Below, piece after piece: positions 1 through 58,721 of a DNA stretch of 58,721 nt. Position 1 is the first letter of the stretch. Each line of letters begins with the position of its first letter. Source of the stretch: Pelagibacteraceae bacterium AG-426-G09 (GTDB lineage Bacteria; Pseudomonadota; Alphaproteobacteria; Pelagibacterales; Pelagibacteraceae). The DNA is taken from the NCBI GenBank assembly GCA_003210075.1, contig QCNR01000009.1, positions 1 to 58,721 on the forward strand, read 5' to 3'. The position numbers were made by a program, and so were the translations under genes. The notes beneath the pieces are model-generated. The model saw only the letters and a program-made list of their open reading frames with translations, ran no database searches and was not told the origin of the DNA.

Positions 1-560
1 CCATGGCCAGGTAGAATTTTTCCAGTATCCTTAACTTTTGCTTTTCTTTTTAAGTAAGAAAAAAAAAGATCGCCTAATTGAGATAAGAAGCAGACAGAAA
101 AAGTAAAAACAAATAGAGTTAACAAATCTAAGTTTAAGATATAATAAAAAATTATCATTGTTGTATAAGAAGTTATAAACGAACCGTAGAGACCAGAGTA
201 TGTTTTGTTAGGACTTATTTTTGTTAACTTTCTACCTTTAAACATTTTTCCAAAAACGAGGCCACCAATATCAGACGATATACAAACAAATATAAAATAA
301 AAAATTAAATTCTTAATTTCTAATAAGTTGTATTTCAGTAAAAACATAACCGAAAAAAGATAGATTACTGCTAAAATTAAATATATTGATTTTTCAGTTT
401 TTTTTTTTTTTATTTTGAGAGTCAACTGATAAAATTCAATTAACGATAATATAAATATAGCTAAAACTAATAAGTAAAATAGTTGGTTATAAATATATGT
501 AAAATATAGTAGAAAAATTAATATTATTGAGGTAGTGGTCCTCGAAGCTAGCTCTTTCAT
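1..560 (-). CDS. cdsA: Phosphatidate cytidylyltransferase, 3' part missing
   Basis: CdsA makes CDP-diacylglycerol from phosphatidate and CTP, the entry point to bacterial phospholipids, in the inner membrane. The frame opens at the ATG at 558-560, directly abutting the uppS stop, and runs off the left edge after 186 codons. It begins MKELASRTTTSIILIF and shows several hydrophobic membrane segments, then SSDIGGLVFGKMFKGRKL and, at the window edge, KVKDTGKILPGHG, the start of the CdsA family signature. The rest of the signature and the C-terminus lie outside the window. The uppS-cdsA order is the usual bacterial one. Assignment is secure; the gene is cut by the window, not broken. Confidence 0.9.
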   Translation of the reverse strand, partial: MKELASRTTTSIILIFLLYFTYIYNQLFYLLVLAIFILSLIEFYQLTLKIKKKKTEKSIYLILAVIYLFSVMFLLKYNLLEIKNLIFYFIFVCISSDIGGLVFGKMFKGRKLTKISPNKTYSGLYGSFITSYTTMIIFYYILNLDLLTLFVFTFSVCFLSQLGDLFFSYLKRKAKVKDTGKILPGH

Positions 561-1238
561 TTAAATATTTCCAAATTTTCTTTTTATTTTTTTGTAATTT
601 TTCAAAATTTTATAATAGTCTTTTTTGTTAAAATCTGGCCAGAGCTTTTTAACAAAAAAAATTTCAGAATATGAAAGTTGCCAAAGTAAAAAATTACTAA
701 GTCTATTTGTATTTCCAGTTCTAATTAAAATATCTGGATCTGGTATGTTTTGAGTGTAAAGATTTTTTTCGATATTATTTATGTTTATAGCTATTTTTTT
801 CTTTTGTATTATTTTAAATGAATTAACAATTTCATCCTTTGATCCATAATTTAGGGCTAAATTAATTTGTAGTTTTTTATTTTTCGATGTTAGTTTCATT
901 GCTTTACTTAAAGAATTTTTAAGCTGTCTTGGAAATTTATTTATATCTCCTAAAATTTTAAGTTTAAGATTATTTTTAAGCAAAATATCTAAATTTTTTT
1001 TCAGGTACTCTGATAATAACTTGAATAAAAAATTTACTTCATATTTAGGCCTTTTCCAATTTTCTGTGGAAAAAGTGTATAGTGTTAAATATTTTATTTT
1101 AGATTTAATAGATGCTTCAATTATTTTTTCAACAGCTTCGATACCTTTTTGGTGACCAAATTTTCTTGATTTATATTTTTTTAAACCCCATCTACCATTA
1201 CCATCCATTATTATGGCAACGTGACTAATTTCGCTCAT
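561..1238 (-). CDS. uppS: Isoprenyl transferase (undecaprenyl diphosphate synthase)
   Basis: UppS is a cytosolic cis-prenyltransferase that extends farnesyl diphosphate with isopentenyl diphosphate to give undecaprenyl diphosphate, the lipid carrier for peptidoglycan and other envelope polymers. The 225-residue product has the family's N-terminal VAIIMDGNGRWG motif with the catalytic Asp and the C-terminal RTGNTNRLSNFLLWQ region followed by YSEIFF, both diagnostic. Length is slightly short of the usual 240-250. The start overlaps the frr stop by 4 bases, so translation is probably coupled, and cdsA follows without a gap. Confidence 0.95.
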   Translation of the reverse strand: MSEISHVAIIMDGNGRWGLKKYKSRKFGHQKGIEAVEKIIEASIKSKIKYLTLYTFSTENWKRPKYEVNFLFKLLSEYLKKNLDILLKNNLKLKILGDINKFPRQLKNSLSKAMKLTSKNKKLQINLALNYGSKDEIVNSFKIIQKKKIAININNIEKNLYTQNIPDPDILIRTGNTNRLSNFLLWQLSYSEIFFVKKLWPDFNKKDYYKILKNYKKIKRKFGNI

Positions 1239-1786
1239 ATTGTCATTATTTCTTTTTCTTTTGAAATAACTTTCTCATCAATTGATTTTATATTTGTATC
1301 AGTGATATTTTGAATATTCTTCTCAAATTTTTTTTCATCATCTTCAGAAATATCTTTTGATTTTAATAATTTTTTTAACTCATCATTTGCATCTCTTCTA
1401 ATATTTCTAATTGAGACTTTACATTTTTCACCCATTGATTTTATAATTTTTTTTAATTCAGATCTTCTTTCTTCATTAAGGTCTGGAATAGGCAGTCTCA
1501 TCAACTGACCATCAATAAGAGGATTCAATCCAAGTTCTGATTTTTTAATAGCAGAATCTATTAATTGAACATTGTTTAAATCCCAAACTTGAACATTAAT
1601 TGTTCTTGGTTCAGGCACAGTGACTGTTGCTAGTTGATTGATTGGCATTTTTTGTCCATACACATCAACTTTGATTAAGTCTAACATGCTTGCATTAGCT
1701 CTTCCAGTTCTTAAAGAAGATAATTCTTTAGAAAAGAGATCAATAGATTTGCTCATTTTATCTTTATAAATTTTATCCTGAAACAT
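1235..1786 (-). CDS. frr: Ribosome recycling factor
   Basis: RRF splits the post-termination ribosome together with EF-G so that subunits can be reused. The 183-residue protein matches the family length (about 185) and has the hallmark N-terminal stretch ELSSLRTGRANASMLD and the central VPEPRTINVQVWD segment; the helical C-terminal half contains the conserved RRDANDELKKL stretch. It sits 5 bases after tsf and overlaps uppS by 4. In most bacteria pyrH lies between tsf and frr; it is absent here (see findings). Confidence 0.96.
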   Translation of the reverse strand: MFQDKIYKDKMSKSIDLFSKELSSLRTGRANASMLDLIKVDVYGQKMPINQLATVTVPEPRTINVQVWDLNNVQLIDSAIKKSELGLNPLIDGQLMRLPIPDLNEERRSELKKIIKSMGEKCKVSIRNIRRDANDELKKLLKSKDISEDDEKKFEKNIQNITDTNIKSIDEKVISKEKEIMTI

Positions 1787-1791
1787 TAATT

Positions 1792-2643
1792 CTATTCACC
1801 AATTTTGATTCTTGTAAAATCTTTAATCCTTAAATCTTGAATACTCATTTCTGATATAATATCTTTTACTTTTTTCTTGGGCTCCATCACCCAATCTTGT
1901 GTCATTAAACTATTTTCTTCTTTAAACTTGTTGATTTTACCTAAACTAATTTTTTTTGCAATTTCTTCTGGTTTACCTGAGTTTTTAAGTTCCTCAGATA
2001 TAAGTTCTAATTCTTTTGATATTATTTCTTGATTTATTTCGTCTGAATTTAAAGCTAGAGGATTTGATGCTGCAATATGCATAGATAACTGTTTGCCAAA
2101 TGAATTAATTTGATCATTTTTTTTGCTTGTTTCAATACAAACTATTACACCTAATTTAGAAACATTATCTTTTATAATTGAGTGTTGATATATGAAATTT
2201 TGTGATTCTGGATTTTGAATTGTTTTTGCTCTTCCAATAGTTATTTTTTCTCCAATTTTTGCAATTAAAGCTACAAGATTATCATTAACTGATTTTCCAT
2301 TAGACATTGGTGTACTGGATAGTTTATCAATATTTGATGAACATAAATTGTTAATTTCGCCAATTTCTTTTACAAAATTTATAAAGTCATCGTTTTTTGC
2401 AACAAAATCTGTTTCACAATTAACTTCAATTAATGACGTTTTGTTTTCATCCCCACTTAAGACTACAACACCTTCTTTGGCATCTCTTGACATTTTTTTT
2501 GAAGCTTTTGCAATTCCCTTTACTCTAAGTAGTTCCGCTGCTTTGTCTAAATCACCTTTTGAATCTTTTAAAGCTAAGTTACAATCTTTAAAACCTGCAC
2601 CGGTAGATTGTCTTAGTTTTTTGATTTTTTCAATATCACTCAT
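1792..2643 (-). CDS. tsf: Elongation factor Ts
   Basis: EF-Ts is the nucleotide exchange factor for EF-Tu. The 283-residue protein starts with the UBA-like domain ([20 protein letters not shown], about residues 5-45) and carries the exchange-loop signature [11 protein letters not shown] near residue 80, followed by the two-subdomain core, with [10 protein letters not shown] near residue 190. Length is normal for the family. It lies 23 bases downstream of rpsB, the universal rpsB-tsf pairing, so it is probably co-transcribed and subject to whatever acts on the rpsB leader. Confidence 0.96.
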
Positions 2644-2666
2644 TCAAATTTATTTTATGTAAGTAA

Positions 2667-3455
2667 TTAATTTAATTTATTATTTTTGATTTCTTTTTTA
2701 TCGTTGACAGGTTTTTCTGACTTTTTATCAAAAGATTTATTCTCAGATTTTGAATCAATTTCATTGGTTAAATTACTTATTGCATTATTAATTGTTTCTT
2801 TAATTAAATTGCAGTAAAGCTCTATAGATCTTCTTGCATCATCATTCCCAGGTATAGGATAATCTATGTTCTCAGGATCAGAATTAGTGTCAAGTATGGC
2901 AATGATAGGTATTCCCAATTTAATTGCTTCTTTAATCGCTAAAGACTCATAGTTTGTATCAATAACAAATATTAAATCAGGTGTTTTTTTCATATCTTTA
3001 ATTCCACCTAAAGATCTTTGTAATTTATCTCTTTGAGTTCCCATTTTTAAAAGCTCTTTTTTTGTAAAACCTCTATTTTCAGAAGTTAAATTTTTGTTTA
3101 ATTCCTCTAATTTTTTTATTGAGTTAGAAATAGTTCCCCAATTTGTAAGCATTCCACCCAACCATCTGTGATTCACATAGTATTGATCAGTTTCTTTGGC
3201 TAACTTTGCAATGCTTTCAGATGCTTGTTTTTTTGTTGAAACGAATAAAACTTTTCCTCTATTTGAAATAGTTTCGTAAACTTTTTCTAGCGCTTGTTTA
3301 ATTAATTCTACAGTTTGGGTTAAATCGATAATGTGAATTGTGTCTCTTCTCCCAAAGATATATTTTTTCATTTTAGGATTCCATCTTAGAGTTTTATGAC
3401 CAAGATGAACCCCAGCTTCCAATAATTGTTCGATAGTTATATTAGGTATAGTCAT
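2667..3455 (-). CDS. rpsB: 30S ribosomal protein S2
   Basis: S2 binds late to the 30S head and helps recruit S1. I place the start at the ATG at 3453-3455 ([20 protein letters not shown]), because family members begin a few residues before this motif. A frame extending upstream to 3512 would read through a structured leader and give an atypical N-terminus. The 262-residue protein has the S2 signatures [13 protein letters not shown] and [11 protein letters not shown]. Its last 30 or so residues form a charged Lys/Asn/Glu/Ser-rich tail that looks disordered. tsf follows after 23 bases. A GGAAAGG ribosome-binding site lies 4-10 bases before the ATG. Confidence 0.94.
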
Positions 3456-3520
3456 GTTCCTTTCCGGTTGTGCCTCCACAGTAATTGCCCAAAGGGACCG
3501 GAGGTTTTTCAACCAAATAC
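3456..3520 (-). promoter_or_regulatory. Structured 5' leader of rpsB (candidate S2 autoregulatory RNA)
   Basis: In transcript sense the leader contains GGTTG (3470-3466 complement; partner CAACC) flanking an inner CCTCC/GGAGG stem and a small CCC-TTT-GGG hairpin. On the plus strand the pairs are 3466-3470 with 3510-3514, 3473-3477 with 3500-3504, and 3488-3490 with 3494-3496. The structure ends right before the GGAAAGG ribosome-binding site. An alternative pairing between 3497-3504 and 3459-3468 (8 pairs with a 2-base bulge) would bury that site. Leaders upstream of rpsB are known in several proteobacteria, and I recall one described bioinformatically in Pelagibacter. Binding of S2 here is inference. 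Confidence 0.6.
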
Positions 3521-3539
3521 TGTGTGCGTTTTGCGTGAT

Positions 3540-3567
3540 TTTTTACAATTATTTTAAATTAATACAA
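3540..3567 (-). promoter_or_regulatory. Possible promoter for rpsB-tsf
   Basis: In the rpsB sense there is TTGTAT (3562-3567) and TAAAAA (3540-3545) separated by 16 bases. Transcription would start near 3533 and include the structured leader. This is a pattern match in AT-rich DNA and therefore weak, but it lies in the only sizeable gap (about 120 bases) of the long minus-strand run. Confidence 0.3.
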
Positions 3568-3575
3568 GGTTTTTT

Positions 3576-6500
3576 TTACTGTATTTTTAAGGAAACTCCT
3601 GCATTTTTTAACTCTGCCAAAATTTTTTGGTCAATTTTTCTTTTATTACTTAATTTATAATGGTGCAAAATATTATTATTTTTAATTTTGAGTGTTACAT
3701 TAGTTGCGCCTGGGTTAGAAATTATATCCTTGATTTGATCTAAATCCTTAATATCAAAAGTTAAAATTTCTAGTGATTTAATTGGTATATTTGATAACTC
3801 ATTAATTCTACTTATTGTTCTAACATTAATTCTTATAGAATTTCCATCAGAGGAAATAATTTTAGTAATATTAAGAAATACCGAATTACCTTCTTTCAAA
3901 ATTTCTCTTTTATGTTCAAATATATCTGAAAAAACAAAAAGTTCAAATACACCACCTAGATCTGTAAATTTAATAATGGCGTAAGACAATCCTTTAGAAT
4001 TTTTTTTCTCTTGTATTTTCAATATTGTAGCAGCTATTACACAATCCTTTAATTTATCTTCAAGATTAAAATCATTAAAATTTATTATGTTATACTGAGG
4101 AAAAAATTCTTTGTATTGGTTGAGAGGATGATCAGAGATAAAAAAACCTAAAGTTTCAAACTCTTTTGATAGTCTTTCCTCAAATTGAAAATCGTTTACT
4201 TTTTCAAGTAGATCTTGATCGTTTTGATTTTTTGACTCATCAAATAAATTAATTTGATTTATTGATTTATTTTCATGAATATTTTTAGATTTAAGTATCA
4301 AACTTGGTATTGCTTCAAATAATGATTTTCTATTATTATTTAAACTATCAAAAGCACCAGCTTTAACTAAACCTTCTAATTGGAGTTTATTAATATCTTT
4401 TGGATTTAATCTATTTATAAAATCAAATAAATTTTTAAATTTACCATTTTTTAATCTTTCTTTTACAATATTTGAAATTGACTCGTATCCTACATTTTTA
4501 ATGGCACTGAGAGCGTAATAGAAATTACGGTCATCTGACGTAAAATCAGCATAACATGAATTTATATCTGGCCTAACTATATTTATTTTCATCCTTTTTA
4601 ATTCTTCATAAAATTCACTTAATTTATTTTGGTTTGATAATTCCATAGACATGGATGCTGAGAAAAATTCATTTGTATAGTAGGTTTTTAAATAAGCTGT
4701 TTGATAAGCTATGACCGCATATGCTGCAGCATGACTTTTGTTAAAACCATATTCTGCAAATGGTTCAATTTTCATAAAAATTCCTGCTGCAATATCTTTT
4801 GCAATACCATTTTTTTCTGCACCATTAATAAACCTTTGCTTTTGCTTTTCGAGCTCAGCTCTTTTTTTTTTACCCATGGCTCTTCTTAGTAAATCTGCTT
4901 CACCAGCTGTAAAACCAGATAGTACTTGTGCAATTTGCATTACTTGTTCTTGATAAATAATTACTCCATATGTTGGTTCCAGAATCTCTTTAAGTCTTGG
5001 ATGTAAATAATCAGGCTCCTTTCGACCATGTTTACAATCATTATAAATTGGAATATTGCTCATTGGTCCGGGTCTATATAATGCAACTAAAGCAATTATA
5101 TCCTCGAGTCTATTAGGCTTCATGTTAATTAATGCGTCTTTCATTCCAGAGCTTTCTAACTGAAAAAGACCAACAGTTTTTCCTTCTGATAATAAACTAA
5201 AAACTTTGGGATCTTCATAATTAATATTTTCAATATTAAAATCTTTGTTTTGATTTTTTTGTATAATTTTTTGTGTTTTATTTATAACCGTCAAAGTTTT
5301 TAATCCTAAAAAATCAAATTTAACCAATCCAGCATTTTCGGCTGAATACATATCAAACTGAGTTGAAGGTAATAAAAGATCAGAAGTTTGATCTTTATAA
5401 AGAGGGACAATAGAATTTAATTTTTTATCTGCAATAACAACACCAGCAGCATGTGTGGCAAAATTCCTGTTTAATCCCTCTAACTTTAATGACAAATCTA
5501 TAAGTCTTTTCACTCTATCATCATCTCTAATCAGTTTTTGCAAACGAGGTTCCGAATTTATACATTCTTGTAATTTCATTGGTCTTGATGGATCAAAAGG
5601 AATCATTTTACAAATTGAGTCTACAAAACCATATGGTAGACCAATAACCCTACCAACATCCCTTATAACCATTCTAGCTTTTAATTTTCCAAAAGTAATT
5701 ATATGAGCAACACTCTCTTTATATTTATTATTTAAATAGTTGAAAACTTGATCTCTTTTTTCCTCACAAAAATCAATATCAAAGTCAGGCATTGAAATTC
5801 TATCTGGATTTAAAAATCTTTCAAAAATTAAATTAAATTTAATTGGATCAATATCAGTTATAGATAAACACCAAGCAACCAACGATCCAGCTCCAGAACC
5901 TCTTCCAGGTCCTACCGGTATATTGTTAGATTTTGACCATTTAATATAATCAGATACTATGAGAAAATAACTAGAATACTTCATCTGATTTATAATTTCT
6001 ATTTCATGATTTAAACGAAGTGAGTATTTTTTAAATATTTCGTTTTTATTTTCATTTTTTCCAATTTTTACTAAGTTATTATTAAACTTTTCCTCCAAAC
6101 CTTTTGTAGCTTGTATTTCAAGCAACTTGTCAGATGTAATGTTTTTATCAGATGATATTTCTGGTAATAATGGTTTTGAACTGTTTGCTTTAAAATTACA
6201 TTTGAAAGGTAAATAATAATTATTTATTAAGGCCTCGGGCAGATCTGAAAATAATTCAAACATTTCTTTATTTGATTTTAAATAATGATTTTTTGATAAT
6301 TTTATTCTATCCTTATCATTAATGTAGGTTTTGTTTTTAATACATAGTAATGCATCATGGGCCTCATGCATTGACTGATCTAAATAAAAGACTTCATGTG
6401 TTGCAATTATTGGTATTTCAAGTTTTTGTGATAGAGTTAAATTATAAAGTTCAAATTGATTTTCGAATTGATCTTGATGTCTTTGTATTTCAAGGTAAAA

Positions 6501-6992
6501 ATCTTTAGCAAAATTTTTATTCAAAACTTCATATAAGTCATTTAAATCTTGTAACTTATTTTTTAAAAAGAGTTTTCCTGATAAAGAAAATAATGAACCA
6601 GAAAATACTATTACCCCTTCAGGATTTTGAATTAAATCAGAAATATCACAATATGGTATTAATTTATCTTGATTCTGAAGATAAGAATTAGAAGATAATT
6701 GTAATATAGTTTCATAACCAATCTTATTTTTAGCAATTAAAGGTAAACTTCCAATTTCATTATTAATTTTAAAATTAATTTGTGTACCAATAATTGGTTG
6801 TGTGCCGGCTTTTGAAATTTCTTCAGAAAACTCTAGTGCACCACATAAATTACTAGTATCTGATAAACCAACCGATTTTATTTTATTTTCTTTACAATAT
6901 TGTTTTAGATTTTCAATTTTAATTGCACCTTCGCAAATAGAATATTGAGTATGTATTTTTAAATGATTGAAGTTTTTATTTATTTCTTCCAT
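3576..6992 (-). CDS. dnaE: DNA polymerase III alpha subunit
   Basis: This is the catalytic subunit of the replicative polymerase. The 1138-residue protein has the N-terminal PHP domain (residues about 8-200), the palm motif GPGRGSGAGS (361-370) and PDFDIDF (402-408), which carries catalytic aspartates. It also has the finger-domain segment ALYRPGPMSN, GVIIYQEQVMQIAQ, the HhH region and a C-terminal OB fold (about residues 980-1060). Length is typical of the DnaE1 type (about 1160). The start overlaps the lolD 3' end by 17 bases, consistent with read-through from the lol genes. The stop lies 55 bases before the rpsB leader. Confidence 0.97.
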   Translation of the reverse strand: MEEINKNFNHLKIHTQYSICEGAIKIENLKQYCKENKIKSVGLSDTSNLCGALEFSEEISKAGTQPIIGTQINFKINNEIGSLPLIAKNKIGYETILQLSSNSYLQNQDKLIPYCDISDLIQNPEGVIVFSGSLFSLSGKLFLKNKLQDLNDLYEVLNKNFAKDFYLEIQRHQDQFENQFELYNLTLSQKLEIPIIATHEVFYLDQSMHEAHDALLCIKNKTYINDKDRIKLSKNHYLKSNKEMFELFSDLPEALINNYYLPFKCNFKANSSKPLLPEISSDKNITSDKLLEIQATKGLEEKFNNNLVKIGKNENKNEIFKKYSLRLNHEIEIINQMKYSSYFLIVSDYIKWSKSNNIPVGPGRGSGAGSLVAWCLSITDIDPIKFNLIFERFLNPDRISMPDFDIDFCEEKRDQVFNYLNNKYKESVAHIITFGKLKARMVIRDVGRVIGLPYGFVDSICKMIPFDPSRPMKLQECINSEPRLQKLIRDDDRVKRLIDLSLKLEGLNRNFATHAAGVVIADKKLNSIVPLYKDQTSDLLLPSTQFDMYSAENAGLVKFDFLGLKTLTVINKTQKIIQKNQNKDFNIENINYEDPKVFSLLSEGKTVGLFQLESSGMKDALINMKPNRLEDIIALVALYRPGPMSNIPIYNDCKHGRKEPDYLHPRLKEILEPTYGVIIYQEQVMQIAQVLSGFTAGEADLLRRAMGKKKRAELEKQKQRFINGAEKNGIAKDIAAGIFMKIEPFAEYGFNKSHAAAYAVIAYQTAYLKTYYTNEFFSASMSMELSNQNKLSEFYEELKRMKINIVRPDINSCYADFTSDDRNFYYALSAIKNVGYESISNIVKERLKNGKFKNLFDFINRLNPKDINKLQLEGLVKAGAFDSLNNNRKSLFEAIPSLILKSKNIHENKSINQINLFDESKNQNDQDLLEKVNDFQFEERLSKEFETLGFFISDHPLNQYKEFFPQYNIINFNDFNLEDKLKDCVIAATILKIQEKKNSKGLSYAIIKFTDLGGVFELFVFSDIFEHKREILKEGNSVFLNITKIISSDGNSIRINVRTISRINELSNIPIKSLEILTFDIKDLDQIKDIISNPGATNVTLKIKNNNILHHYKLSNKRKIDQKILAELKNAGVSLKIQ

Positions 6993-7662
6993 TAATAGAT
7001 TTTAATTTACCATTAATAAGCTGCAATCTACAATCTGCTAAATTAGCAAAATATCTATTATGGGTTGCATAAATAATTATTTTTTCTTTAGATTTTATAT
7101 TAAACAATAACTTAAAGAATTCTTTTGCATTTTTATAATCTAAATTTCCAGATGGTTCATCTGCAATTATTATATTGGGTGAATTTATTAAAGCACGAGC
7201 TATTGCGATTCTTTGATTTTCACCTCCTGATAATTGAGATGGAAAATGATTTGATCTATTTTTCAGTTTTAGTTTTAACAAAAGTTTATTTGATAATTTA
7301 ATACTTTCGTTAAGATTTTTTCCATTTGCAATCGCAGCTAGTGAAATATTTTCTAATGCTGTAAAATCATTGAGTAAATTTTTTTCTTGATAGATTATTC
7401 CAAAAAAATTGGATCTTATTTTGTCATTTATCTTACTTTCATTAAAATTTACTTTTTTATTATTAATTATTAAGTTACCATTTGTTGGGCGATCAATTAA
7501 AGATAGAATATTTAATAAAGTAGATTTGCCAGATCCTGAAGGACCAACTAAAGAATAAATTTTTCCCTTTTTAAATTTATAGTTTACGTTATTCAATACA
7601 CTTAATTTTTTTGTGGTAGTATAATTCTTGCTAAGATTCTTAAGTTCTATAAAATTATTCAT
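6976..7662 (-). CDS. lolD: Lipoprotein-releasing ABC transporter ATPase
   Basis: LolD powers extraction of outer-membrane lipoproteins from the inner membrane for hand-over to LolA. The 228-residue protein is a complete ABC ATPase: Walker A GPSGSGKST (40-48), Q-loop YQEKNLL (101-107), signature LSGGENQR (144-151), Walker B IIIADEPSGNLD (174-185) and a switch His in YATHNRY. Sequence alone places it in the LolD/FtsE/MacB group. The neighbouring permease, overlapping by 8 bases, makes LolD the most likely role. Confidence 0.9.
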   Translation of the reverse strand: MNNFIELKNLSKNYTTTKKLSVLNNVNYKFKKGKIYSLVGPSGSGKSTLLNILSLIDRPTNGNLIINNKKVNFNESKINDKIRSNFFGIIYQEKNLLNDFTALENISLAAIANGKNLNESIKLSNKLLLKLKLKNRSNHFPSQLSGGENQRIAIARALINSPNIIIADEPSGNLDYKNAKEFFKLLFNIKSKEKIIIYATHNRYFANLADCRLQLINGKLKSINGRNK

Positions 7663-8884
7663 ATTTAAGTGATTTAATTGTGTCTAATTTAGAAGCCTTA
7701 ATTGCAGGATAAATTGAAACTAAGCATGTAACAAGAATTGAAAATAAACTGATTATTATAATAGAAAAAGGATCCAATTGGGATGGCATTTTACTTAAAA
7801 AATATATCTCTTCAGGAAAAAGACTTACATTAAACAAATCACTAATTAATGACCTTATAGTTTCTATATTAATTGAAAAAAGAATACCAATTATTACTCC
7901 AAAAACTGTAGACATGGTACCTATTAAAAAACCAACTAAAAAAAATATTTTAGCTATTGATACATTTTGCACGCCAATAGATTTTAAAATGGCAATATCT
8001 CTAGTTTTATTTTTAACTAATATTGTTAGTCCTGAAATAATATTGAAAGCTGCGATTAAAATTATTAATGATAAAATTATAAACATAACATTTCTTTCAA
8101 TTTTTAATGCTGAAAACAATGATTGATTAAGATCTGCCCAAGAATTAATTAATTTGTCATTAAAAACATTTTGGAATATTTGTTTTTTCTGTTCAATATT
8201 ATTTGGGTCTTTAAGGAAAACTTCAAGATATCTGCTATAATCATCAAGATCAAAAAAATCCTCTAGGTCGTTAAGGTTTAAAAAGGCAATATTTTTGTTA
8301 AATTCATTTATCTCACTTTCAAAAATAGATTCTACTATGAAGGATTTTTGTTTTGGAAGGCTGCCTGCGATAGACATTATACTACTAGGTGAGATAATGT
8401 TTATTTTATCACCAATATCAACATTTAAAATAAAACTTAACTCTCTTCCTATTGAAATATGATTGTATGAAATAAACTTATTACCAATAAATTTATCATT
8501 ATTTATAACTTTTAATTTTTTAAAATCATTTTTTAAATAACCCCTTAAAATTATGCCTTTTGTGTATGAATTGTGAATAATAACAGCTTCACCGTTGTTA
8601 CCTAGGAAAAATTGTTCAGATATTTTCCTAATATTTTGATCTTTCAATTTATTTAAGTCAATTGATGTATCGTAAGAAAAAATTTTTAAATGAGGATTAA
8701 AACCATTAATTTTACTAATTAATTCACTTCTAAAACCATTCATTACAGACATGACAGCTATTAACACAGCTACACCTAAAGTTATTCCTAAAAAAGAAAA
8801 GGTAGAGATTATGTTAATAAATCCATCTTTTTTTTTCGTAAATAGATATCTAAATGCTATTTTTCTTTCTAATAATGTTATCAA
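7655..8884 (-). CDS. lolC: Lipoprotein-releasing system permease (LolC/LolE/LolF type)
   Basis: Inner-membrane permease of the Lol system. The 409-residue protein has the expected layout: a first membrane helix at about residues 25-48, a large periplasmic domain (about 50-260), and three C-terminal helices at about 265-290, 310-340 and 370-398. It includes the family's KNKTRDIAILKSIG segment before the third helix. Only one permease gene is present, so the complex may use two copies or the merged LolF form seen in many alphaproteobacteria; the latter is inference. It overlaps lolD by 8 bases and proS by 4. Confidence 0.88.
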   Translation of the reverse strand: MITLLERKIAFRYLFTKKKDGFINIISTFSFLGITLGVAVLIAVMSVMNGFRSELISKINGFNPHLKIFSYDTSIDLNKLKDQNIRKISEQFFLGNNGEAVIIHNSYTKGIILRGYLKNDFKKLKVINNDKFIGNKFISYNHISIGRELSFILNVDIGDKINIISPSSIMSIAGSLPKQKSFIVESIFESEINEFNKNIAFLNLNDLEDFFDLDDYSRYLEVFLKDPNNIEQKKQIFQNVFNDKLINSWADLNQSLFSALKIERNVMFIILSLIILIAAFNIISGLTILVKNKTRDIAILKSIGVQNVSIAKIFFLVGFLIGTMSTVFGVIIGILFSINIETIRSLISDLFNVSLFPEEIYFLSKMPSQLDPFSIIIISLFSILVTCLVSIYPAIKASKLDTIKSLKYE

Positions 8885-10209
8885 TTTGATTTTTTACTTT
8901 TAATTATTTTAGTTATTTCCTCTAATGGGATAAAAATAGGTTGTTTATCAACTTCTTTAAATTCGATTTTTTGCTCATTAAAATTTTTACCTATAATAAT
9001 TTGATAAGGGATGCCTAGCAGATTGAATTTTTTAATTTTGGAAGATATATTCTCATCAGTGTCGTCAATTAAAACATCTAAATCTAATTTTTTTAAATTT
9101 TTATAAATATTTATTGCTTTGTCTAAATTTGAATTATCATTCTTGCTTATAATAGGAAGAATACAGCAGTCATAAGGTGAAACTGAAATTGGCCATTTCA
9201 TTATTTCATTTTTATCATCGTATTTAGCTTCTATAATTGCGCCAACTAATCTGGAAACCCCTATTCCATAAGAGCCCATTTTTACAAATTCTTTTTTGCC
9301 ATTATAATCAACACTTGCTTTCATAGGTTTTGAATACTTGTCCCCAAAATAAAAAATATGTCCTACCTCTATACCTTTCGTTTGAAGTCTATAATCCTTT
9401 GGAACATTTTTTTCGAATTCATTATTATTAAATTTTTCATCAGTTACTGAATAGTATTTCTCATAATTTTCTCTTAATTTTGATAGAGAATTTTTTTCCA
9501 GTAATGTATTAGAACTATCAACTTCAAAAATTCTTTTATCAGTGAAAATTTTACTTTCTCCAGTATCTGCTAATATAATAAATTCATGTGATAAATTTCC
9601 GCCTATAGGGCCAGTATCTGCTGCCATTGGTATTGCTGAAAGCTCCATACGTTTGAAAGTATTAAGATAGGAAATAAAAAATTTATTATATGAATAAATA
9701 GCTTCTTCATCAGAAATATCAAAAGAATATGCATCCTTCATATAAAATTCTCTACATCTCATTATTCCAAATCTCGGTCTTAGCTCATCTCTAAATTTCC
9801 ATTGAATATGATATAATAATTGTGGCAATGATTTGTATGACTTTATTGATGATCTAAATATTTCAGTAACTAATTCTTCGTTAGTAGGTCCATATAACAT
9901 TTCTCTATTTTGCCTATCTTTAATTCTGAGCATTTCTTCACCATAATCATCATATCTTCCACTCTCTTTCCAAATTTCGCTAGATTGTATTGTTGGCATC
10001 AATATTTCTTGAACGCCTACTCTGTTTTGTTCTTCTCGAACAATTTGTTCTATTTTTTTCATAACTTTAAATCCTAAAGGAAGCCACGAGTATATGCCTG
10101 CTGAAGATTGCTTTATCATTCCAGTTCTAAGCATTAACTGGTGTGATTTAATTTTTGCTTCTGTAGGATTATTTTTAAGAATTGGAATAAATGATTTTGA
10201 AAAAAACAT
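8881..10209 (-). CDS. proS: Prolyl-tRNA synthetase, short form
   Basis: Charges tRNA-Pro. The 442-residue protein is a class II synthetase with the opening KSFIPILKNNPTEA, LMLRTGMIKQSSAGIYSWLP, motif 2 region (PRFGIMRCREFYMKDAYSFD), motif 3 GSYGIGVSRLVGA and a C-terminal anticodon-binding domain (about 345-440). The large cis-editing insertion present in E. coli ProS (572 residues) is missing, as is usual for the alphaproteobacterial short form, so editing of Ala-tRNA-Pro would need a separate deacylase. Overlaps lolC by 4 bases. Confidence 0.95.
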   Translation of the reverse strand: MFFSKSFIPILKNNPTEAKIKSHQLMLRTGMIKQSSAGIYSWLPLGFKVMKKIEQIVREEQNRVGVQEILMPTIQSSEIWKESGRYDDYGEEMLRIKDRQNREMLYGPTNEELVTEIFRSSIKSYKSLPQLLYHIQWKFRDELRPRFGIMRCREFYMKDAYSFDISDEEAIYSYNKFFISYLNTFKRMELSAIPMAADTGPIGGNLSHEFIILADTGESKIFTDKRIFEVDSSNTLLEKNSLSKLRENYEKYYSVTDEKFNNNEFEKNVPKDYRLQTKGIEVGHIFYFGDKYSKPMKASVDYNGKKEFVKMGSYGIGVSRLVGAIIEAKYDDKNEIMKWPISVSPYDCCILPIISKNDNSNLDKAINIYKNLKKLDLDVLIDDTDENISSKIKKFNLLGIPYQIIIGKNFNEQKIEFKEVDKQPIFIPLEEITKIIKSKKSN

Positions 10210-10217
10210 ACTTTAAA

Positions 10218-10463
10218 TTACATCAAAAAATTTCTTAGGTTAAGATAATTATATTGTACAAAATAATAAATTATTGAAAATAATACAGTAGATATAGCCG
10301 TGGTATATATAAATTTCTTAAAAATTTTTGGATTTTCGGGTGAGCCTGGATCTTCACCTTCAATTTTTCTATTTTTGTTCCTATTTACATCAATTGGTAA
10401 TAATGAAAAAAAAACAATCCACCAAATAATTACATAAATTACAATCGATCCTGTTATGCTCAA
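10218..10463 (-). CDS. DUF1467 family small membrane protein
   Basis: An 81-residue protein of unknown function with two membrane helices (about residues 5-24 and 51-70). Between them is a cytosolic or periplasmic loop carrying the family-typical EDPGSPENP motif (residues 37-45). DUF1467 genes sit beside proS in many alphaproteobacteria, and the gene here lies 8 bases before proS and 1 base after rnj, so synteny supports the family call. No catalytic residues are evident. Confidence 0.8.
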   Translation of the reverse strand: MSITGSIVIYVIIWWIVFFSLLPIDVNRNKNRKIEGEDPGSPENPKIFKKFIYTTAISTVLFSIIYYFVQYNYLNLRNFLM

Positions 10464-10464
10464 C

Positions 10465-12123
10465 TTATATCCTTATCAACTTTATATTTGTAAAAGGTTT
10501 TTTTCCTGTAATTTCTTTCGTAATTTTTCTACATGATATTTTCACAGCATCAATAATATTATCTTTTTGGTTTAGGTTATTTAGAGAAAAAATTCTGGTT
10601 GTTTTTTCTATTATATTTTCAAGTTCATATCGATAATCTTCATCATTATTGATTGGTAAACCGCTGTAGTTGAAAATTGGTTTATTATGAATATTTCCTT
10701 TAGGTGTAATTAAAATTGTAACATCAAGAACTCCATTTTCAGATATATTTTTTCTTTCTTTTATAGATCTAGAATCCTCCTCAACAGCTATATTACCATC
10801 AACATATAATCTTCCACTTGGTGCTTTATCAAAAACTTCTGGTTTTTCTCCTGGAGATAACTTAACGATATCGCCATTTTCAACTTTGACTGAGAAAGGA
10901 ACTTGCATTTCTTTAGCAAATTTTATGTGTTCAATCATGTGTCTATGTTCACCATGTACTGGAATTATTGATTTTGGTCTTACCCATTTGTACATATCTT
11001 TTAAGTCTTCTCTATTTGGGTGACCAGAAACATGTATAAATTCGTTTTCTTCGGAAATAACCTCTACGCCTTCTCTAACGAGTTGATTGTGCAATTTATA
11101 AAGTTTTTTTTCATTTCCCGGAATAATTTTCGAGGAAAAAACCACTGCGTCTCCTCTTTCTATAAATACATCAGGATGAACATAATTTGCTATTCTCATC
11201 ATCGCACCCATTGGTTCACCTTGACTTCCAGTGCATAAATATACAATTTTTTCACGTGATATATTTTTTGCTTCTCTTGTGTCAATAGGCTCTATAACAT
11301 TTTGCAGGTAACCACATTCTCTTGCAGCTTTAAATATTCTATGCATTGAACGACCCACTAAAGCAATCTGTCGTCCAGTTTTCTCAGCACAGTAAAAAAC
11401 ACTCTCCATTCTTGCTACATTAGAGGCAAAAGAAGTTACAATAATTCTTTTTTTTAATCTTTCGATTATTTTCAACATATTTTTTCTCACATCCAATTCA
11501 GACCCAGATCTACCCATGCTGAATACATTTGTTGAGTCACAAATCATTGAAAGAACTCCATCATCACCTATTTTTTTTAACTTATTTTCATCTATTTTAT
11601 TTCCTATTAATGGATTTGGATCGCACTTCCAATCACCCGTATGAAGTACTGTACCTGCGGGAGTATTTATTTTTAAACCATTTGGTTCAAGTATTGAGTG
11701 GGTTAAGGTAACAAATTCAATTTTAAATGGATCTAGATTAATAGATCCATTTAGCTCAACTATTTTTAATTTTAAACTGATGTCGATTTTTTTTTCTTTA
11801 AATTTTTCTCTTACTAGCACAGCAGTAAAAGGTGTTGCATAAATATTACATTTTAGTTTAGGCCAAATATGTGCAATTGCACCTATATGATCTTCATGAG
11901 CATGGGTTAAAATTATACCCAAAACATCATCTTTTTTATCAACAATAAAACCTGGATCTGGATATATAAGATCAATTCCAGGCACACTATCATCAGCAAA
12001 AGTTACCCCTACATCGACTATTATCCATTTTTGATTTTCGGGTTTGCCATAAGCATATAAATTTAGGTTCATTCCAATTTCTCCAGAACCGCCAAGTGGA
12101 CAAAATAATAATTCTTCTTTCAT
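10465..12123 (-). CDS. rnj: Ribonuclease J
   Basis: RNase J is a metallo-beta-lactamase-fold nuclease with 5'-3' exonuclease and endonuclease activity in RNA processing and decay. The 552-residue protein has the zinc motif THAHEDHIG (H74, H76, D78, H79), the HTGDWKCDP segment, the beta-CASP domain region with YLCTGSQGEPMGAMMRIAN, and the HVSGHPNREDLKDM and PVHGEHRHM motifs that complete the active site. Length fits RNase J1/J2 (about 555). It lies 3 bases after coaX in the same run. Confidence 0.93.
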   Translation of the reverse strand: MKEELLFCPLGGSGEIGMNLNLYAYGKPENQKWIIVDVGVTFADDSVPGIDLIYPDPGFIVDKKDDVLGIILTHAHEDHIGAIAHIWPKLKCNIYATPFTAVLVREKFKEKKIDISLKLKIVELNGSINLDPFKIEFVTLTHSILEPNGLKINTPAGTVLHTGDWKCDPNPLIGNKIDENKLKKIGDDGVLSMICDSTNVFSMGRSGSELDVRKNMLKIIERLKKRIIVTSFASNVARMESVFYCAEKTGRQIALVGRSMHRIFKAARECGYLQNVIEPIDTREAKNISREKIVYLCTGSQGEPMGAMMRIANYVHPDVFIERGDAVVFSSKIIPGNEKKLYKLHNQLVREGVEVISEENEFIHVSGHPNREDLKDMYKWVRPKSIIPVHGEHRHMIEHIKFAKEMQVPFSVKVENGDIVKLSPGEKPEVFDKAPSGRLYVDGNIAVEEDSRSIKERKNISENGVLDVTILITPKGNIHNKPIFNYSGLPINNDEDYRYELENIIEKTTRIFSLNNLNQKDNIIDAVKISCRKITKEITGKKPFTNIKLIRI

Positions 12124-12126
12124 ATG

Positions 12127-12873
12127 TTAAAGTAAATTTTTTGTAATTTTAATAATTCCTTTAATTGTTAAATCTCTATCAACTTTACATTTTGTACTAA
12201 TAGAATTTTTATATAAATATGCAAGACCCCCAGTTAAAATAACTTTAAAATCAGATTTAGTTTGTTTCTTAATTAATTTAATCATATTGTCGATTAAACC
12301 AGCATAACCCCAAAAAAAACCTGATCTTACTGCTTCATTTGTGTTTTTACCTATAACATATGTTATTTTTTTTAAATTAATTTTAGGAATTAAAGATGCT
12401 CTATTAATTAAAGTATTTAAAGACAGATTTATACCTGGAGATATAATACCACCTAAATACTGATTTTTTATTATTACATCAAAAGTCGTTGCGGTACCAA
12501 AATCAATTATAATATAATTATTTTTATTGTCTAATGTAGCTATTGAATTGGCCAGTCTATCTGATCCAACTTGTTTTTTATTAACCTTTATATTTATTAG
12601 TTTATTTAGTCTTAATGATTTAATTTCAATTATCTTCTTATTAATTTTTGACTTAAAAAAAAAAGAAAATTGTCTGTATATTTCAGGCACTACACTACTA
12701 AAAACTATACTCTCAATTTTCGTTCTATTTTTTAAAATAGATTTTAATTTTTTTTTAATAAATAACTTACTTGCTGCTGCTGATTTAATATTAACTTTTT
12801 TTTTAATTTTAAAATTATTATCAACCAAACAAATTTTTACTTCGGTATTTCCAATATCTCCAATTATTTTCAT
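12127..12873 (-). CDS. coaX: Type III pantothenate kinase
   Basis: CoaX phosphorylates pantothenate, the first step from vitamin B5 to coenzyme A. The 248-residue protein has the ASKHA-fold nucleotide motif DIGNTEVKICLV (from residue 5), VGSDRLAN (about 101-108) and IIDFGTATTFDVI (about 121-134), then GGIISPG and a C-terminal LTGGLA segment, all typical of CoaX. Length is normal. It lies directly after birA (2 bases), the standard alphaproteobacterial order birA-coaX-rnj. Confidence 0.92.
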   Translation of the reverse strand: MKIIGDIGNTEVKICLVDNNFKIKKKVNIKSAAASKLFIKKKLKSILKNRTKIESIVFSSVVPEIYRQFSFFFKSKINKKIIEIKSLRLNKLINIKVNKKQVGSDRLANSIATLDNKNNYIIIDFGTATTFDVIIKNQYLGGIISPGINLSLNTLINRASLIPKINLKKITYVIGKNTNEAVRSGFFWGYAGLIDNMIKLIKKQTKSDFKVILTGGLAYLYKNSISTKCKVDRDLTIKGIIKITKNLL

Positions 12874-12875
12874 AG

Positions 12876-13391
12876 TTATTTATTTAAGTAACTTTCAAAA
12901 TTCTTTTTTATTTCATTATAAATTTTAACACTAGTTAATTTTTTTTTCTTAAATAAATTAAGATAAGTTGTGGGATAATTTTCAATTAAAGGGCTATTAT
13001 CAACGTTAATTCCAATACCAATAATTACAAATTTAGTATTTTTATAAAATATTGTTTCCTGGAGTATTCCACAAACTTTCTTTTTACATATCATTAAATC
13101 ATTTGGTTTTTTTATGGTAATTTTTTTATTTAAAAATTTTAATAGTGATTTTTTAACTAATTGACAACTTTTTAATGTTAAATTTTTTAAGCTAATTTTA
13201 GAACTTAATTTAAAATAAATTGAAATAAATAAATTATTTTTAAAATATATCCATTTATTACCATATCTTCCTCTGCCATTCGTCTGTTTTTTAGCAATAA
13301 CTATGCCAGAAATAGAACCTTTATTAATTTTATTTATCGCAATATCATTTGTACTCGTTACGGTATTAAATAAATATTTTTTAAGTCTCAT
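12876..13391 (-). CDS. birA: Biotin-protein ligase, minimal catalytic form
   Basis: Attaches biotin to carrier domains such as that of acetyl-CoA carboxylase, via biotinyl-AMP. The 171-residue protein shows the catalytic core only: STNDIA near the N-terminus, TNGRGRYGNKW (biotinyl-AMP loop), KKPNDLMICKKKVCGILQE with the active-site Lys, and VIIGIGINV. It lacks the N-terminal DNA-binding domain of E. coli BirA and most of the small C-terminal SH3-like domain, making it very short, so it cannot be a bifunctional repressor. It overlaps the nuoN stop by 1 base. Confidence 0.87.
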   Translation of the reverse strand: MRLKKYLFNTVTSTNDIAINKINKGSISGIVIAKKQTNGRGRYGNKWIYFKNNLFISIYFKLSSKISLKNLTLKSCQLVKKSLLKFLNKKITIKKPNDLMICKKKVCGILQETIFYKNTKFVIIGIGINVDNSPLIENYPTTYLNLFKKKKLTSVKIYNEIKKNFESYLNK

Positions 13392-14803
13392 TAGATCAAT
13401 ACAATTCTAGAAACTAAATCATTAAGAAAACCAGGATAAATAAAATATAGTAATAAAATTCCTGTAGAAATAGCTAATGTAACTTTTAATCCAATCCTAT
13501 GGTCTTTTTCAAAACTTTCTTTTGGTTTATCAAAATATATTATTTTAATTAACCTTAAGTAATAAAAAGCAGCTACTACTGTTGATAATAACCCTACTAT
13601 AGCCAAGAAATACATTGATTGTTCTATAACAGCCATAAATATATAAAATTTAGCAAAGAACCCTGCTAATGGAGGAATGCCAGCAAGAGAAAATAATACA
13701 ATTAGTAAGCAAATTGAAAGTATTGGGTGATTTGACGACAATCCAGATAGATCCTCAATTTTTTCATAAAATATATTTTTTTTTCTCATCATAAATAAAC
13801 ATGAAAAAAAAGCCAATGTCATAACTAAATAAATTGAGATATACGTCACTGAACTTTGAACTCCCTGATTTGTTCCTGATGCTAGTCCGGCAAGAGCATA
13901 GCCCATATGTCCTATGGAGCTATAAGCAATAAGTCTTTTTAAATTTGACTGGCCTATAGCTGCTACTGCACCAAATATCATTGATGAAATTGAGATAAAT
14001 ACTATTATAGTTTGCCAGTTATCAATTAAATTTACAAATGGTATGTATAAAAATCTGATAAAGACAGTCAAAGCAGCGACTTTTGGCAAGGCCGCAAAAA
14101 ACAATGTAACAGATGTTGGTGAGCCTTGATAAACATCTGGAGCCCACATATGAAATGGTACAGCTGAAATTTTAAATGCTAAACCAACAATTATAAATAC
14201 TAAACCAAAAATAACTCCATTTTCAATATTAGAGGTTAAGCTTGAAATAAATGTAAAATTTGTTGAGCCAGAAAATCCATAAATAAGTGAACAGCCGTAT
14301 AATAGGAGGCCTGATGATAAAGCGCTTAATACAAAATATTTTAATCCGGATTCTGATGATAAAATATTATCTCTATTAAAAGATGCAAGTACGTATAAAG
14401 CTAATGATTGAAGTTCTAAGCCAAGATAAAATACAATTAAATCATTAGAACTAATCATCACCATCATTCCAAGAATTGCACTCAATATTAATATGGGATA
14501 TTCAATTTTTAAAATATCCAATGTTTTGATGTAGGTAAAAGATGAAATCATTACAAATATTGCCGAGATTATCGTTATCGATTTCATAAAAGTAGATAAA
14601 GTATCAATTTTATAACTTTGATTAAAAATTAATATTTCATTTATTGAGAATAAATTAATTACTAAAGCTAATAATATTATAAGAGTCGTTGTAGATAGGT
14701 TGTATACCAGCCTTTCACTTTTTTTCTTAAATACACCCACCATTAATAAAAACATTATTGCTAATGATAAAAAAATTTCAGGAAAAATTAAATCTAAGTT
14801 CAT
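13391..14803 (-). CDS. nuoN: NADH-quinone oxidoreductase subunit N
   Basis: Antiporter-like proton-pumping membrane subunit of complex I. The 470-residue product is a chain of about 14 hydrophobic helices with the proton_antipo_M core: YLGLELQSLALYVLASF near residue 130, AVPFHMWAPDVYQGSP with the conserved Lys/His area, LKRLIAYSSIGHMGYALAG, and SLAGIPPLAGFFAKFY. It is the last nuo gene of the cluster; its start and the nuoM stop share one base, and birA follows with a one-base overlap. Confidence 0.95.
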   Translation of the reverse strand: MNLDLIFPEIFLSLAIMFLLMVGVFKKKSERLVYNLSTTTLIILLALVINLFSINEILIFNQSYKIDTLSTFMKSITIISAIFVMISSFTYIKTLDILKIEYPILILSAILGMMVMISSNDLIVFYLGLELQSLALYVLASFNRDNILSSESGLKYFVLSALSSGLLLYGCSLIYGFSGSTNFTFISSLTSNIENGVIFGLVFIIVGLAFKISAVPFHMWAPDVYQGSPTSVTLFFAALPKVAALTVFIRFLYIPFVNLIDNWQTIIVFISISSMIFGAVAAIGQSNLKRLIAYSSIGHMGYALAGLASGTNQGVQSSVTYISIYLVMTLAFFSCLFMMRKKNIFYEKIEDLSGLSSNHPILSICLLIVLFSLAGIPPLAGFFAKFYIFMAVIEQSMYFLAIVGLLSTVVAAFYYLRLIKIIYFDKPKESFEKDHRIGLKVTLAISTGILLLYFIYPGFLNDLVSRIVLI

Positions 14804-16296
14804 TATAAAGTACCTGCGGTATAAATATTTAAATTCATATTAAATAAATCAATTAAATCTTCTACAGATGCTGAGGTTGTACTTAATAGAGGGTCCGGAT
14901 AAAAGCCAAATAATATTGATACAATTGCTAAAACTGATAAAATTATCATTTCGGATTTATTCAAATCTAAAAGTTTATTAACTTCATTGTTTGTAATTTC
15001 ACCGAAAACTACTCTTCTATAAAGCCATAACATGTATGCAGCACCTAAAATAACTCCCAAACTTGCGATTGTTGCAACCATAAAATTAACTTTAAATGTT
15101 CCTAATAGGATTAAAAACTCCCCAATAAATCCTGTTGTACCAGGTAGACCTAAGGCACCTAAAGTAAATACCATAAGTACAACTGAATATCTTGGCATTA
15201 CAGAAACAATTCCACCATACTTACTTATTTCTCTTGTATGCATTCTTTCATATACAACTCCAACACATAAAAATAGTGCAGCAGAAATTATTCCGTGACT
15301 AATCATTTGAAATATACTTCCCTCAATACCTTCGGGGGTCATTGTAAATATACCCATTGTGACAAAACCCATATGAGCGACTGAAGAATATGCGATAAGT
15401 TTCTTCATATCTTCTTGCATTAAAGCAATTAATGAAGTGTAAATAATTGCAACTAAACTTAAACTAAAAATAAGAGGTACAAAATATTCAGATGCAATAG
15501 GAAAAAGACCTAGCGAAAATCTAATGAAACCATAACCGGCCATTTTCAATAAAATAGCAGCAAGTAAAACAGAACCAGCGGTGGGTGCTTCTACATGAGC
15601 ATCTGGAAGCCAGGTATGAACTGGCCACATTGGAGTTTTTACTGCAAAAGAGCTAAAAAAAGCTAACCAAAGTAAATTTTGAAATTTTGCGTCTATGCCG
15701 ACTTGATATAATTCAATAACATCTGTTGTTCCAGTGATCCAGTATATAGAAATGATTGCAACTAACATTAATACGGAACCTAGTAATGTGTATAAGAAAA
15801 ATTTAAATGCAGAATAAACTCTTCTTTCGCCTCCCCATATACCAATAATTAAAAACATTGGTATTAAACCTGCTTCAAAAAATAAATAAAAAATAACTAA
15901 ATCAAGTGAGCAAAAAACTCCAATCATCATTGTTTGCATAATAAGTATAGCAATAAGAAAATCTTTAAGTCTATTCGTAATTGTAGAATTTACTGAAATT
16001 ATACATAGCGGGGTAATAAAAGTTGTTAAAATTACAAATAGAATAGAAATTCCATCAATACCAACTTTATAATTTATAATTCCTTCAAGCCAGACTCTTT
16101 CTTCAACGAACTGAAATCCAGAGATATCTTTATCAAATACATACCAAAGATATAAAGATAGAATAAAATTTGCTAAAGATACGAATAATGAAATATATTT
16201 TGCCGCATTATAATTCGATGAAGATCTACCAAATAGTATAAAAATTGCTCCAATTGTTGGAAGGATAATTAATGATGAGAGTATGGGAAAGTTCAT
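14803..16296 (-). CDS. nuoM: NADH-quinone oxidoreductase subunit M
   Basis: Second antiporter-like, proton-pumping membrane subunit of complex I. The 497-residue protein begins MNFPILSSLIILPTIGAIF and has KVGIDGISILFVIL, FFEAGLIPMFLIIGIWGG with the conserved Glu, VKTPMWPVHTWLPDAHVEAP, MKKLIAYSSVAHMGFVTMG and LGLPGTTGFIGEF. Helices cover nearly the whole length, and the size is normal for the subunit. nuoL lies 3 bases upstream. Confidence 0.96.
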   Translation of the reverse strand: MNFPILSSLIILPTIGAIFILFGRSSSNYNAAKYISLFVSLANFILSLYLWYVFDKDISGFQFVEERVWLEGIINYKVGIDGISILFVILTTFITPLCIISVNSTITNRLKDFLIAILIMQTMMIGVFCSLDLVIFYLFFEAGLIPMFLIIGIWGGERRVYSAFKFFLYTLLGSVLMLVAIISIYWITGTTDVIELYQVGIDAKFQNLLWLAFFSSFAVKTPMWPVHTWLPDAHVEAPTAGSVLLAAILLKMAGYGFIRFSLGLFPIASEYFVPLIFSLSLVAIIYTSLIALMQEDMKKLIAYSSVAHMGFVTMGIFTMTPEGIEGSIFQMISHGIISAALFLCVGVVYERMHTREISKYGGIVSVMPRYSVVLMVFTLGALGLPGTTGFIGEFLILLGTFKVNFMVATIASLGVILGAAYMLWLYRRVVFGEITNNEVNKLLDLNKSEMIILSVLAIVSILFGFYPDPLLSTTSASVEDLIDLFNMNLNIYTAGTL

Positions 16297-16299
16297 TAT

Positions 16300-18210
16300 T
16301 TAAATTATAACTATTGTAAGAATTAGTGAAAAACCAAGCAGCATAATAAAAGCATATTGGTATATAAAACCCGTCTGAAATTTAACTGCTTTTATGGAAA
16401 AAAATTTAAAAAGACTTGATAATCCGTCAGGACCAAATCTATCAATTACTAATCCGTCTATTTTTTTCCATAAATATTTTCCCAAAAATTTAGAAGATTT
16501 AACAAATAAAATCTCATATAACTCATCGAAATACCATTTATTTTTAAGAAATAAATAAATTGGTTGATTTGATTTAATCAAACCTTCAAGAATTGATTTG
16601 TTTTTTAAAAATATATAATAGCTAAGTGGTATAGTAACAGTAACTAATACTGGTGTAAGATATAATATATATTTTGGAGGATGTTCGGTTGTTAATGGTT
16701 CCAAAAATAAAATTGATCCACTCCAAAAATCTGCAAAAGAACCATAGCCCATAAATAAATCTTTAAAAATAAATCCAGCACATATTGATCCAATTGCTAA
16801 AATTAATAATGGAGCCAACATAACTAATGGAGACTCATGCATGCTTGAAATTGGTTGAGATTTATTGTTATATTCTCCATGAAATGTTTTAAATATTAAT
16901 CTCCAGGAATAAACTGAGGTTAAAACAGCTGTAAATATTCCTATACCACATGCATAATATCCAACTGCACTTCCTTTTAAATAAGCGAATTCTATTATTA
17001 AATCCTTTGAATAAAATCCAGATAAGAAAGGAAACCCGGTTAAAGCCAATGTACCAATTATCATTAGCAAATAAGTATATGGTAAGTGCTTGTAAACTCC
17101 CCCCATTTTATTTATGTCTTGCTCGTCATGAAATGAGTGGATAACAGAACCAGCACCTAAAAATAGTAATGCTTTAAAAAAAGCGTGTGTAAAAAGATGA
17201 AACATAGCAATATTGTAAGCTCCAACACCTGCTGCAAAAAACATATAACCTAATTGACTACATGTTGAATATGCTATTATTTTTTTAATATCGTTTTGAA
17301 CCAGAGCAATAGTTGCCGCGAACAATGCAGTAGACATTCCTATAATTGTTATAAAATTTAATATAACTGGAGAATATTCATAAATAGGAGAGCATCTTAC
17401 CACTAAAAAAACTCCCGCAGTAACCATAGTTGCTGCGTGAATTAATGCGGAAACAGGAGTTGGACCTTCCATTGCATCTGGCAGCCAGGTATGTAAAAAA
17501 ATTTGTGCAGATTTACCCATAGCTCCAATAAACAATAAGAAACAAATTAAATTTATTGTATTAAGCTCAAAACCTAAAAAATTTAAATTATTATCTTTGT
17601 ATAAATACACTTGTCTGAATACCTCTTCATAATTGACTGATCCAAAAATATAAAAAACTAAAAATATTCCTAGCGCAAAGCCAAAATCACCTACTCTATT
17701 TACAATAAATGCTTTTATAGCAGCAGCATTAGCTGTTGGTTTTTTGAACCAAAAACCAATTAAAAAATAAGAACAAAGACCTACTCCTTCCCAACCAAAA
17801 AATAACTGTAGAAAATTATCTGATGTAACCAAAACTAACATTGCAAAAGTAAAGAGCGATAAATAAGACATAAATCTTGGCTGATGAGGATCGTTAGACA
17901 TATATCCTATTGAATAAATATGAACTATTGCAGAGACTAAAGTTACAACTACAAGCATTACAGCAGATAGTTGATCAATTTTTATCGACCAGTTTACATC
18001 AAGCATTCCTGAAGTGATCCATTTTGCAATTAAAACATTACTTGAGTAACCATTTATAATTACATCATAAAAGATATAAATTGATAAAAAAGCTGATATA
18101 GAAACAAATAAACTTGTAATTATTTGAGAAGATTTATTTCCAATTTTGTTTCCAAAAAATCCAGAAACTATTGCTGCTAACAAAGGTAAAAATATTATTA
18201 ATTTTTCCAT
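16300..18210 (-). CDS. nuoL: NADH-quinone oxidoreductase subunit L
   Basis: Largest antiporter-like subunit of complex I, at the far end of the membrane arm. The 636-residue protein has the proton_antipo_N and _M regions: KIDQLSAVMLVVVTLVSA, LQLFFGWEGVGLCSYFLIGFW, FLHTWLPDAMEGPTPVSALI, KKIIAYSTCSQLGYMFFA and LTGFPFLSGFYSKDLI. A long C-terminal part (from about residue 530) corresponds to the lateral helix HL and last membrane helix that brace the pump units. It lies 1 base after nuoK. Confidence 0.96.
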   Translation of the reverse strand: MEKLIIFLPLLAAIVSGFFGNKIGNKSSQIITSLFVSISAFLSIYIFYDVIINGYSSNVLIAKWITSGMLDVNWSIKIDQLSAVMLVVVTLVSAIVHIYSIGYMSNDPHQPRFMSYLSLFTFAMLVLVTSDNFLQLFFGWEGVGLCSYFLIGFWFKKPTANAAAIKAFIVNRVGDFGFALGIFLVFYIFGSVNYEEVFRQVYLYKDNNLNFLGFELNTINLICFLLFIGAMGKSAQIFLHTWLPDAMEGPTPVSALIHAATMVTAGVFLVVRCSPIYEYSPVILNFITIIGMSTALFAATIALVQNDIKKIIAYSTCSQLGYMFFAAGVGAYNIAMFHLFTHAFFKALLFLGAGSVIHSFHDEQDINKMGGVYKHLPYTYLLMIIGTLALTGFPFLSGFYSKDLIIEFAYLKGSAVGYYACGIGIFTAVLTSVYSWRLIFKTFHGEYNNKSQPISSMHESPLVMLAPLLILAIGSICAGFIFKDLFMGYGSFADFWSGSILFLEPLTTEHPPKYILYLTPVLVTVTIPLSYYIFLKNKSILEGLIKSNQPIYLFLKNKWYFDELYEILFVKSSKFLGKYLWKKIDGLVIDRFGPDGLSSLFKFFSIKAVKFQTGFIYQYAFIMLLGFSLILTIVII

Positions 18211-18211
18211 A

Positions 18212-18526
18212 CTATCCTTTTAGTTTTTCAATATCTTCAACTTTTATTGTTCCAGCATTTCTAAAATAAACTACAATTATTGCCAAACCTATTGCTGCCT
18301 CAGCTGCAGCTACAGTTAATATAAACAAAGTAAAAATTTGACCACTTAAATCATTTATAAATATCGAAAAAGATACCAGGTTAATATTTACCGCTAATAA
18401 AATCAATTCAATGCTCATTAAAAGTACTATTACATTTTTTCTATTTAAAAAAATTCCAACTAAACCAATGGTAAATATTATTGCTCCAAGAGTTAAATAG
18501 TGTCCTAATCCGATCTCAAACATCAA
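18212..18526 (-). CDS. nuoK: NADH-quinone oxidoreductase subunit K
   Basis: Small membrane subunit of complex I on the proton path. The 104-residue protein has three helices and the family core [21 protein letters not shown], then [19 protein letters not shown] with a conserved membrane Glu (SIEL) and a second conserved Glu in [12 protein letters not shown]. Two adjacent ATGs are possible starts (18526 or 18523). The frame overlaps the nuoJ 3' end by 11 bases. Confidence 0.95.
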
Positions 18527-19148
18527 TTTTTACTCCTTTATTACTTTCAACTTCCACTACTTGAACACCATCTTTTCTTTCTCTTGAAATTTGTTTAATA
18601 TAACTCTGCCTTTTTAATCCAGGTCGCTCTCTAAAGGTTAAGACTATAGCTCCGATCATAGCTACCAGCAAAATCATTCCTGAAATCTGAAATAAGTGAA
18701 TATAATCTGTATATAATACATTTCCCAATGAGTGAGTGTTTGAGATTGTGCTTGAAATAGTAATTGTGGATGAATTTAGCAAGTCAGGCTTGTATTTCCA
18801 TCCGCCCACAACAATAATCAATTCAACAAAAATTATTAGACTTACCAATAAACCAATAGGAATATGTGAACTACTTTTAGATGATCCGAACCACTGATTT
18901 TTTTGTTGAGCGACATTTAACATCATAACAACAAACAGAAATAATACTGCAACAGCACCTACATAGACGATTAGCATAATCATCCCTAAGAATTCTGCAC
19001 CAATCATAATAAACAGGCATGAAATACTGATAAAATCTAATATCAAAAAAAATACAGAGTGAACTGTATTTCTGGCTGCAGTAACCATGATTGCTGAAAC
19101 AATGGCAATGAATGAAAAAAAATAAAAAAATACAGCGTGAGCTATCAT
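18516..19148 (-). CDS. nuoJ: NADH-quinone oxidoreductase subunit J
   Basis: Membrane subunit J of complex I. The 210-residue protein has five helices and the conserved [19 protein letters not shown] and [27 protein letters not shown] segments, the latter being the pi-bulge helix region of NuoJ. A polar C-terminal tail of about 40 residues follows the last helix. It lies 2 bases after nuoI and overlaps nuoK. Confidence 0.94.
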
Positions 19149-19150
19149 TA

Positions 19151-19636
19151 TTATCTATAGGGATTGTCTGCCTTTATATTTGAAGCAAGTATATTTTCCC
19201 ATCTATCTCCATTTTCTAAAAGCTTCTCTTTATTGTAATAAAGTTCTTCTCGAGTTTCTGTAGCAAATTCAAAATTTGGACCTTGAACGATTGCATCTAC
19301 TGGACAAGACTCCTCGCACAATCCACAATAAATACACTTAAGCATGTCTATGTCATATCTAGTAGTTTTTCTACTACCATCCTCTCTTTCAGAAGATTCA
19401 ATCGTAATGGCTTGGGCAGGGCATACTGCCTCGCACAGTTTGCAAGCTATGCATCTTTCCTCCCCATTAGGATACCTTCTTAAAGCATGCTCGCCTCTTG
19501 CTCTTGGACTAACTTGACCTTTTTCAAATGGATAATTTATAGTTTTTTTTGATTTAAAAACCTCTTTTACTGCAATTAATAGTCCAGCAGCAAAATCTAT
19601 CATAAATATAGTTTTTAGTAATCTAGCTAGTTTCAT
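19151..19636 (-). CDS. nuoI: NADH-quinone oxidoreductase subunit I
   Basis: Peripheral-arm subunit carrying iron-sulfur clusters N6a and N6b, which pass electrons to NuoB. The 161-residue protein has two complete 4Fe-4S motifs: Cys62, 65, 68, 72 ([12 protein letters not shown]) and Cys101, 104, 107, 111 ([12 protein letters not shown]), each followed by Pro as expected. The N-terminal amphipathic region [16 protein letters not shown] anchors it to the membrane arm. Its start overlaps the nuoH stop by 4 bases. Confidence 0.97.
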
Positions 19637-20634
19637 GTTTGTACCGGTAATAAGTTAAAATAAAGTAAATATCCCGCAGTTAACACAACCCAAATTAAAG
19701 AAAACGGTAAAAATATTTTCCAACCTAACTTCATTAATTGATCATATCTATATCTTGGAACAATAGCTTTAACCAGAGCAAAAAGGATAAATAAAAATAA
19801 AATTTTAAAAATTAACCAGATTGGAGCTGGAACAAATTTTAAAGTTTCAATATCCAATGGTGGTAACCATCCACCTAAAAATAATATTGATCCCATTGCA
19901 CACATTAATAAAATATTTGCATATTCCCCTAACCAAAACATTGCATACATCATTCCGGAATATTCGGTTTGATAACCCGCAACTAATTCAGCTTCAGCCT
20001 CTGGTAAATCAAAAGGTGGCCTATTAGTTTCCGCTAAAGCTGAAATAAAAAATATAACAAACATCGGAAAAAGTGGTAATACAAACCACATATTTTTTTG
20101 TGCTAAAACTATATCATTAAGGTTTAAAGAACCAACACATAACAAAACATTAATTATAATAACACCTATCGAAACTTCATATGACACCATTTGAGCAGCT
20201 GATCTTATAGCTCCTAGGAAAGGATATTTAGAATTGGATGCCCACCCACCCATTATAATTCCATAAACTCCAAGAGAAGAAACAGCAAATAAATATAATA
20301 TTCCAACATTAATATCTGCTAAAACTAAATTTTCACTAAATGGTATTACTGCCCATGCAACAAGCGCTAATGTCATAGTGATTATGGGTGCTAAAATAAA
20401 AATTACTTTATTTGAACTTGCGGGAATTATTATTTCTTTAAAAATGTATTTTAATGCATCAGCCAATGATTGAAGTAATCCAAAAGGGCCAACTACATTT
20501 GGGCCTCTTCTTTTTTGCACTAAAGCCCAAACTCTTCTATCTAGCCAAACTATCATTGCAACAGTTACTAAAACAGGGATCAATAAAAATAAAATCTTAT
20601 AAGTTTCATTAAATAGAATATATAAACTATTCAT
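19633..20634 (-). CDS. nuoH: NADH-quinone oxidoreductase subunit H
   Basis: Membrane subunit that with NuoB and NuoD builds the quinone-binding chamber. The 333-residue, eight-helix protein has [20 protein letters not shown] near residue 30, [14 protein letters not shown], and [20 protein letters not shown] with its string of conserved acidic residues, then [12 protein letters not shown]. These are unmistakable for NuoH/ND1. It sits 2 bases after nuoG. Confidence 0.97.
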
Positions 20635-20636
20635 AA

Positions 20637-22664
20637 TTATCCATCGGTTCCAGTTTTTCCAAAGTTTGATCTTAAAGATCTACATTCAGACATAGTTTTC
20701 GAGTTTTTTGCTATTACATTTGAGAAATAATAATCAATATCGTCAACTAATATTTCTTCACTTACAAAATCAAAATTAGTTAAAATAAATTCTTCTTTTC
20801 TTGTCTGATTAAGATAGTTTAACATACTATCAATAAGTTCCTCTTTATCTTTAAACAAATATTTTCCCCTTAAAATATTCGAAATTTCATTTATTATTTC
20901 CCAATCCTCTTTTGCTAGCTCGGTTGGATAAGAGGCTTTATAGGCTTTTTGAATTTTGCCTTCTAGATTTGTATAATAGCCATCCTGCTCTGTATAGGCG
21001 GAACCAGGTAAAATTAAATCTGAGTTTTTTGCACCCTCATCACCATGTGATCCAATATATATTTTAAATAAATCTTTTGTATCTAATTTTAGTTTATCTT
21101 GACCTATTAGGAATAGTAAATCAATAGAGTTTTCACTCAATTTTTCTAAAAGCAAGTTCCTTCCATTATTGGAGCTAAATAATGTTAAATCATAAGACCC
21201 CACAGTAGAAGCATCATTCGACAAAACATTTAAAGCATTCCACTCCTTATTAATTTTATTATGTGCAATTAAATATTTCTTTAATTCCTCAAATATATAT
21301 TTGCCTGATTTAAGTTTTAACACAGACTGACCAATAATAATTACTGGTTTTAGAGATTGAATTATTTTATCTGATAATTCATTTTTACCTTCTATAATAT
21401 CTCGAATAAAATTTGAGGAATTTTCAAGAATTTTATAAGGATAGGTTTGATCACCAATATCGTTTGATGAGTAAATTGGTAATTTAGATTTTAAATAAGC
21501 TTTTCTTATTCTACTATTTAACATAGTCGCTTCATATCTAGGATTTGCACCAATAATTAAAATAAGATCTGACTCTTCAATTCCTGTAATTCTAGAGTTA
21601 AATCTATAATTTTGTTTTTCTGAATAATTTACATAATAATTATCACTTCTTGATTCAGTCATGGTTGAGTTTAAAACTTTGTTAAATAGTTCTTTTGTAG
21701 CATAACAAGTTTCCATGTTAGTTAAATCTCCCGTAAAGCAACCAATTTTCTCAGGGCTAGTGTTCTCAATTTTTGATTTCAAAATATCATATGCTGAATT
21801 CCATGAAATTTTTTTAAATTTATTTCCTTCTTTTATAAACGGTGAGTCTAATCTTTGATTTTTTAATCCATCACAAGAATACCTGGTTTTATCAGAAATC
21901 CATTCTTCGTTAATATCCTCGTTTATTCTGGGCAGAACTCTTTTAACTTCCCATCCATATGTATCTACTCTTATATTAGATCCAACAGCATCCATTACAT
22001 CAATCGACTCTGTTTTTTTTAATTCCCATGGTCTAGCTTCAAAAACATATGGTCTTGATGTAAGCGCACCAACTGGACAAAGGTCTATTACATTAGCAGA
22101 TAATTCTGAGTCCATTGCTTTTTCTAAATAGGTAGTAATCTGCATGTTTTCTCCTCTACCAATTGCACCTAGCTCTGGTACTCCTGCAACTTCTGTTGCG
22201 AATCTTATACATCTTGTACAATGAATACATCTTGTCATTTGAGTTTTGATTAAAGGACCCATATATTTTTCAGGCACTAATCTTTTATTCTCTTTAAACC
22301 TTGATTTATCTACACCATAAAACATCGATTGATCTTGAAGATCGCACTCACCACCTTGGTCACATACTGGACAGTCTAATGGATGATTTACTAATAAAAA
22401 TTCCATTACTCCTTTTCTAGCTTTTTCAACCATGCTTGTATTTGTCTTAATATTCATTCCATCTGAAGCAGGCATTGCACACGAAGCTATAGGTTTAGGA
22501 GATTTTTCTATTTCAACTAAACACATTCTACAATTTCCAGCAATAGATAATTTTTCGTGATAACAAAATCTGGGAATTTCATATCCAGCCTGCTCACAGG
22601 CTTGAAGGACGGTTAGACCTTCTTCTACTTCGATTTCTTTACCATTAACTTTTAATTTAAGCAT
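20637..22664 (-). CDS. nuoG: NADH-quinone oxidoreductase subunit G
   Basis: Large iron-sulfur subunit of the NADH-oxidising arm. The 675-residue protein starts with a ferredoxin-like 2Fe-2S domain ([22 protein letters not shown], near residues 30-52), the His-ligated cluster region ([19 protein letters not shown]) and a 4Fe-4S motif ([10 protein letters not shown]...CPVGAL). A molybdopterin-oxidoreductase-like domain follows and is degenerate, as usual in NuoG. Size agrees with mitochondrial-type NuoG/NDUFS1 (about 690). It overlaps the nuoF 3' end by 8 bases. Confidence 0.96.
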
Positions 22665-23988
22665 TTTCTTTTTCTAATAAATGTTGGTCAACTAAATATG
22701 GATTTTTTTGTCCAGTGTTTACTAATGGATTAAAGTTATTTCTTTCCTCAATTTCTTTTTTAAAATGTCTAAGTAGTCCTTGAACTGGCCAAGATGATCC
22801 TTCCCCAAATGCACAAATAGTATGCCCTTCAATTTGCTTTGTGACATCCATCAACATATCAACTTCTTCTCTGGACGCTTCTCCTTTAGCCATTCTCTCC
22901 AACATTCTCCACATCCAGCCAGAACCTTCTCTGCATGGTGTGCATTGACCACAACTTTCATGTTTATAAAATCTTGCAATTCTTGCCATGCATTTAATGA
23001 TGTCTTGATCATTATTAATTACAACAATGCCTGCAGTTCCTAATCCTGTTTTATTTTCAACGCATGAATCAAAATCCATTTTAATTGTATCGCATATTTG
23101 TTTTGGTAATAAAGGCATAGAAGATCCACCTGGTATTACAGCTTTAAGATTATCCCAGCCTCCAACAACTCCACCTGCATGTTTTTCTATTAAGTCTTTT
23201 AAAGGAACGCCCATCTCTTCTTCTACATTACAAGGGTTATTTACGTTTCCCGAAATACAATAAATTTTAGTACCAGTGTTTCTTTCCCGTCCAAGTGATG
23301 AAAACCATTTTGCACCTCTTCTTAATATAGTAGGTACAACTGAGATAGTTTCTACATTATTAATTATTGTTGGACATCCATATAATCCAATTAATGCTGG
23401 AAATGGTGGTTTAAGTCTAGGTTGGCCTTTTTTACCTTCAAGGCTCTCCAACAAAGCTGTTTCCTCCCCGCAAATGTAGGCGCCAGCACCATAATGCAAA
23501 TAAATATCTAGATCCCACCCTGTACCTGAGGAATTTTTTCCTATTAAACCATCTTTATAGGCCTCATCAATTGCTTGTTGAAGTTTAGCACCCTCATTTA
23601 TGTACTCTCCTCTAATATAAATATAACAAACATGTGCATTTACTGCGTAAGATGAAATTAAACAACCTTCTATTAATTTGTGAGGTTCAAACCTTAAAAT
23701 ATCCCTATCTTTGCAAGTTCCAGGTTCAGATTCATCGGCATTAATAACTAAATAATGAGGTCTATTTCCAACTTCTTTAGGTGCAAATGACCACTTTAAT
23801 CCAGTTGGAAATCCTGCGCCACCTCTACCTCTTAATTGTGAATCTTTAATCTCATTAATTATCCAATCTCTTCCTTTTTGACAAATATCCTTAGTATTTT
23901 CCCAATCGCCTCTATCTTTTGCAGACTTTAGATCTGAGCCAAAATCGTTATATAAATTTTTAAAAATTCTGTCTTTGTCTTCAAGCAT
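22657..23988 (-). CDS. nuoF: NADH-quinone oxidoreductase subunit F
   Basis: Oxidises NADH with FMN and passes electrons to cluster N3. The 443-residue protein has the Gly-rich nucleotide region [11 protein letters not shown] (53-63), the FMN region [34 protein letters not shown], and the N3 ligands Cys346, Cys349, Cys352 and Cys392. Start and stop overlap nuoE and nuoG by 8 bases each, so the NADH-dehydrogenase module E-F-G is translationally linked. Confidence 0.97.
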
Positions 23989-24589
23989 TTTTACTATCCA
24001 TTAATGTAATTCTATTATTTTCTGGTTCTGAGCTTTTTCTTCCTTTGTATGAACCAGGTTCAATATTTTGTCCGTTTTTTATATTTTCAATTATTTTATC
24101 TAACTTTTTTTCATCTAAATCTTCGTAGTAATCGTCATTAATCTGCATCATTGGTGCATTTACACATGCTCCTAAGCATTCAACTTCCATCCAAGATATA
24201 TCTCCGTCATTAGAAACCACATTCTCATTTTGTGAAATTTTTTTTTTACAAACATCAACAAGTTTATATGCTCCTCTAAGCATACACGGTGTTGTAGTAC
24301 AAACTTGAAAGAAATATTTTCCTACAGGGGCTAAATTGTACATTGTATAAAATGTTGCTACCTCATAAACTTTTATGTAAGGCATTTCTAAATATTTGGC
24401 TATATATTTCATTGCAGACAAAGGTATCCAATTATCATTTTGTCTTTGAGCTATATATAAAAAAGCCATTACTGCGCTTTGTTGTTTGCCCATAGGGTAA
24501 TTCGAAATAATTTTATTAGCTAACTTTAGACTTTCGTTGTTGAATTCAAATTTTTCTGGCTGATTTTTAGATATTTTTTTTATACTCAT
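23981..24589 (-). CDS. nuoE: NADH-quinone oxidoreductase subunit E
   Basis: Thioredoxin-fold 2Fe-2S subunit (cluster N1a) of complex I. The 202-residue protein has the four ligands in the usual spacing: Cys97, Cys102, Cys138 and Cys142 (VCTTTPC and ECLGAC). The last 40 or so residues ([16 protein letters not shown] and onward) form a polar extension, as in alphaproteobacterial and mitochondrial versions. It overlaps nuoD by 4 and nuoF by 8 bases. Confidence 0.96.
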
Positions 24590-25761
24590 CGATCAACCTC
24601 TCCAAAAACAATATCCATCGAACCAAGAACTGCAGGAACATCGGCTAGCATATGTCCTTTAATTAAATAATCCATTGCTTGAAGATGTGAAAAACCTGGG
24701 GCTTTTATTTTGCACTTATAGGGTTTATTTGAACCGTCTGATATCAAATATACCCCAAATTCACCTTTTGGAGCCTCAACTGAACTATATATTTCGTCTT
24801 TATCTACCCTATAACCTTCTGTGAATAATTTAAAATGATGAATTAAAGCTTCCATGGAATTTTTTAATTCTTTTTTTGCGGGCGGCGTGACTTTTGCATC
24901 TTGTGTTTTAACTGGTCCCTTTGGTAATTTTACCAAACATTGATTGATTATATTTACACTCTCTCTCATTTCTTCAATTCTACATAAGTATCTATCATAA
25001 CAGTCTCCATTTTTACCAATAGGAACTTTAAATTTTAATTGTTCGTAGCAATCGTAAGGTTGAGATTTTCTTAAATCCCAAGCAACACCAGAACCCCTGA
25101 GCATTACTCCTGAGAAGGAATAGTCTAGAGCATCTTGTTTAGATACAATTCCAATATCAACATTTCTTTGTTTAAAAATTCTATTATCTGTAAGTAAAGT
25201 TTCTAAATCATTAATAATTGTTGGAAACTGCTCGCAAAATTCTGCAATATCTTCCACAAGACCTCTTGGTAAATCTTGATGAACTCCACCAGGCCTAAAA
25301 TAATTTGCATGCAATCTTGAACCAGAAACTCTTTCATAGAAACCCATTAATTTTTCTCTCTCCTCAAAACCCCATAAAGTTGGTGTTAAGGCGCCTACGT
25401 CCATAGCTTGTGTAGTTACGTTTAAAATATGACTTAATATTCTTCCAATTTCACAAAAAATAACTCTAATAAATTGACCTCTTATTGGGACTTCTAAATT
25501 TAAAATTTTTTCTATAGCTAATGCAAAAGCATGTTCTTGGTTCATAGGAGCAACATAATCAAGTCTATCAAAGTAAGGAACTGCTTGAGTGTAAGTTTTA
25601 TGCTCAATTAATTTTTCTGTACCTCTATGCAACAAACCAATATGTGGATCTGCCTTCTCAACAACTTCTCCGTCTAACTCCAGTATTAATCTCAGCACAC
25701 CATGAGCAGCTGGATGCTGTGGTCCGAAGTTAAGATTTAAAGTTTTTTTTTCTTTAGTCAT
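24586..25761 (-). CDS. nuoD: NADH-quinone oxidoreductase subunit D
   Basis: 49-kDa subunit forming the quinone-reduction site with NuoB. The 391-residue protein has the conserved start [20 protein letters not shown], the [16 protein letters not shown] segment with a quinone-contacting His, the [16 protein letters not shown] region containing a conserved Tyr/Asp-equivalent stretch, and the C-terminal [19 protein letters not shown]. Separate nuoC and nuoD genes are present, unlike the fused form in E. coli. It overlaps nuoC by 8 bases. Confidence 0.97.
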
Positions 25762-26350
25762 TTTTTTTACTTATCTCTTTTATATATTTTGTTCCTTCCC
25801 AAGGACTCTCATAGTCAAAATTTCTATAATTTTGTTCTAATTTTACAGGTTCATAAATAACTTTTTTATCATCCTCGCTATACCTAACCTCATTATGACC
25901 AGTTAAAGGAAAATCCTTTCTTAAAGGAAATCCCTCAAAATTATAGTCTGTGAGAATTCTTCTTAGGTCAGGATGATCTTTGAATTTTATTCCATACATA
26001 TCAAAAACTTCTCTTTCCATCCAATTTGCAGATGGAAAAATTTCTGTGACTGAAGGAATTACTTCTTTTTCGTTTATTGTATAACTTAAAATAATTCTAC
26101 TATTAAGTTCGTGACTTAATAACAAATAAATTAATTTAAATCTTTCATTCTCTTCTGGGTAATCAACAGCTGTTATATCCACTAATTGTCTAAACTTTGT
26201 AAAATTACTACTTTTCAAAAAAACTAAAACATCAATTAAATTTTCACATTCTATATATAAATACAGCTGATTATGTTTTATCTCACTTAATTTAATTTTA
26301 GTTGCAAGTTCAGAATTAATTTTTTTTTCTAAATCAGATAAATTGATCAT
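25754..26350 (-). CDS. nuoC: NADH-quinone oxidoreductase subunit C
   Basis: 30-kDa structural subunit of the peripheral arm. The 198-residue protein contains the family signature [20 protein letters not shown] with [19 protein letters not shown], and an N-terminal domain with the [15 protein letters not shown] segment. The C-terminal tail ([10 protein letters not shown]) is typical. It sits 4 bases after nuoB and overlaps nuoD by 8. Confidence 0.96.
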
Positions 26351-26354
26351 TGAG

Positions 26355-26876
26355 TTATCTTTCTATTGAACCTTTATTTCTAATTTTTTTTTGTAATTGC
26401 AAGATGCCATATAATAATGCTTCAGCTGAAGGAGGGCATCCTGGTACGTAGACATCGACCGGGACAACTCTATCACAGCCTCTAACAACCGAATAAGAAT
26501 AATGGTAATATCCACCACCATTAGCACAGCTACCCATTGATATAACATATCTTGGCTCTGGCATTTGGTCATATACTTTTCTTAATGCAGGCGCCATCTT
26601 GTTTGTTAATGTGCCTGCTACAATCATAACATCTGACTGGCGAGGTGAAGCTCTTGGCGCCGCACCAAATCTTTCAAGATCATATCTTGGCATAGATGTT
26701 TGCATCATTTCTACAGCGCAGCATGCTAAACCAAATGTCATCCAGTGAAGTGATCCTGTTCTTGCCCAATTAATTAAATTATCAAAAGACGTGGTGATAA
26801 AACCTTTTTCTCCAAAATCTTTTGCTAAGTCTTTAAATTCCTCTGGAATTTCTTTTTCTTTTTCCGCAAAATTCAT
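26355..26876 (-). CDS. nuoB: NADH-quinone oxidoreductase subunit B
   Basis: Carries the terminal cluster N2 that reduces quinone. The 173-residue protein shows the N2 ligands Cys52, Cys53, Cys117 and Cys147 in [20 protein letters not shown] and [13 protein letters not shown]. The segment [19 protein letters not shown] is also conserved. It lies 3 bases after nuoA. A second minus-strand frame inside it (26363-26572) is only a shadow. Confidence 0.97.
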
Positions 26877-26879
26877 TTT

Positions 26880-27257
26880 TTATTCCCAATCTAATGCTCC
26901 TTTTTTCCACTCATATATAAATCCAATTGTTAATATAAGTAAAAATATCATCATTGATATAAATCCAAACAAACCAATGTTGCCTAATGAAATTGCCCAA
27001 GGAAACAAAAATGCAATTTCTAAATCAAATATAATAAATAAAATAGCTACTAAATAAAATCTAACATCAAATTCCATTCTTGAATCATTGAAAGCCTCAA
27101 AGCCACATTCATATGTCGATAATTTTTCAGGATCAGGATTTTTAGGTGAAAAAACAAAATTAACAAAAATAAACCCTATACTTAATATAAGGGCAATTGC
27201 TAAAAATATTATTATAGACAGATATTCGTTTAAAAAGTCAAATAGCATGGAGTTCAT
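26880..27257 (-). CDS. nuoA: NADH-quinone oxidoreductase subunit A
   Basis: Small membrane subunit near the quinone site and the first gene of the fourteen-gene complex I cluster. The 125-residue protein has three helices and the signature [24 protein letters not shown] (about residues 41-64), with the Cys-containing loop of ND3/NuoA. No strong ribosome-binding site precedes either the ATG at 27257 or an internal one three codons on; I keep the longer form. Transcription may come through tRNA-Asp, 56 bases upstream. Confidence 0.94.
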
Positions 27258-27313
27258 ATATATCAGTTTTAGGATAATAAAAGAAGAAGATAGGTCACAG
27301 AATACCGCAAAAA

Positions 27314-27390
27314 TGGCGGGAGTGACGGGACTCGAACCCGCGGCCTCCTGCGTGACAGGCAGGCGCTCTAACCAACTGAGCTACACCCCC
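27314..27390 (-). tRNA. tRNA-Asp (anticodon GUC)
   Basis: On the minus strand 77 bases fold as a full cloverleaf: acceptor GGGGGTG/CACTCCC (one G-U pair), D arm GCTC/GAGC, anticodon arm CCTGC/GCAGG with loop CTGTCAC giving GTC, and T arm GCGGG/CCCGT around TTCGAGT. Discriminator G73 is the tRNA-Asp identity base, and CCA is encoded. It lies 6 bases after tRNA-Val, so the two are co-transcribed. Confidence 0.97.
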
Positions 27391-27396
27391 ATTTTT

Positions 27397-27472
27397 TGGT
27401 GGGCAGTAAAGGACTCGAACCTTTGACCCCCTCGGTGTAAACGAGATGCTCTACCAACTGAGCTAACCGCCC
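27397..27472 (-). tRNA. tRNA-Val (anticodon UAC)
   Basis: On the minus strand 76 bases fold as a cloverleaf: acceptor GGGCGGT/ACTGCCC, D arm GCTC/GAGC, anticodon arm TCTCG/CGAGG with loop TTTACAC giving TAC, and T arm AAAGG/CCTTT. Discriminator A73 and an encoded CCA are present. The pair tRNA-Val/tRNA-Asp ahead of nuoA is a recurring alphaproteobacterial arrangement (recalled, not checked). Confidence 0.97.
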
Positions 27473-27487
27473 CCAAAAAACTAACGC

Positions 27488-27516
27488 TTTTTACATCAAG
27501 CATTCAACAATGTAAA
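27488..27516 (-). promoter_or_regulatory. Likely promoter of the tRNA-Val/tRNA-Asp pair
   Basis: In the tRNA sense TTTACA (27511-27516) and TAAAAA (27488-27493) are separated by exactly 17 bases, placing the start near 27481, about 9 bases before mature tRNA-Val. The -35 box lies inside a small inverted repeat (27506-27511 with 27516-27521) just after the lon stop, which might also weakly terminate lon transcripts. It may serve nuoA too, as no better promoter is evident before nuoA. Confidence 0.45.
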
Positions 27517-27529
27517 TTGTTATAAATAA

Positions 27530-29920
27530 TTAATTTGTAAGAATTTTCTCTGAATCTTCTTCTTTTTTAGATTTTGCAATGTCTTGTACTTCGACCCAAT
27601 CAACTCTTTTAAGTTCTTTGGTTAGTGCAATTTTCAGAACTTCATCTACATGTTTGACAGGCGTAATTTTAATATCATTTTTAACTCTTTCGGGAATATC
27701 CACTAAATCCTTTTCATTGTCTTTTGGTATTAAAACATGCTTAATACCAGCTCTATGCGCTGCGAGTAATTTTTCCTTTAATCCACCAATAGCTAAAACC
27801 TGACCTGTAATCGTCACCTCCCCTGTCATTGCGATTTCCCGATTAATTGGAATGTTGGTTATAGATGATACAATAGAAGTTACCATTGCAATTCCAGCAG
27901 ATGGTCCATCTTTAGGAGTTGCACCCTCTGGTACATGAATATGAAAGTCTTTCTTTTCAAAAAGTGGAGGAATAATTCCATATTCTACACTTTTTGATCT
28001 AACAAAAGATTTTGCAGCTTTAACGGACTCTTGCATTACATCTCCTAATTTACCAGTAATTTGCATTCTTCCTTTGCCCGGCATATGTACGGTTTCTATT
28101 TTTAATATTTCCCCTCCAAATTCTGTCCAGGCAAGACCTGTAACAATTCCAATTTTATTTTCTGTTTCTACCTCTCCATATTTAAATTTCTTAACACCTA
28201 AAAAATCATTAATATTTGTAGCATTTACCTCAACTTTGTTTTTTTCATTGTTAACAATTTTCTTAACTACTTTTCTTGTGATTTTAGATATTTCTCTCTC
28301 TAGATTTCTTACTCCGGACTCTCTAGTATAAGATCTTATTATTTCACTTATAGTTCCATCTTTTAAATCTAACTCATTATCCTTCACTCCATTTTCTTTA
28401 ATTTGCTTCGGTAAAAGATATTTATTTGCAATATTTATTTTTTCATCCTCTGTATAACCAGGTATTCTAATCACTTCCATTCTATCTAATAGCGGCGGAA
28501 GAATATTTAATGTATTTGCTGTAGTAACAAACATTACATCTGATAAGTCATAATCAACTTCAAGATAATGATCATTAAAGGTCGTATTTTGCTCAGGATC
28601 CAAAGCTTCCAACAAAGCTGATGATGGATCTCCTCTATAATCATTTCCTACTTTATCTATCTCATCTAAAAGAATTAATGGATTTTTAGTACCAGCTTTT
28701 TTCATCATTTGAATTATTTTACCAGGTAAAGAACCGATATATGTTCTTCTATGTCCTCTTATTTCAGCTTCATCTCTTACACCACCAAGAGACATTCTAA
28801 CAAACTGTCTATTGGTAGCTTTAGCAATTGATTTACCTAAAGAAGTTTTTCCAACTCCCGGAGGACCAATCAGACATAATATTGGACCTTTAATCTTTTC
28901 CATTCTTTTTTGAACAGCTAAAAATTCAATAATTCTTTCTTTAACTTTTTCCAAACCAAAGTGATCTTCATCTAAAGTTTTAATTGCGTTGTTTAAATCG
29001 ATATCAACTTTGTCTTTTTTAAACCAAGGCAAGTCGATCATCCAATCTAGATAGTTTCTTACAACTGTGGCTTCAGCAGACATTGGGCTCATGTTCTTTA
29101 ATTTTTTTAGCTCGGACATACATTTTTTTTCAACATCTTTTGGCATTTTAGCTTTTAAAATTGATTTTTTTAAATTTGTGCTTTCGTCTTTACCATCTTC
29201 AATTTCACCAAGTTCTTTTTGAATAGCCTTTAATTGTTCATTCAAGTAATATTCTCTTTGAGTTTTCTCCATTTGATTTTTTACTCTTCCTCTAATTCTT
29301 TTTTCAACACCAATAATACTTGTTTCGTTTTCCATTACTTTAATTATGGCATTTATTCTTTTTTTGACATCAAACGTCTCAAAAATTTGTTGTTTTTCTG
29401 AAATTGTCATATTTAAATGAGAAGCAATATGATCAGCAACTGCAGACGGATCTTTTAAGTCTTTAATAGTGTTTATTGTTTCTGACGAAACTTTTTTATT
29501 TATTGAAGTTAATTTTTCCAATCTCCGAATAGCAACAGAAGACAACGACAATAGTTCGTCTTTGTCACTTATTTCGTCTTTTTGAATTTCATAATCACAT
29601 TTGATTAGTTTTTCATTTTCCACAAAATCTAAAATTTTTGCTCTTTTAACGCCCTCTACTAATACCTTCACTGTTCCATCAGGTAATTTCAATAATTGTA
29701 AAATTCTGCTTTCGCAACCGTAATTAAAAATATCATTCCTCTTTGGGTCATCAGTTTCTGAATTTTTTTGTGTGACTAACAAGATTTTTTTCTCTGATGC
29801 CATAACATCGTTTAAAGCATTTATCGATTTATCTCTCCCAACAAATAATGGAATTACCATGCTTGGAAAAACTACAATATCTCTTAAAGGTAATAAGGGT
29901 AGATTCATTTTTACATTCAT
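27530..29920 (-). CDS. lon: ATP-dependent Lon protease
   Basis: Cytosolic AAA+ serine protease that removes misfolded and some regulatory proteins. The 796-residue protein has the N-terminal substrate domain (LPLLPLRDIVVFPSMVIPLF at the start), Walker A GPPGVGKTS, Walker B PLILLDEIDKVG, and the C-terminal protease domain with the catalytic Ser in PKDGPSAGIAM and Lys in AIGGLKEKLLAAHRAG. Length is normal (784-810). It is separated from clpX by 60 bases. No heat-shock promoter was recognised, although a TATAAT-like box lies in this spacer. Confidence 0.97.
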   Translation of the reverse strand: MNVKMNLPLLPLRDIVVFPSMVIPLFVGRDKSINALNDVMASEKKILLVTQKNSETDDPKRNDIFNYGCESRILQLLKLPDGTVKVLVEGVKRAKILDFVENEKLIKCDYEIQKDEISDKDELLSLSSVAIRRLEKLTSINKKVSSETINTIKDLKDPSAVADHIASHLNMTISEKQQIFETFDVKKRINAIIKVMENETSIIGVEKRIRGRVKNQMEKTQREYYLNEQLKAIQKELGEIEDGKDESTNLKKSILKAKMPKDVEKKCMSELKKLKNMSPMSAEATVVRNYLDWMIDLPWFKKDKVDIDLNNAIKTLDEDHFGLEKVKERIIEFLAVQKRMEKIKGPILCLIGPPGVGKTSLGKSIAKATNRQFVRMSLGGVRDEAEIRGHRRTYIGSLPGKIIQMMKKAGTKNPLILLDEIDKVGNDYRGDPSSALLEALDPEQNTTFNDHYLEVDYDLSDVMFVTTANTLNILPPLLDRMEVIRIPGYTEDEKINIANKYLLPKQIKENGVKDNELDLKDGTISEIIRSYTRESGVRNLEREISKITRKVVKKIVNNEKNKVEVNATNINDFLGVKKFKYGEVETENKIGIVTGLAWTEFGGEILKIETVHMPGKGRMQITGKLGDVMQESVKAAKSFVRSKSVEYGIIPPLFEKKDFHIHVPEGATPKDGPSAGIAMVTSIVSSITNIPINREIAMTGEVTITGQVLAIGGLKEKLLAAHRAGIKHVLIPKDNEKDLVDIPERVKNDIKITPVKHVDEVLKIALTKELKRVDWVEVQDIAKSKKEEDSEKILTN

Positions 29921-29980
29921 ATTTTTTAAATATGGATATTATATAAAAATTTGCAATAGTTAATTGGAAATTATTAAATA

Positions 29981-31240
29981 TTATGCTGCAGACGTCTTTT
30001 CAGACTTAGATTTGTTTTTTGAGTGCACAATAATAGGTTCTGAAATGCCGTTTATAGAACCTGTGTCAATTATAACCTCTTCTATGTCATTTTGACCTGG
30101 AAGATCAAACATAATTTTTAACAACGTATTTTCTAGTATTGATCTTAGTCCTCTTGCTCCTGTCTTTTTAGACATTGCTTTTTTAGCAATTTCTTTAACC
30201 GACTCGTCCTTAAAAGTAAGTTTAACTCCTTCTAATTTAAATAATTCTTGATATTGTTTTATTAGTGAATTTTTTGGCTCCATCAAAATTTTTACTAGTG
30301 CTTTTTCATCTAAATCTTCTAAGGTTGCAATTATTGGAAGCCTTCCAACAAATTCAGGGATCAAGCCATATTTTAATAAATCCTCTGGCTCTAATCCTTT
30401 CATCCACTCACCAGTTTTTTTATCTTCAAGTGATTTGACTTTTGCACCAAAACCAATTGAGGAACCTTTGTCTCTTTGCGAAATTATTTTATCTAAGCCA
30501 GCGAAAGCTCCACCACAAATAAATAAAATATTTGTTGTATCTACTTGTAAAAACTCTTGTTGTGGATGCTTTCTTCCACCTTGTGGAGGAACGCTAGCTA
30601 TAGTTCCTTCCATAATTTTAAGCAAAGCTTGTTGTACACCTTCTCCAGAAACATCTCTGGTTATCGATGGATTTTCTGTTTTTCTGCTAATTTTATCAAC
30701 CTCATCAATATAAACAATTCCTCTTTGTGCTTTTTCTACGTTGTAATCTGCTGCTTGTAGTAGTTTTAAAATAATATTTTCTACGTCCTCGCCAACATAT
30801 CCTGCCTCTGTCAAAGTAGTTGCGTCCGCCATTGTAAAAGGAACATCTAAAATTCTAGCTAATGTTTGTGCTAATAATGTTTTTCCACAACCAGTTGGAC
30901 CAACTAATAATATATTTGATTTTGATAGTTCAACATTTTTTGATGTTTTGTTTTCATAGTTTAATCTTTTATAGTGGTTATGTACTGCTACAGATAAAAC
31001 TTTTTTTGCGTGGTCTTGGCCAATTACATAATCGTCTAATACTTTACAAATTTCTCTAGGAGAAGGTAATCCATCTTGATGTTTTACAAAATTATCTTTA
31101 CCTTCTTCTTTAATAATATCCATACAAAGTTCAACACACTCATCACAAATAAATACTGTAGGGCCTGCAATAAGTTTTCTAACCTCATGTTGACTTTTTC
31201 CACAAAAAGAACAGTAAAGAATATTTTTGTTTGAACTCAT
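29981..31240 (-). CDS. clpX: ATP-dependent Clp protease ATP-binding subunit ClpX
   Basis: AAA+ unfoldase that feeds tagged proteins to ClpP. The 419-residue protein has the N-terminal zinc-binding domain with Cys10, 13, 32 and 35, Walker A GPTGCGKT (114-121), Walker [11 protein letters not shown], a pore-loop GYVGEDVE, the IGF-type ClpP-docking loop ([11 protein letters not shown]) and the C-terminal lid with [11 protein letters not shown]. It follows clpP after 90 bases, the standard pairing. Confidence 0.97.
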
Positions 31241-31267
31241 AAATTTTTAAAACGAATCAATAAGATT

Positions 31268-31297
31268 ATACTATTACATTAACATGTCTTTTATCAA
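31268..31297 (-). promoter_or_regulatory. Possible clpX promoter
   Basis: In the clpX sense TTGATA (31292-31297) and TAGTAT (31268-31273) lie 18 bases apart, with an overlapping TATAAT (31265-31270). Two short perfect palindromes, TCTATATATAGA (31316-31327) and AGACGTCT (31325-31332), sit just behind the clpP stop. These are weak pattern matches in AT-rich DNA; clpX may simply be co-transcribed with clpP. Confidence 0.25.
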
Positions 31298-31330
31298 GTG
31301 CAGGTTGTTTGGCTATCTATATATAGACGT

Positions 31331-31939
31331 CTATTCTCTTTTGGACACTACTTTGTCCACAAGTCCAAATTCATTAGCAGCTTCAGGTGTCATGAAGTTA
31401 TCTCGCTCTAATGCTGTTTTAATTTCATCAACTGTTTTTCCTGTGTGTTTAGAATAAATTTCGTTTAATCTTTTTTTTAAAGATAAAACTTCATTTGCAT
31501 GAATTTCTATGTCAGTAGCTTGTCCTTGATAACCGGCAGAAGGTTGATGGACCATAATTCTAGAGTTAGGTAAAGAAAATCTTTTTCCTTTAGTTCCTGC
31601 GGCTAATAAAAATGAGCCCATACTAGCTGCTTGCCCAATACATAATGTTGATACATCTGGCTTAATATATTGCATGGTATCATAAATTCCTAATCCTGAA
31701 GTGACTAAGCCACCTGGACTATTAATGTATAAAAAAATATCTTTTTTTGGATCTTCAGACTCTAAAAATAAAAGTTGGGCAGTAACTAAAGACGCAACAT
31801 GATCATTAATTGGACCAACAACAAAAACAATTCTTTCCTTTAAAAGCCTTGAATAAATATCAAAAGCTCTCTCACCTCTGCTAGTTTGTTCAACTACCAT
31901 TGGTATTAAATTATTCATATGTTCATCTATTTTAGTCAT
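31331..31939 (-). CDS. clpP: ATP-dependent Clp protease proteolytic subunit
   Basis: Serine peptidase that forms the 14-mer chamber used by ClpX. The 202-residue protein carries the complete triad Ser106 (GQAASMGSF), His131 (MVHQPSAG) and Asp180 (ERDNFM), with the same spacing as in E. coli ClpP (25 and 49 residues). The N-terminus begins [20 protein letters not shown], a short propeptide followed by the processed region. It lies 35 bases after tig and 90 before clpX. Confidence 0.97.
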
Positions 31940-31974
31940 GTAAAACGAATCGTTAACTTTTATACAACTTAGGA

Positions 31975-33420
31975 TTACTTTTTGCTAACTTTTTTTGATT
32001 TTTTAGTTGTTGTTTTTTTTGATCTAGTAGTTTTTTTTACTTTTGTAGCAGATTTAGTATCTTTTTTGGTATCTTTTTTTTCTAGGTTATCTTCGTCTTT
32101 TGATTTGTTACTTGATAGTTTAACAGATTTCTCATTATCTGCTTTTAATATATTTTCAGCTTCATCTTTTGAAATTTCTTTTACATTAGCTTTACCTTGT
32201 TTTTTTATTTCAGATAAAATTTTTTCCTCGTAGATGGATCCTCTTAAACTAGCTAAAGCATTTGGATTTTTTTCGTAATATTCTTTAACCATTTTTTCTT
32301 GACCTGGCATCATTCTAAATTGTTTTTGAATCTCATTATTTAATTCTTGCTCAGTTACGTTAATTTTATTTTTCTGACCAAATTCATTTAAGATTAATCC
32401 AGTTTTAATTCTTTTTTTTGCTTGAATATCAAGATCTTTTTTATTTTTTTTAATTTCCTCATCCTTCATGCCGTTTGATAATATTTTAACTTCCTGATCA
32501 ATAAGCTCCTGTGGCACTTCATCAATTTTAATTTTATTTAATTGTTCTAAAATTTGATTTTTACTAAGCATATCTAATGAATTTTTATACTCATCATTAA
32601 TTTGTTTCTCAATTAATTCTTTCAAATTAGATAAATCTTTTGCACCTAAATTTTTTGCAAAGTCATCATCAATTTTGACTTCATGATTTATTTTTACGTT
32701 TGTAATTTTGCACTTAAAAACTGCTTCTTTATTTACAAATTCTTTTTCTGGAAAGTTTTCAGGTAACTTAACTAGAACTTCTTTTATATCGCCCACTTTA
32801 ACACTTAGCAACTGATCATCAAATCCTTTTATAAATAGATCTCTTCCTAAAATAAGCTGAGTATTATTACCAGTTCCTCCTTTAAATTCTTTACCATCAA
32901 TTGTTGCTGTATAATCAAATACTACCAAATCACCTTTAGTTGATTTATGATTTTTATCTGAGTCTTTAAAATTATTTTGTGATTTTGCAATTTGTTTAAT
33001 TCTTTCTTCTGTGTGTTTCTTATCAATTTTAACTTTGTACTCATCAAATTTAATATTTTGAAGTTGTTTCGTGTCAACTTCAGGAAGTTCTGTAACTGAC
33101 ATGACGTACTCTAATTCTTTACCTTCGCCATATTTTTTTAAATCTATTTTTGGCTGCGTAGCAGGTCTAATTTTTTTCTCTTCTAGAACTTTGGTTGTTG
33201 TATCTTTTAAGACTTTATCTAAAACTTCGCCCATAATTACTTCACCAAATTGTCTTTTCAAAATATCTCTCGGTGCTTTGCCTGGCCTAAAGCCTTTTAA
33301 GGTGTAATTTTTTCTAACTTCCTCGTATCTTTCTTCAAGATGTGCATCCATCGTCTTTTTATCAACGATCACTTTAATATCTTTACCAAGTCCTTTTTTA
33401 TTTTCTATTGTAATTTTCAT
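31975..33420 (-). CDS. tig: Trigger factor
   Basis: Ribosome-bound chaperone for nascent chains. The 481-residue protein has the ribosome-docking [17 protein letters not shown] (about residues 43-60), the FKBP-type peptidyl-prolyl isomerase domain (about 150-240: [21 protein letters not shown]) and the long helical arms. It is about 50 residues longer than E. coli Tig because of a Lys/Ser/Thr-rich C-terminal tail from about residue 430. It is first in the tig-clpP-clpX-lon order. The ATG stands 10 bases after the 3' end of tRNA-Leu, and no ribosome-binding site fits in that gap (see findings). Confidence 0.95.
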
Positions 33421-33430
33421 AACAATTATA

Positions 33431-33515
33431 TGGTAGGGCGAAAAGGACTCGAACCTTCACCGATTGCTCGACTGGTTCCTAAGACCAGCGCGTCTACCAA
33501 TTCCGCCATCGCCCC
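33431..33515 (-). tRNA. tRNA-Leu (anticodon UAG)
   Basis: On the minus strand 85 bases fold as a class II tRNA. The acceptor is GGGGCGA/TCGCCCT (G-U at the first pair), the D-loop region contains GGCGGAATTGGTAGAC, the anticodon arm is CTGGT/ACCAG with loop CTTAGGA giving TAG, a long variable arm follows, and the T arm is AAGG with TTCGAGT. Discriminator A and encoded CCA are present. It is transcribed towards tig, only 10 bases away. Confidence 0.96.
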
Positions 33516-33531
33516 AGTTTTAATAATGAGC

Positions 33532-33560
33532 TTTATATATTATTGAAGTTATTTGTCCAA
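33532..33560 (-). promoter_or_regulatory. Promoter of tRNA-Leu and tig
   Basis: In the tRNA sense TTGGAC (33555-33560) and TATAAA (33532-33537) are separated by exactly 17 bases, with a predicted start near 33525, about 10 bases before the tRNA. It is the best sigma-70-like promoter I find in the window. It lies in the 85-base divergent gap to the DUF1289 gene. Confidence 0.5.
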
Positions 33561-33600
33561 TTAGAATAATAGTGTAAATATAGTATAAAAATTAAAAAAA

Positions 33601-33849
33601 ATGACAGTTTCACCTTGCATAAGCATTTGTAGAACAGATCCGGTTACAGGCTATTGTTATGGTTGTGGTAGAAATAGCGAAGATAAGATCAAATGGAAAG
33701 ATCCAAATACAACCGAGGAATGGAAAATAGATAATTTAAAAACTATTAGATCTAGAATGTCAGGTTGGCAATTAGAAAGTTTTAATGAATCTTATGAACA
33801 TAAGTTAAAAAATGGAACTTCATTATTTAAAAAAGTGATTCAAAAGTAA
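33601..33849 (+). CDS. DUF1289 family protein (Cys-rich small protein)
   Basis: An 82-residue protein of unknown function. The N-terminal half carries the DUF1289 motif: SPCISICRTDPVTGYCYGCGR (Cys at about residues 6, 10, 19 and 22), a compact four-cysteine set that could bind a metal, followed by a conserved EEW/W segment (TTEEWKIDNL). It is divergent from tRNA-Leu and starts a short plus-strand run with the next small gene, whose ATG comes 1 base after its stop. Function is unknown. Confidence 0.8.
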   Translation: MTVSPCISICRTDPVTGYCYGCGRNSEDKIKWKDPNTTEEWKIDNLKTIRSRMSGWQLESFNESYEHKLKNGTSLFKKVIQK

Positions 33850-33850
33850 T

Positions 33851-34018
33851 ATGAGTAAAACCACTATAGCGATTATTGTTTATGTTTTGGGCCTAATTTT
33901 TGGGGCTTTGGTATTAGATTTGTGGAGCGCTGAAACAAGCCCTAAAGCCCTTCTTGGAATGATTTGGACAGCTTTATTTCTTATAGCTCTATATTTTATA
34001 GAATTTAAAAACGAATAG
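33851..34018 (+). CDS. Small hypothetical membrane protein (55 residues)
   Basis: The frame reads MSKTTIAIIVYVLGLIFGAL and onward, ending FIEFKNE. It has two predicted membrane helices (about residues 5-23 and 34-50) joined by a short loop LDLWSAETSPKA. The ATG follows the DUF1289 stop by 1 base, which argues for a real, translationally coupled gene. I do not recognise a family. Confidence 0.65.
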   Translation: MSKTTIAIIVYVLGLIFGALVLDLWSAETSPKALLGMIWTALFLIALYFIEFKNE

Positions 34019-34064
34019 CCAAGAAATTAAAGCAGTATAACTTAAAAATTTTCAAATTTATCAG

Positions 34065-34091
34065 TTGAATAATAATAAATTCAATTATAAT
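34065..34091 (+). promoter_or_regulatory. Possible guaC promoter and inverted repeat
   Basis: TATAAT at 34086-34091 is a perfect -10 box. TTGAAT (34065-34070) lies 15 bases upstream and forms an inverted repeat with ATTCAA (34079-34084). Transcription would begin about 34098, at most a few bases before the GTG start of guaC, so the message could be nearly leaderless. The repeat could be an operator or chance. Confidence 0.35.
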
Positions 34092-34101
34092 TTGCGAACT
34101 C

Positions 34102-35136
34102 GTGAGAATTGAAGAAGAACTTAAACTGGATTATTCTGACGTATTATTTAGGCCTAAAAGAAGTACTTTGTCGAGCCGAAAAGACGTAGATCTTAATAGA
34201 ACCTATAAATTCAAATATAGTAGAAACGAATGGTCTGGAATACCTATAATGGCTGCAAATATGGATGGTGTTGGAGAGTTAGGTATAGCTGATGCATTAT
34301 CTGCAAATGAGATGGTTACATGTTTAACGAAACAGCATGATGTCAAAAAATTATCGAAATACAAAAACCTAAAAAAAAATTATAAAAATATTGCATTAAG
34401 TATTGGTATAAAAAAAGAGGATTTTGATAATTTAGATAAAATTTTAAAAGAGTATAGTTTTTTTAAATTTATTTGTATTGATGTCGCCAACGGATACTCA
34501 GAGCACTTTAGTAGTTTTCTAAAAAAAGTTAGGGATAAATATCCAACAAAAACGCTTATAGCAGGAAATGTTGTTACAGCAGACATGACACAAGAGTTAA
34601 TACTTAGCGGGGCAGATATAGTTAAAGTAGGTATCGGACCTGGAAGTGTTTGTACAACAAGAATTCAAACAGGAGTTGGTTATCCACAACTAAGCGCCGT
34701 AATAGAATGTGCTGATGCTGCTCATGGTTTAGGTGCACATATTATTGCTGATGGAGGTTGTACTTGTCCTGGCGATGTTGCTAAAGCTTTTGGTGGAGGT
34801 GCTGATTTTGTGATGTTGGGAGGAATGTTTGCTGGACATGATGAAGGAAGTGGAAAAATAGTTAAATCTAATGGATCAAAATATATTGAATTTTATGGTT
34901 CAAGTTCTGATACTGCAAATAAAAAACATTATGGTGGATTATCAAGTTACAGAAGTAGCGAGGGTAGAACTGTAAGAGTTAAATACAGAGGTAAAATTAA
35001 AGATACAATATTAAATATTCTTGGAGGATTAAGAAGCAGCTGTACTTATGTAGGAGCGCCTTCTCTTAAACAATTAAGTAAATGTACAACTTTTGTAAGA
35101 GTTACAAAACAATTTAACGATACTTTTGTTAAATAA
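34102..35136 (+). CDS. guaC: GMP reductase
   Basis: Converts GMP to IMP with NADPH, releasing ammonia, in purine salvage. The 344-residue TIM-barrel protein starts at a GTG; its N-terminus MRIEEELKLDYSDVLFRPKR aligns with E. coli GuaC from residue 1, which fixes the start. The catalytic Cys184 sits in GPGSVCTTR (E. coli Cys186), and a GG phosphate loop (GGADFVMLGGMFAGHDE) follows. It lacks the CBS domains of IMP dehydrogenase and has the GMP-reductase length. Its stop directly abuts the stop of the convergent flavoprotein gene, with no spacer. Confidence 0.93.
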   Translation: MRIEEELKLDYSDVLFRPKRSTLSSRKDVDLNRTYKFKYSRNEWSGIPIMAANMDGVGELGIADALSANEMVTCLTKQHDVKKLSKYKNLKKNYKNIALSIGIKKEDFDNLDKILKEYSFFKFICIDVANGYSEHFSSFLKKVRDKYPTKTLIAGNVVTADMTQELILSGADIVKVGIGPGSVCTTRIQTGVGYPQLSAVIECADAAHGLGAHIIADGGCTCPGDVAKAFGGGADFVMLGGMFAGHDEGSGKIVKSNGSKYIEFYGSSSDTANKKHYGGLSSYRSSEGRTVRVKYRGKIKDTILNILGGLRSSCTYVGAPSLKQLSKCTTFVRVTKQFNDTFVK

Positions 35137-37575
35137 TTAATTCAGTTTAATTTTAGGATCTTTTAAAGGTTTTAATAATAAAGAAGCATCATATTTTACT
35201 TTTTCAATTTCAACCTGAATTTTTTTTTCTAACAATTGCTCTACTTTTAAATCAGTTGAAACGTAACCGAAAAGTAAATTCTTATTATAATTAAATGAGT
35301 AATTTGCTGATGTTGTATTGCCACAAATTTTCCCATCTATATAAATTGGTTCAAAATTTAACGCTAAAGGTTCTCCAGGTTTGGTATTATTAAGAGTAAG
35401 CATTATAAATTTCTTTTTTACTTTATTTTTATCAATTTTTAATAATGCTTGCTTGCCAATGAAATCATAATTTTTTTTAAAACTAATTGTAAAATTTAAT
35501 CCTGCTTCTAACTGATTTTCTTCTGGAGAAATATCATGACCCCAATGTAAAAATCCACTTTCCATTCTTAAAGTATCCATTGCATGAGCTCCACATAGAG
35601 ATAGATTAAATTTTTTTCCTAATTCAGTAATTTTATTAAAAATTAATTTTGCTTCTGAATTATTTATATAGAGTTCATATCCAACTTCTCCAACATAAGA
35701 TAATCTTTGAACCCAAACATCGTTATTTTCAATTTTAATATTTTTGGAGTGTCCAAATCTAAAATTATTATTAGAAAAATCTTCACCTGAAATATCTTTC
35801 ATTAATTCTCTTGATTTTGGACCAAAAATACCAAGACAAACATGATCATCTGTTACATCTGTTAATTTAATATTTTGATTAATATGTTTTTTAATATGGA
35901 ATTTATCTCGCTCTCTTGTTGCGGCAGCTCCGATAACTCTATAATGATTTTCTGAAATGCATACCACTGTCAAATCTGTTTCTATTCCCCCATCTGAATT
36001 TAACATTTGAGTATATGTGCATCTTCCAATTTCATTTTTTACATTTGCAGTACAAATTTTTTGTAATTCCTCGTGTACGTTATCTCCTTTTAATTCAAAT
36101 TTTGAAAACGGAGTTAATTCATAAAGGCCTACATTTGTGACAGTATTTTTTGTTTCAAATTCTGCTGAAGGATACCAATTTTGAAAGTTATAACTATATT
36201 CATAATTAGCTTTTCCATTTCTAGAATACCACATTGGTCTCTCATAACCTCCCGCAACCCCAAAACATGCACCAGCTTTTTTTAATTCTTCATGATAAGG
36301 AAGTAGTTTAATATTTCTTGATGTTTTGTGTTGTTTGTATGGCCAATGCATTCCATACAAATCACCTAATGTCTCAGTTATTCTTTGAGTTATAAAATTT
36401 ATGTCAGAGTGAAAATTTTGAAATCTTTTGATATCATAAATGAATAAGTCTTCATTAATATGACCATTCATTAACCATTCGGCTGTAACTTTTCCCACAC
36501 CTCCTCCGCTACCAATTCCAATACTATTTAATCCAGCGCATACAAATAAATTTTTAAAGTCTGGTATTTCACCCAATAAAGTATTTGTGTCAGGAGTAAA
36601 TGACTCAGGACCAGAGAAAAATTTTCTTAAACCAACTTCTCCGAGAACAGGCATTCTTTTCATTGCAGCTTCTAAATAAGGTTGAAAATGATCAAAGTTT
36701 TCTGGAAATTCGCCGTAAGAAAAATTTTCAGGAACTTTATTATCGTTCTGAAAGGCTGGTATTGACTTAGTTTCAAATATTCCAATTAGTATTTTACCAG
36801 CATCTTCTTTTAAATAAAGACAATCATCAAAATCTCTTAAAGTTGGTAAAATATTTGGAAGATCCTTAATGGGCTCAGTCAAAACATAAAAATGTTCTGC
36901 TGGATATAGTGGTATACTAATCCCATGTTTTTCACCAATTTGACGAGACCACATGCCGGTAGCTAAAACAATATATTCACATTCAATTGTTTGACCGTTT
37001 ACAACAACTCCTGAAACTCTAGCGTTCTTTTTTAAAATTTTTTCTACGGGACTTTTTTCGAAAATTTTTACGCCTTCTTTTCTAGCAGCTTTAGCTAGTA
37101 AATTAGTAACTCCAACTGGATCTGCTTGACCATCACCAGGCATAAAAATTCCACCTTCTAAATCTTTATGATTTATTCCTGGATATTTATCTTTTACTTC
37201 AGAGGGATTCAAAATTTCAACATTAACATCATAAAGTTGGGCAGTTGTAGCTTGTCTTTTAAGCTCTTGCCATCTATGTTTTGTTTGAGCTATAGATAAA
37301 GCCCCACCCAGTTTCATCCCTGATGAAAAATCCAATTCTTTCTCAAGTTTCTTATATAAATCTAAAGTATATTTTCTTATTTTTGTTATTCCAGCTGAAG
37401 GACCTAATTGACTTACTAAGCCAGCTGCGTGCCAAGTTGTACCAGAAGTTAATTGATCTCTTTCAAGAAGTATTACATCTTTCCAACCAAACTTGGCAAT
37501 ATGATAAGCGCAAGAAGTTCCGGTAACTCCACCTCCAATAACTACAACTTTGCAGCTGGTTGGAAGACTAGACAT
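35137..37575 (-). CDS. FAD-dependent N-methyl amine dehydrogenase with GcvT domain (dimethylglycine dehydrogenase-like)
   Basis: The 812-residue protein has the domain order of dimethylglycine and sarcosine dehydrogenases. It contains an N-terminal FAD-binding DAO domain (VVVIGGGVTGTSCAYHIA from about residue 10), a TTWHAAGL motif with the His that carries covalent FAD in the family, an FAO_M linker near 370-430, and a folate-binding GcvT half (about 430-805). Such enzymes oxidise an N-methyl group and pass it to tetrahydrofolate. It lies 3 bases after xsc on the same strand, so it is co-transcribed with a sulfonate-cleaving enzyme rather than with glycine-betaine genes. Its true substrate may therefore be an N-methylated sulfonate, which is inference; dimethylglycine or sarcosine remain possible. 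Confidence 0.82.
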   Translation of the reverse strand: MSSLPTSCKVVVIGGGVTGTSCAYHIAKFGWKDVILLERDQLTSGTTWHAAGLVSQLGPSAGITKIRKYTLDLYKKLEKELDFSSGMKLGGALSIAQTKHRWQELKRQATTAQLYDVNVEILNPSEVKDKYPGINHKDLEGGIFMPGDGQADPVGVTNLLAKAARKEGVKIFEKSPVEKILKKNARVSGVVVNGQTIECEYIVLATGMWSRQIGEKHGISIPLYPAEHFYVLTEPIKDLPNILPTLRDFDDCLYLKEDAGKILIGIFETKSIPAFQNDNKVPENFSYGEFPENFDHFQPYLEAAMKRMPVLGEVGLRKFFSGPESFTPDTNTLLGEIPDFKNLFVCAGLNSIGIGSGGGVGKVTAEWLMNGHINEDLFIYDIKRFQNFHSDINFITQRITETLGDLYGMHWPYKQHKTSRNIKLLPYHEELKKAGACFGVAGGYERPMWYSRNGKANYEYSYNFQNWYPSAEFETKNTVTNVGLYELTPFSKFELKGDNVHEELQKICTANVKNEIGRCTYTQMLNSDGGIETDLTVVCISENHYRVIGAAATRERDKFHIKKHINQNIKLTDVTDDHVCLGIFGPKSRELMKDISGEDFSNNNFRFGHSKNIKIENNDVWVQRLSYVGEVGYELYINNSEAKLIFNKITELGKKFNLSLCGAHAMDTLRMESGFLHWGHDISPEENQLEAGLNFTISFKKNYDFIGKQALLKIDKNKVKKKFIMLTLNNTKPGEPLALNFEPIYIDGKICGNTTSANYSFNYNKNLLFGYVSTDLKVEQLLEKKIQVEIEKVKYDASLLLKPLKDPKIKLN

Positions 37576-37578
37576 TTA

Positions 37579-39360
37579 TTACACTAGAGATTTTTGAGGC
37601 TTCATATCAGATTTATTAATGCCTGCTACTTCAACTGGTTTTTTCATTGCATCTCTTCTGAAAGGTTCACCTAATTCTTGATTTAGAATTACTTCAACAA
37701 AAGTGGTGATGCCTTTTTTCTGATTTTCGCAACCCTCTTTAATAGCTTTGGTAGTTTCTTCCATAGTTTTCGCTGTAATACCTTTTAGACCACAAGCATT
37801 AGCAACTTTGGCATAGCTTAATTCTGGATCTAACTCTGTACCTACAAAATTGTCATCAAACCATAATATTGAATTCCTTTTTTCAGCACCCCATTGGTAA
37901 TTTCTAAAAATTACCATCGTGATTGCTGGCCATTCTTCTCTTGCACATGAACTCATTTCATTCATACTTATTCCAAATGCTCCGTCCCCTGCAAAACCAA
38001 CTACAGGTGTTTCGGGACAACCAATCTTAGCACCTAGAATTGCTGGAAATCCATATCCGCATGGTCCAAATAAACCAGGCGCTAAATATTTTCTTCCTTT
38101 TTCAAAAGTGGGATAGGCATTTCCAATTGCACAATTATTTCCAATATCACTAGATATAATTACATCCTCAGGTAAAGCTGCTTGTATTGCTCTCCACGCT
38201 TGTCTTGGTGACATTCTGTCTTTATCTCTTTCTCTTGCTTCTTTATTCCAAACAGTTCCAGGATCATCGTCTTCATGATCTAAACTTGTCAATGTTTGTA
38301 ACCAAGCTGACTTGGTTTGATGAATTAAGTTTTTTCTCTCCTCACGATTAGTATCTCCTGCATTAGATGATAATTTTTCAAGTAATTCTGTAGCAACCAT
38401 TTTAGCATCTCCACAAATTCCAACCGTAACTTTTTTTGTTAAACCAATTCTATCTGGATTCATATCTACTTGAATAATTTTTGCATCTTTTGGCCAATAA
38501 TCAATTCCGTAACCTGGTAATGTAGAAAATGGGTTAAGTCTTGTGCCTAAAGCTAAAACTACATCTGCCTTAGAAATTAATTCCATAGCAGCCTTTGATC
38601 CATTATAACCTAAAGGTCCGACCGCTAAAGGATGGCTTCCTGGGAAACTATCATTATGTTGATATCCACTACAAACTGGTGAGTCTAATTTTTCTGCGAG
38701 TTTTTTTGTTTCTTCAATCGCATCACCTATTACGACACCTGCTCCAGACAAAATTACTGGAAATTTAGCTTCAGATAAATATTTGGATGCTTTTTCTATT
38801 GCATCACTGCCACCACCCTGTCTTTCAAATCTTACTAATGGAGGAAGTTCAATATCAATTACTTGTGTCCAAAAATCTCTTGGGACATTTATTTGTGCAG
38901 GAGCCGAACCTCTATGTGCTTTTTCAATGACTCTATTTAAAACTTCTGCCATTCTAGTTGGGTCTCTTACTTCTTCTTGGTAACAAACCATGTCTTTAAA
39001 TAAATTCATTTGTTCTACTTCTTGAAAACCACCTTGTCCCATAGTCTTATTTGCCGCTTGAGGCGTAACTAAAAGAAGAGGTGTATGATTCCAATAAGCA
39101 GTTTTAATTGGTGTCACTAATCCTGTAATACCAGGACCGTTTTGTGCTATGACCATTGACATTTTTCCTGTTGCCCTAGTGTAACCATCTGCAATTAATC
39201 CGCCATTAGTTTCGTGAGCAACATCCCAAAATGTTATTCCCGCTTTAGGAAATAAATCAGAGATTGGCATGAACGCTGAGCCTATAATTCCAAAAGCATG
39301 TTCTATTCCATGGAATTGAAGAACTTTTATAAAAGCTTCTTCTGTAGTCATTTTAGTCAT
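37579..39360 (-). CDS. xsc: Sulfoacetaldehyde acetyltransferase
   Basis: Xsc is a thiamine-diphosphate enzyme that splits sulfoacetaldehyde with phosphate into acetyl phosphate and sulfite, the carbon-sulfur bond-breaking step for taurine, isethionate and related C2 sulfonates. The 593-residue protein has the three ThDP-enzyme domains: VAHETNGGLIADGY with the catalytic Glu, the Xsc-like GSAPAQINVPRDFWTQ, and the ThDP/Mg motif GDGAFGISMNEMSS followed by NYQWGAEKRN. A ribosome-binding site AAAGGAAA precedes the ATG at 39360. No taurine aminotransferase or dehydrogenase is nearby. Acetolactate synthase is an alternative but less similar in these motifs. Confidence 0.9.
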   Translation of the reverse strand: MTKMTTEEAFIKVLQFHGIEHAFGIIGSAFMPISDLFPKAGITFWDVAHETNGGLIADGYTRATGKMSMVIAQNGPGITGLVTPIKTAYWNHTPLLLVTPQAANKTMGQGGFQEVEQMNLFKDMVCYQEEVRDPTRMAEVLNRVIEKAHRGSAPAQINVPRDFWTQVIDIELPPLVRFERQGGGSDAIEKASKYLSEAKFPVILSGAGVVIGDAIEETKKLAEKLDSPVCSGYQHNDSFPGSHPLAVGPLGYNGSKAAMELISKADVVLALGTRLNPFSTLPGYGIDYWPKDAKIIQVDMNPDRIGLTKKVTVGICGDAKMVATELLEKLSSNAGDTNREERKNLIHQTKSAWLQTLTSLDHEDDDPGTVWNKEARERDKDRMSPRQAWRAIQAALPEDVIISSDIGNNCAIGNAYPTFEKGRKYLAPGLFGPCGYGFPAILGAKIGCPETPVVGFAGDGAFGISMNEMSSCAREEWPAITMVIFRNYQWGAEKRNSILWFDDNFVGTELDPELSYAKVANACGLKGITAKTMEETTKAIKEGCENQKKGITTFVEVILNQELGEPFRRDAMKKPVEVAGINKSDMKPQKSLV

Positions 39361-39429
39361 AAAATTTCCTTTAAATAATTTTCTTGCAATTTTTCTACAA
39401 ATGTTATTTTTCTATATTTAATTTCAAAA

Positions 39430-39717
39430 ATGGCAAGTACAGATATTATTATACATGATAAAAAAGACAACGTTGGTGTTGTTGTAATTGAAAAAGTCGC
39501 ACCAAATCAAACTTGTAACTGTTGGATTATGGAGGATGATGGTTCAACGACTATTGAGGCTAAAAATGAAGTTCCGCTTGGCCATAAGCTTGCATTAACA
39601 GATTTAAAAGAAGGTGATACTATAATTAAGTATGGTCATGATATTGGGAAAGTAGTTAAATCAATTAAAAAGGGTGAGCATGTTCATGTTCACAATGTTA
39701 AAACTAAGAAATGGTAG
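39430..39717 (+). CDS. suyA: (2R)-sulfolactate sulfo-lyase, small subunit
   Basis: A 95-residue SAF-domain protein matching the N-terminal piece of UxaA/altronate-dehydratase-like enzymes (VGVVVIEKVAPNQTC, NEVPLGHKLAL, ITKYGHDIGK-like YGHDIGKVVKS, VHVHNV). In SuyAB the small and large parts are separate genes, as here. The pair cleaves sulfolactate to pyruvate and sulfite. It begins 69 bases from the divergent xsc and is followed after 5 bases by suyB. UxaA-family sugar-acid dehydratases share this fold, so the call rests partly on the sulfur context. Confidence 0.8.
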   Translation: MASTDIIIHDKKDNVGVVVIEKVAPNQTCNCWIMEDDGSTTIEAKNEVPLGHKLALTDLKEGDTIIKYGHDIGKVVKSIKKGEHVHVHNVKTKKW

Positions 39718-39722
39718 TTTAG

Positions 39723-40889
39723 ATGGAAATTCCAAAAAGTTTTTTAGGTTATAAAAGAGAAAATGGAAGGGTTGGAACAAGAAACCATGTAATTATACTT
39801 CCTGTTGACGATATTTCAAACGCTTGTGCAGAAGCAGTATCAAATAATATTAAAGGAACCATTGCACTTCCGCATTCATACGGAAGACTACAGTTTGGTG
39901 CAGATTTAGAGTTACATTTTAGAACAATGATTGGCACTGCAAAAAATCCAAACGTTGCAGCGGCAATTATTATCGGAATTGAACCTAAATGGACAAAAAG
40001 AATTGTAGATGAAGTAGCAAAAACAGGAAAACCAGTTGAAGGGTTTAGCATTGAAGGAGCTGGAGATATTGAGACTATAATGAAAGCTTCAAAAAAAGCA
40101 CAAGAATTTTCAATTTGGGCTTCAGAAAAACAAAGAGAAGAGTGTCCAGTAAGCGATCTTTGGATTTCTGTTAAGTGTGGAGAGTCTGATACGACATCAG
40201 GACTTGCTTCCAACCCAACAGTTGGCAACTTAATGGATAAATTAGAGCCACTAGGAGTTCATTTATGTTTTGGAGAAACTTCAGAACTAACTGGTGCAGA
40301 AAGTGTATGTGCTAAAAGAGGTAAAACAAAAGAGGCTCAGGATAAGTTCATGAAAACCTGGAGTGACTATAACGACTTTATATTAAAAGAGGCAACAGAT
40401 GACCTTTCTGAAAGCCAACCAACAGCTGGAAATATAGCTGGTGGACTAACAACAATTGAGGAAAAAGCTTTTGGTAATTTTCAAAAAATTGGATCAAGAC
40501 AATTTGTTGATGTTTTAACGCCTGCAGAGGAACCAACTAAAGGCTCAGGTCTTTACTTTATGGATACATCTTCTGCTGCAGCAGAATGTGTGACGCTTCA
40601 GGCTGCTGGAGGTTTTAATATTCATCTATTTCCAACTGGACAGGGAAATATTATTGGTAATCCTATAGAACCTGTTATTAAATTAACTGCAAATCCATTA
40701 ACAGCTGTTAAAATGAAAGAACATATTGATGTTGATGTATCAAAAATTCTTTCAAGAGAAATGAATTTAGATCAAGCTGGAGACGAATTAATTAAAGCAA
40801 CTATGAGAGTTGCAAATGGAAGATTTACTTGTGCCGAGGCCTTAGGTCATAGAGAATTTGTTATGACTAAACTTTATAGAAGTGCTTGA
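39723..40889 (+). CDS. suyB: (2R)-sulfolactate sulfo-lyase, large subunit
   Basis: The 388-residue protein is a UxaA-family C-terminal domain protein: [20 protein letters not shown] at the start, [33 protein letters not shown] and a C-terminal [18 protein letters not shown]. The length agrees with the large subunit of sulfolactate sulfo-lyase (about 42 kDa), which releases sulfite from sulfolactate to give pyruvate. Neighbours xsc, the TauE/SafE exporter and aprBA all handle sulfite, which favours SuyB over altronate or galactarate dehydratase. One base separates its stop from the convergent exporter gene. Confidence 0.82.
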
Positions 40890-40890
40890 T

Positions 40891-41982
40891 TTATTTTTCA
40901 GCTTGAAGTCTAGCTAATCTTTTTTTATTCCAATCAGATATCAATTTTCTAATACCTGCGGCACCTACTCCCAAAACAATTGCAAGAACAACTGATGTTA
41001 ATCCGTAAAATACTGGTAGATCTTTAGAGTACTCTAAAATAAATTTAGCGAAAACTCCAAGATTTTGAACCCCATTATTTACAGCAACAATTACTGTATC
41101 CTCACTGATAAATGTATCGTACGCAATTGCTATTCCAATACATAAAATTAATACAGCTAAAATAGTCTTAAACTGAGAACTATCAATTTTCTCACCCATT
41201 TTTTGTCCAACCTGAACGCCAACGATCGAACCTAAGATTAATATTGTTACCAATACAAGATCTATTGTTCCATAATTAAAAGCGTGCAAAACAGTTACAA
41301 TTGCACTTACAAATATCGTCACAAATAATGATGTTCCTGGTATTAATTTTGTGGGCATTCCAATAATATAAATCATTGCAGGAACTAAGATAAAGGCGCC
41401 TCCAACTCCCATTATCGCAGCAATATAACCAACTATCATTCCTATAATTATTGGAGTAAAAATACTTTCATAAACTTTTGATTTTTTAAATCTCATTCTA
41501 AAAGGAAGTCCATGTATCCAATAATGATGGTGCAATTTTTTTCTTACAATTATTTTTTTTCTTGCTTTATCAATTTCAGAAACACCTTGAATTAACATAA
41601 ATGTTCCAAGTATTGCTAAAACATACATGTATGCTAAAGAAATTACTTCATTAATCTTTCCAATGTCTTTTAAATATGAGAATGTAAGTATACCAAGCAA
41701 TGTTCCAAAAGTACCACCTATCACAATCATAAATCCCATCTTGTAATCTAATGTGCCTTTTAAATAGTGAGTTGTTGATCCTGAAACTGATGTACCCAAA
41801 ATATTACTAGCCTCATTTGGAACAGCATAAGCAGGTGGAATTCCAAGAAAAATTAGAAATGGTGTCATCAAAAATCCTCCTCCAACACCAAATAATCCAG
41901 AGAGAACTCCAACAAATAAACTTAATATAAATATAAATGCTATATTTATTTCAACTTGTGCAATTGGAAGAAAATATTCCAT
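40891..41982 (-). CDS. TauE/SafE family sulfite/anion exporter
   Basis: Inner-membrane permease of the TauE/SafE group, members of which export sulfite or related anions formed from sulfonates. The 363-residue protein has about eight hydrophobic segments in two repeats. The first carries LFGVGGGFLMTPFLIFLGIP and the second MGVGGAFILVPAMIYIIG, the paired Gly-rich motifs of the family. A hydrophilic His/Lys-rich loop (IVRKKLHHHYWIHGLP, about residue 150) joins the halves. Placement between the two sulfite-producing enzymes and aprBA supports sulfite as substrate; direction of transport is inferred. Confidence 0.83.
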   Translation of the reverse strand: MEYFLPIAQVEINIAFIFILSLFVGVLSGLFGVGGGFLMTPFLIFLGIPPAYAVPNEASNILGTSVSGSTTHYLKGTLDYKMGFMIVIGGTFGTLLGILTFSYLKDIGKINEVISLAYMYVLAILGTFMLIQGVSEIDKARKKIIVRKKLHHHYWIHGLPFRMRFKKSKVYESIFTPIIIGMIVGYIAAIMGVGGAFILVPAMIYIIGMPTKLIPGTSLFVTIFVSAIVTVLHAFNYGTIDLVLVTILILGSIVGVQVGQKMGEKIDSSQFKTILAVLILCIGIAIAYDTFISEDTVIVAVNNGVQNLGVFAKFILEYSKDLPVFYGLTSVVLAIVLGVGAAGIRKLISDWNKKRLARLQAEK

Positions 41983-42033
41983 AAGACCTATTAACTACTT
42001 CGTACTCCTATGGTTAATAATTGTCAAATATTA

Positions 42034-42180
42034 TTATATATTTAAGAAGGTGCTTAACAAAATTACTGCCCAATAAATTCCAAGTCCAAAAAAAAGAATT
42101 TCTTTTATATGATTATTAAAAAAAGTGGTTGGTATAGATTTTGATAATTTTTTTGAATTTTTTAAAATAAACTGGACCAC
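42034..42180 (-). CDS. Possible small membrane protein (48 residues, GTG start)
   Basis: In the 250-base gap between the exporter and the next gene, a frame opens with GTG at 42180 (VVQFILKNSKKLSKSIP) and ends FGLGIYWAVILLSTFLNI. It has one C-terminal membrane helix (about residues 28-46) preceded by a basic N-terminus. A weak GGAA lies just upstream. It is on the same strand as the apr genes. The alternative is non-coding AT-rich spacer; I recognise no family. Downstream, TTGACA at 42022-42027 could be the -35 box of the exporter. Confidence 0.4.
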   Translation of the reverse strand: MVQFILKNSKKLSKSIPTTFFNNHIKEILFFGLGIYWAVILLSTFLNI

Positions 42181-42233
42181 GTTTCCGAATTAGCAAAATC
42201 CTACAACTTTGCAAGTATTATTTTTTAAATTTG

Positions 42234-42584
42234 CTAAAAAATTGTTGCTCCAAAAATTTTTACTTCACCGTCCTCTTCTCCGAGTACCAAACGACCTAGA
42301 TAGTCTCCCTTCATTGTATTACTCTTTTGTTTAAACAGCACAGTGACATATAAATCTCTTCTTAGACAGCCCAAGGCTTCTCTATCATCCGAAAGGTTTG
42401 TCAAAAGCTTGTTGCTTGCCCATTGTTTTCCTATTTCTACTTCATTAGCCCCGTAAAGCATTTGTGCTGAAAAATTCTTTGTAAAACCACTATAATCCCT
42501 CCTGTTTGAAGCTTTAACCAATTCATCCCATAGCGGAGTAGCAATTTTAATGATTTCCTCGTCTGTTTTCTCAATGAGGCTCAT
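42234..42584 (-). CDS. Conserved-looking hypothetical protein downstream of aprA
   Basis: A 116-residue soluble protein with no signal peptide or membrane segment. The layout (helical N-terminal half with PLWDELVKASNRRDYSGFTK, then beta-rich VTVLFKQKS, YLGRLVLGEE and VKIFGATIF) resembles small NTF2/SnoaL-like folds, but I cannot assign it. It begins 15 bases after the aprA stop and is thus the fourth gene of the aprM-aprB-aprA run, suggesting a role with APS reductase or sulfite. Two adjacent basic residues and one Cys (GCLRRDLY) are the only striking positions. Confidence 0.7.
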   Translation of the reverse strand: MSLIEKTDEEIIKIATPLWDELVKASNRRDYSGFTKNFSAQMLYGANEVEIGKQWASNKLLTNLSDDREALGCLRRDLYVTVLFKQKSNTMKGDYLGRLVLGEEDGEVKIFGATIF

Positions 42585-42599
42585 AACTATTTTATTTTT

Positions 42600-44456
42600 T
42601 TAAGCGGTTTTTTTCTTTTCTTCGTCTACTATATGATAAACAGGCTTCTTCTCCATAGTAAATTTGCCTGTTTCTGGGTCTCTTTGAGAAACTGTTAAAC
42701 AATGCCAATTTTCATCATCAAGTTTCATATGATCTCCCCTATAATAATACCCTGGCCATCTTGTTTCTTTTCTAAATAAAGTATGCTCTGTAACACATTG
42801 AGATGTTAGTGCCCTATGCTTAAGTTCCCACGCTCTCATTAATTGATGGTAGTCCTCTGCACCAACATGCTCTAAATCCTCTTGCAGCATTCCTAATTGT
42901 TCAAGACCTTTGTTTAATAGATTTTCATTTGTCATATAATTATTTGTTAGACCGCCACAATATTCATCCATAATTTTTTGAAGTCTTTGTAAACCCTGAA
43001 TTGGAGATAAATAGCTAGGTGAAACTGTCCCTGCAGTGATTTCATTTCTACCTACTTGGTAATTTTCAAGAGGTTTATAAATAGTTTCTCTTAAATTTTC
43101 ATACTGAGTATCTGAAACCTTTATATCATTGGCTTTTTTATCTGTAATATATTTAACTGCCGCTTTTGCTGCTAATCTTCCTTCAGTAAACGATCCTGAT
43201 GAAAATTTGTGAGCACTTCCGCCTACAGTATCTCCTGCACCAAATAAACCCTCTATAGTTGTCATTCTATTATATCCCCAGTAATAATCATCTGGAGCAA
43301 TATCCTCTGGTCCACTTACCCAAGCTCCTGAACATGTTGCATGGGATCCCATTACATAAGGTTCTGAGGTTGTTAATTCAGGATTTGTATATTTTGGATC
43401 AATATTTTGTGATGCCCAAACAACTGCTTGACCAACGGTCATTCCTAAAAAGTTTTCCCAACCAACAGTTTCTAAATGTGGGTCTTGAAATGCTTCTTTT
43501 GTAACCATATGGATAGGACCACCACCAGCTGCCACTTCCTGAATAAAGGCATGATTTCTTAAACAAGTTGGAGTTGGATGATGATCAATATATTCACCGA
43601 CCATTTTTTTAGTATGTTCATACCATTTTTTCTCGTAATTTTCCCCATTGGCATTTTGAGTATATGTTTTTAAATGTAAGAAATAAGCGCCAACAGGACC
43701 ATAACCATCTTTAAACCTACATAAAACAATTCTATTTTCCATTTGAGTCATTTTTGCACCAGCTGCAATTGGTAATGCGTAAGCAGAACCGTTACTCCAA
43801 GGAGCATACCAAGTTCTTCCCATTCCTTCACCAACTGCTCTTGGTTTAAATATGTGAGAGGCGCCACCAGCAGCAACAATTACTGCTTTTGCTTTGAATA
43901 CGTGATAATCACCAGTTCTCATATTAAATCCAACAGCTCCTGCAATTCTATTTGGATTGCTCTCATCTTTTAAAAGGTGGGTTATCATTATTCTGTTGTA
44001 AATTTTATTTGCTGATTTTTTTGCAGCTTCAGCTACAATTGGTTTATAACTTTCTCCATGGATCATTATTTGCCATTTACCTTCTCTTTGGTATCGGCCT
44101 GTTTCTTTATTTCGCATCATTGGCAGACCCCACTCATCGAACATATGAACAGTAGAGTCGACATGTCTTGCCATGTCATAACCAAGGTCTTCTCTCACTA
44201 AACCCATTAAATCATTTCTTGCATATCTTACATGGTCTTCGGGCATATTTTCTCCCCACTGCATTCCCATGTAACAGTTAATAGCGTATAAGCCTTGAGC
44301 AACAGCACCACTTCTATCTATGTTAGCTTTTTCAACACATATTATTTTAAGATCTCTACCCCAGTATCTAGATTCAAATGTTGCGCCAGTACCGGCCATA
44401 CCACCACCAACAACTAGAATATCGCAATCTTCAAATACTGTTTTATTTTTTGGCAT
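42600..44456 (-). CDS. aprA: Adenylylsulfate (APS) reductase, alpha subunit
   Basis: AprA is the flavoprotein subunit of dissimilatory-type APS reductase. In sulfur oxidisers it runs in reverse, joining sulfite and AMP to APS and releasing two electrons. The 618-residue protein has the FAD-binding ILVVGGGMAGTGATFESRYW (about residues 13-32), EKANIDRSGAVAQGLYAINC, MHGE-type loop IMIHGESYKPIV, and a C-terminal domain with WELKHRALTSQCVTEH typical of the fumarate-reductase-like fold. Start and aprB stop overlap by one base. SAR11 genomes are known to carry aprBA although they lack dissimilatory sulfate reduction, which favours sulfite oxidation. Confidence 0.93.
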   Translation of the reverse strand: MPKNKTVFEDCDILVVGGGMAGTGATFESRYWGRDLKIICVEKANIDRSGAVAQGLYAINCYMGMQWGENMPEDHVRYARNDLMGLVREDLGYDMARHVDSTVHMFDEWGLPMMRNKETGRYQREGKWQIMIHGESYKPIVAEAAKKSANKIYNRIMITHLLKDESNPNRIAGAVGFNMRTGDYHVFKAKAVIVAAGGASHIFKPRAVGEGMGRTWYAPWSNGSAYALPIAAGAKMTQMENRIVLCRFKDGYGPVGAYFLHLKTYTQNANGENYEKKWYEHTKKMVGEYIDHHPTPTCLRNHAFIQEVAAGGGPIHMVTKEAFQDPHLETVGWENFLGMTVGQAVVWASQNIDPKYTNPELTTSEPYVMGSHATCSGAWVSGPEDIAPDDYYWGYNRMTTIEGLFGAGDTVGGSAHKFSSGSFTEGRLAAKAAVKYITDKKANDIKVSDTQYENLRETIYKPLENYQVGRNEITAGTVSPSYLSPIQGLQRLQKIMDEYCGGLTNNYMTNENLLNKGLEQLGMLQEDLEHVGAEDYHQLMRAWELKHRALTSQCVTEHTLFRKETRWPGYYYRGDHMKLDDENWHCLTVSQRDPETGKFTMEKKPVYHIVDEEKKKTA

Positions 44457-44926
44457 TAATAATAAACACCTTTTTTAAATGAACTTTTGTTAATTGCAGG
44501 TAAATCTTTTTCAGTATTTAAACCGTGTGGTTCATTATATAAAATTTGTGACTGCATATCACCTTGGTTTGGACTATCAGCTTCAGCTAATTTTGGAATA
44601 TGTTTACCCCAAGGTTTTGTTGTAATTGGTGATACAAAATCTTTTACAGTTCCATTTCTAAATTTAATCTTCCAAGAAATGGTTCCTTTTTTTTCTTCTC
44701 TTAAAACTCTTACTTTGTGTCCCATAGGAGCAAAGTCTGCATAGCCTCTAACATCTATTGCTTGTTGTGGGCACGCCTTTACGCACGAATAACATTCCCA
44801 ACAAAAATTGGGTTCAATATTAACTGCTCTTCGAATTGTTTTATCGATATGCATGATATCGGAAGGACATATGTCAACACAGTGACCACATCCATCACAT
44901 CTTGTCATATATACAAAAGTAGACAT
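44456..44926 (-). CDS. aprB: Adenylylsulfate reductase, beta subunit (ferredoxin-like)
   Basis: Electron-transfer subunit of APS reductase. The 156-residue protein carries two 4Fe-4S motifs, Cys10-13-16-20 (CDGCGHCVDIC) and Cys42-45-48-52 (CWECYSCVKAC), followed by the AprB-specific stretch ADFAPMGHKVRVLREEKKGT and a C-terminal tail that wraps around AprA in known structures. It lies between aprM (14 bases upstream) and aprA (1-base overlap), giving the order aprM-aprB-aprA. Confidence 0.94.
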   Translation of the reverse strand: MSTFVYMTRCDGCGHCVDICPSDIMHIDKTIRRAVNIEPNFCWECYSCVKACPQQAIDVRGYADFAPMGHKVRVLREEKKGTISWKIKFRNGTVKDFVSPITTKPWGKHIPKLAEADSPNQGDMQSQILYNEPHGLNTEKDLPAINKSSFKKGVYY

Positions 44927-44940
44927 AATTATTTTCCTTT

Positions 44941-45735
44941 CTAATAGTGTTTAGGTTTTTCTCTTGAAATTCCCAAACCAAAATCCTCTGGTGCATCTGC
45001 GGGCATTGGCAAGTCATCATTTGACCCATCCGCTTTTGCTAAATTTTTTTGTATTGCTGCTCCTGGTTTATAAAACATATGTGCAAATTTAGACCAATAA
45101 ACTCCACCAAACAAAATTATATTTGCCACAGCAAATAAAACTAAAAATAATGTATCCCAACCACTAATTCCTGATGATTGCAAATATGACCAAATTAATC
45201 CTGTAGCTGAAGCTGCAACAAGAGCTAAAACAAATAGGTCAGCTAAAACGATTCTAAATACTGAATTTGCCTCCGCAGAAACATCTACTCTTAAAAATAA
45301 CCAGAACCAACCACCGCCTATAACAGTCATGATAGCTCCAGCATGCCAAATAATTGGCCAAACTGATGGTGTACTTATCCCAGGAGATGAATATTTAAAT
45401 ATCATTACCGCAGAACCAATCCAAAACAATACTGTTCCATACATACCCATCACATGAGCTATTCTTCTTTGAGTAGCACCTAATTCAGCAGTTGTTAATA
45501 TATCATGAGCAATTGTTTTTGTTACAACAGAAATTTTTTCACCACTACTTAGATTTTTTGTTGCTGATAACTTTGCCTTCTTTGCATTGTTAAAAAAATA
45601 CTTAACATTCTTTTTATGAATTATATCAAGTATTGTTCCTCCACCCGCTAAAGCAACCATTGCTAAAACAAAGATTTGCATACCAATCGAAGGTACTGTT
45701 TCTGCTAATATTGCGAATGGATTTGTTGATATCAT
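44941..45735 (-). CDS. aprM: AprM-like membrane anchor of APS reductase
   Basis: The 264-residue protein has about six hydrophobic helices (near residues 15-35, 95-112, 122-150, 160-182 and 192-215, with some uncertainty) and a polar C-terminal tail. It includes GATQRRIAHVMGMYGTVLFW with His residues that could ligate heme in a cytochrome-b-like fashion. In several sulfur oxidisers AprM replaces the QmoABC complex as the link between AprBA and the quinone pool; here it is first in the apr run, preceded by an AAGGG ribosome-binding site. The identity rests on context plus membrane layout. Confidence 0.78.
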   Translation of the reverse strand: MISTNPFAILAETVPSIGMQIFVLAMVALAGGGTILDIIHKKNVKYFFNNAKKAKLSATKNLSSGEKISVVTKTIAHDILTTAELGATQRRIAHVMGMYGTVLFWIGSAVMIFKYSSPGISTPSVWPIIWHAGAIMTVIGGGWFWLFLRVDVSAEANSVFRIVLADLFVLALVAASATGLIWSYLQSSGISGWDTLFLVLFAVANIILFGGVYWSKFAHMFYKPGAAIQKNLAKADGSNDDLPMPADAPEDFGLGISREKPKHY

Positions 45736-45825
45736 TTTTCCCTTTCAGAGCTTCTAGTATAGTTAAAATAAATAATCAATAAGGTAAATTAGGTATATTC
45801 GTACCATCTAATGGAATTTATTTTA

Positions 45826-46227
45826 TTATTTTCTAGTATAATGTTGTTTTAAGGGGATCACTGATCTAACTCCTCCTTGTGGATTATCAACATCGCCCTC
45901 TCGTCTAGGAATCAAATGAATATGGCAATGCATTATTGATTGACCGGCTGTTTTTCCAGAATTGGTACCAATATTAAAACCTTTTACTGTTATATCGTCT
46001 TTTAAAATCTTCTCTTTAGTTTTTAAAATTAGTTCGTGACAGGCCTGAACTTCTTCAGCGGTTAGTTCAAAATAATCCTGAACATGTCTTTTTGGTACTA
46101 TAAGACTATGAAATTTTGAGACAGGATAACTATCAGTTGATGAATAAGCTAACTGATTTTCAAATTGAAGTTCTTCTTTTCTAACCTTGCAAAAAATACA
46201 AGGATTGTTTGGATCTTTCATATTCAA
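45826..46227 (-). CDS. HIT family nucleotide hydrolase
   Basis: Small histidine-triad protein, probably hydrolysing dinucleotide or nucleoside-phosphoramidate bonds. The 133-residue protein has the CIFC pair (Cys10, Cys13) of zinc-binding members and the catalytic triad HCHIHLIPR (His100, His102, His104). Its start overlaps the pabC stop by 4 bases, so it is the last gene of the metC-MFS-pab run. It is tempting to note that some HIT proteins act on adenylylsulfate and that apr genes begin just downstream, but it belongs to a different transcription unit. Confidence 0.88.
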   Translation of the reverse strand: MNMKDPNNPCIFCKVRKEELQFENQLAYSSTDSYPVSKFHSLIVPKRHVQDYFELTAEEVQACHELILKTKEKILKDDITVKGFNIGTNSGKTAGQSIMHCHIHLIPRREGDVDNPQGGVRSVIPLKQHYTRK

Positions 46228-46967
46228 ATAAGAGAATTATATATTTTATTTAATTTACGATAACAAACTGTTTTTTTTCTCTTCCAGTTTACTTCATCTA
46301 TTTTTGAAACAGATGTAATACCTTTTCCAGAACCTATGAGAAGAATCTCTTCAAAATCATCGATTTCATTAATTGAAATATCTTTACCGATAATTTTCAA
46401 TTTTTTATTTATATGTTTAATTGTATTACCAAAGTAACAATTTTTTTTAGGAGAGTAAATTTTTCCATTTTTAACAAAAACTAAATTAGATGTACCGGTC
46501 TCCAAGATTTTATTATTCGAAACCAGCGCAATATCAAATTTAGTTGGATCAAGTTTACTCAGCTTAGAAATTATTTTCTTATAATATAAATTTTTATAAT
46601 TTGGGTCTATTCGTTTATATTTAAACAATAAAAGATTAAAATTATTTTTTGGTATTGGTCTTTTTCTTATAGATACAGAGATTAGTTTTTTATTTAAAGC
46701 AATTCTAAATAAATTATCAGGACCTTTGTATAAAGTATTTTTTTTTATTAAATTGATAATGTCATTCTTTAAATTTTTTTTTCTTATTCCATAATTTTTT
46801 AAAGATTTAATTAAATTTTCTAAATGAGATCTTAATAGAATTAACTTTGGAGGTTTTCCAACCATTCTCATAGTAGTAAATACGCCTCTTGATCCCCAAA
46901 GATCTTTGAAAGGAACCTCTTTAAGATTATTAAGCTGATAGGATTTTTTTAATAAGAATGTCGCCAT
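46224..46967 (-). CDS. pabC: Class IV aminotransferase, probable 4-amino-4-deoxychorismate lyase
   Basis: PabC removes pyruvate from aminodeoxychorismate to give p-aminobenzoate for folate. The 247-residue protein belongs to the PLP fold-type IV family: GSRGVFTTMRMVGKPPKLILLRSHLENL early, YYKKIISKLSKL with a likely PLP Lys, ILETGTSNLVFVKNGKI (the E-x-x-x-SN motif), and GSGKGITSV near the end. Sequence alone also allows a branched-chain or D-amino acid aminotransferase; position after pabA (38-base overlap) decides. The first ATG is used because the family's N-terminal length fits it. Confidence 0.78.
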   Translation of the reverse strand: MATFLLKKSYQLNNLKEVPFKDLWGSRGVFTTMRMVGKPPKLILLRSHLENLIKSLKNYGIRKKNLKNDIINLIKKNTLYKGPDNLFRIALNKKLISVSIRKRPIPKNNFNLLLFKYKRIDPNYKNLYYKKIISKLSKLDPTKFDIALVSNNKILETGTSNLVFVKNGKIYSPKKNCYFGNTIKHINKKLKIIGKDISINEIDDFEEILLIGSGKGITSVSKIDEVNWKRKKTVCYRKLNKIYNSLI

Positions 46968-47487
46968 TTTCAGTTAAAAAAGATTCTGGATGAAATTGAA
47001 AGCCATATATTTTATTTTTATTATCCTCAAGACCCATAGGTATTTTTGTTTTGCCACATCTCATAGTTATTCTAATAGAATTTGATTTAAATGGCTCCAT
47101 TAATTTTAATGAATGGTATCTTCCTACTTTAAAATACTGATTATTTTTAAATATTTTGCTTTGGCTGTTTGTTTTTATTTTCGATTGAAACCCATGATAT
47201 ATTTTTGTTTGTTGAACTATTTTACCACCCTCATTATGCAAAATCATCTGATAACCTAAACAAATTCCTATTATTTTTTTTTTACCTTTATATTTTTTAT
47301 AAATTTTTGAGGAGATGGGATAATCTTTGGGCGATCCTGGTCCTGGTGAAAAAACAATTACATCACTTTTTTCTAACAACTTATTATTTATTTCGTAGTA
47401 GTTAGAACAAGTAACTTTATCAAATTTTGAAAATTGATGCACAACATTCCATGTAAATGAATCTTGATGATCGATAATATAAATCAT
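46930..47487 (-). CDS. pabA: Glutamine amidotransferase of aminodeoxychorismate (or anthranilate) synthase
   Basis: Supplies ammonia from glutamine to the PabB/TrpE-type partner. The 185-residue class I amidotransferase has the oxyanion region FSPGPGSPKD, nucleophile Cys76 in IGICLGYQMI, and the His166/Glu168 pair in FQFHPESFL. TrpG and PabA cannot be told apart by sequence; the neighbours pabB and pabC point to folate synthesis. It overlaps pabB by 4 bases and pabC by 38. Confidence 0.86.
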   Translation of the reverse strand: MIYIIDHQDSFTWNVVHQFSKFDKVTCSNYYEINNKLLEKSDVIVFSPGPGSPKDYPISSKIYKKYKGKKKIIGICLGYQMILHNEGGKIVQQTKIYHGFQSKIKTNSQSKIFKNNQYFKVGRYHSLKLMEPFKSNSIRITMRCGKTKIPMGLEDNKNKIYGFQFHPESFLTENGDILIKKILSA

Positions 47488-48710
47488 TTAAATAACTCCA
47501 ATAAAGATTTTGCTTTAATATAATTTTCATTAAATTCTTTTTTTGAAGAGCTATCTAACACAACGCCAGATGCCGCAGAAATTTCTGACTGATTTTTGAA
47601 ATTTAGGATAGATCTTATAATTATATTAAATTTCATATCTTGGTTAAATTTTATATAACCGAAGCTTCCAGTAAAAATATTTCTACTCTCTTTTTCTTGC
47701 CTATTTAATAACTCTAAAGTTCTTATTTTTGGACAACCAATTACAGAGCCACCTGGCATCATTGCTTTAATGATATCAATTAATTTTCTATTTTTAGTTA
47801 ATTTTCCACCAATAGAAGTAACGTAATGATATAAATGTTTATATTCTTCAACATATTTTTTTTTTATTATTTTAACACTTCCAGGACTACAAATTCTTGA
47901 TAAATCACTTCTTTCCATATCAACAATCATATTATGCTCTTTTGTTTCTTTTTCGTTGTTTTTAAAATATTTAAGAGCAATCAATTTATTTGTAGATTTA
48001 TTTTTTTTTAAAGTACCAGCAATTGGTTTTGTGATTATAGTATTTTTTTTCTTATCAATAAGTGTCTCCGGAGAACAACTAACTATTGAATAATCTTTAT
48101 CTTTAATCATGAAAGACTCTGGTGAGGCGTTTACCTTCATAAGTTTCCAAAAGAAATTTACTGGATTAATTAAAGATTTGTTTTTGTACTTGGTGCATAT
48201 TTTAATTTGATAAGTTTCGCCTTCTCTTATTTTTTTTGCAAATAAATCAAATATCTTTTTATATTTTTGATATGTAATATTAATTTTAAATGGGCTTAAT
48301 ATCTGTGTTTTATTAAATTGTTTATTAAATTTTTGAAGCTTAATATTTGATATAATTTTAATATCTTTTCTAATTTTTATTATTGTTTCTGGTTTATAAA
48401 AAATTCCTTTATAAAAATTTATTCTTTTCTTATTCTTTATATTAATACCGATTAAATTACACAAAATTTCATAACCAAAAAAACCAAGATATAAATCTGT
48501 TTCTTTTTTATATTTTTTTTTTTCAATTGATTGAAAGAATTTTTTAATATTTTTTTTGTTTAAAAGAATCTTCTTGGAAAAATCTGTGTAAATATTATAT
48601 CCATCATCTATTTTGTAAATAATTAAAGGTTTATCTGATTGATAAAGTTTCTCTAAGTAAGGATTAAATTTTAGTTTATGCTGTTTGTAATCTTTCAATT
48701 GGTTTCTCAT
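47484..48710 (-). CDS. pabB: Aminodeoxychorismate synthase component I (chorismate-binding enzyme)
   Basis: The 408-residue protein is a chorismate-binding-fold enzyme: KIREGETYQIKIC, SPESFMIKDKDYSIVSCSPETLI, PIAGT (229-233), HNMIVDMERSDLSRICSPGSV, MPGGSVIGCPKIRTLELL and FTGSFGYI. The order with pabA and pabC suggests conversion of chorismate to 4-amino-4-deoxychorismate for p-aminobenzoate. The PIAGT motif has Ala where E. coli PabB has its catalytic Lys (PIKGT), a pattern also seen in anthranilate synthases, so TrpE-like activity cannot be excluded. Very Lys/Ile/Asn rich. Overlaps the MFS gene by 35 bases. Confidence 0.8.
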   Translation of the reverse strand: MRNQLKDYKQHKLKFNPYLEKLYQSDKPLIIYKIDDGYNIYTDFSKKILLNKKNIKKFFQSIEKKKYKKETDLYLGFFGYEILCNLIGINIKNKKRINFYKGIFYKPETIIKIRKDIKIISNIKLQKFNKQFNKTQILSPFKINITYQKYKKIFDLFAKKIREGETYQIKICTKYKNKSLINPVNFFWKLMKVNASPESFMIKDKDYSIVSCSPETLIDKKKNTIITKPIAGTLKKNKSTNKLIALKYFKNNEKETKEHNMIVDMERSDLSRICSPGSVKIIKKKYVEEYKHLYHYVTSIGGKLTKNRKLIDIIKAMMPGGSVIGCPKIRTLELLNRQEKESRNIFTGSFGYIKFNQDMKFNIIIRSILNFKNQSEISAASGVVLDSSSKKEFNENYIKAKSLLELFK

Positions 48711-49890
48711 TAATTGGCAAATGTATTAATCCTGCAAAAATTGATAAAGCTATTGATCCGTACCACGCATAGTCAAAATTTCCATTCATTTCGTAAAATA
48801 CTCCACCCAAATAAGCCCCTAAAAATGATCCGATTTGATGGCTTACAAAAACAATACCATACAACATTCCCACATATTTAGTTCCAAAGATATGTGCCAC
48901 AATGCCGTTTGTAGGTGGTACTGTGGAAAGCCATAAGAAACCAAAAGTAATTCCAAAAATAATTGAATTAATAACGCTTGGAGGAAAAAAGATGAATATC
49001 ATAATTGAAACTCCTCTTAAAAGATAAATTGCACTCAGAATTTTTTTCTTACTATATCTAGTAGATAGATATCCGCTTGTTATAGTTCCAACCATATTGA
49101 ATAAGCCAATTAATGATAATACAGCCGTCGCACACCAATCAGGCAATCCTTTGTCCATCATGTCTGTTGGTATATGCGTTGCAACTAATGCAATGTGCCA
49201 ACCACATACAAAAAAACCTAGTGTTAAATATATAAAACTTTTGTTTGCAAAAGCTTCTTTCAGTGCATCTACAGCACTTTGATCTTTATTTTGGTTTTCT
49301 CCAACAGGTATTTTCGGAGTGCTCACAAATAATGCTACCAGCAATCCCAAGCCTAATAATAAACAAAAATAGAAAATAGTATTTTCCCAACCACTCTCAT
49401 TTAAAGAATATTTTACTAATACTGGTGATACAAAATATCCGAAAGAGCCTGCGCAAGTAACTATGCCTGTTGCTATAGTTCTCTTAGAAGCTGGAAAATG
49501 CTTTGCAACAACAGACACTGGAATACCTATAGCCGTTGATCCTAAACCTACACCAATTAAAACTCCTATTGTGTATATAAAATAGACTCCTGTATTAAAT
49601 CCTGAATAAAACAGAACAACGCCAAGTAAAAAAAATAAAAAACCTAAAAAAATTGCAATATTTCCTCCATACTTATCTGTTATTACTCCAAATAGTGGAC
49701 TGAAGGCTCCCCATAAAAAGAGTTGGAGACCCATAGCAAAACCAAATTGAGAAATGGTAATGTCTAAATCAGTTGAAAAATCAAAATAAAATAATCCAAA
49801 AGTTTGTCGAATACCTAGAGCTATTATAACTACTAAACAACATGCTATTAGGGTAATAAAAGCACTCCTGCTTGGAAAAAATTTGTCCAT
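48676..49890 (-). CDS. MFS transporter
   Basis: A 404-residue, 12-helix major-facilitator protein. The first helix pair opens ITLIACCLVVIIALGIRQTFGLFYF, and the loop between helices 2 and 3 has the MFS signature FGVITDKYGGN. The second half begins with a repeat after the cytosolic loop at about residues 200-215. The RQTFGLF start resembles monocarboxylate/oxalate-formate-type carriers, but substrate cannot be told. It stands between metC (4-base gap) and pabB (35-base overlap), so it is expressed with them. Confidence 0.85.
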   Translation of the reverse strand: MDKFFPSRSAFITLIACCLVVIIALGIRQTFGLFYFDFSTDLDITISQFGFAMGLQLFLWGAFSPLFGVITDKYGGNIAIFLGFLFFLLGVVLFYSGFNTGVYFIYTIGVLIGVGLGSTAIGIPVSVVAKHFPASKRTIATGIVTCAGSFGYFVSPVLVKYSLNESGWENTIFYFCLLLGLGLLVALFVSTPKIPVGENQNKDQSAVDALKEAFANKSFIYLTLGFFVCGWHIALVATHIPTDMMDKGLPDWCATAVLSLIGLFNMVGTITSGYLSTRYSKKKILSAIYLLRGVSIMIFIFFPPSVINSIIFGITFGFLWLSTVPPTNGIVAHIFGTKYVGMLYGIVFVSHQIGSFLGAYLGGVFYEMNGNFDYAWYGSIALSIFAGLIHLPINEKPIERLQTA

Positions 49891-49894
49891 TAGA

Positions 49895-51073
49895 TTATTT
49901 TATTTTTTTAAGCGCTTGCTTCAAGTCATTAATTATATCATTTGGATCTTCAAGACCTATATGAAGTCTAATTATATGTTCATCTTTTTTTAGATTTGTA
50001 TAACTCCTTGCGCCTAATTGTTTTTGATTTTGATATAATGCTAAGCTTTCGAAGCCTCCCCAACTAAAACCATAACCAAAGAGTTTTAAAGAATTAATAA
50101 AACTTTTTACAGAATTTTTATTTTTTGATTTAATTCTTAAACCCATTAACCCGGATGCTCCAGAATAATATTTTTTCCAAAGCTTATATCTCGGAGTATT
50201 CTTCTTATAAGGATAACAAACTTTGACTACTTTTTTTTGTTTAGACAAAAATTTTGCGACTTTTAAAGCGTTTACGTGATGTTTGTCCATTCTTACATCT
50301 AATGTTCTAATACCTCTAAGGATAAAGTATGCATCATCAGGACTTAATCTTAAACCAGTAACTCTATTTGTAGCCTCTACCATTTTAAATACTCGTTTAT
50401 TGATTGCTAAACTACCTCCCATTACATCAGAGTGACCAGAATAATATTTTGTAGCTGACACAATTGACATATCAAAACCTAATTTAATCGGTTTAATTAA
50501 ATATGGTGTTCCCCAAGTATTATCTATTGCTGTATATATTTTATTTTTTTTTGCTAATGAAATTATTTTTTTTAAATCTTGAAATTCAAAAGTATTGCTT
50601 CCTGGATTTTCTACAAGTATCAACTTTGTTTTATTTGTTATTTTATTTTTTAAATCATTAAAGTTAGTAGGATCGTAAAAAATACTTCTTATATTGAATT
50701 TTTTCAAATAGTCCTGGGTTAATAATCTTGTTGGTGAATAAACAGAGTCTGTAACTAAAATTTCATCTCCTGGTTCTACGATGCTCAGAACTCCTAAAAA
50801 AACTGCTCCAAATCCTGTAGGAGTTAGATATACTTTATAACATTCCTCCATTTCTTGTAAGATTCTCTGAAGTGCATGAGTAGTTGATGTGCCCTGTCTA
50901 CCATAGTCAAAATTTCCACTTCTTGGATCTTTTAAATATTTCTTCTGTGTTTTTTCAATTTCTTGAAGATTCTTAAATATTATTGTTGAAGCTCTTACGA
51001 CAGGTGGATTAACTGATTGGTTATGAAAATCTTTTGCAGTATGTTTGATAAATGTTCTAAGATTAGTTTTCAT
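49895..51073 (-). CDS. metC: Cystathionine beta-lyase
   Basis: PLP enzyme that cleaves cystathionine to homocysteine, pyruvate and ammonia in methionine synthesis. I place the start at the ATG at 51073 (MKTNLRTFIKHTAKDF), giving 392 residues, close to E. coli MetC (395). A longer frame to 51169 adds 32 residues with no family match and collides with the divergent miniprotein. PLP Lys209 lies in VSATKYYSGHSD, with DYGRQGTSTTHALQ and ENPGSNTFEFQD upstream, typical of MetC in the Cys/Met-metabolism PLP family. First gene of the unit ending in the HIT gene. Confidence 0.9.
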   Translation of the reverse strand: MKTNLRTFIKHTAKDFHNQSVNPPVVRASTIIFKNLQEIEKTQKKYLKDPRSGNFDYGRQGTSTTHALQRILQEMEECYKVYLTPTGFGAVFLGVLSIVEPGDEILVTDSVYSPTRLLTQDYLKKFNIRSIFYDPTNFNDLKNKITNKTKLILVENPGSNTFEFQDLKKIISLAKKNKIYTAIDNTWGTPYLIKPIKLGFDMSIVSATKYYSGHSDVMGGSLAINKRVFKMVEATNRVTGLRLSPDDAYFILRGIRTLDVRMDKHHVNALKVAKFLSKQKKVVKVCYPYKKNTPRYKLWKKYYSGASGLMGLRIKSKNKNSVKSFINSLKLFGYGFSWGGFESLALYQNQKQLGARSYTNLKKDEHIIRLHIGLEDPNDIINDLKQALKKIK

Positions 51074-51148
51074 ATAATATTGATATTTAAATAACAATGC
51101 TATATCCATTCGATAAGTCAATAAAATTAAAGAAAAGGATCGAACAAT

Positions 51149-51232
51149 ATGGGCTACCCAAAAAAACATAGAGGCCGAAGAAAGATGGGCTCAAAAAAAA
51201 GAAGAGCAAGAAAGAAAAATAAGAAAAAATAA
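51149..51232 (+). CDS. Very basic 27-residue miniprotein
   Basis: The frame starts MGYPKKHRGRRKMGSKKRRA and continues with Lys/Asn to a TAA. Of 27 residues, 10 are Lys and 6 Arg, with no acidic residue. An AAGGA box (51135-51139) lies 9 bases before the ATG, a good Shine-Dalgarno placement for this genome where many genes have none. The next gene starts 8 bases after its stop. Composition is like the shortest ribosomal proteins (THX, bS22/COX24-like, eukaryotic eL41), but I cannot show homology. It could be spurious, being A-rich, yet the ribosome site and spacing argue for a gene. Confidence 0.6.
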   Translation: MGYPKKHRGRRKMGSKKRRARKKNKKK

Positions 51233-51240
51233 CCTCATTA

Positions 51241-51930
51241 ATGGAAGATATTAAAAAAGTTAAATTCATATCATTATGGATTTTTATCGTTCCTTTCATT
51301 GGCATTAATGCTTGCCTAATATTAATCACACAGTTCCATAATTTATTTCCAAACCAAGAAGATGTGATTGGTTTCACTATTCCATACATTGATGGTGGAG
51401 CTTCTATAAGTAGAACCGCTAGAGTATTTCCAACATATTTGATTTTCAAACCGGCAATGTTTTTAACTTCTTATTTATTAATTAGATATTGGTTATGGAA
51501 TAAAAATATCTTAAGTCATTTTCAACATGATGCAAAGCATCTAAATAAAATAGTTTTTTTTGGTATAAGTTCTGCTGTACTTCTAACAATACATTCAATT
51601 TTCTTAGGAATAAAATTTGATTACGATCTTTACAAGTTATTTAGAAGAGTGGTTATGTTATTATTTATTATTTTTGAAATTGTAGCACAAGCTTATCTTG
51701 TTTTAACGTTATATAAAATAAAAGAAAAAATTAAAGATCACATAAATATTAAATTTTTAGTTGCAAAAAGATTTTTAGTAACTGGCCTTATTATAATTGC
51801 AATAGTTTCTATACCAATAATTAGCTTTGAAGGAAATAAAGCTTTCAAACATGCATTGGAATGGGATTATTTTTTAGGTGTTATATTTTTTTATTGTCTT
51901 ACCTTTTTTATGTGGAAGAAAACTAATTAA
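51241..51930 (+). CDS. Six-helix membrane protein, possibly Frag1/DRAM/Sfk1-like
   Basis: The 229-residue protein has six predicted membrane helices, near residues 9-30, 67-85, 103-125, 135-160, 173-197 and 208-226. The first extramembrane loop contains [20 protein letters not shown], reminiscent of the PYI.D-type loop of Frag1/DRAM/Sfk1 proteins, which are membrane proteins of unclear function in bacteria. That link is weak. It begins 8 bases after the miniprotein, and its end overlaps the convergent mnmA by 8 bases. Confidence 0.7.
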
Positions 51931-53038
51931 CTATCCATCCACCACCTAGAAGCTTATCGCCGTATTGATCTTTTTTATAAAAAACACAGGCTTGACCTGG
52001 AGATATTCCGTATTCGTCATCTAGTAATTCCACATTAACTTTGTTATTTTTAAAAGATAATTTTGACTTTATTAATTTTCCGGTAGATCTTATTTTAACA
52101 AATATTTCTTCTTTTAATTCTTCTTCATCAACTAAAATATTAATGTCTCTTAGTTCTATTACTCTTTTTACTAATTTTTCTTTTGGACCAACAATAATTT
52201 CATTATTGTTAGAATTAATTTCAATGACATACAATGGATCTTTCTCAGCTATTTTAATCCCACGTCTTTGTCCTATTGTAAAGTTAACAATACCATCATG
52301 AACTCCAATTACTTTTCCATCTAAATTTTTTATATTTCCTTTCTTAAAAGCATCTGGTCTAAATTTATGAATGACAGAAACATAGTCACCATTTGGAACA
52401 AAACATATATCCTGACTATCTGGTTTATCAGCTACATTTAAATTCAAATTTTTTGCAATTTCTCTTGTTTCATTTTTCATCATGCCTCCCAATGGAAACC
52501 TTAAATAATTTAGTTGCTCTCTAGTGGTATTGAATAAAAAATAACTTTGATCTCTATTTTCATCTACAGCCCTGTACATATTGGTTTGATTATTTTGTGT
52601 AATACTTTTTACATAATGACCTGTAATTAAAGCATCAGCTTTCAAATTTTTACTTTCTTCAAAAAGATCTTTAAATTTAACAGTTTGGTTACATTGCACA
52701 CAAGGTATTGGAGTCTCTCCTGCTAGATAACTTTCTATAAAATTATCAACAACACCTTGTTTAAATTTTGACTGATAATATAAAACCTTATGATCAATAT
52801 TTAATTTATGAGCCACTCTTTTAGCATCCATTATATCTTGGCCTGCACAACATTGTTTGGATTTTGCTGTTTGTTTAGTATCATCGTAAAGTTTTAATGT
52901 TATTCCTACTACTTTGTAACCATCTTTTTTCATCATTCCAGCAACTGTTGATGAGTCAACTCCTCCAGACATAGCTACAACTACAGTAGTATCTTTTGGT
53001 TCTTTTTGTAAACCAATTGAATTAATTTTTGTTTTCAT
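51923..53038 (-). CDS. mnmA: tRNA-specific 2-thiouridylase
   Basis: Adds sulfur to U34 of tRNA-Lys, -Glu and -Gln using persulfide from the IscS relay and ATP. The 371-residue protein has the PP-loop [10 protein letters not shown] (23-31), the catalytic Cys113 in [15 protein letters not shown], and the second catalytic Cys212 in [13 protein letters not shown]. The C-terminal beta-barrel region with [11 protein letters not shown] completes the family pattern. Length is normal. It is divergent from the DUF3553/cysQ run, and its 3' end overlaps the opposing membrane-protein gene by 8 bases. Confidence 0.96.
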
Positions 53039-53080
53039 TAGGTTTGTATTTATACTCTTTTACTTTATAAGTGAAATACA

Positions 53081-53263
53081 ATGATATTTGACTTTGAACC
53101 AGGAGACAAAGTGGTAAATCCAAATAATAAAGAATGGGGTATCGGCCAGATACAATCTATTATCAGAGAAAAAATTACAGTTAATTTTGAAAATGTAGGT
53201 AAAAAAGTGATAAACGGAAATATAATAACTTTAGAAAAGCTAAAGCGATATGAAAATAAATAA
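53081..53263 (+). CDS. DUF3553 family protein
   Basis: A 60-residue protein with the compact beta pattern FEPGDKVVNPNNKEWGIGQIQS followed by KITVNFENVGKKVI and ITLEKL. This is the DUF3553 layout, a small tudor/SH3-like domain resembling the one in CarD and at the end of UvrD. It may bind protein or nucleic acid; function is unknown. It overlaps cysQ by 14 bases and starts 42 bases from the divergent mnmA. Confidence 0.8.
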   Translation: MIFDFEPGDKVVNPNNKEWGIGQIQSIIREKITVNFENVGKKVINGNIITLEKLKRYENK

Positions 53264-54017
53264 TATTGAAAATACTATTAAAAATCTGATTGAGGTTTTT
53301 TTTAAAGCTGGAAAAGTATCTATAGATTTAAGAATCAAAGGTTTGAAGGAGCATACAAAAAAAGACAAAACACCTGTTACTAATGGTGATATAGAAGTAA
53401 ATAATATTATAATTCAAAATCTAAAAAAGATTACCCCAGACATACCGATTGTTTCGGAAGAAACAGTGGAAAACAAGAATATTAATTTAAATACATTTTG
53501 GTTAGTAGATCCAATTGATGGCACTTATGATTATATAAATAACAAAGACGAATTTACACTTAACGCAGGATTAATAATTAATAAAAAAGCAGTTGCTGGA
53601 ATTATATATGCACCAGCAAAAAATAGAATGTTTTATACCTATGGAAAAAAATTAAGTTATGAATTAAAAAATAATCAAGAGATAGTCATTAATAATAAAA
53701 AAATTGATAAAAATAATATTATAGCAGTAAGCTACTCTAATAATTTAAAACCTGAAATATTAGATATTCATAAAAAACTTAATGTAAAAGAACATGTAAA
53801 AATGAAAAGTTCTTTGAAATTTTGTGTAGTTGCAACAGGAGAGTTTCATGTTTATGTTGCTGAAGCAAGGGCTCATGAGTGGGATATTGCTGCTGGACAT
53901 GCTATATTAAAAAATTCAGGAGGGATTATTACTGATTTTAATGGAAATGAAATTTTATATGCAAAAGAAAATTTTAAAAATCCTAGTATAATATTAAAAA
54001 CTATTGAAAGTTTATAA
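53250..54017 (+). CDS. cysQ: 3'(2'),5'-bisphosphate nucleotidase, CysQ-type
   Basis: Inositol-monophosphatase-fold phosphatase that probably hydrolyses PAP to AMP. The 255-residue protein has the metal-binding residues in the order typical of the family: Asp in TPVTNGDIEVNNI, VSEETVE, WLVDPIDGTYDY (the WVDPIDGT motif), and the C-terminal HEWDIAAGHAILKNSGG. The last motif and the DxT-like PVTNGD suit CysQ more than SuhB. A tie to sulfate assimilation is family knowledge only. The TAATG at its end starts the next small gene. Confidence 0.88.
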   Translation: MKINNIENTIKNLIEVFFKAGKVSIDLRIKGLKEHTKKDKTPVTNGDIEVNNIIIQNLKKITPDIPIVSEETVENKNINLNTFWLVDPIDGTYDYINNKDEFTLNAGLIINKKAVAGIIYAPAKNRMFYTYGKKLSYELKNNQEIVINNKKIDKNNIIAVSYSNNLKPEILDIHKKLNVKEHVKMKSSLKFCVVATGEFHVYVAEARAHEWDIAAGHAILKNSGGIITDFNGNEILYAKENFKNPSIILKTIESL

Positions 54018-54160
54018 TGGATGAAACGCTTAGAATAATACTAATTATAATTGTATCAGTATCTATTTTTGGTTTACTGGTTTTTGTATTTGTGAAAAAT
54101 TATATTAAAAAACAATTAAAATATTATCTTCAAGAAAAAAATAAAAATAAAAAACTATAA
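54017..54160 (+). CDS. Small single-helix membrane protein (47 residues)
   Basis: Starts at the ATG sharing one base with the cysQ stop: MDETLRIILIIIVSVSIFGL, then one membrane helix to about residue 26, followed by a strongly basic cytosolic tail (KNYIKKQLKYYLQEKNKNKK). The stop-start overlap supports translation coupled to cysQ. The frame ends 6 bases inside the convergent recX. No family recognised; topology would be N-out, C-in by the positive-inside rule. Confidence 0.6.
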   Translation: MDETLRIILIIIVSVSIFGLLVFVFVKNYIKKQLKYYLQEKNKNKKL

Positions 54161-54718
54161 TAAATTTATTATTTTTAAGTATTCGTCTTTTTCTATATCA
54201 AGAACTCTTTTTGATGTATCAAAATCAAAACCAGATCTTGCTAAAATACCTAAATCCTTTTTCATAAATAAAGGCCTGTTATTTTCATCTCTAGCTGGGC
54301 CAATTCTTTTTTTTTTACATATCCTTATTGCTGAAAAAAAATCCTGATCTTCGTTATTTTCTTTAATATCACTTAGAGTTTCCTTAATATATTTATCTTT
54401 CACTCCTTTAGAAAGTAAGTAATTTCTTATTTTATTTATTGAACTTCCTCTCTGTATTAAGCTTTTTGCTTTAGAACTAGAATAAAATTTATCATTAATA
54501 AATTTAGATTTTTCAAGATCTTCTAATACAACATCAATTAAATCCGTTATATTCTTTTTGCTTACATTCGCCGCACCTGATTTTAAATATTTTTTTAATA
54601 AATATGTTCTAAGCTGTTGTTTTGAAGGAGCATATTTTTCAACATATACAAATGCAAAATTTCTCATTTCTTCAACTGTTGCTTCAAGGTTTTTTTTTCT
54701 GTTTTTTATAGGAATCAT
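54155..54718 (-). CDS. recX: Regulatory protein RecX
   Basis: RecX modulates RecA filaments. The 187-residue protein has the three-helix-repeat pattern of the family: RNFAFVYVEKYAPSKQQLRTYL, VLEDLEKSKFINDKFYSSSKAKSLIQRGSSINKIRNYLLSKG and a C-terminal FMKKDLGILARSGFDFDTSKRVL. It is on its own on this strand, with a 28-base divergent gap to the next gene, and recA is not in the window. Confidence 0.85.
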   Translation of the reverse strand: MIPIKNRKKNLEATVEEMRNFAFVYVEKYAPSKQQLRTYLLKKYLKSGAANVSKKNITDLIDVVLEDLEKSKFINDKFYSSSKAKSLIQRGSSINKIRNYLLSKGVKDKYIKETLSDIKENNEDQDFFSAIRICKKKRIGPARDENNRPLFMKKDLGILARSGFDFDTSKRVLDIEKDEYLKIINLL

Positions 54719-54746
54719 TTTTTAAAGTTATATAATATATTCTAAT

Positions 54747-55220
54747 ATGCTCGAGCAAATTTCAACTTACTTTACAATAGAAATGGTTTATCTGTGGTTG
54801 AATATAGGCGTTATACCATTTTGGTTGATGCTTATATTTCTACCCTCTTCTAAATTGGGAAGAATTTTTGTAAGTTCAATTTTCCCTATCTTTATATTAT
54901 GTGTTGCCTATATATTTGTAATTTATAAATCTTATTTAGGTTCTTACGACTTTGACAATAATTTTAGTTTATATCTAAGTTTAAAAAATTTAAGTGATTT
55001 ATTTTCTAACCAAGAGTTTTTAATTATTTTTTGGATACACTTCTTGGCTATAAATCTTTTTTGCGGGTCTTGGATATCCAGAGATGGAACTAGACTTTTA
55101 ATAAATAAATATATTATGTTTCTTCCACTGCTAATAACTTATTTTGTTGGACCGCTAGGTATATTTATCTATTGGATTATTAGAATGTTTTATGCAAAAA
55201 AAATGAGTCTTTATGACTAA
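54747..55220 (+). CDS. ABA4-like (DUF4281) membrane protein
   Basis: A 157-residue protein with four membrane helices (about residues 12-33, 38-60, 92-112 and 125-148). Segments ANIGVIPFWLML-like LNIGVIPFWLMLIFLP, FWIHFLAINLFCGSWISRDG and FVGPLGIFIYWIIR match the DUF4281 family, whose plant members (ABA4) act in neoxanthin synthesis; the bacterial role is unknown. It overlaps the following gene by 8 bases. Confidence 0.78.
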   Translation: MLEQISTYFTIEMVYLWLNIGVIPFWLMLIFLPSSKLGRIFVSSIFPIFILCVAYIFVIYKSYLGSYDFDNNFSLYLSLKNLSDLFSNQEFLIIFWIHFLAINLFCGSWISRDGTRLLINKYIMFLPLLITYFVGPLGIFIYWIIRMFYAKKMSLYD

Positions 55221-55797
55221 AAACATTGAATTCTACTTTGATTTTATAAGTCCTTATACCTACCTGGGACATAAAAGAATTAAAAATGAAGGTGCGGGAA
55301 TAAAATTTAATTATAAGCCAATACTGTTAGGTGGTCTACACAAATTATGGAATATTACACCGCAAGCATATATAGAGCCCAAAAAACAGTTTATGATTAT
55401 GGATTGTGAAATGGTTTCGAAAAAGTTTCAAATAGATTTTATTTTTAATTCTAAATTTCCACTTAATACAATTAAGCTAATGAGAGGTTGTTTAATTTTA
55501 GAAAGTGACCAATTAAAAAAATATATTGAACTAGTATTTGATGCCTATTGGAAAAATAACGAAGATATAACTGATAATAAAGTATTGTCTAAAATTTTAA
55601 ATCAAATTGATATTAAATTAGAGGAATTTATAGAAAAAATAGAAAACAATGACATTAAAGAAAAATTAAAAGAATTAACTAGCGATGCTTTCAAAAAAAA
55701 AATCTTTGGTGCCCCAACTTTTGTAATTAACAATAAAAACTTCTGGGGACAAGATAGATTTGAATACGCTATTGAGGAATTTAATTCTACTTCTTAA
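55213..55797 (+). CDS. DsbA-fold 2-hydroxychromene-2-carboxylate isomerase family protein
   Basis: A 194-residue thioredoxin-fold protein starting IEFYFDFISPYTYLGHKRI. The Ser-Pro-Tyr in place of the CxxC of DsbA is typical of the kappa-GST/HCCA isomerase group, which uses glutathione. The C-terminal KKIFGAPTFVINNKNFWGQDRFEYAIEE is also characteristic. No aromatic-degradation genes are near, so a general glutathione-linked isomerase or detoxifying role is more likely than naphthalene breakdown. Its 3' end overlaps the convergent rhodanese by 11 bases. Confidence 0.83.
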   Translation: MTKNIEFYFDFISPYTYLGHKRIKNEGAGIKFNYKPILLGGLHKLWNITPQAYIEPKKQFMIMDCEMVSKKFQIDFIFNSKFPLNTIKLMRGCLILESDQLKKYIELVFDAYWKNNEDITDNKVLSKILNQIDIKLEEFIEKIENNDIKEKLKELTSDAFKKKIFGAPTFVINNKNFWGQDRFEYAIEEFNSTS

Positions 55798-56173
55798 CTT
55801 TAAACTGTGAATTTTGTAAAGCTGAAAATCCACCAGCTATATGGCAAACTTTTTTATAACCCATTTCTTGTAAAGCTTTAGTTGCTAAAGCAGACCGGCC
55901 ACCTGCCGCACAGAATAAAACTGTCTCTTTATTTGGGTCAATTATTCCATTTTGAGTTAATGGACCATTTGGATCTAATTGAAACTCCAGAAGTCCTCTA
56001 GGAATATTTATTGAATTTTCAATTGCACCCGTAATCTCAAGTTCATTCGTATCTCTAATATCTATTAAATTACAATTGTTTTCCTCGAAAATTTTATAAG
56101 CTTCTTCTGCAGATATAGTTTTAATTTCCTGCATTGCTTCAGAAACAAGAGTTTGCGCTGTTTTTATAGACAT
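55787..56173 (-). CDS. Rhodanese-like sulfurtransferase
   Basis: Single-domain rhodanese. The 128-residue protein has NLIDIRDTNELEITGAIENSINIPRG and an active-site loop with Cys88 in FCAAGGRSALATKAL, so a persulfide can form. The N-terminal 20 residues (MSIKTAQTLVSEAMQEIKTI) form a helix common in alphaproteobacterial members. It is monocistronic, with a 19-base divergent gap to the next gene. Confidence 0.88.
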   Translation of the reverse strand: MSIKTAQTLVSEAMQEIKTISAEEAYKIFEENNCNLIDIRDTNELEITGAIENSINIPRGLLEFQLDPNGPLTQNGIIDPNKETVLFCAAGGRSALATKALQEMGYKKVCHIAGGFSALQNSQFKVKK

Positions 56174-56192
56174 AGTAAATATAAAGTATCTT

Positions 56193-57179
56193 ATGAAAAA
56201 AAATATATTAAAAAAAATATTTGTAAAGATAATTAAATCTTTAGGCTTCGAAATAATTGATCAAAATGAATTTATATCTCCTACTTTGAATAAAGATCTC
56301 AACCAACAGCTTTCTACTCTAAATAAATCAATCATCTTACCACTGGGCGAGGTAAAAATTACCCGTAAGATTTCGTCACTTCTTATTATTTTTAGAACTA
56401 ACTCAAATATTGAAATTTGGGATCAAAATAAAAAAAGAATTTTTGAAAAAGATAAAATTGAATATGTTAAAAGGTCTTTGAACTCTCTTATCAAGGCTGT
56501 CAAAAATCTTAAAGAAAATTATAATTCAATAAAAATTAATATTAAAATTGTAGATGATAATTCAACGAAAGAAAATCTTGCCGTAATAAAGAATATTTTG
56601 GATAAATCTAAAGAAAATTTTGAAATTATAAATCATAATCACTCAGAACATCTAAATGTTATCAAAGAACAAAAGTCGAAAGATACTTTTTCTAATCTAT
56701 CAAGTTTACTTAAATGCTTTGAAATAGGGAAAAATGACGGAGAAGACATAATATATTTTATTGAAGATGATTATTTGCATTTCAGATCTTCTTTAGAAGA
56801 AATGGTTGGCACATTCGAAAGAATTGCATCTCAATTAAATAAAGATTTGATCATTTGTCCTTCAGATTATCCTTACTTGTATATGGATAATGAAAAAACA
56901 AATCTACTTATTGGTAGTAAACGTCATTGGAGAACTATAAATAAATCATTGTGTTCATTTATGACTTCAAAAAATATATTAAATAAATATTGGGATAATT
57001 TTTACCAAAATTGTTTGGATAGACATGATCCATTTGAAAAATATTTAAATTTAATTTATGAAAAAGAGGTCTGTATTTCTCCAGTTAAATCGCTATCTAT
57101 TCACATGACAAATATTAATTCTAGCTATGGCTTGTCTCCGTTTATTAACTATAAATCACTCTGGGAGGAGAATGAATAA
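56193..57179 (+). CDS. Glycosyltransferase-like protein of unknown function
   Basis: The 328-residue protein has no signal peptide. Its middle part (about residues 85-250) looks like a GT-A fold: alternating strands and helices, KINIKIVDDNSTKENLAVI (a nucleotide-sugar-type DDNS motif) and DIIYFIEDDYLHFRSS, where EDD could be the metal-binding DxD-like triad. The N-terminal 80 residues are extra, and the C-terminal part ends with SIHMTNINSSYGLSPF. It could modify lipid or polysaccharide. Donor and acceptor are unknown. Its stop and the bcp start share one base. Confidence 0.6.
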   Translation: MKKNILKKIFVKIIKSLGFEIIDQNEFISPTLNKDLNQQLSTLNKSIILPLGEVKITRKISSLLIIFRTNSNIEIWDQNKKRIFEKDKIEYVKRSLNSLIKAVKNLKENYNSIKINIKIVDDNSTKENLAVIKNILDKSKENFEIINHNHSEHLNVIKEQKSKDTFSNLSSLLKCFEIGKNDGEDIIYFIEDDYLHFRSSLEEMVGTFERIASQLNKDLIICPSDYPYLYMDNEKTNLLIGSKRHWRTINKSLCSFMTSKNILNKYWDNFYQNCLDRHDPFEKYLNLIYEKEVCISPVKSLSIHMTNINSSYGLSPFINYKSLWEENE

Positions 57180-57640
57180 TGCCAAATTTAATAGGAAAAA
57201 AAGCACCAAACTTTAAATTAAACTCTACATCTGGAAAAATTGTAGAATTAACTAAGATTAAATCAAAATATATCGTTCTATATTTTTACCCAAAGGATGA
57301 TACGCCTGGTTGCACACTTGAGACTAAGGATTTTAATTCGTTATTATCTAATTTTAAAAAAGTTAAATGTGAAGTCTTTGGAATATCTAAAGATAGTTTA
57401 GAAAGTCATAAAAAATTTAAGGAAAAGTATAAAGTTAAATTTGAACTTTTGTCAGATGAGGACAAGAAATCAATTAAAGCTTATAGAACTTGGGGTAAAA
57501 AAAAATTTATGGGCAAGGAATTCATGGGCCAAATAAGAAGTACATTTTTAATTAAAGATAATAAAATTTTACATGAATGGCGTAACGTTAGAGTAAAAGA
57601 CCACGCAAAAGAAGTATTAAATTTTTTAAAATCCAAATAA
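57179..57640 (+). CDS. bcp: Peroxiredoxin, Bcp/PrxQ type
   Basis: Reduces hydroperoxides with thioredoxin. The 153-residue protein begins IGKKAPNFKLNSTSGKIVEL and carries the peroxidatic Cys45 in FYPKDDTPGCTLETKDF. E. coli Bcp has its resolving Cys five residues later; that position is Lys50 here, so this is a one-Cys form, or uses another Cys. VFGISKDSLESHKKFKEKY and RSTFLIKDNKI complete the family pattern. A terminator follows immediately. Confidence 0.92.
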   Translation: MPNLIGKKAPNFKLNSTSGKIVELTKIKSKYIVLYFYPKDDTPGCTLETKDFNSLLSNFKKVKCEVFGISKDSLESHKKFKEKYKVKFELLSDEDKKSIKAYRTWGKKKFMGKEFMGQIRSTFLIKDNKILHEWRNVRVKDHAKEVLNFLKSK

Positions 57641-57668
57641 AAAAAGGCCCGTTAATACGGGCCTTTTT
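57641..57668. terminator. Bidirectional intrinsic terminator
   Basis: A-run, GGCCCG, loop TTAATA, CGGGCC and T-run form an 11-base-pair stem (57641-57651 with 57658-57668) in both orientations. It lies between the converging bcp (plus) and amtB (minus) ends and can stop both. It is by far the clearest intrinsic terminator in the window. Confidence 0.93.
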
Positions 57669-57697
57669 AATTGTTAACAAAAAAGGGAGAATGTTAA

Positions 57698-58721
57698 CTA
57701 ATCTCTTATTGCGTAAGCAATCACTCCTGTTTCAGTAACGTCTGTACCTTTGAGTTCACCTTCTTTACTTAATCTAATACCAAAAGTATTTTTCATAAGA
57801 AACCAGATGACAAATGATACAGCAAATACAAACACATTGATTGAAACTACCCCAAGTAACTGAGTACCAAATGAAGTATCAGGATTTGTAATTGGAACAG
57901 CTAATGTTCCCCAAATACCTGCAAACAAGTGAGCTGGAATTGCACCCACAACATCATCAATTTTTAATGATAATAGGAATTTAGTTCCATACACTACGAT
58001 TACTCCACCTACTGCACCAATTAAAATTGCTGCTAAAGGCGATGGCATTAAAGGTTCAGCGGTAATTGCTACTAATCCACCAATACATCCATTTAACATT
58101 TGAACAACATCAGTTTTACCAAATGCTAGTCTTGTTACTACTGCTGCTGCCATTACTCCTCCAGCACCCGCTAAGAATGTATTCATAAATATTGTTGATA
58201 CTGCTATTGCATCGTCAGCTGTACCCATTGCTAGTTGTGAACCACCGTTAAATCCAAACCAACCTAACCATAGAATAAATATTCCAATAGTTACTAAAGG
58301 TATCGATGATGCTGCGAAAGGTTTAATGGGAGCTGCCTCACCACTTTTTGTAAATCTTCCTAATCTTGGACCTAGCAACATAACACCCGCTAGAGCTGCT
58401 GCACCACCAGTTGAATGTACTAAAGTCGATCCTGCAAAATCAGAGAAACCGGCAGATGCTAACCATCCACCTCCCCATTGCCACCCCATGACAATCGGAT
58501 AAATAATTCCTGATAAAATTGCAGCGAATAAAAAGAATGGCCATAATTTAATTCTTTCAGCCATTGTCCCTGAAACGATTGATACAGTTGTAGCACAGAA
58601 TACCATTTGAAAATACCAATCAGATCCATCTGAATAACCTGTGTCTACTGAACTTGCATCAGACCATGGTAAGAATTTTCCAATATAACCTCCTTCTGGA
58701 ATTCCATAAGCTAAATTATAT
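57698..58721 (-). CDS. amtB: Ammonium transporter, N-terminal part missing
   Basis: Amt/Mep channel for ammonium uptake. The frame continues past the right edge; 340 residues are visible, and the Met at 58606 is internal (it is preceded by WSDASSVDTGYSDGSDWYFQ in the same frame). Recognisable parts are DWYFQMVFCATTVSIVSGT, GTMAERIKLWPF, the first pore His in STLVHSTGGAAALAG, and the second in IPAHLFAGIWGTLAVP. About nine membrane helices are present, and the C-terminal cytosolic tail (LKNTFGIRLSKEGEL) is normal. No glnK is visible in the window. Confidence 0.93.
   Translation of the reverse strand, partial: YNLAYGIPEGGYIGKFLPWSDASSVDTGYSDGSDWYFQMVFCATTVSIVSGTMAERIKLWPFFLFAAILSGIIYPIVMGWQWGGGWLASAGFSDFAGSTLVHSTGGAAALAGVMLLGPRLGRFTKSGEAAPIKPFAASSIPLVTIGIFILWLGWFGFNGGSQLAMGTADDAIAVSTIFMNTFLAGAGGVMAAAVVTRLAFGKTDVVQMLNGCIGGLVAITAEPLMPSPLAAILIGAVGGVIVVYGTKFLLSLKIDDVVGAIPAHLFAGIWGTLAVPITNPDTSFGTQLLGVVSINVFVFAVSFVIWFLMKNTFGIRLSKEGELKGTDVTETGVIAYAIRD

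Follow-up and report, generated by a model that had tools for sequence, protein, structure and literature searches.

The dnaE-rpsB junction of Pelagibacteraceae bacterium AG-426-G09, contained in a 58,721-nucleotide stretch of DNA that we analysed as a whole (the window), raises the question of which pairings in the short leader of rpsB are conserved, and how they could control translation of this gene. An earlier note on the same DNA had proposed a switch between two mutually exclusive folds, an extended hairpin and a second pairing that hides the ribosome-binding site. The gene order on the minus strand is dnaE, the short leader, rpsB and tsf (names are our reading of the ORF translations), with the following features:

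1792-2643, minus strand: tsf (name from translation)
2667-3455, minus strand: rpsB, encoding ribosomal protein S2, with the conserved start ATG at 3455-3453 (ORF; protein alignment to relatives)
3456-3528, minus strand: rpsB leader RNA (rpsB motif, RF01815) of the rpsB mRNA (RF01815 28.4 bits; SAR11 model 75.5 bits)
3458-3463, minus strand: Shine-Dalgarno-like AAAGGA directly 3' of the pseudoknot (best anti-Shine-Dalgarno match within 16 nt of the ATG, -4.9 kcal/mol)
3464-3468, minus strand: pseudoknot 3' strand ACCGG, 8 nt before the ATG (123/123 leaders; covaries elsewhere)
3466-3514, minus strand: alternative hairpin, GGTTG/CAACC plus CCTCC/GGAGG (not conserved as a whole)
3474-3476, minus strand: P1 outer part, 3' strand GAG (pairs by alignment with CGC at 3526-3528)
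3477-3483, minus strand: P1 inner helix, 3' strand TACTGTG (same evidence as its 5' strand)
3488-3496, minus strand: P3, a short hairpin CCC-TTT-GGG (from the sequence; a two-pair version is standard in 62/104 by alignment column)
3497-3501, minus strand: pseudoknot 5' strand CCGGT at the P2/P3 junction (123/123 leaders; covaries elsewhere)
3503-3514, minus strand: P2 hairpin GGTT-GAAA-AACC (from the sequence; a P2 is described in the available text of PMC2704228)
3518-3524, minus strand: P1 inner helix, 5' strand CACAGTA (six pairs standard in 104/104; compensatory changes)
3525, minus strand: bulged A between the inner and outer parts of P1 (A in 104/104)
3526-3528, minus strand: P1 outer part, 5' strand CGC (three pairs standard in 90/104)
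3576-6992, minus strand: dnaE (name from translation)

The leader sits between dnaE and rpsB on the minus strand, directly upstream of rpsB and abutting the ATG at 3455. The sequence words on which the proposed switch had been built were all found on this strand: GGTTG at 3514-3510, CCTCC(GGT) at 3504-3497, GGAGG at 3477-3473, CAACC at 3470-3466, ACCGGAAAGG at 3468-3459 and ATG at 3455-3453. The interval assigned to the element, 3456-3520, was too short: P1 starts at 3528 and is partly cut off by it. The rpsB frame stays open upstream to a TTG within the leader (3456-3512, minus strand), giving an ORF of 281 aa. Judged by its relatives, the start of rpsB is the ATG at 3455 and not this upstream in-frame TTG; the S2 protein could be aligned from residue 1 in 123 of the 147 genomes of the order. 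The closest named S2 relatives are two Pelagibacteraceae loci, L261 and L262, with 85% identity, which places the window in the SAR11 clade.

Rfam models applied to the whole window at gathering thresholds detected three tRNAs only. Comparison with the models of known S2 leaders, which the earlier note had suggested, gave a mixed result: the RF01815 model matched 3452-3528 (E = 5.4e-4), but its 28.4 bits lie under the gathering cut-off of 40, and the leader likewise fell short of the 44-bit cut-off of t44 (RF00127) with 21.7 bits. When 144 genomes of the order were searched with a strict filter, RF01815 matched at E <= 0.001 in 69 of them, the window's own genome being without such a match, and its cut-off was reached in none of the 144. 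Meyer et al. described the motif in 2009, in 'Cand. P. ubique' and between dnaE and rpsB, according to the available text of PMC2704228. The Rfam rpsB model thus misses its cut-off in the clade of the motif's discovery and, because the motif was first described from that clade, we read the miss as a limit of the model. A SAR11 covariance model, built from 44 SAR11 leaders with the window excluded, matched 3453-3532 with 75.5 bits (E = 2.6e-20), and the rpsB leader was its sole match in the window up to E = 1.

The identification as an rpsB leader RNA is borne out by this score and by the position directly before rpsB, and the Pelagibacter precedent named in the earlier note by the P. ubique dnaE-rpsB junction in PMC2704228. 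The leader is the SAR11 form of the published rpsB motif (RF01815), and the element is therefore already known; this identity is supported by the dnaE-rpsB-tsf order, which matches the P. ubique site of discovery. In the part of PMC2704228 available to us, the motif consists of P1, a short P2 and P3 (three and two base pairs, respectively, in P. ubique) and a pseudoknot from the P2/P3 junction to the 3' extension of P1. The leader of the window shares the genomic junction, P1, the P2/P3 junction and the pseudoknot to a 3' extension after P1; it differs in scoring under the cut-off, and most SAR11 leaders studied here have no separate Shine-Dalgarno sequence. The RNA was met again in a later study, in its section on alphaproteobacterium HIMB5 (PMC6429828, available in part).

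For the comparison we collected rpsB leaders from 123 of the 147 genomes of the order, the other 24 being without an rpsB match, and aligned the 104 that are distinct; the 44 leaders of the SAR11 model were chosen by hand for diversity among the 103 distinct leaders other than the window's. A named set of 48 out of 80 loci, titled Pelagibacteraceae, Pelagibacterales or Pelagibacter, overlaps the 123 leaders and is not independent of them. The other-class set consists of the best-scoring 30 of 44 t44 matches and is gammaproteobacterial by inference. Forty-seven further alphaproteobacterial loci were picked by Rfam, of which 43 were counted; in L185, L191, L197 and L200 parsing for the canonical motif failed. 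Because this set may favour leaders with a Shine-Dalgarno sequence, the alphaproteobacterial counts were repeated with 55 leaders found through the S2 protein (from 56 non-window genomes, G184 being left out for want of an S2 N-terminus; the start of L228 was misread in this set).

Comparison of these leaders indicates that the conserved fold is helix P1 together with the pseudoknot CCGGU/ACCGG. All 104 distinct leaders form the first six pairs of inner P1 with standard bases, and 90 do so for all three pairs of the outer part, where CG to AU and GU to UA changes occur; the window has G x A as its middle outer pair. Taken together over the 104 leaders, P1 and the pseudoknot are paired in 98.6% of their cells; two-sided changes affect 148 cells, compared to 45 in shuffles (relatedness uncorrected), and the covariation is 0.304, compared to at most 0.112 when slid. 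RNAalifold predicted P1 alone from the 44 SAR11 leaders without the window. P1, the helix with real compensatory changes, had been missed in the earlier note.

The leader contains a short, almost invariant run, and it could be speculated that conservation acts on the DNA, as a promoter or operator, with the pairings incidental. The compensatory changes in P1 and the pseudoknot argue against this, and a simple consensus scan of 3380-3700 found no sigma-70-like promoter or terminator-like site. We regard such an explanation as highly improbable.

The window allows a 4-bp P2 and a 3-bp P3. A P2 of at least 4 bp was possible in 46 of 65 distinct regions compared to 50% of shuffles; as it was not clearly above shuffles in this stem-length test, P2 was rejected as a supporting helix. 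One SAR11 relative (L065, from genome G125) carries a much longer P2 hairpin in its rpsB leader.

The letters CCGGT and ACCGG occur in 123/123 leaders of the order and are invariant there; L084 and L085, which seem unpaired in the pseudoknot columns, are one-base misalignments and carry both. The distance from the end of ACCGG to the ATG is 4-10 nt in the 123 leaders. In 2460 trials with shuffled upstream regions, ACCGG had a 5-nt partner 355 times. By these comparisons, the conservation of CCGGT...ACCGG is beyond chance, while complementarity in one sequence is not.

Covariation of the pseudoknot appeared in the wider sets. CCGGU/ACCGG was found in 47 of the 48 named leaders, and the 48th (L292, Pelagibacteraceae) has CCUGU/ACAGG, changed on both sides; this single sequence carries the covariation within the clade. 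The 30 other-class leaders have GGGGU/ACCCC (14), UGGGU/ACCCG (10), CGGGU/ACCCG (3), UGGGU/ACCCA (2) or CGGGU/ACCCU (1), and the first pair is formed in 29 of them (shuffle mean 14.7, 0/5000 as high, relatedness uncorrected). CCGGU/ACCGG recurs in 42 of the 55 protein-picked alphaproteobacterial leaders, and compensated variants among the alphaproteobacteria include CUGGU/ACCAG (L209) and UCGGU/ACCGA (L238 and L251) and, by eye, CCGAU/AUCGG (L259) and UUCGU/ACGAG (L227). A rule that itself seeks complementarity gave pseudoknot-like pairing in 48 of these 55, where the pairing in L258 is probably due to chance and those in L241 and L256 are one-sided or partial. L258, L228, L237 and L247 are alphaproteobacterial rpsB leaders without a clear pseudoknot or hard to parse. 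These data extend the known motif by showing that the rpsB pseudoknot covaries, in one case through a compensated change inside the SAR11 clade.

The t44 element, or rpsB-tsf operator, of gammaproteobacteria (RF00127) resembles the SAR11 leader in lying upstream of rpsB, in carrying GGAGG in the 3' strand of P1 (29/30) and in having a matching pseudoknot. It differs in that the pseudoknot letters are changed in a compensated way and a separate Shine-Dalgarno sequence is present in 30/30, and the window leader stays under its cut-off.

The proposed switch differs from this conserved fold. In that reading, GGTTG/CAACC and CCTCC/GGAGG form the extended hairpin, which represents the ON state, in competition with a pairing that covers the ribosome site. 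The extended hairpin is indeed the nested minimum-energy fold of the window leader (-17.9 kcal/mol), but GGAAAGG is not left wholly free, as its GGA is paired in the prediction. The second fold does contain the true pseudoknot, adjoining the ribosome site, but its helix is the contiguous 6-bp UCCGGU/ACCGGA, and the rest of ACCGGAAAGG lies outside it. The stability of the minimum fold was no better than that of shuffled sequences (z = -0.12, 89/200 shuffles as stable), with a similar result for a longer leader (z = 0.34, 122/200), and single-sequence folding energy was rejected as evidence on this ground.

The covariance check of the first arm went against a conserved, mutually exclusive hairpin. 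Exact GGTTG and CAACC occur together in 1 of the 123 leaders, that of the window (1/104 by alignment column with gaps taken as unpaired), and 6/123 could form five standard pairs with NAACC. A 4-bp core of this arm, GGTT/AACC, is found in 69 of 70 leaders of the window's genus, and 16 of the 56 distinct leaders of the genus have a predicted minimum in which the 5' arm of P2 is paired to the 3' strand of the pseudoknot; both observations favour the hairpin.

Results for the second arm, CCTCC/GGAGG, were similarly divided. It is fully Watson-Crick in 2/104 leaders and, with G-U pairs counted, pairable in 36/104: 26/31 in the second family and 9/17 in other genera of the window's family, which speak for the hairpin, and 1/56 in the window's genus, which speaks against it, as does a central pair that fails in 63/104. 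Among the 123 leaders CCTCC is present in 69, GGAGG in 4 and both in the window only, the other three GGAGG leaders carrying CCCCC. The named set has CCTCC in 39/48, GGAGG in 4/48 and both in 3/48 (L261, L262 and L283); the two words are thus kept in L261 and L262, which are nearest to the window among the named relatives. Elsewhere among the relatives GGTGG takes the place of GGAGG. On the other hand, GGAGG persists in 29/43 alphaproteobacterial and 29/30 other-class leaders. The 43 include 7 with CCTCC and 6 with a pairable arm; the 30 include none of either kind. From this distribution of sequences we conclude that GGAGG is kept as part of P1 and not as the partner of CCTCC.

Considered as a whole set over the 104 leaders, the pairs of the alternative hairpin reached a covariation of 0.146, above their own shuffles (0.075) and slid versions (at most 0.067). 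The predicted minimum folds point the other way: a hairpin like the proposed one appears in 2 of the 104 leaders compared to P1 in 79, and in 8 of the 48 named leaders compared to P1 in 36 under a looser rule, with L261, L262 and L283 not among the eight. Among the 123 leaders, only that of the window has the extended hairpin complete with both arms.

The two folds of the window are close in estimated energy. With assumed stacking and pseudoknot penalty values, neither is ahead at a penalty of 7 kcal/mol, and one of 9.6 favours the hairpin (calculated from -13.8 and -17.9). With the same values and the position of P1 fixed by alignment columns, P1 plus the pseudoknot is no less stable than the best P1-free fold in 104/104 leaders at a penalty of 7 and in 89/104 at 9.6, where the window fails. 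The hairpin may be a minor competing state in the window species, as these energy estimates would allow. As an explanation of the leader, the two-hairpin switch is improbable to us: taken as a whole, it belongs to a single sequence and is superimposed on a leader RNA that is known and widely conserved.

We consider it likely that the SAR11 rpsB leader adopts the P1-pseudoknot fold beside the start codon and acts as a closed/open switch under the control of S2. P1, with its bulged A, draws the P2/P3 junction near the start codon, and the CCGGU of the junction pairs with ACCGG just upstream of the ATG to form the pseudoknot. Surplus S2, probably with S1, would bind this fold and stabilise it, as we infer from E. 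coli. The 30S subunit could then not dock at the pseudoknot 3' strand and the adjacent purines, and less rpsB and tsf would be translated; once ribosomes have taken up the S2, the pseudoknot would open and translation resume. The two states of the switch would be those of the pseudoknot, closed and open, and not two hairpins in competition. Comparison supports the fold and its position, while S2 binding, repression and the open state are proposed by analogy. In E. coli, surplus S2 represses rpsB-tsf via the leader with the help of S1 (PMC10931766 section 2.2). The same section calls the mechanism unclear and places the ribosome site outside the operator, so the step to SAR11 is not a direct one.

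Another possibility is that the same conserved RNA is no S2 sensor in SAR11 and serves as a fixed structure for translation rate or mRNA stability, or responds to a different ribosomal protein, for instance S1. That the details of regulation are called unclear even in E. coli (PMC10931766) leaves room for this; however, all 123 leaders have the element immediately before rpsB, and the same source reports control by S2 in E. coli. We think this alternative unlikely, though not far-fetched, and prefer the switch under S2.

The position of the ribosome site bears on how S2 control could operate in SAR11. We scanned for anti-Shine-Dalgarno matches from -16 to -1 relative to the ATG, as a reach to -22 picks up the GGnGG of P1. 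The best match uses bases of the pseudoknot 3' strand in 120 of the 123 leaders, and a separate AAAGGA 3' of the pseudoknot is present in three (the window, G001 and G007). In the named set the best match falls on the pseudoknot in 47/48 and a separate site occurs in 2/48, with L261 and L262 among those. Other alphaproteobacteria have a separate site in 41/43 (Rfam-picked) and 38/42 (protein-picked, canonical pseudoknot), and their best site uses the pseudoknot in 5/43 and 7/42, respectively; for the other class the counts are 30/30 and 2/30. The pseudoknot lies 8 nt from the ATG in 82/123 leaders of the order compared to 13-19 nt in 36/43 other alphaproteobacteria.

We tentatively propose, with somewhat less than even confidence, that shortening of the Pelagibacterales leader has placed the pseudoknot 3' strand in the docking site, where in most species it also serves as the sole Shine-Dalgarno-like sequence. 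The window species and the two named relatives nearest to it, in which AAGGA follows the pseudoknot closely on its 3' side, would represent intermediate forms. S2 control would then be direct occlusion, with closing of the pseudoknot and pairing to 16S rRNA mutually exclusive, in contrast to E. coli with its reported ribosome site beyond the operator. If this geometry works as proposed, it would be a simple occlusion version of S2 autoregulation and a compact test system. It may be unreported: no earlier report was found among the matches listed, in a survey of titles and abstract starts that had the key rpsB papers outside it. The SAM-V riboswitch of Pelagibacter has, in the available text of PMC6061858, a pseudoknot that adjoins the Shine-Dalgarno sequence and is proposed to block it; it is an unrelated element with a small-molecule ligand and serves as an analogy only.

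The anti-Shine-Dalgarno sequence GGATTACCTCCTT was present in 6 of 10 genomes of the order that were searched and unmatched in the other 4, including the sole second-family genome. Of 31 genus genomes, one contained exact GGATCACCTCCTT; an extended exact version of the anti-Shine-Dalgarno had no match in the window's own assembly. Shine-Dalgarno use is weak in the window in general, where 14 of 49 ORFs of at least 150 aa reach -4 kcal/mol compared to 16% of shuffled upstream regions, so rpsB may have lost its separate site simply as part of this general trend.
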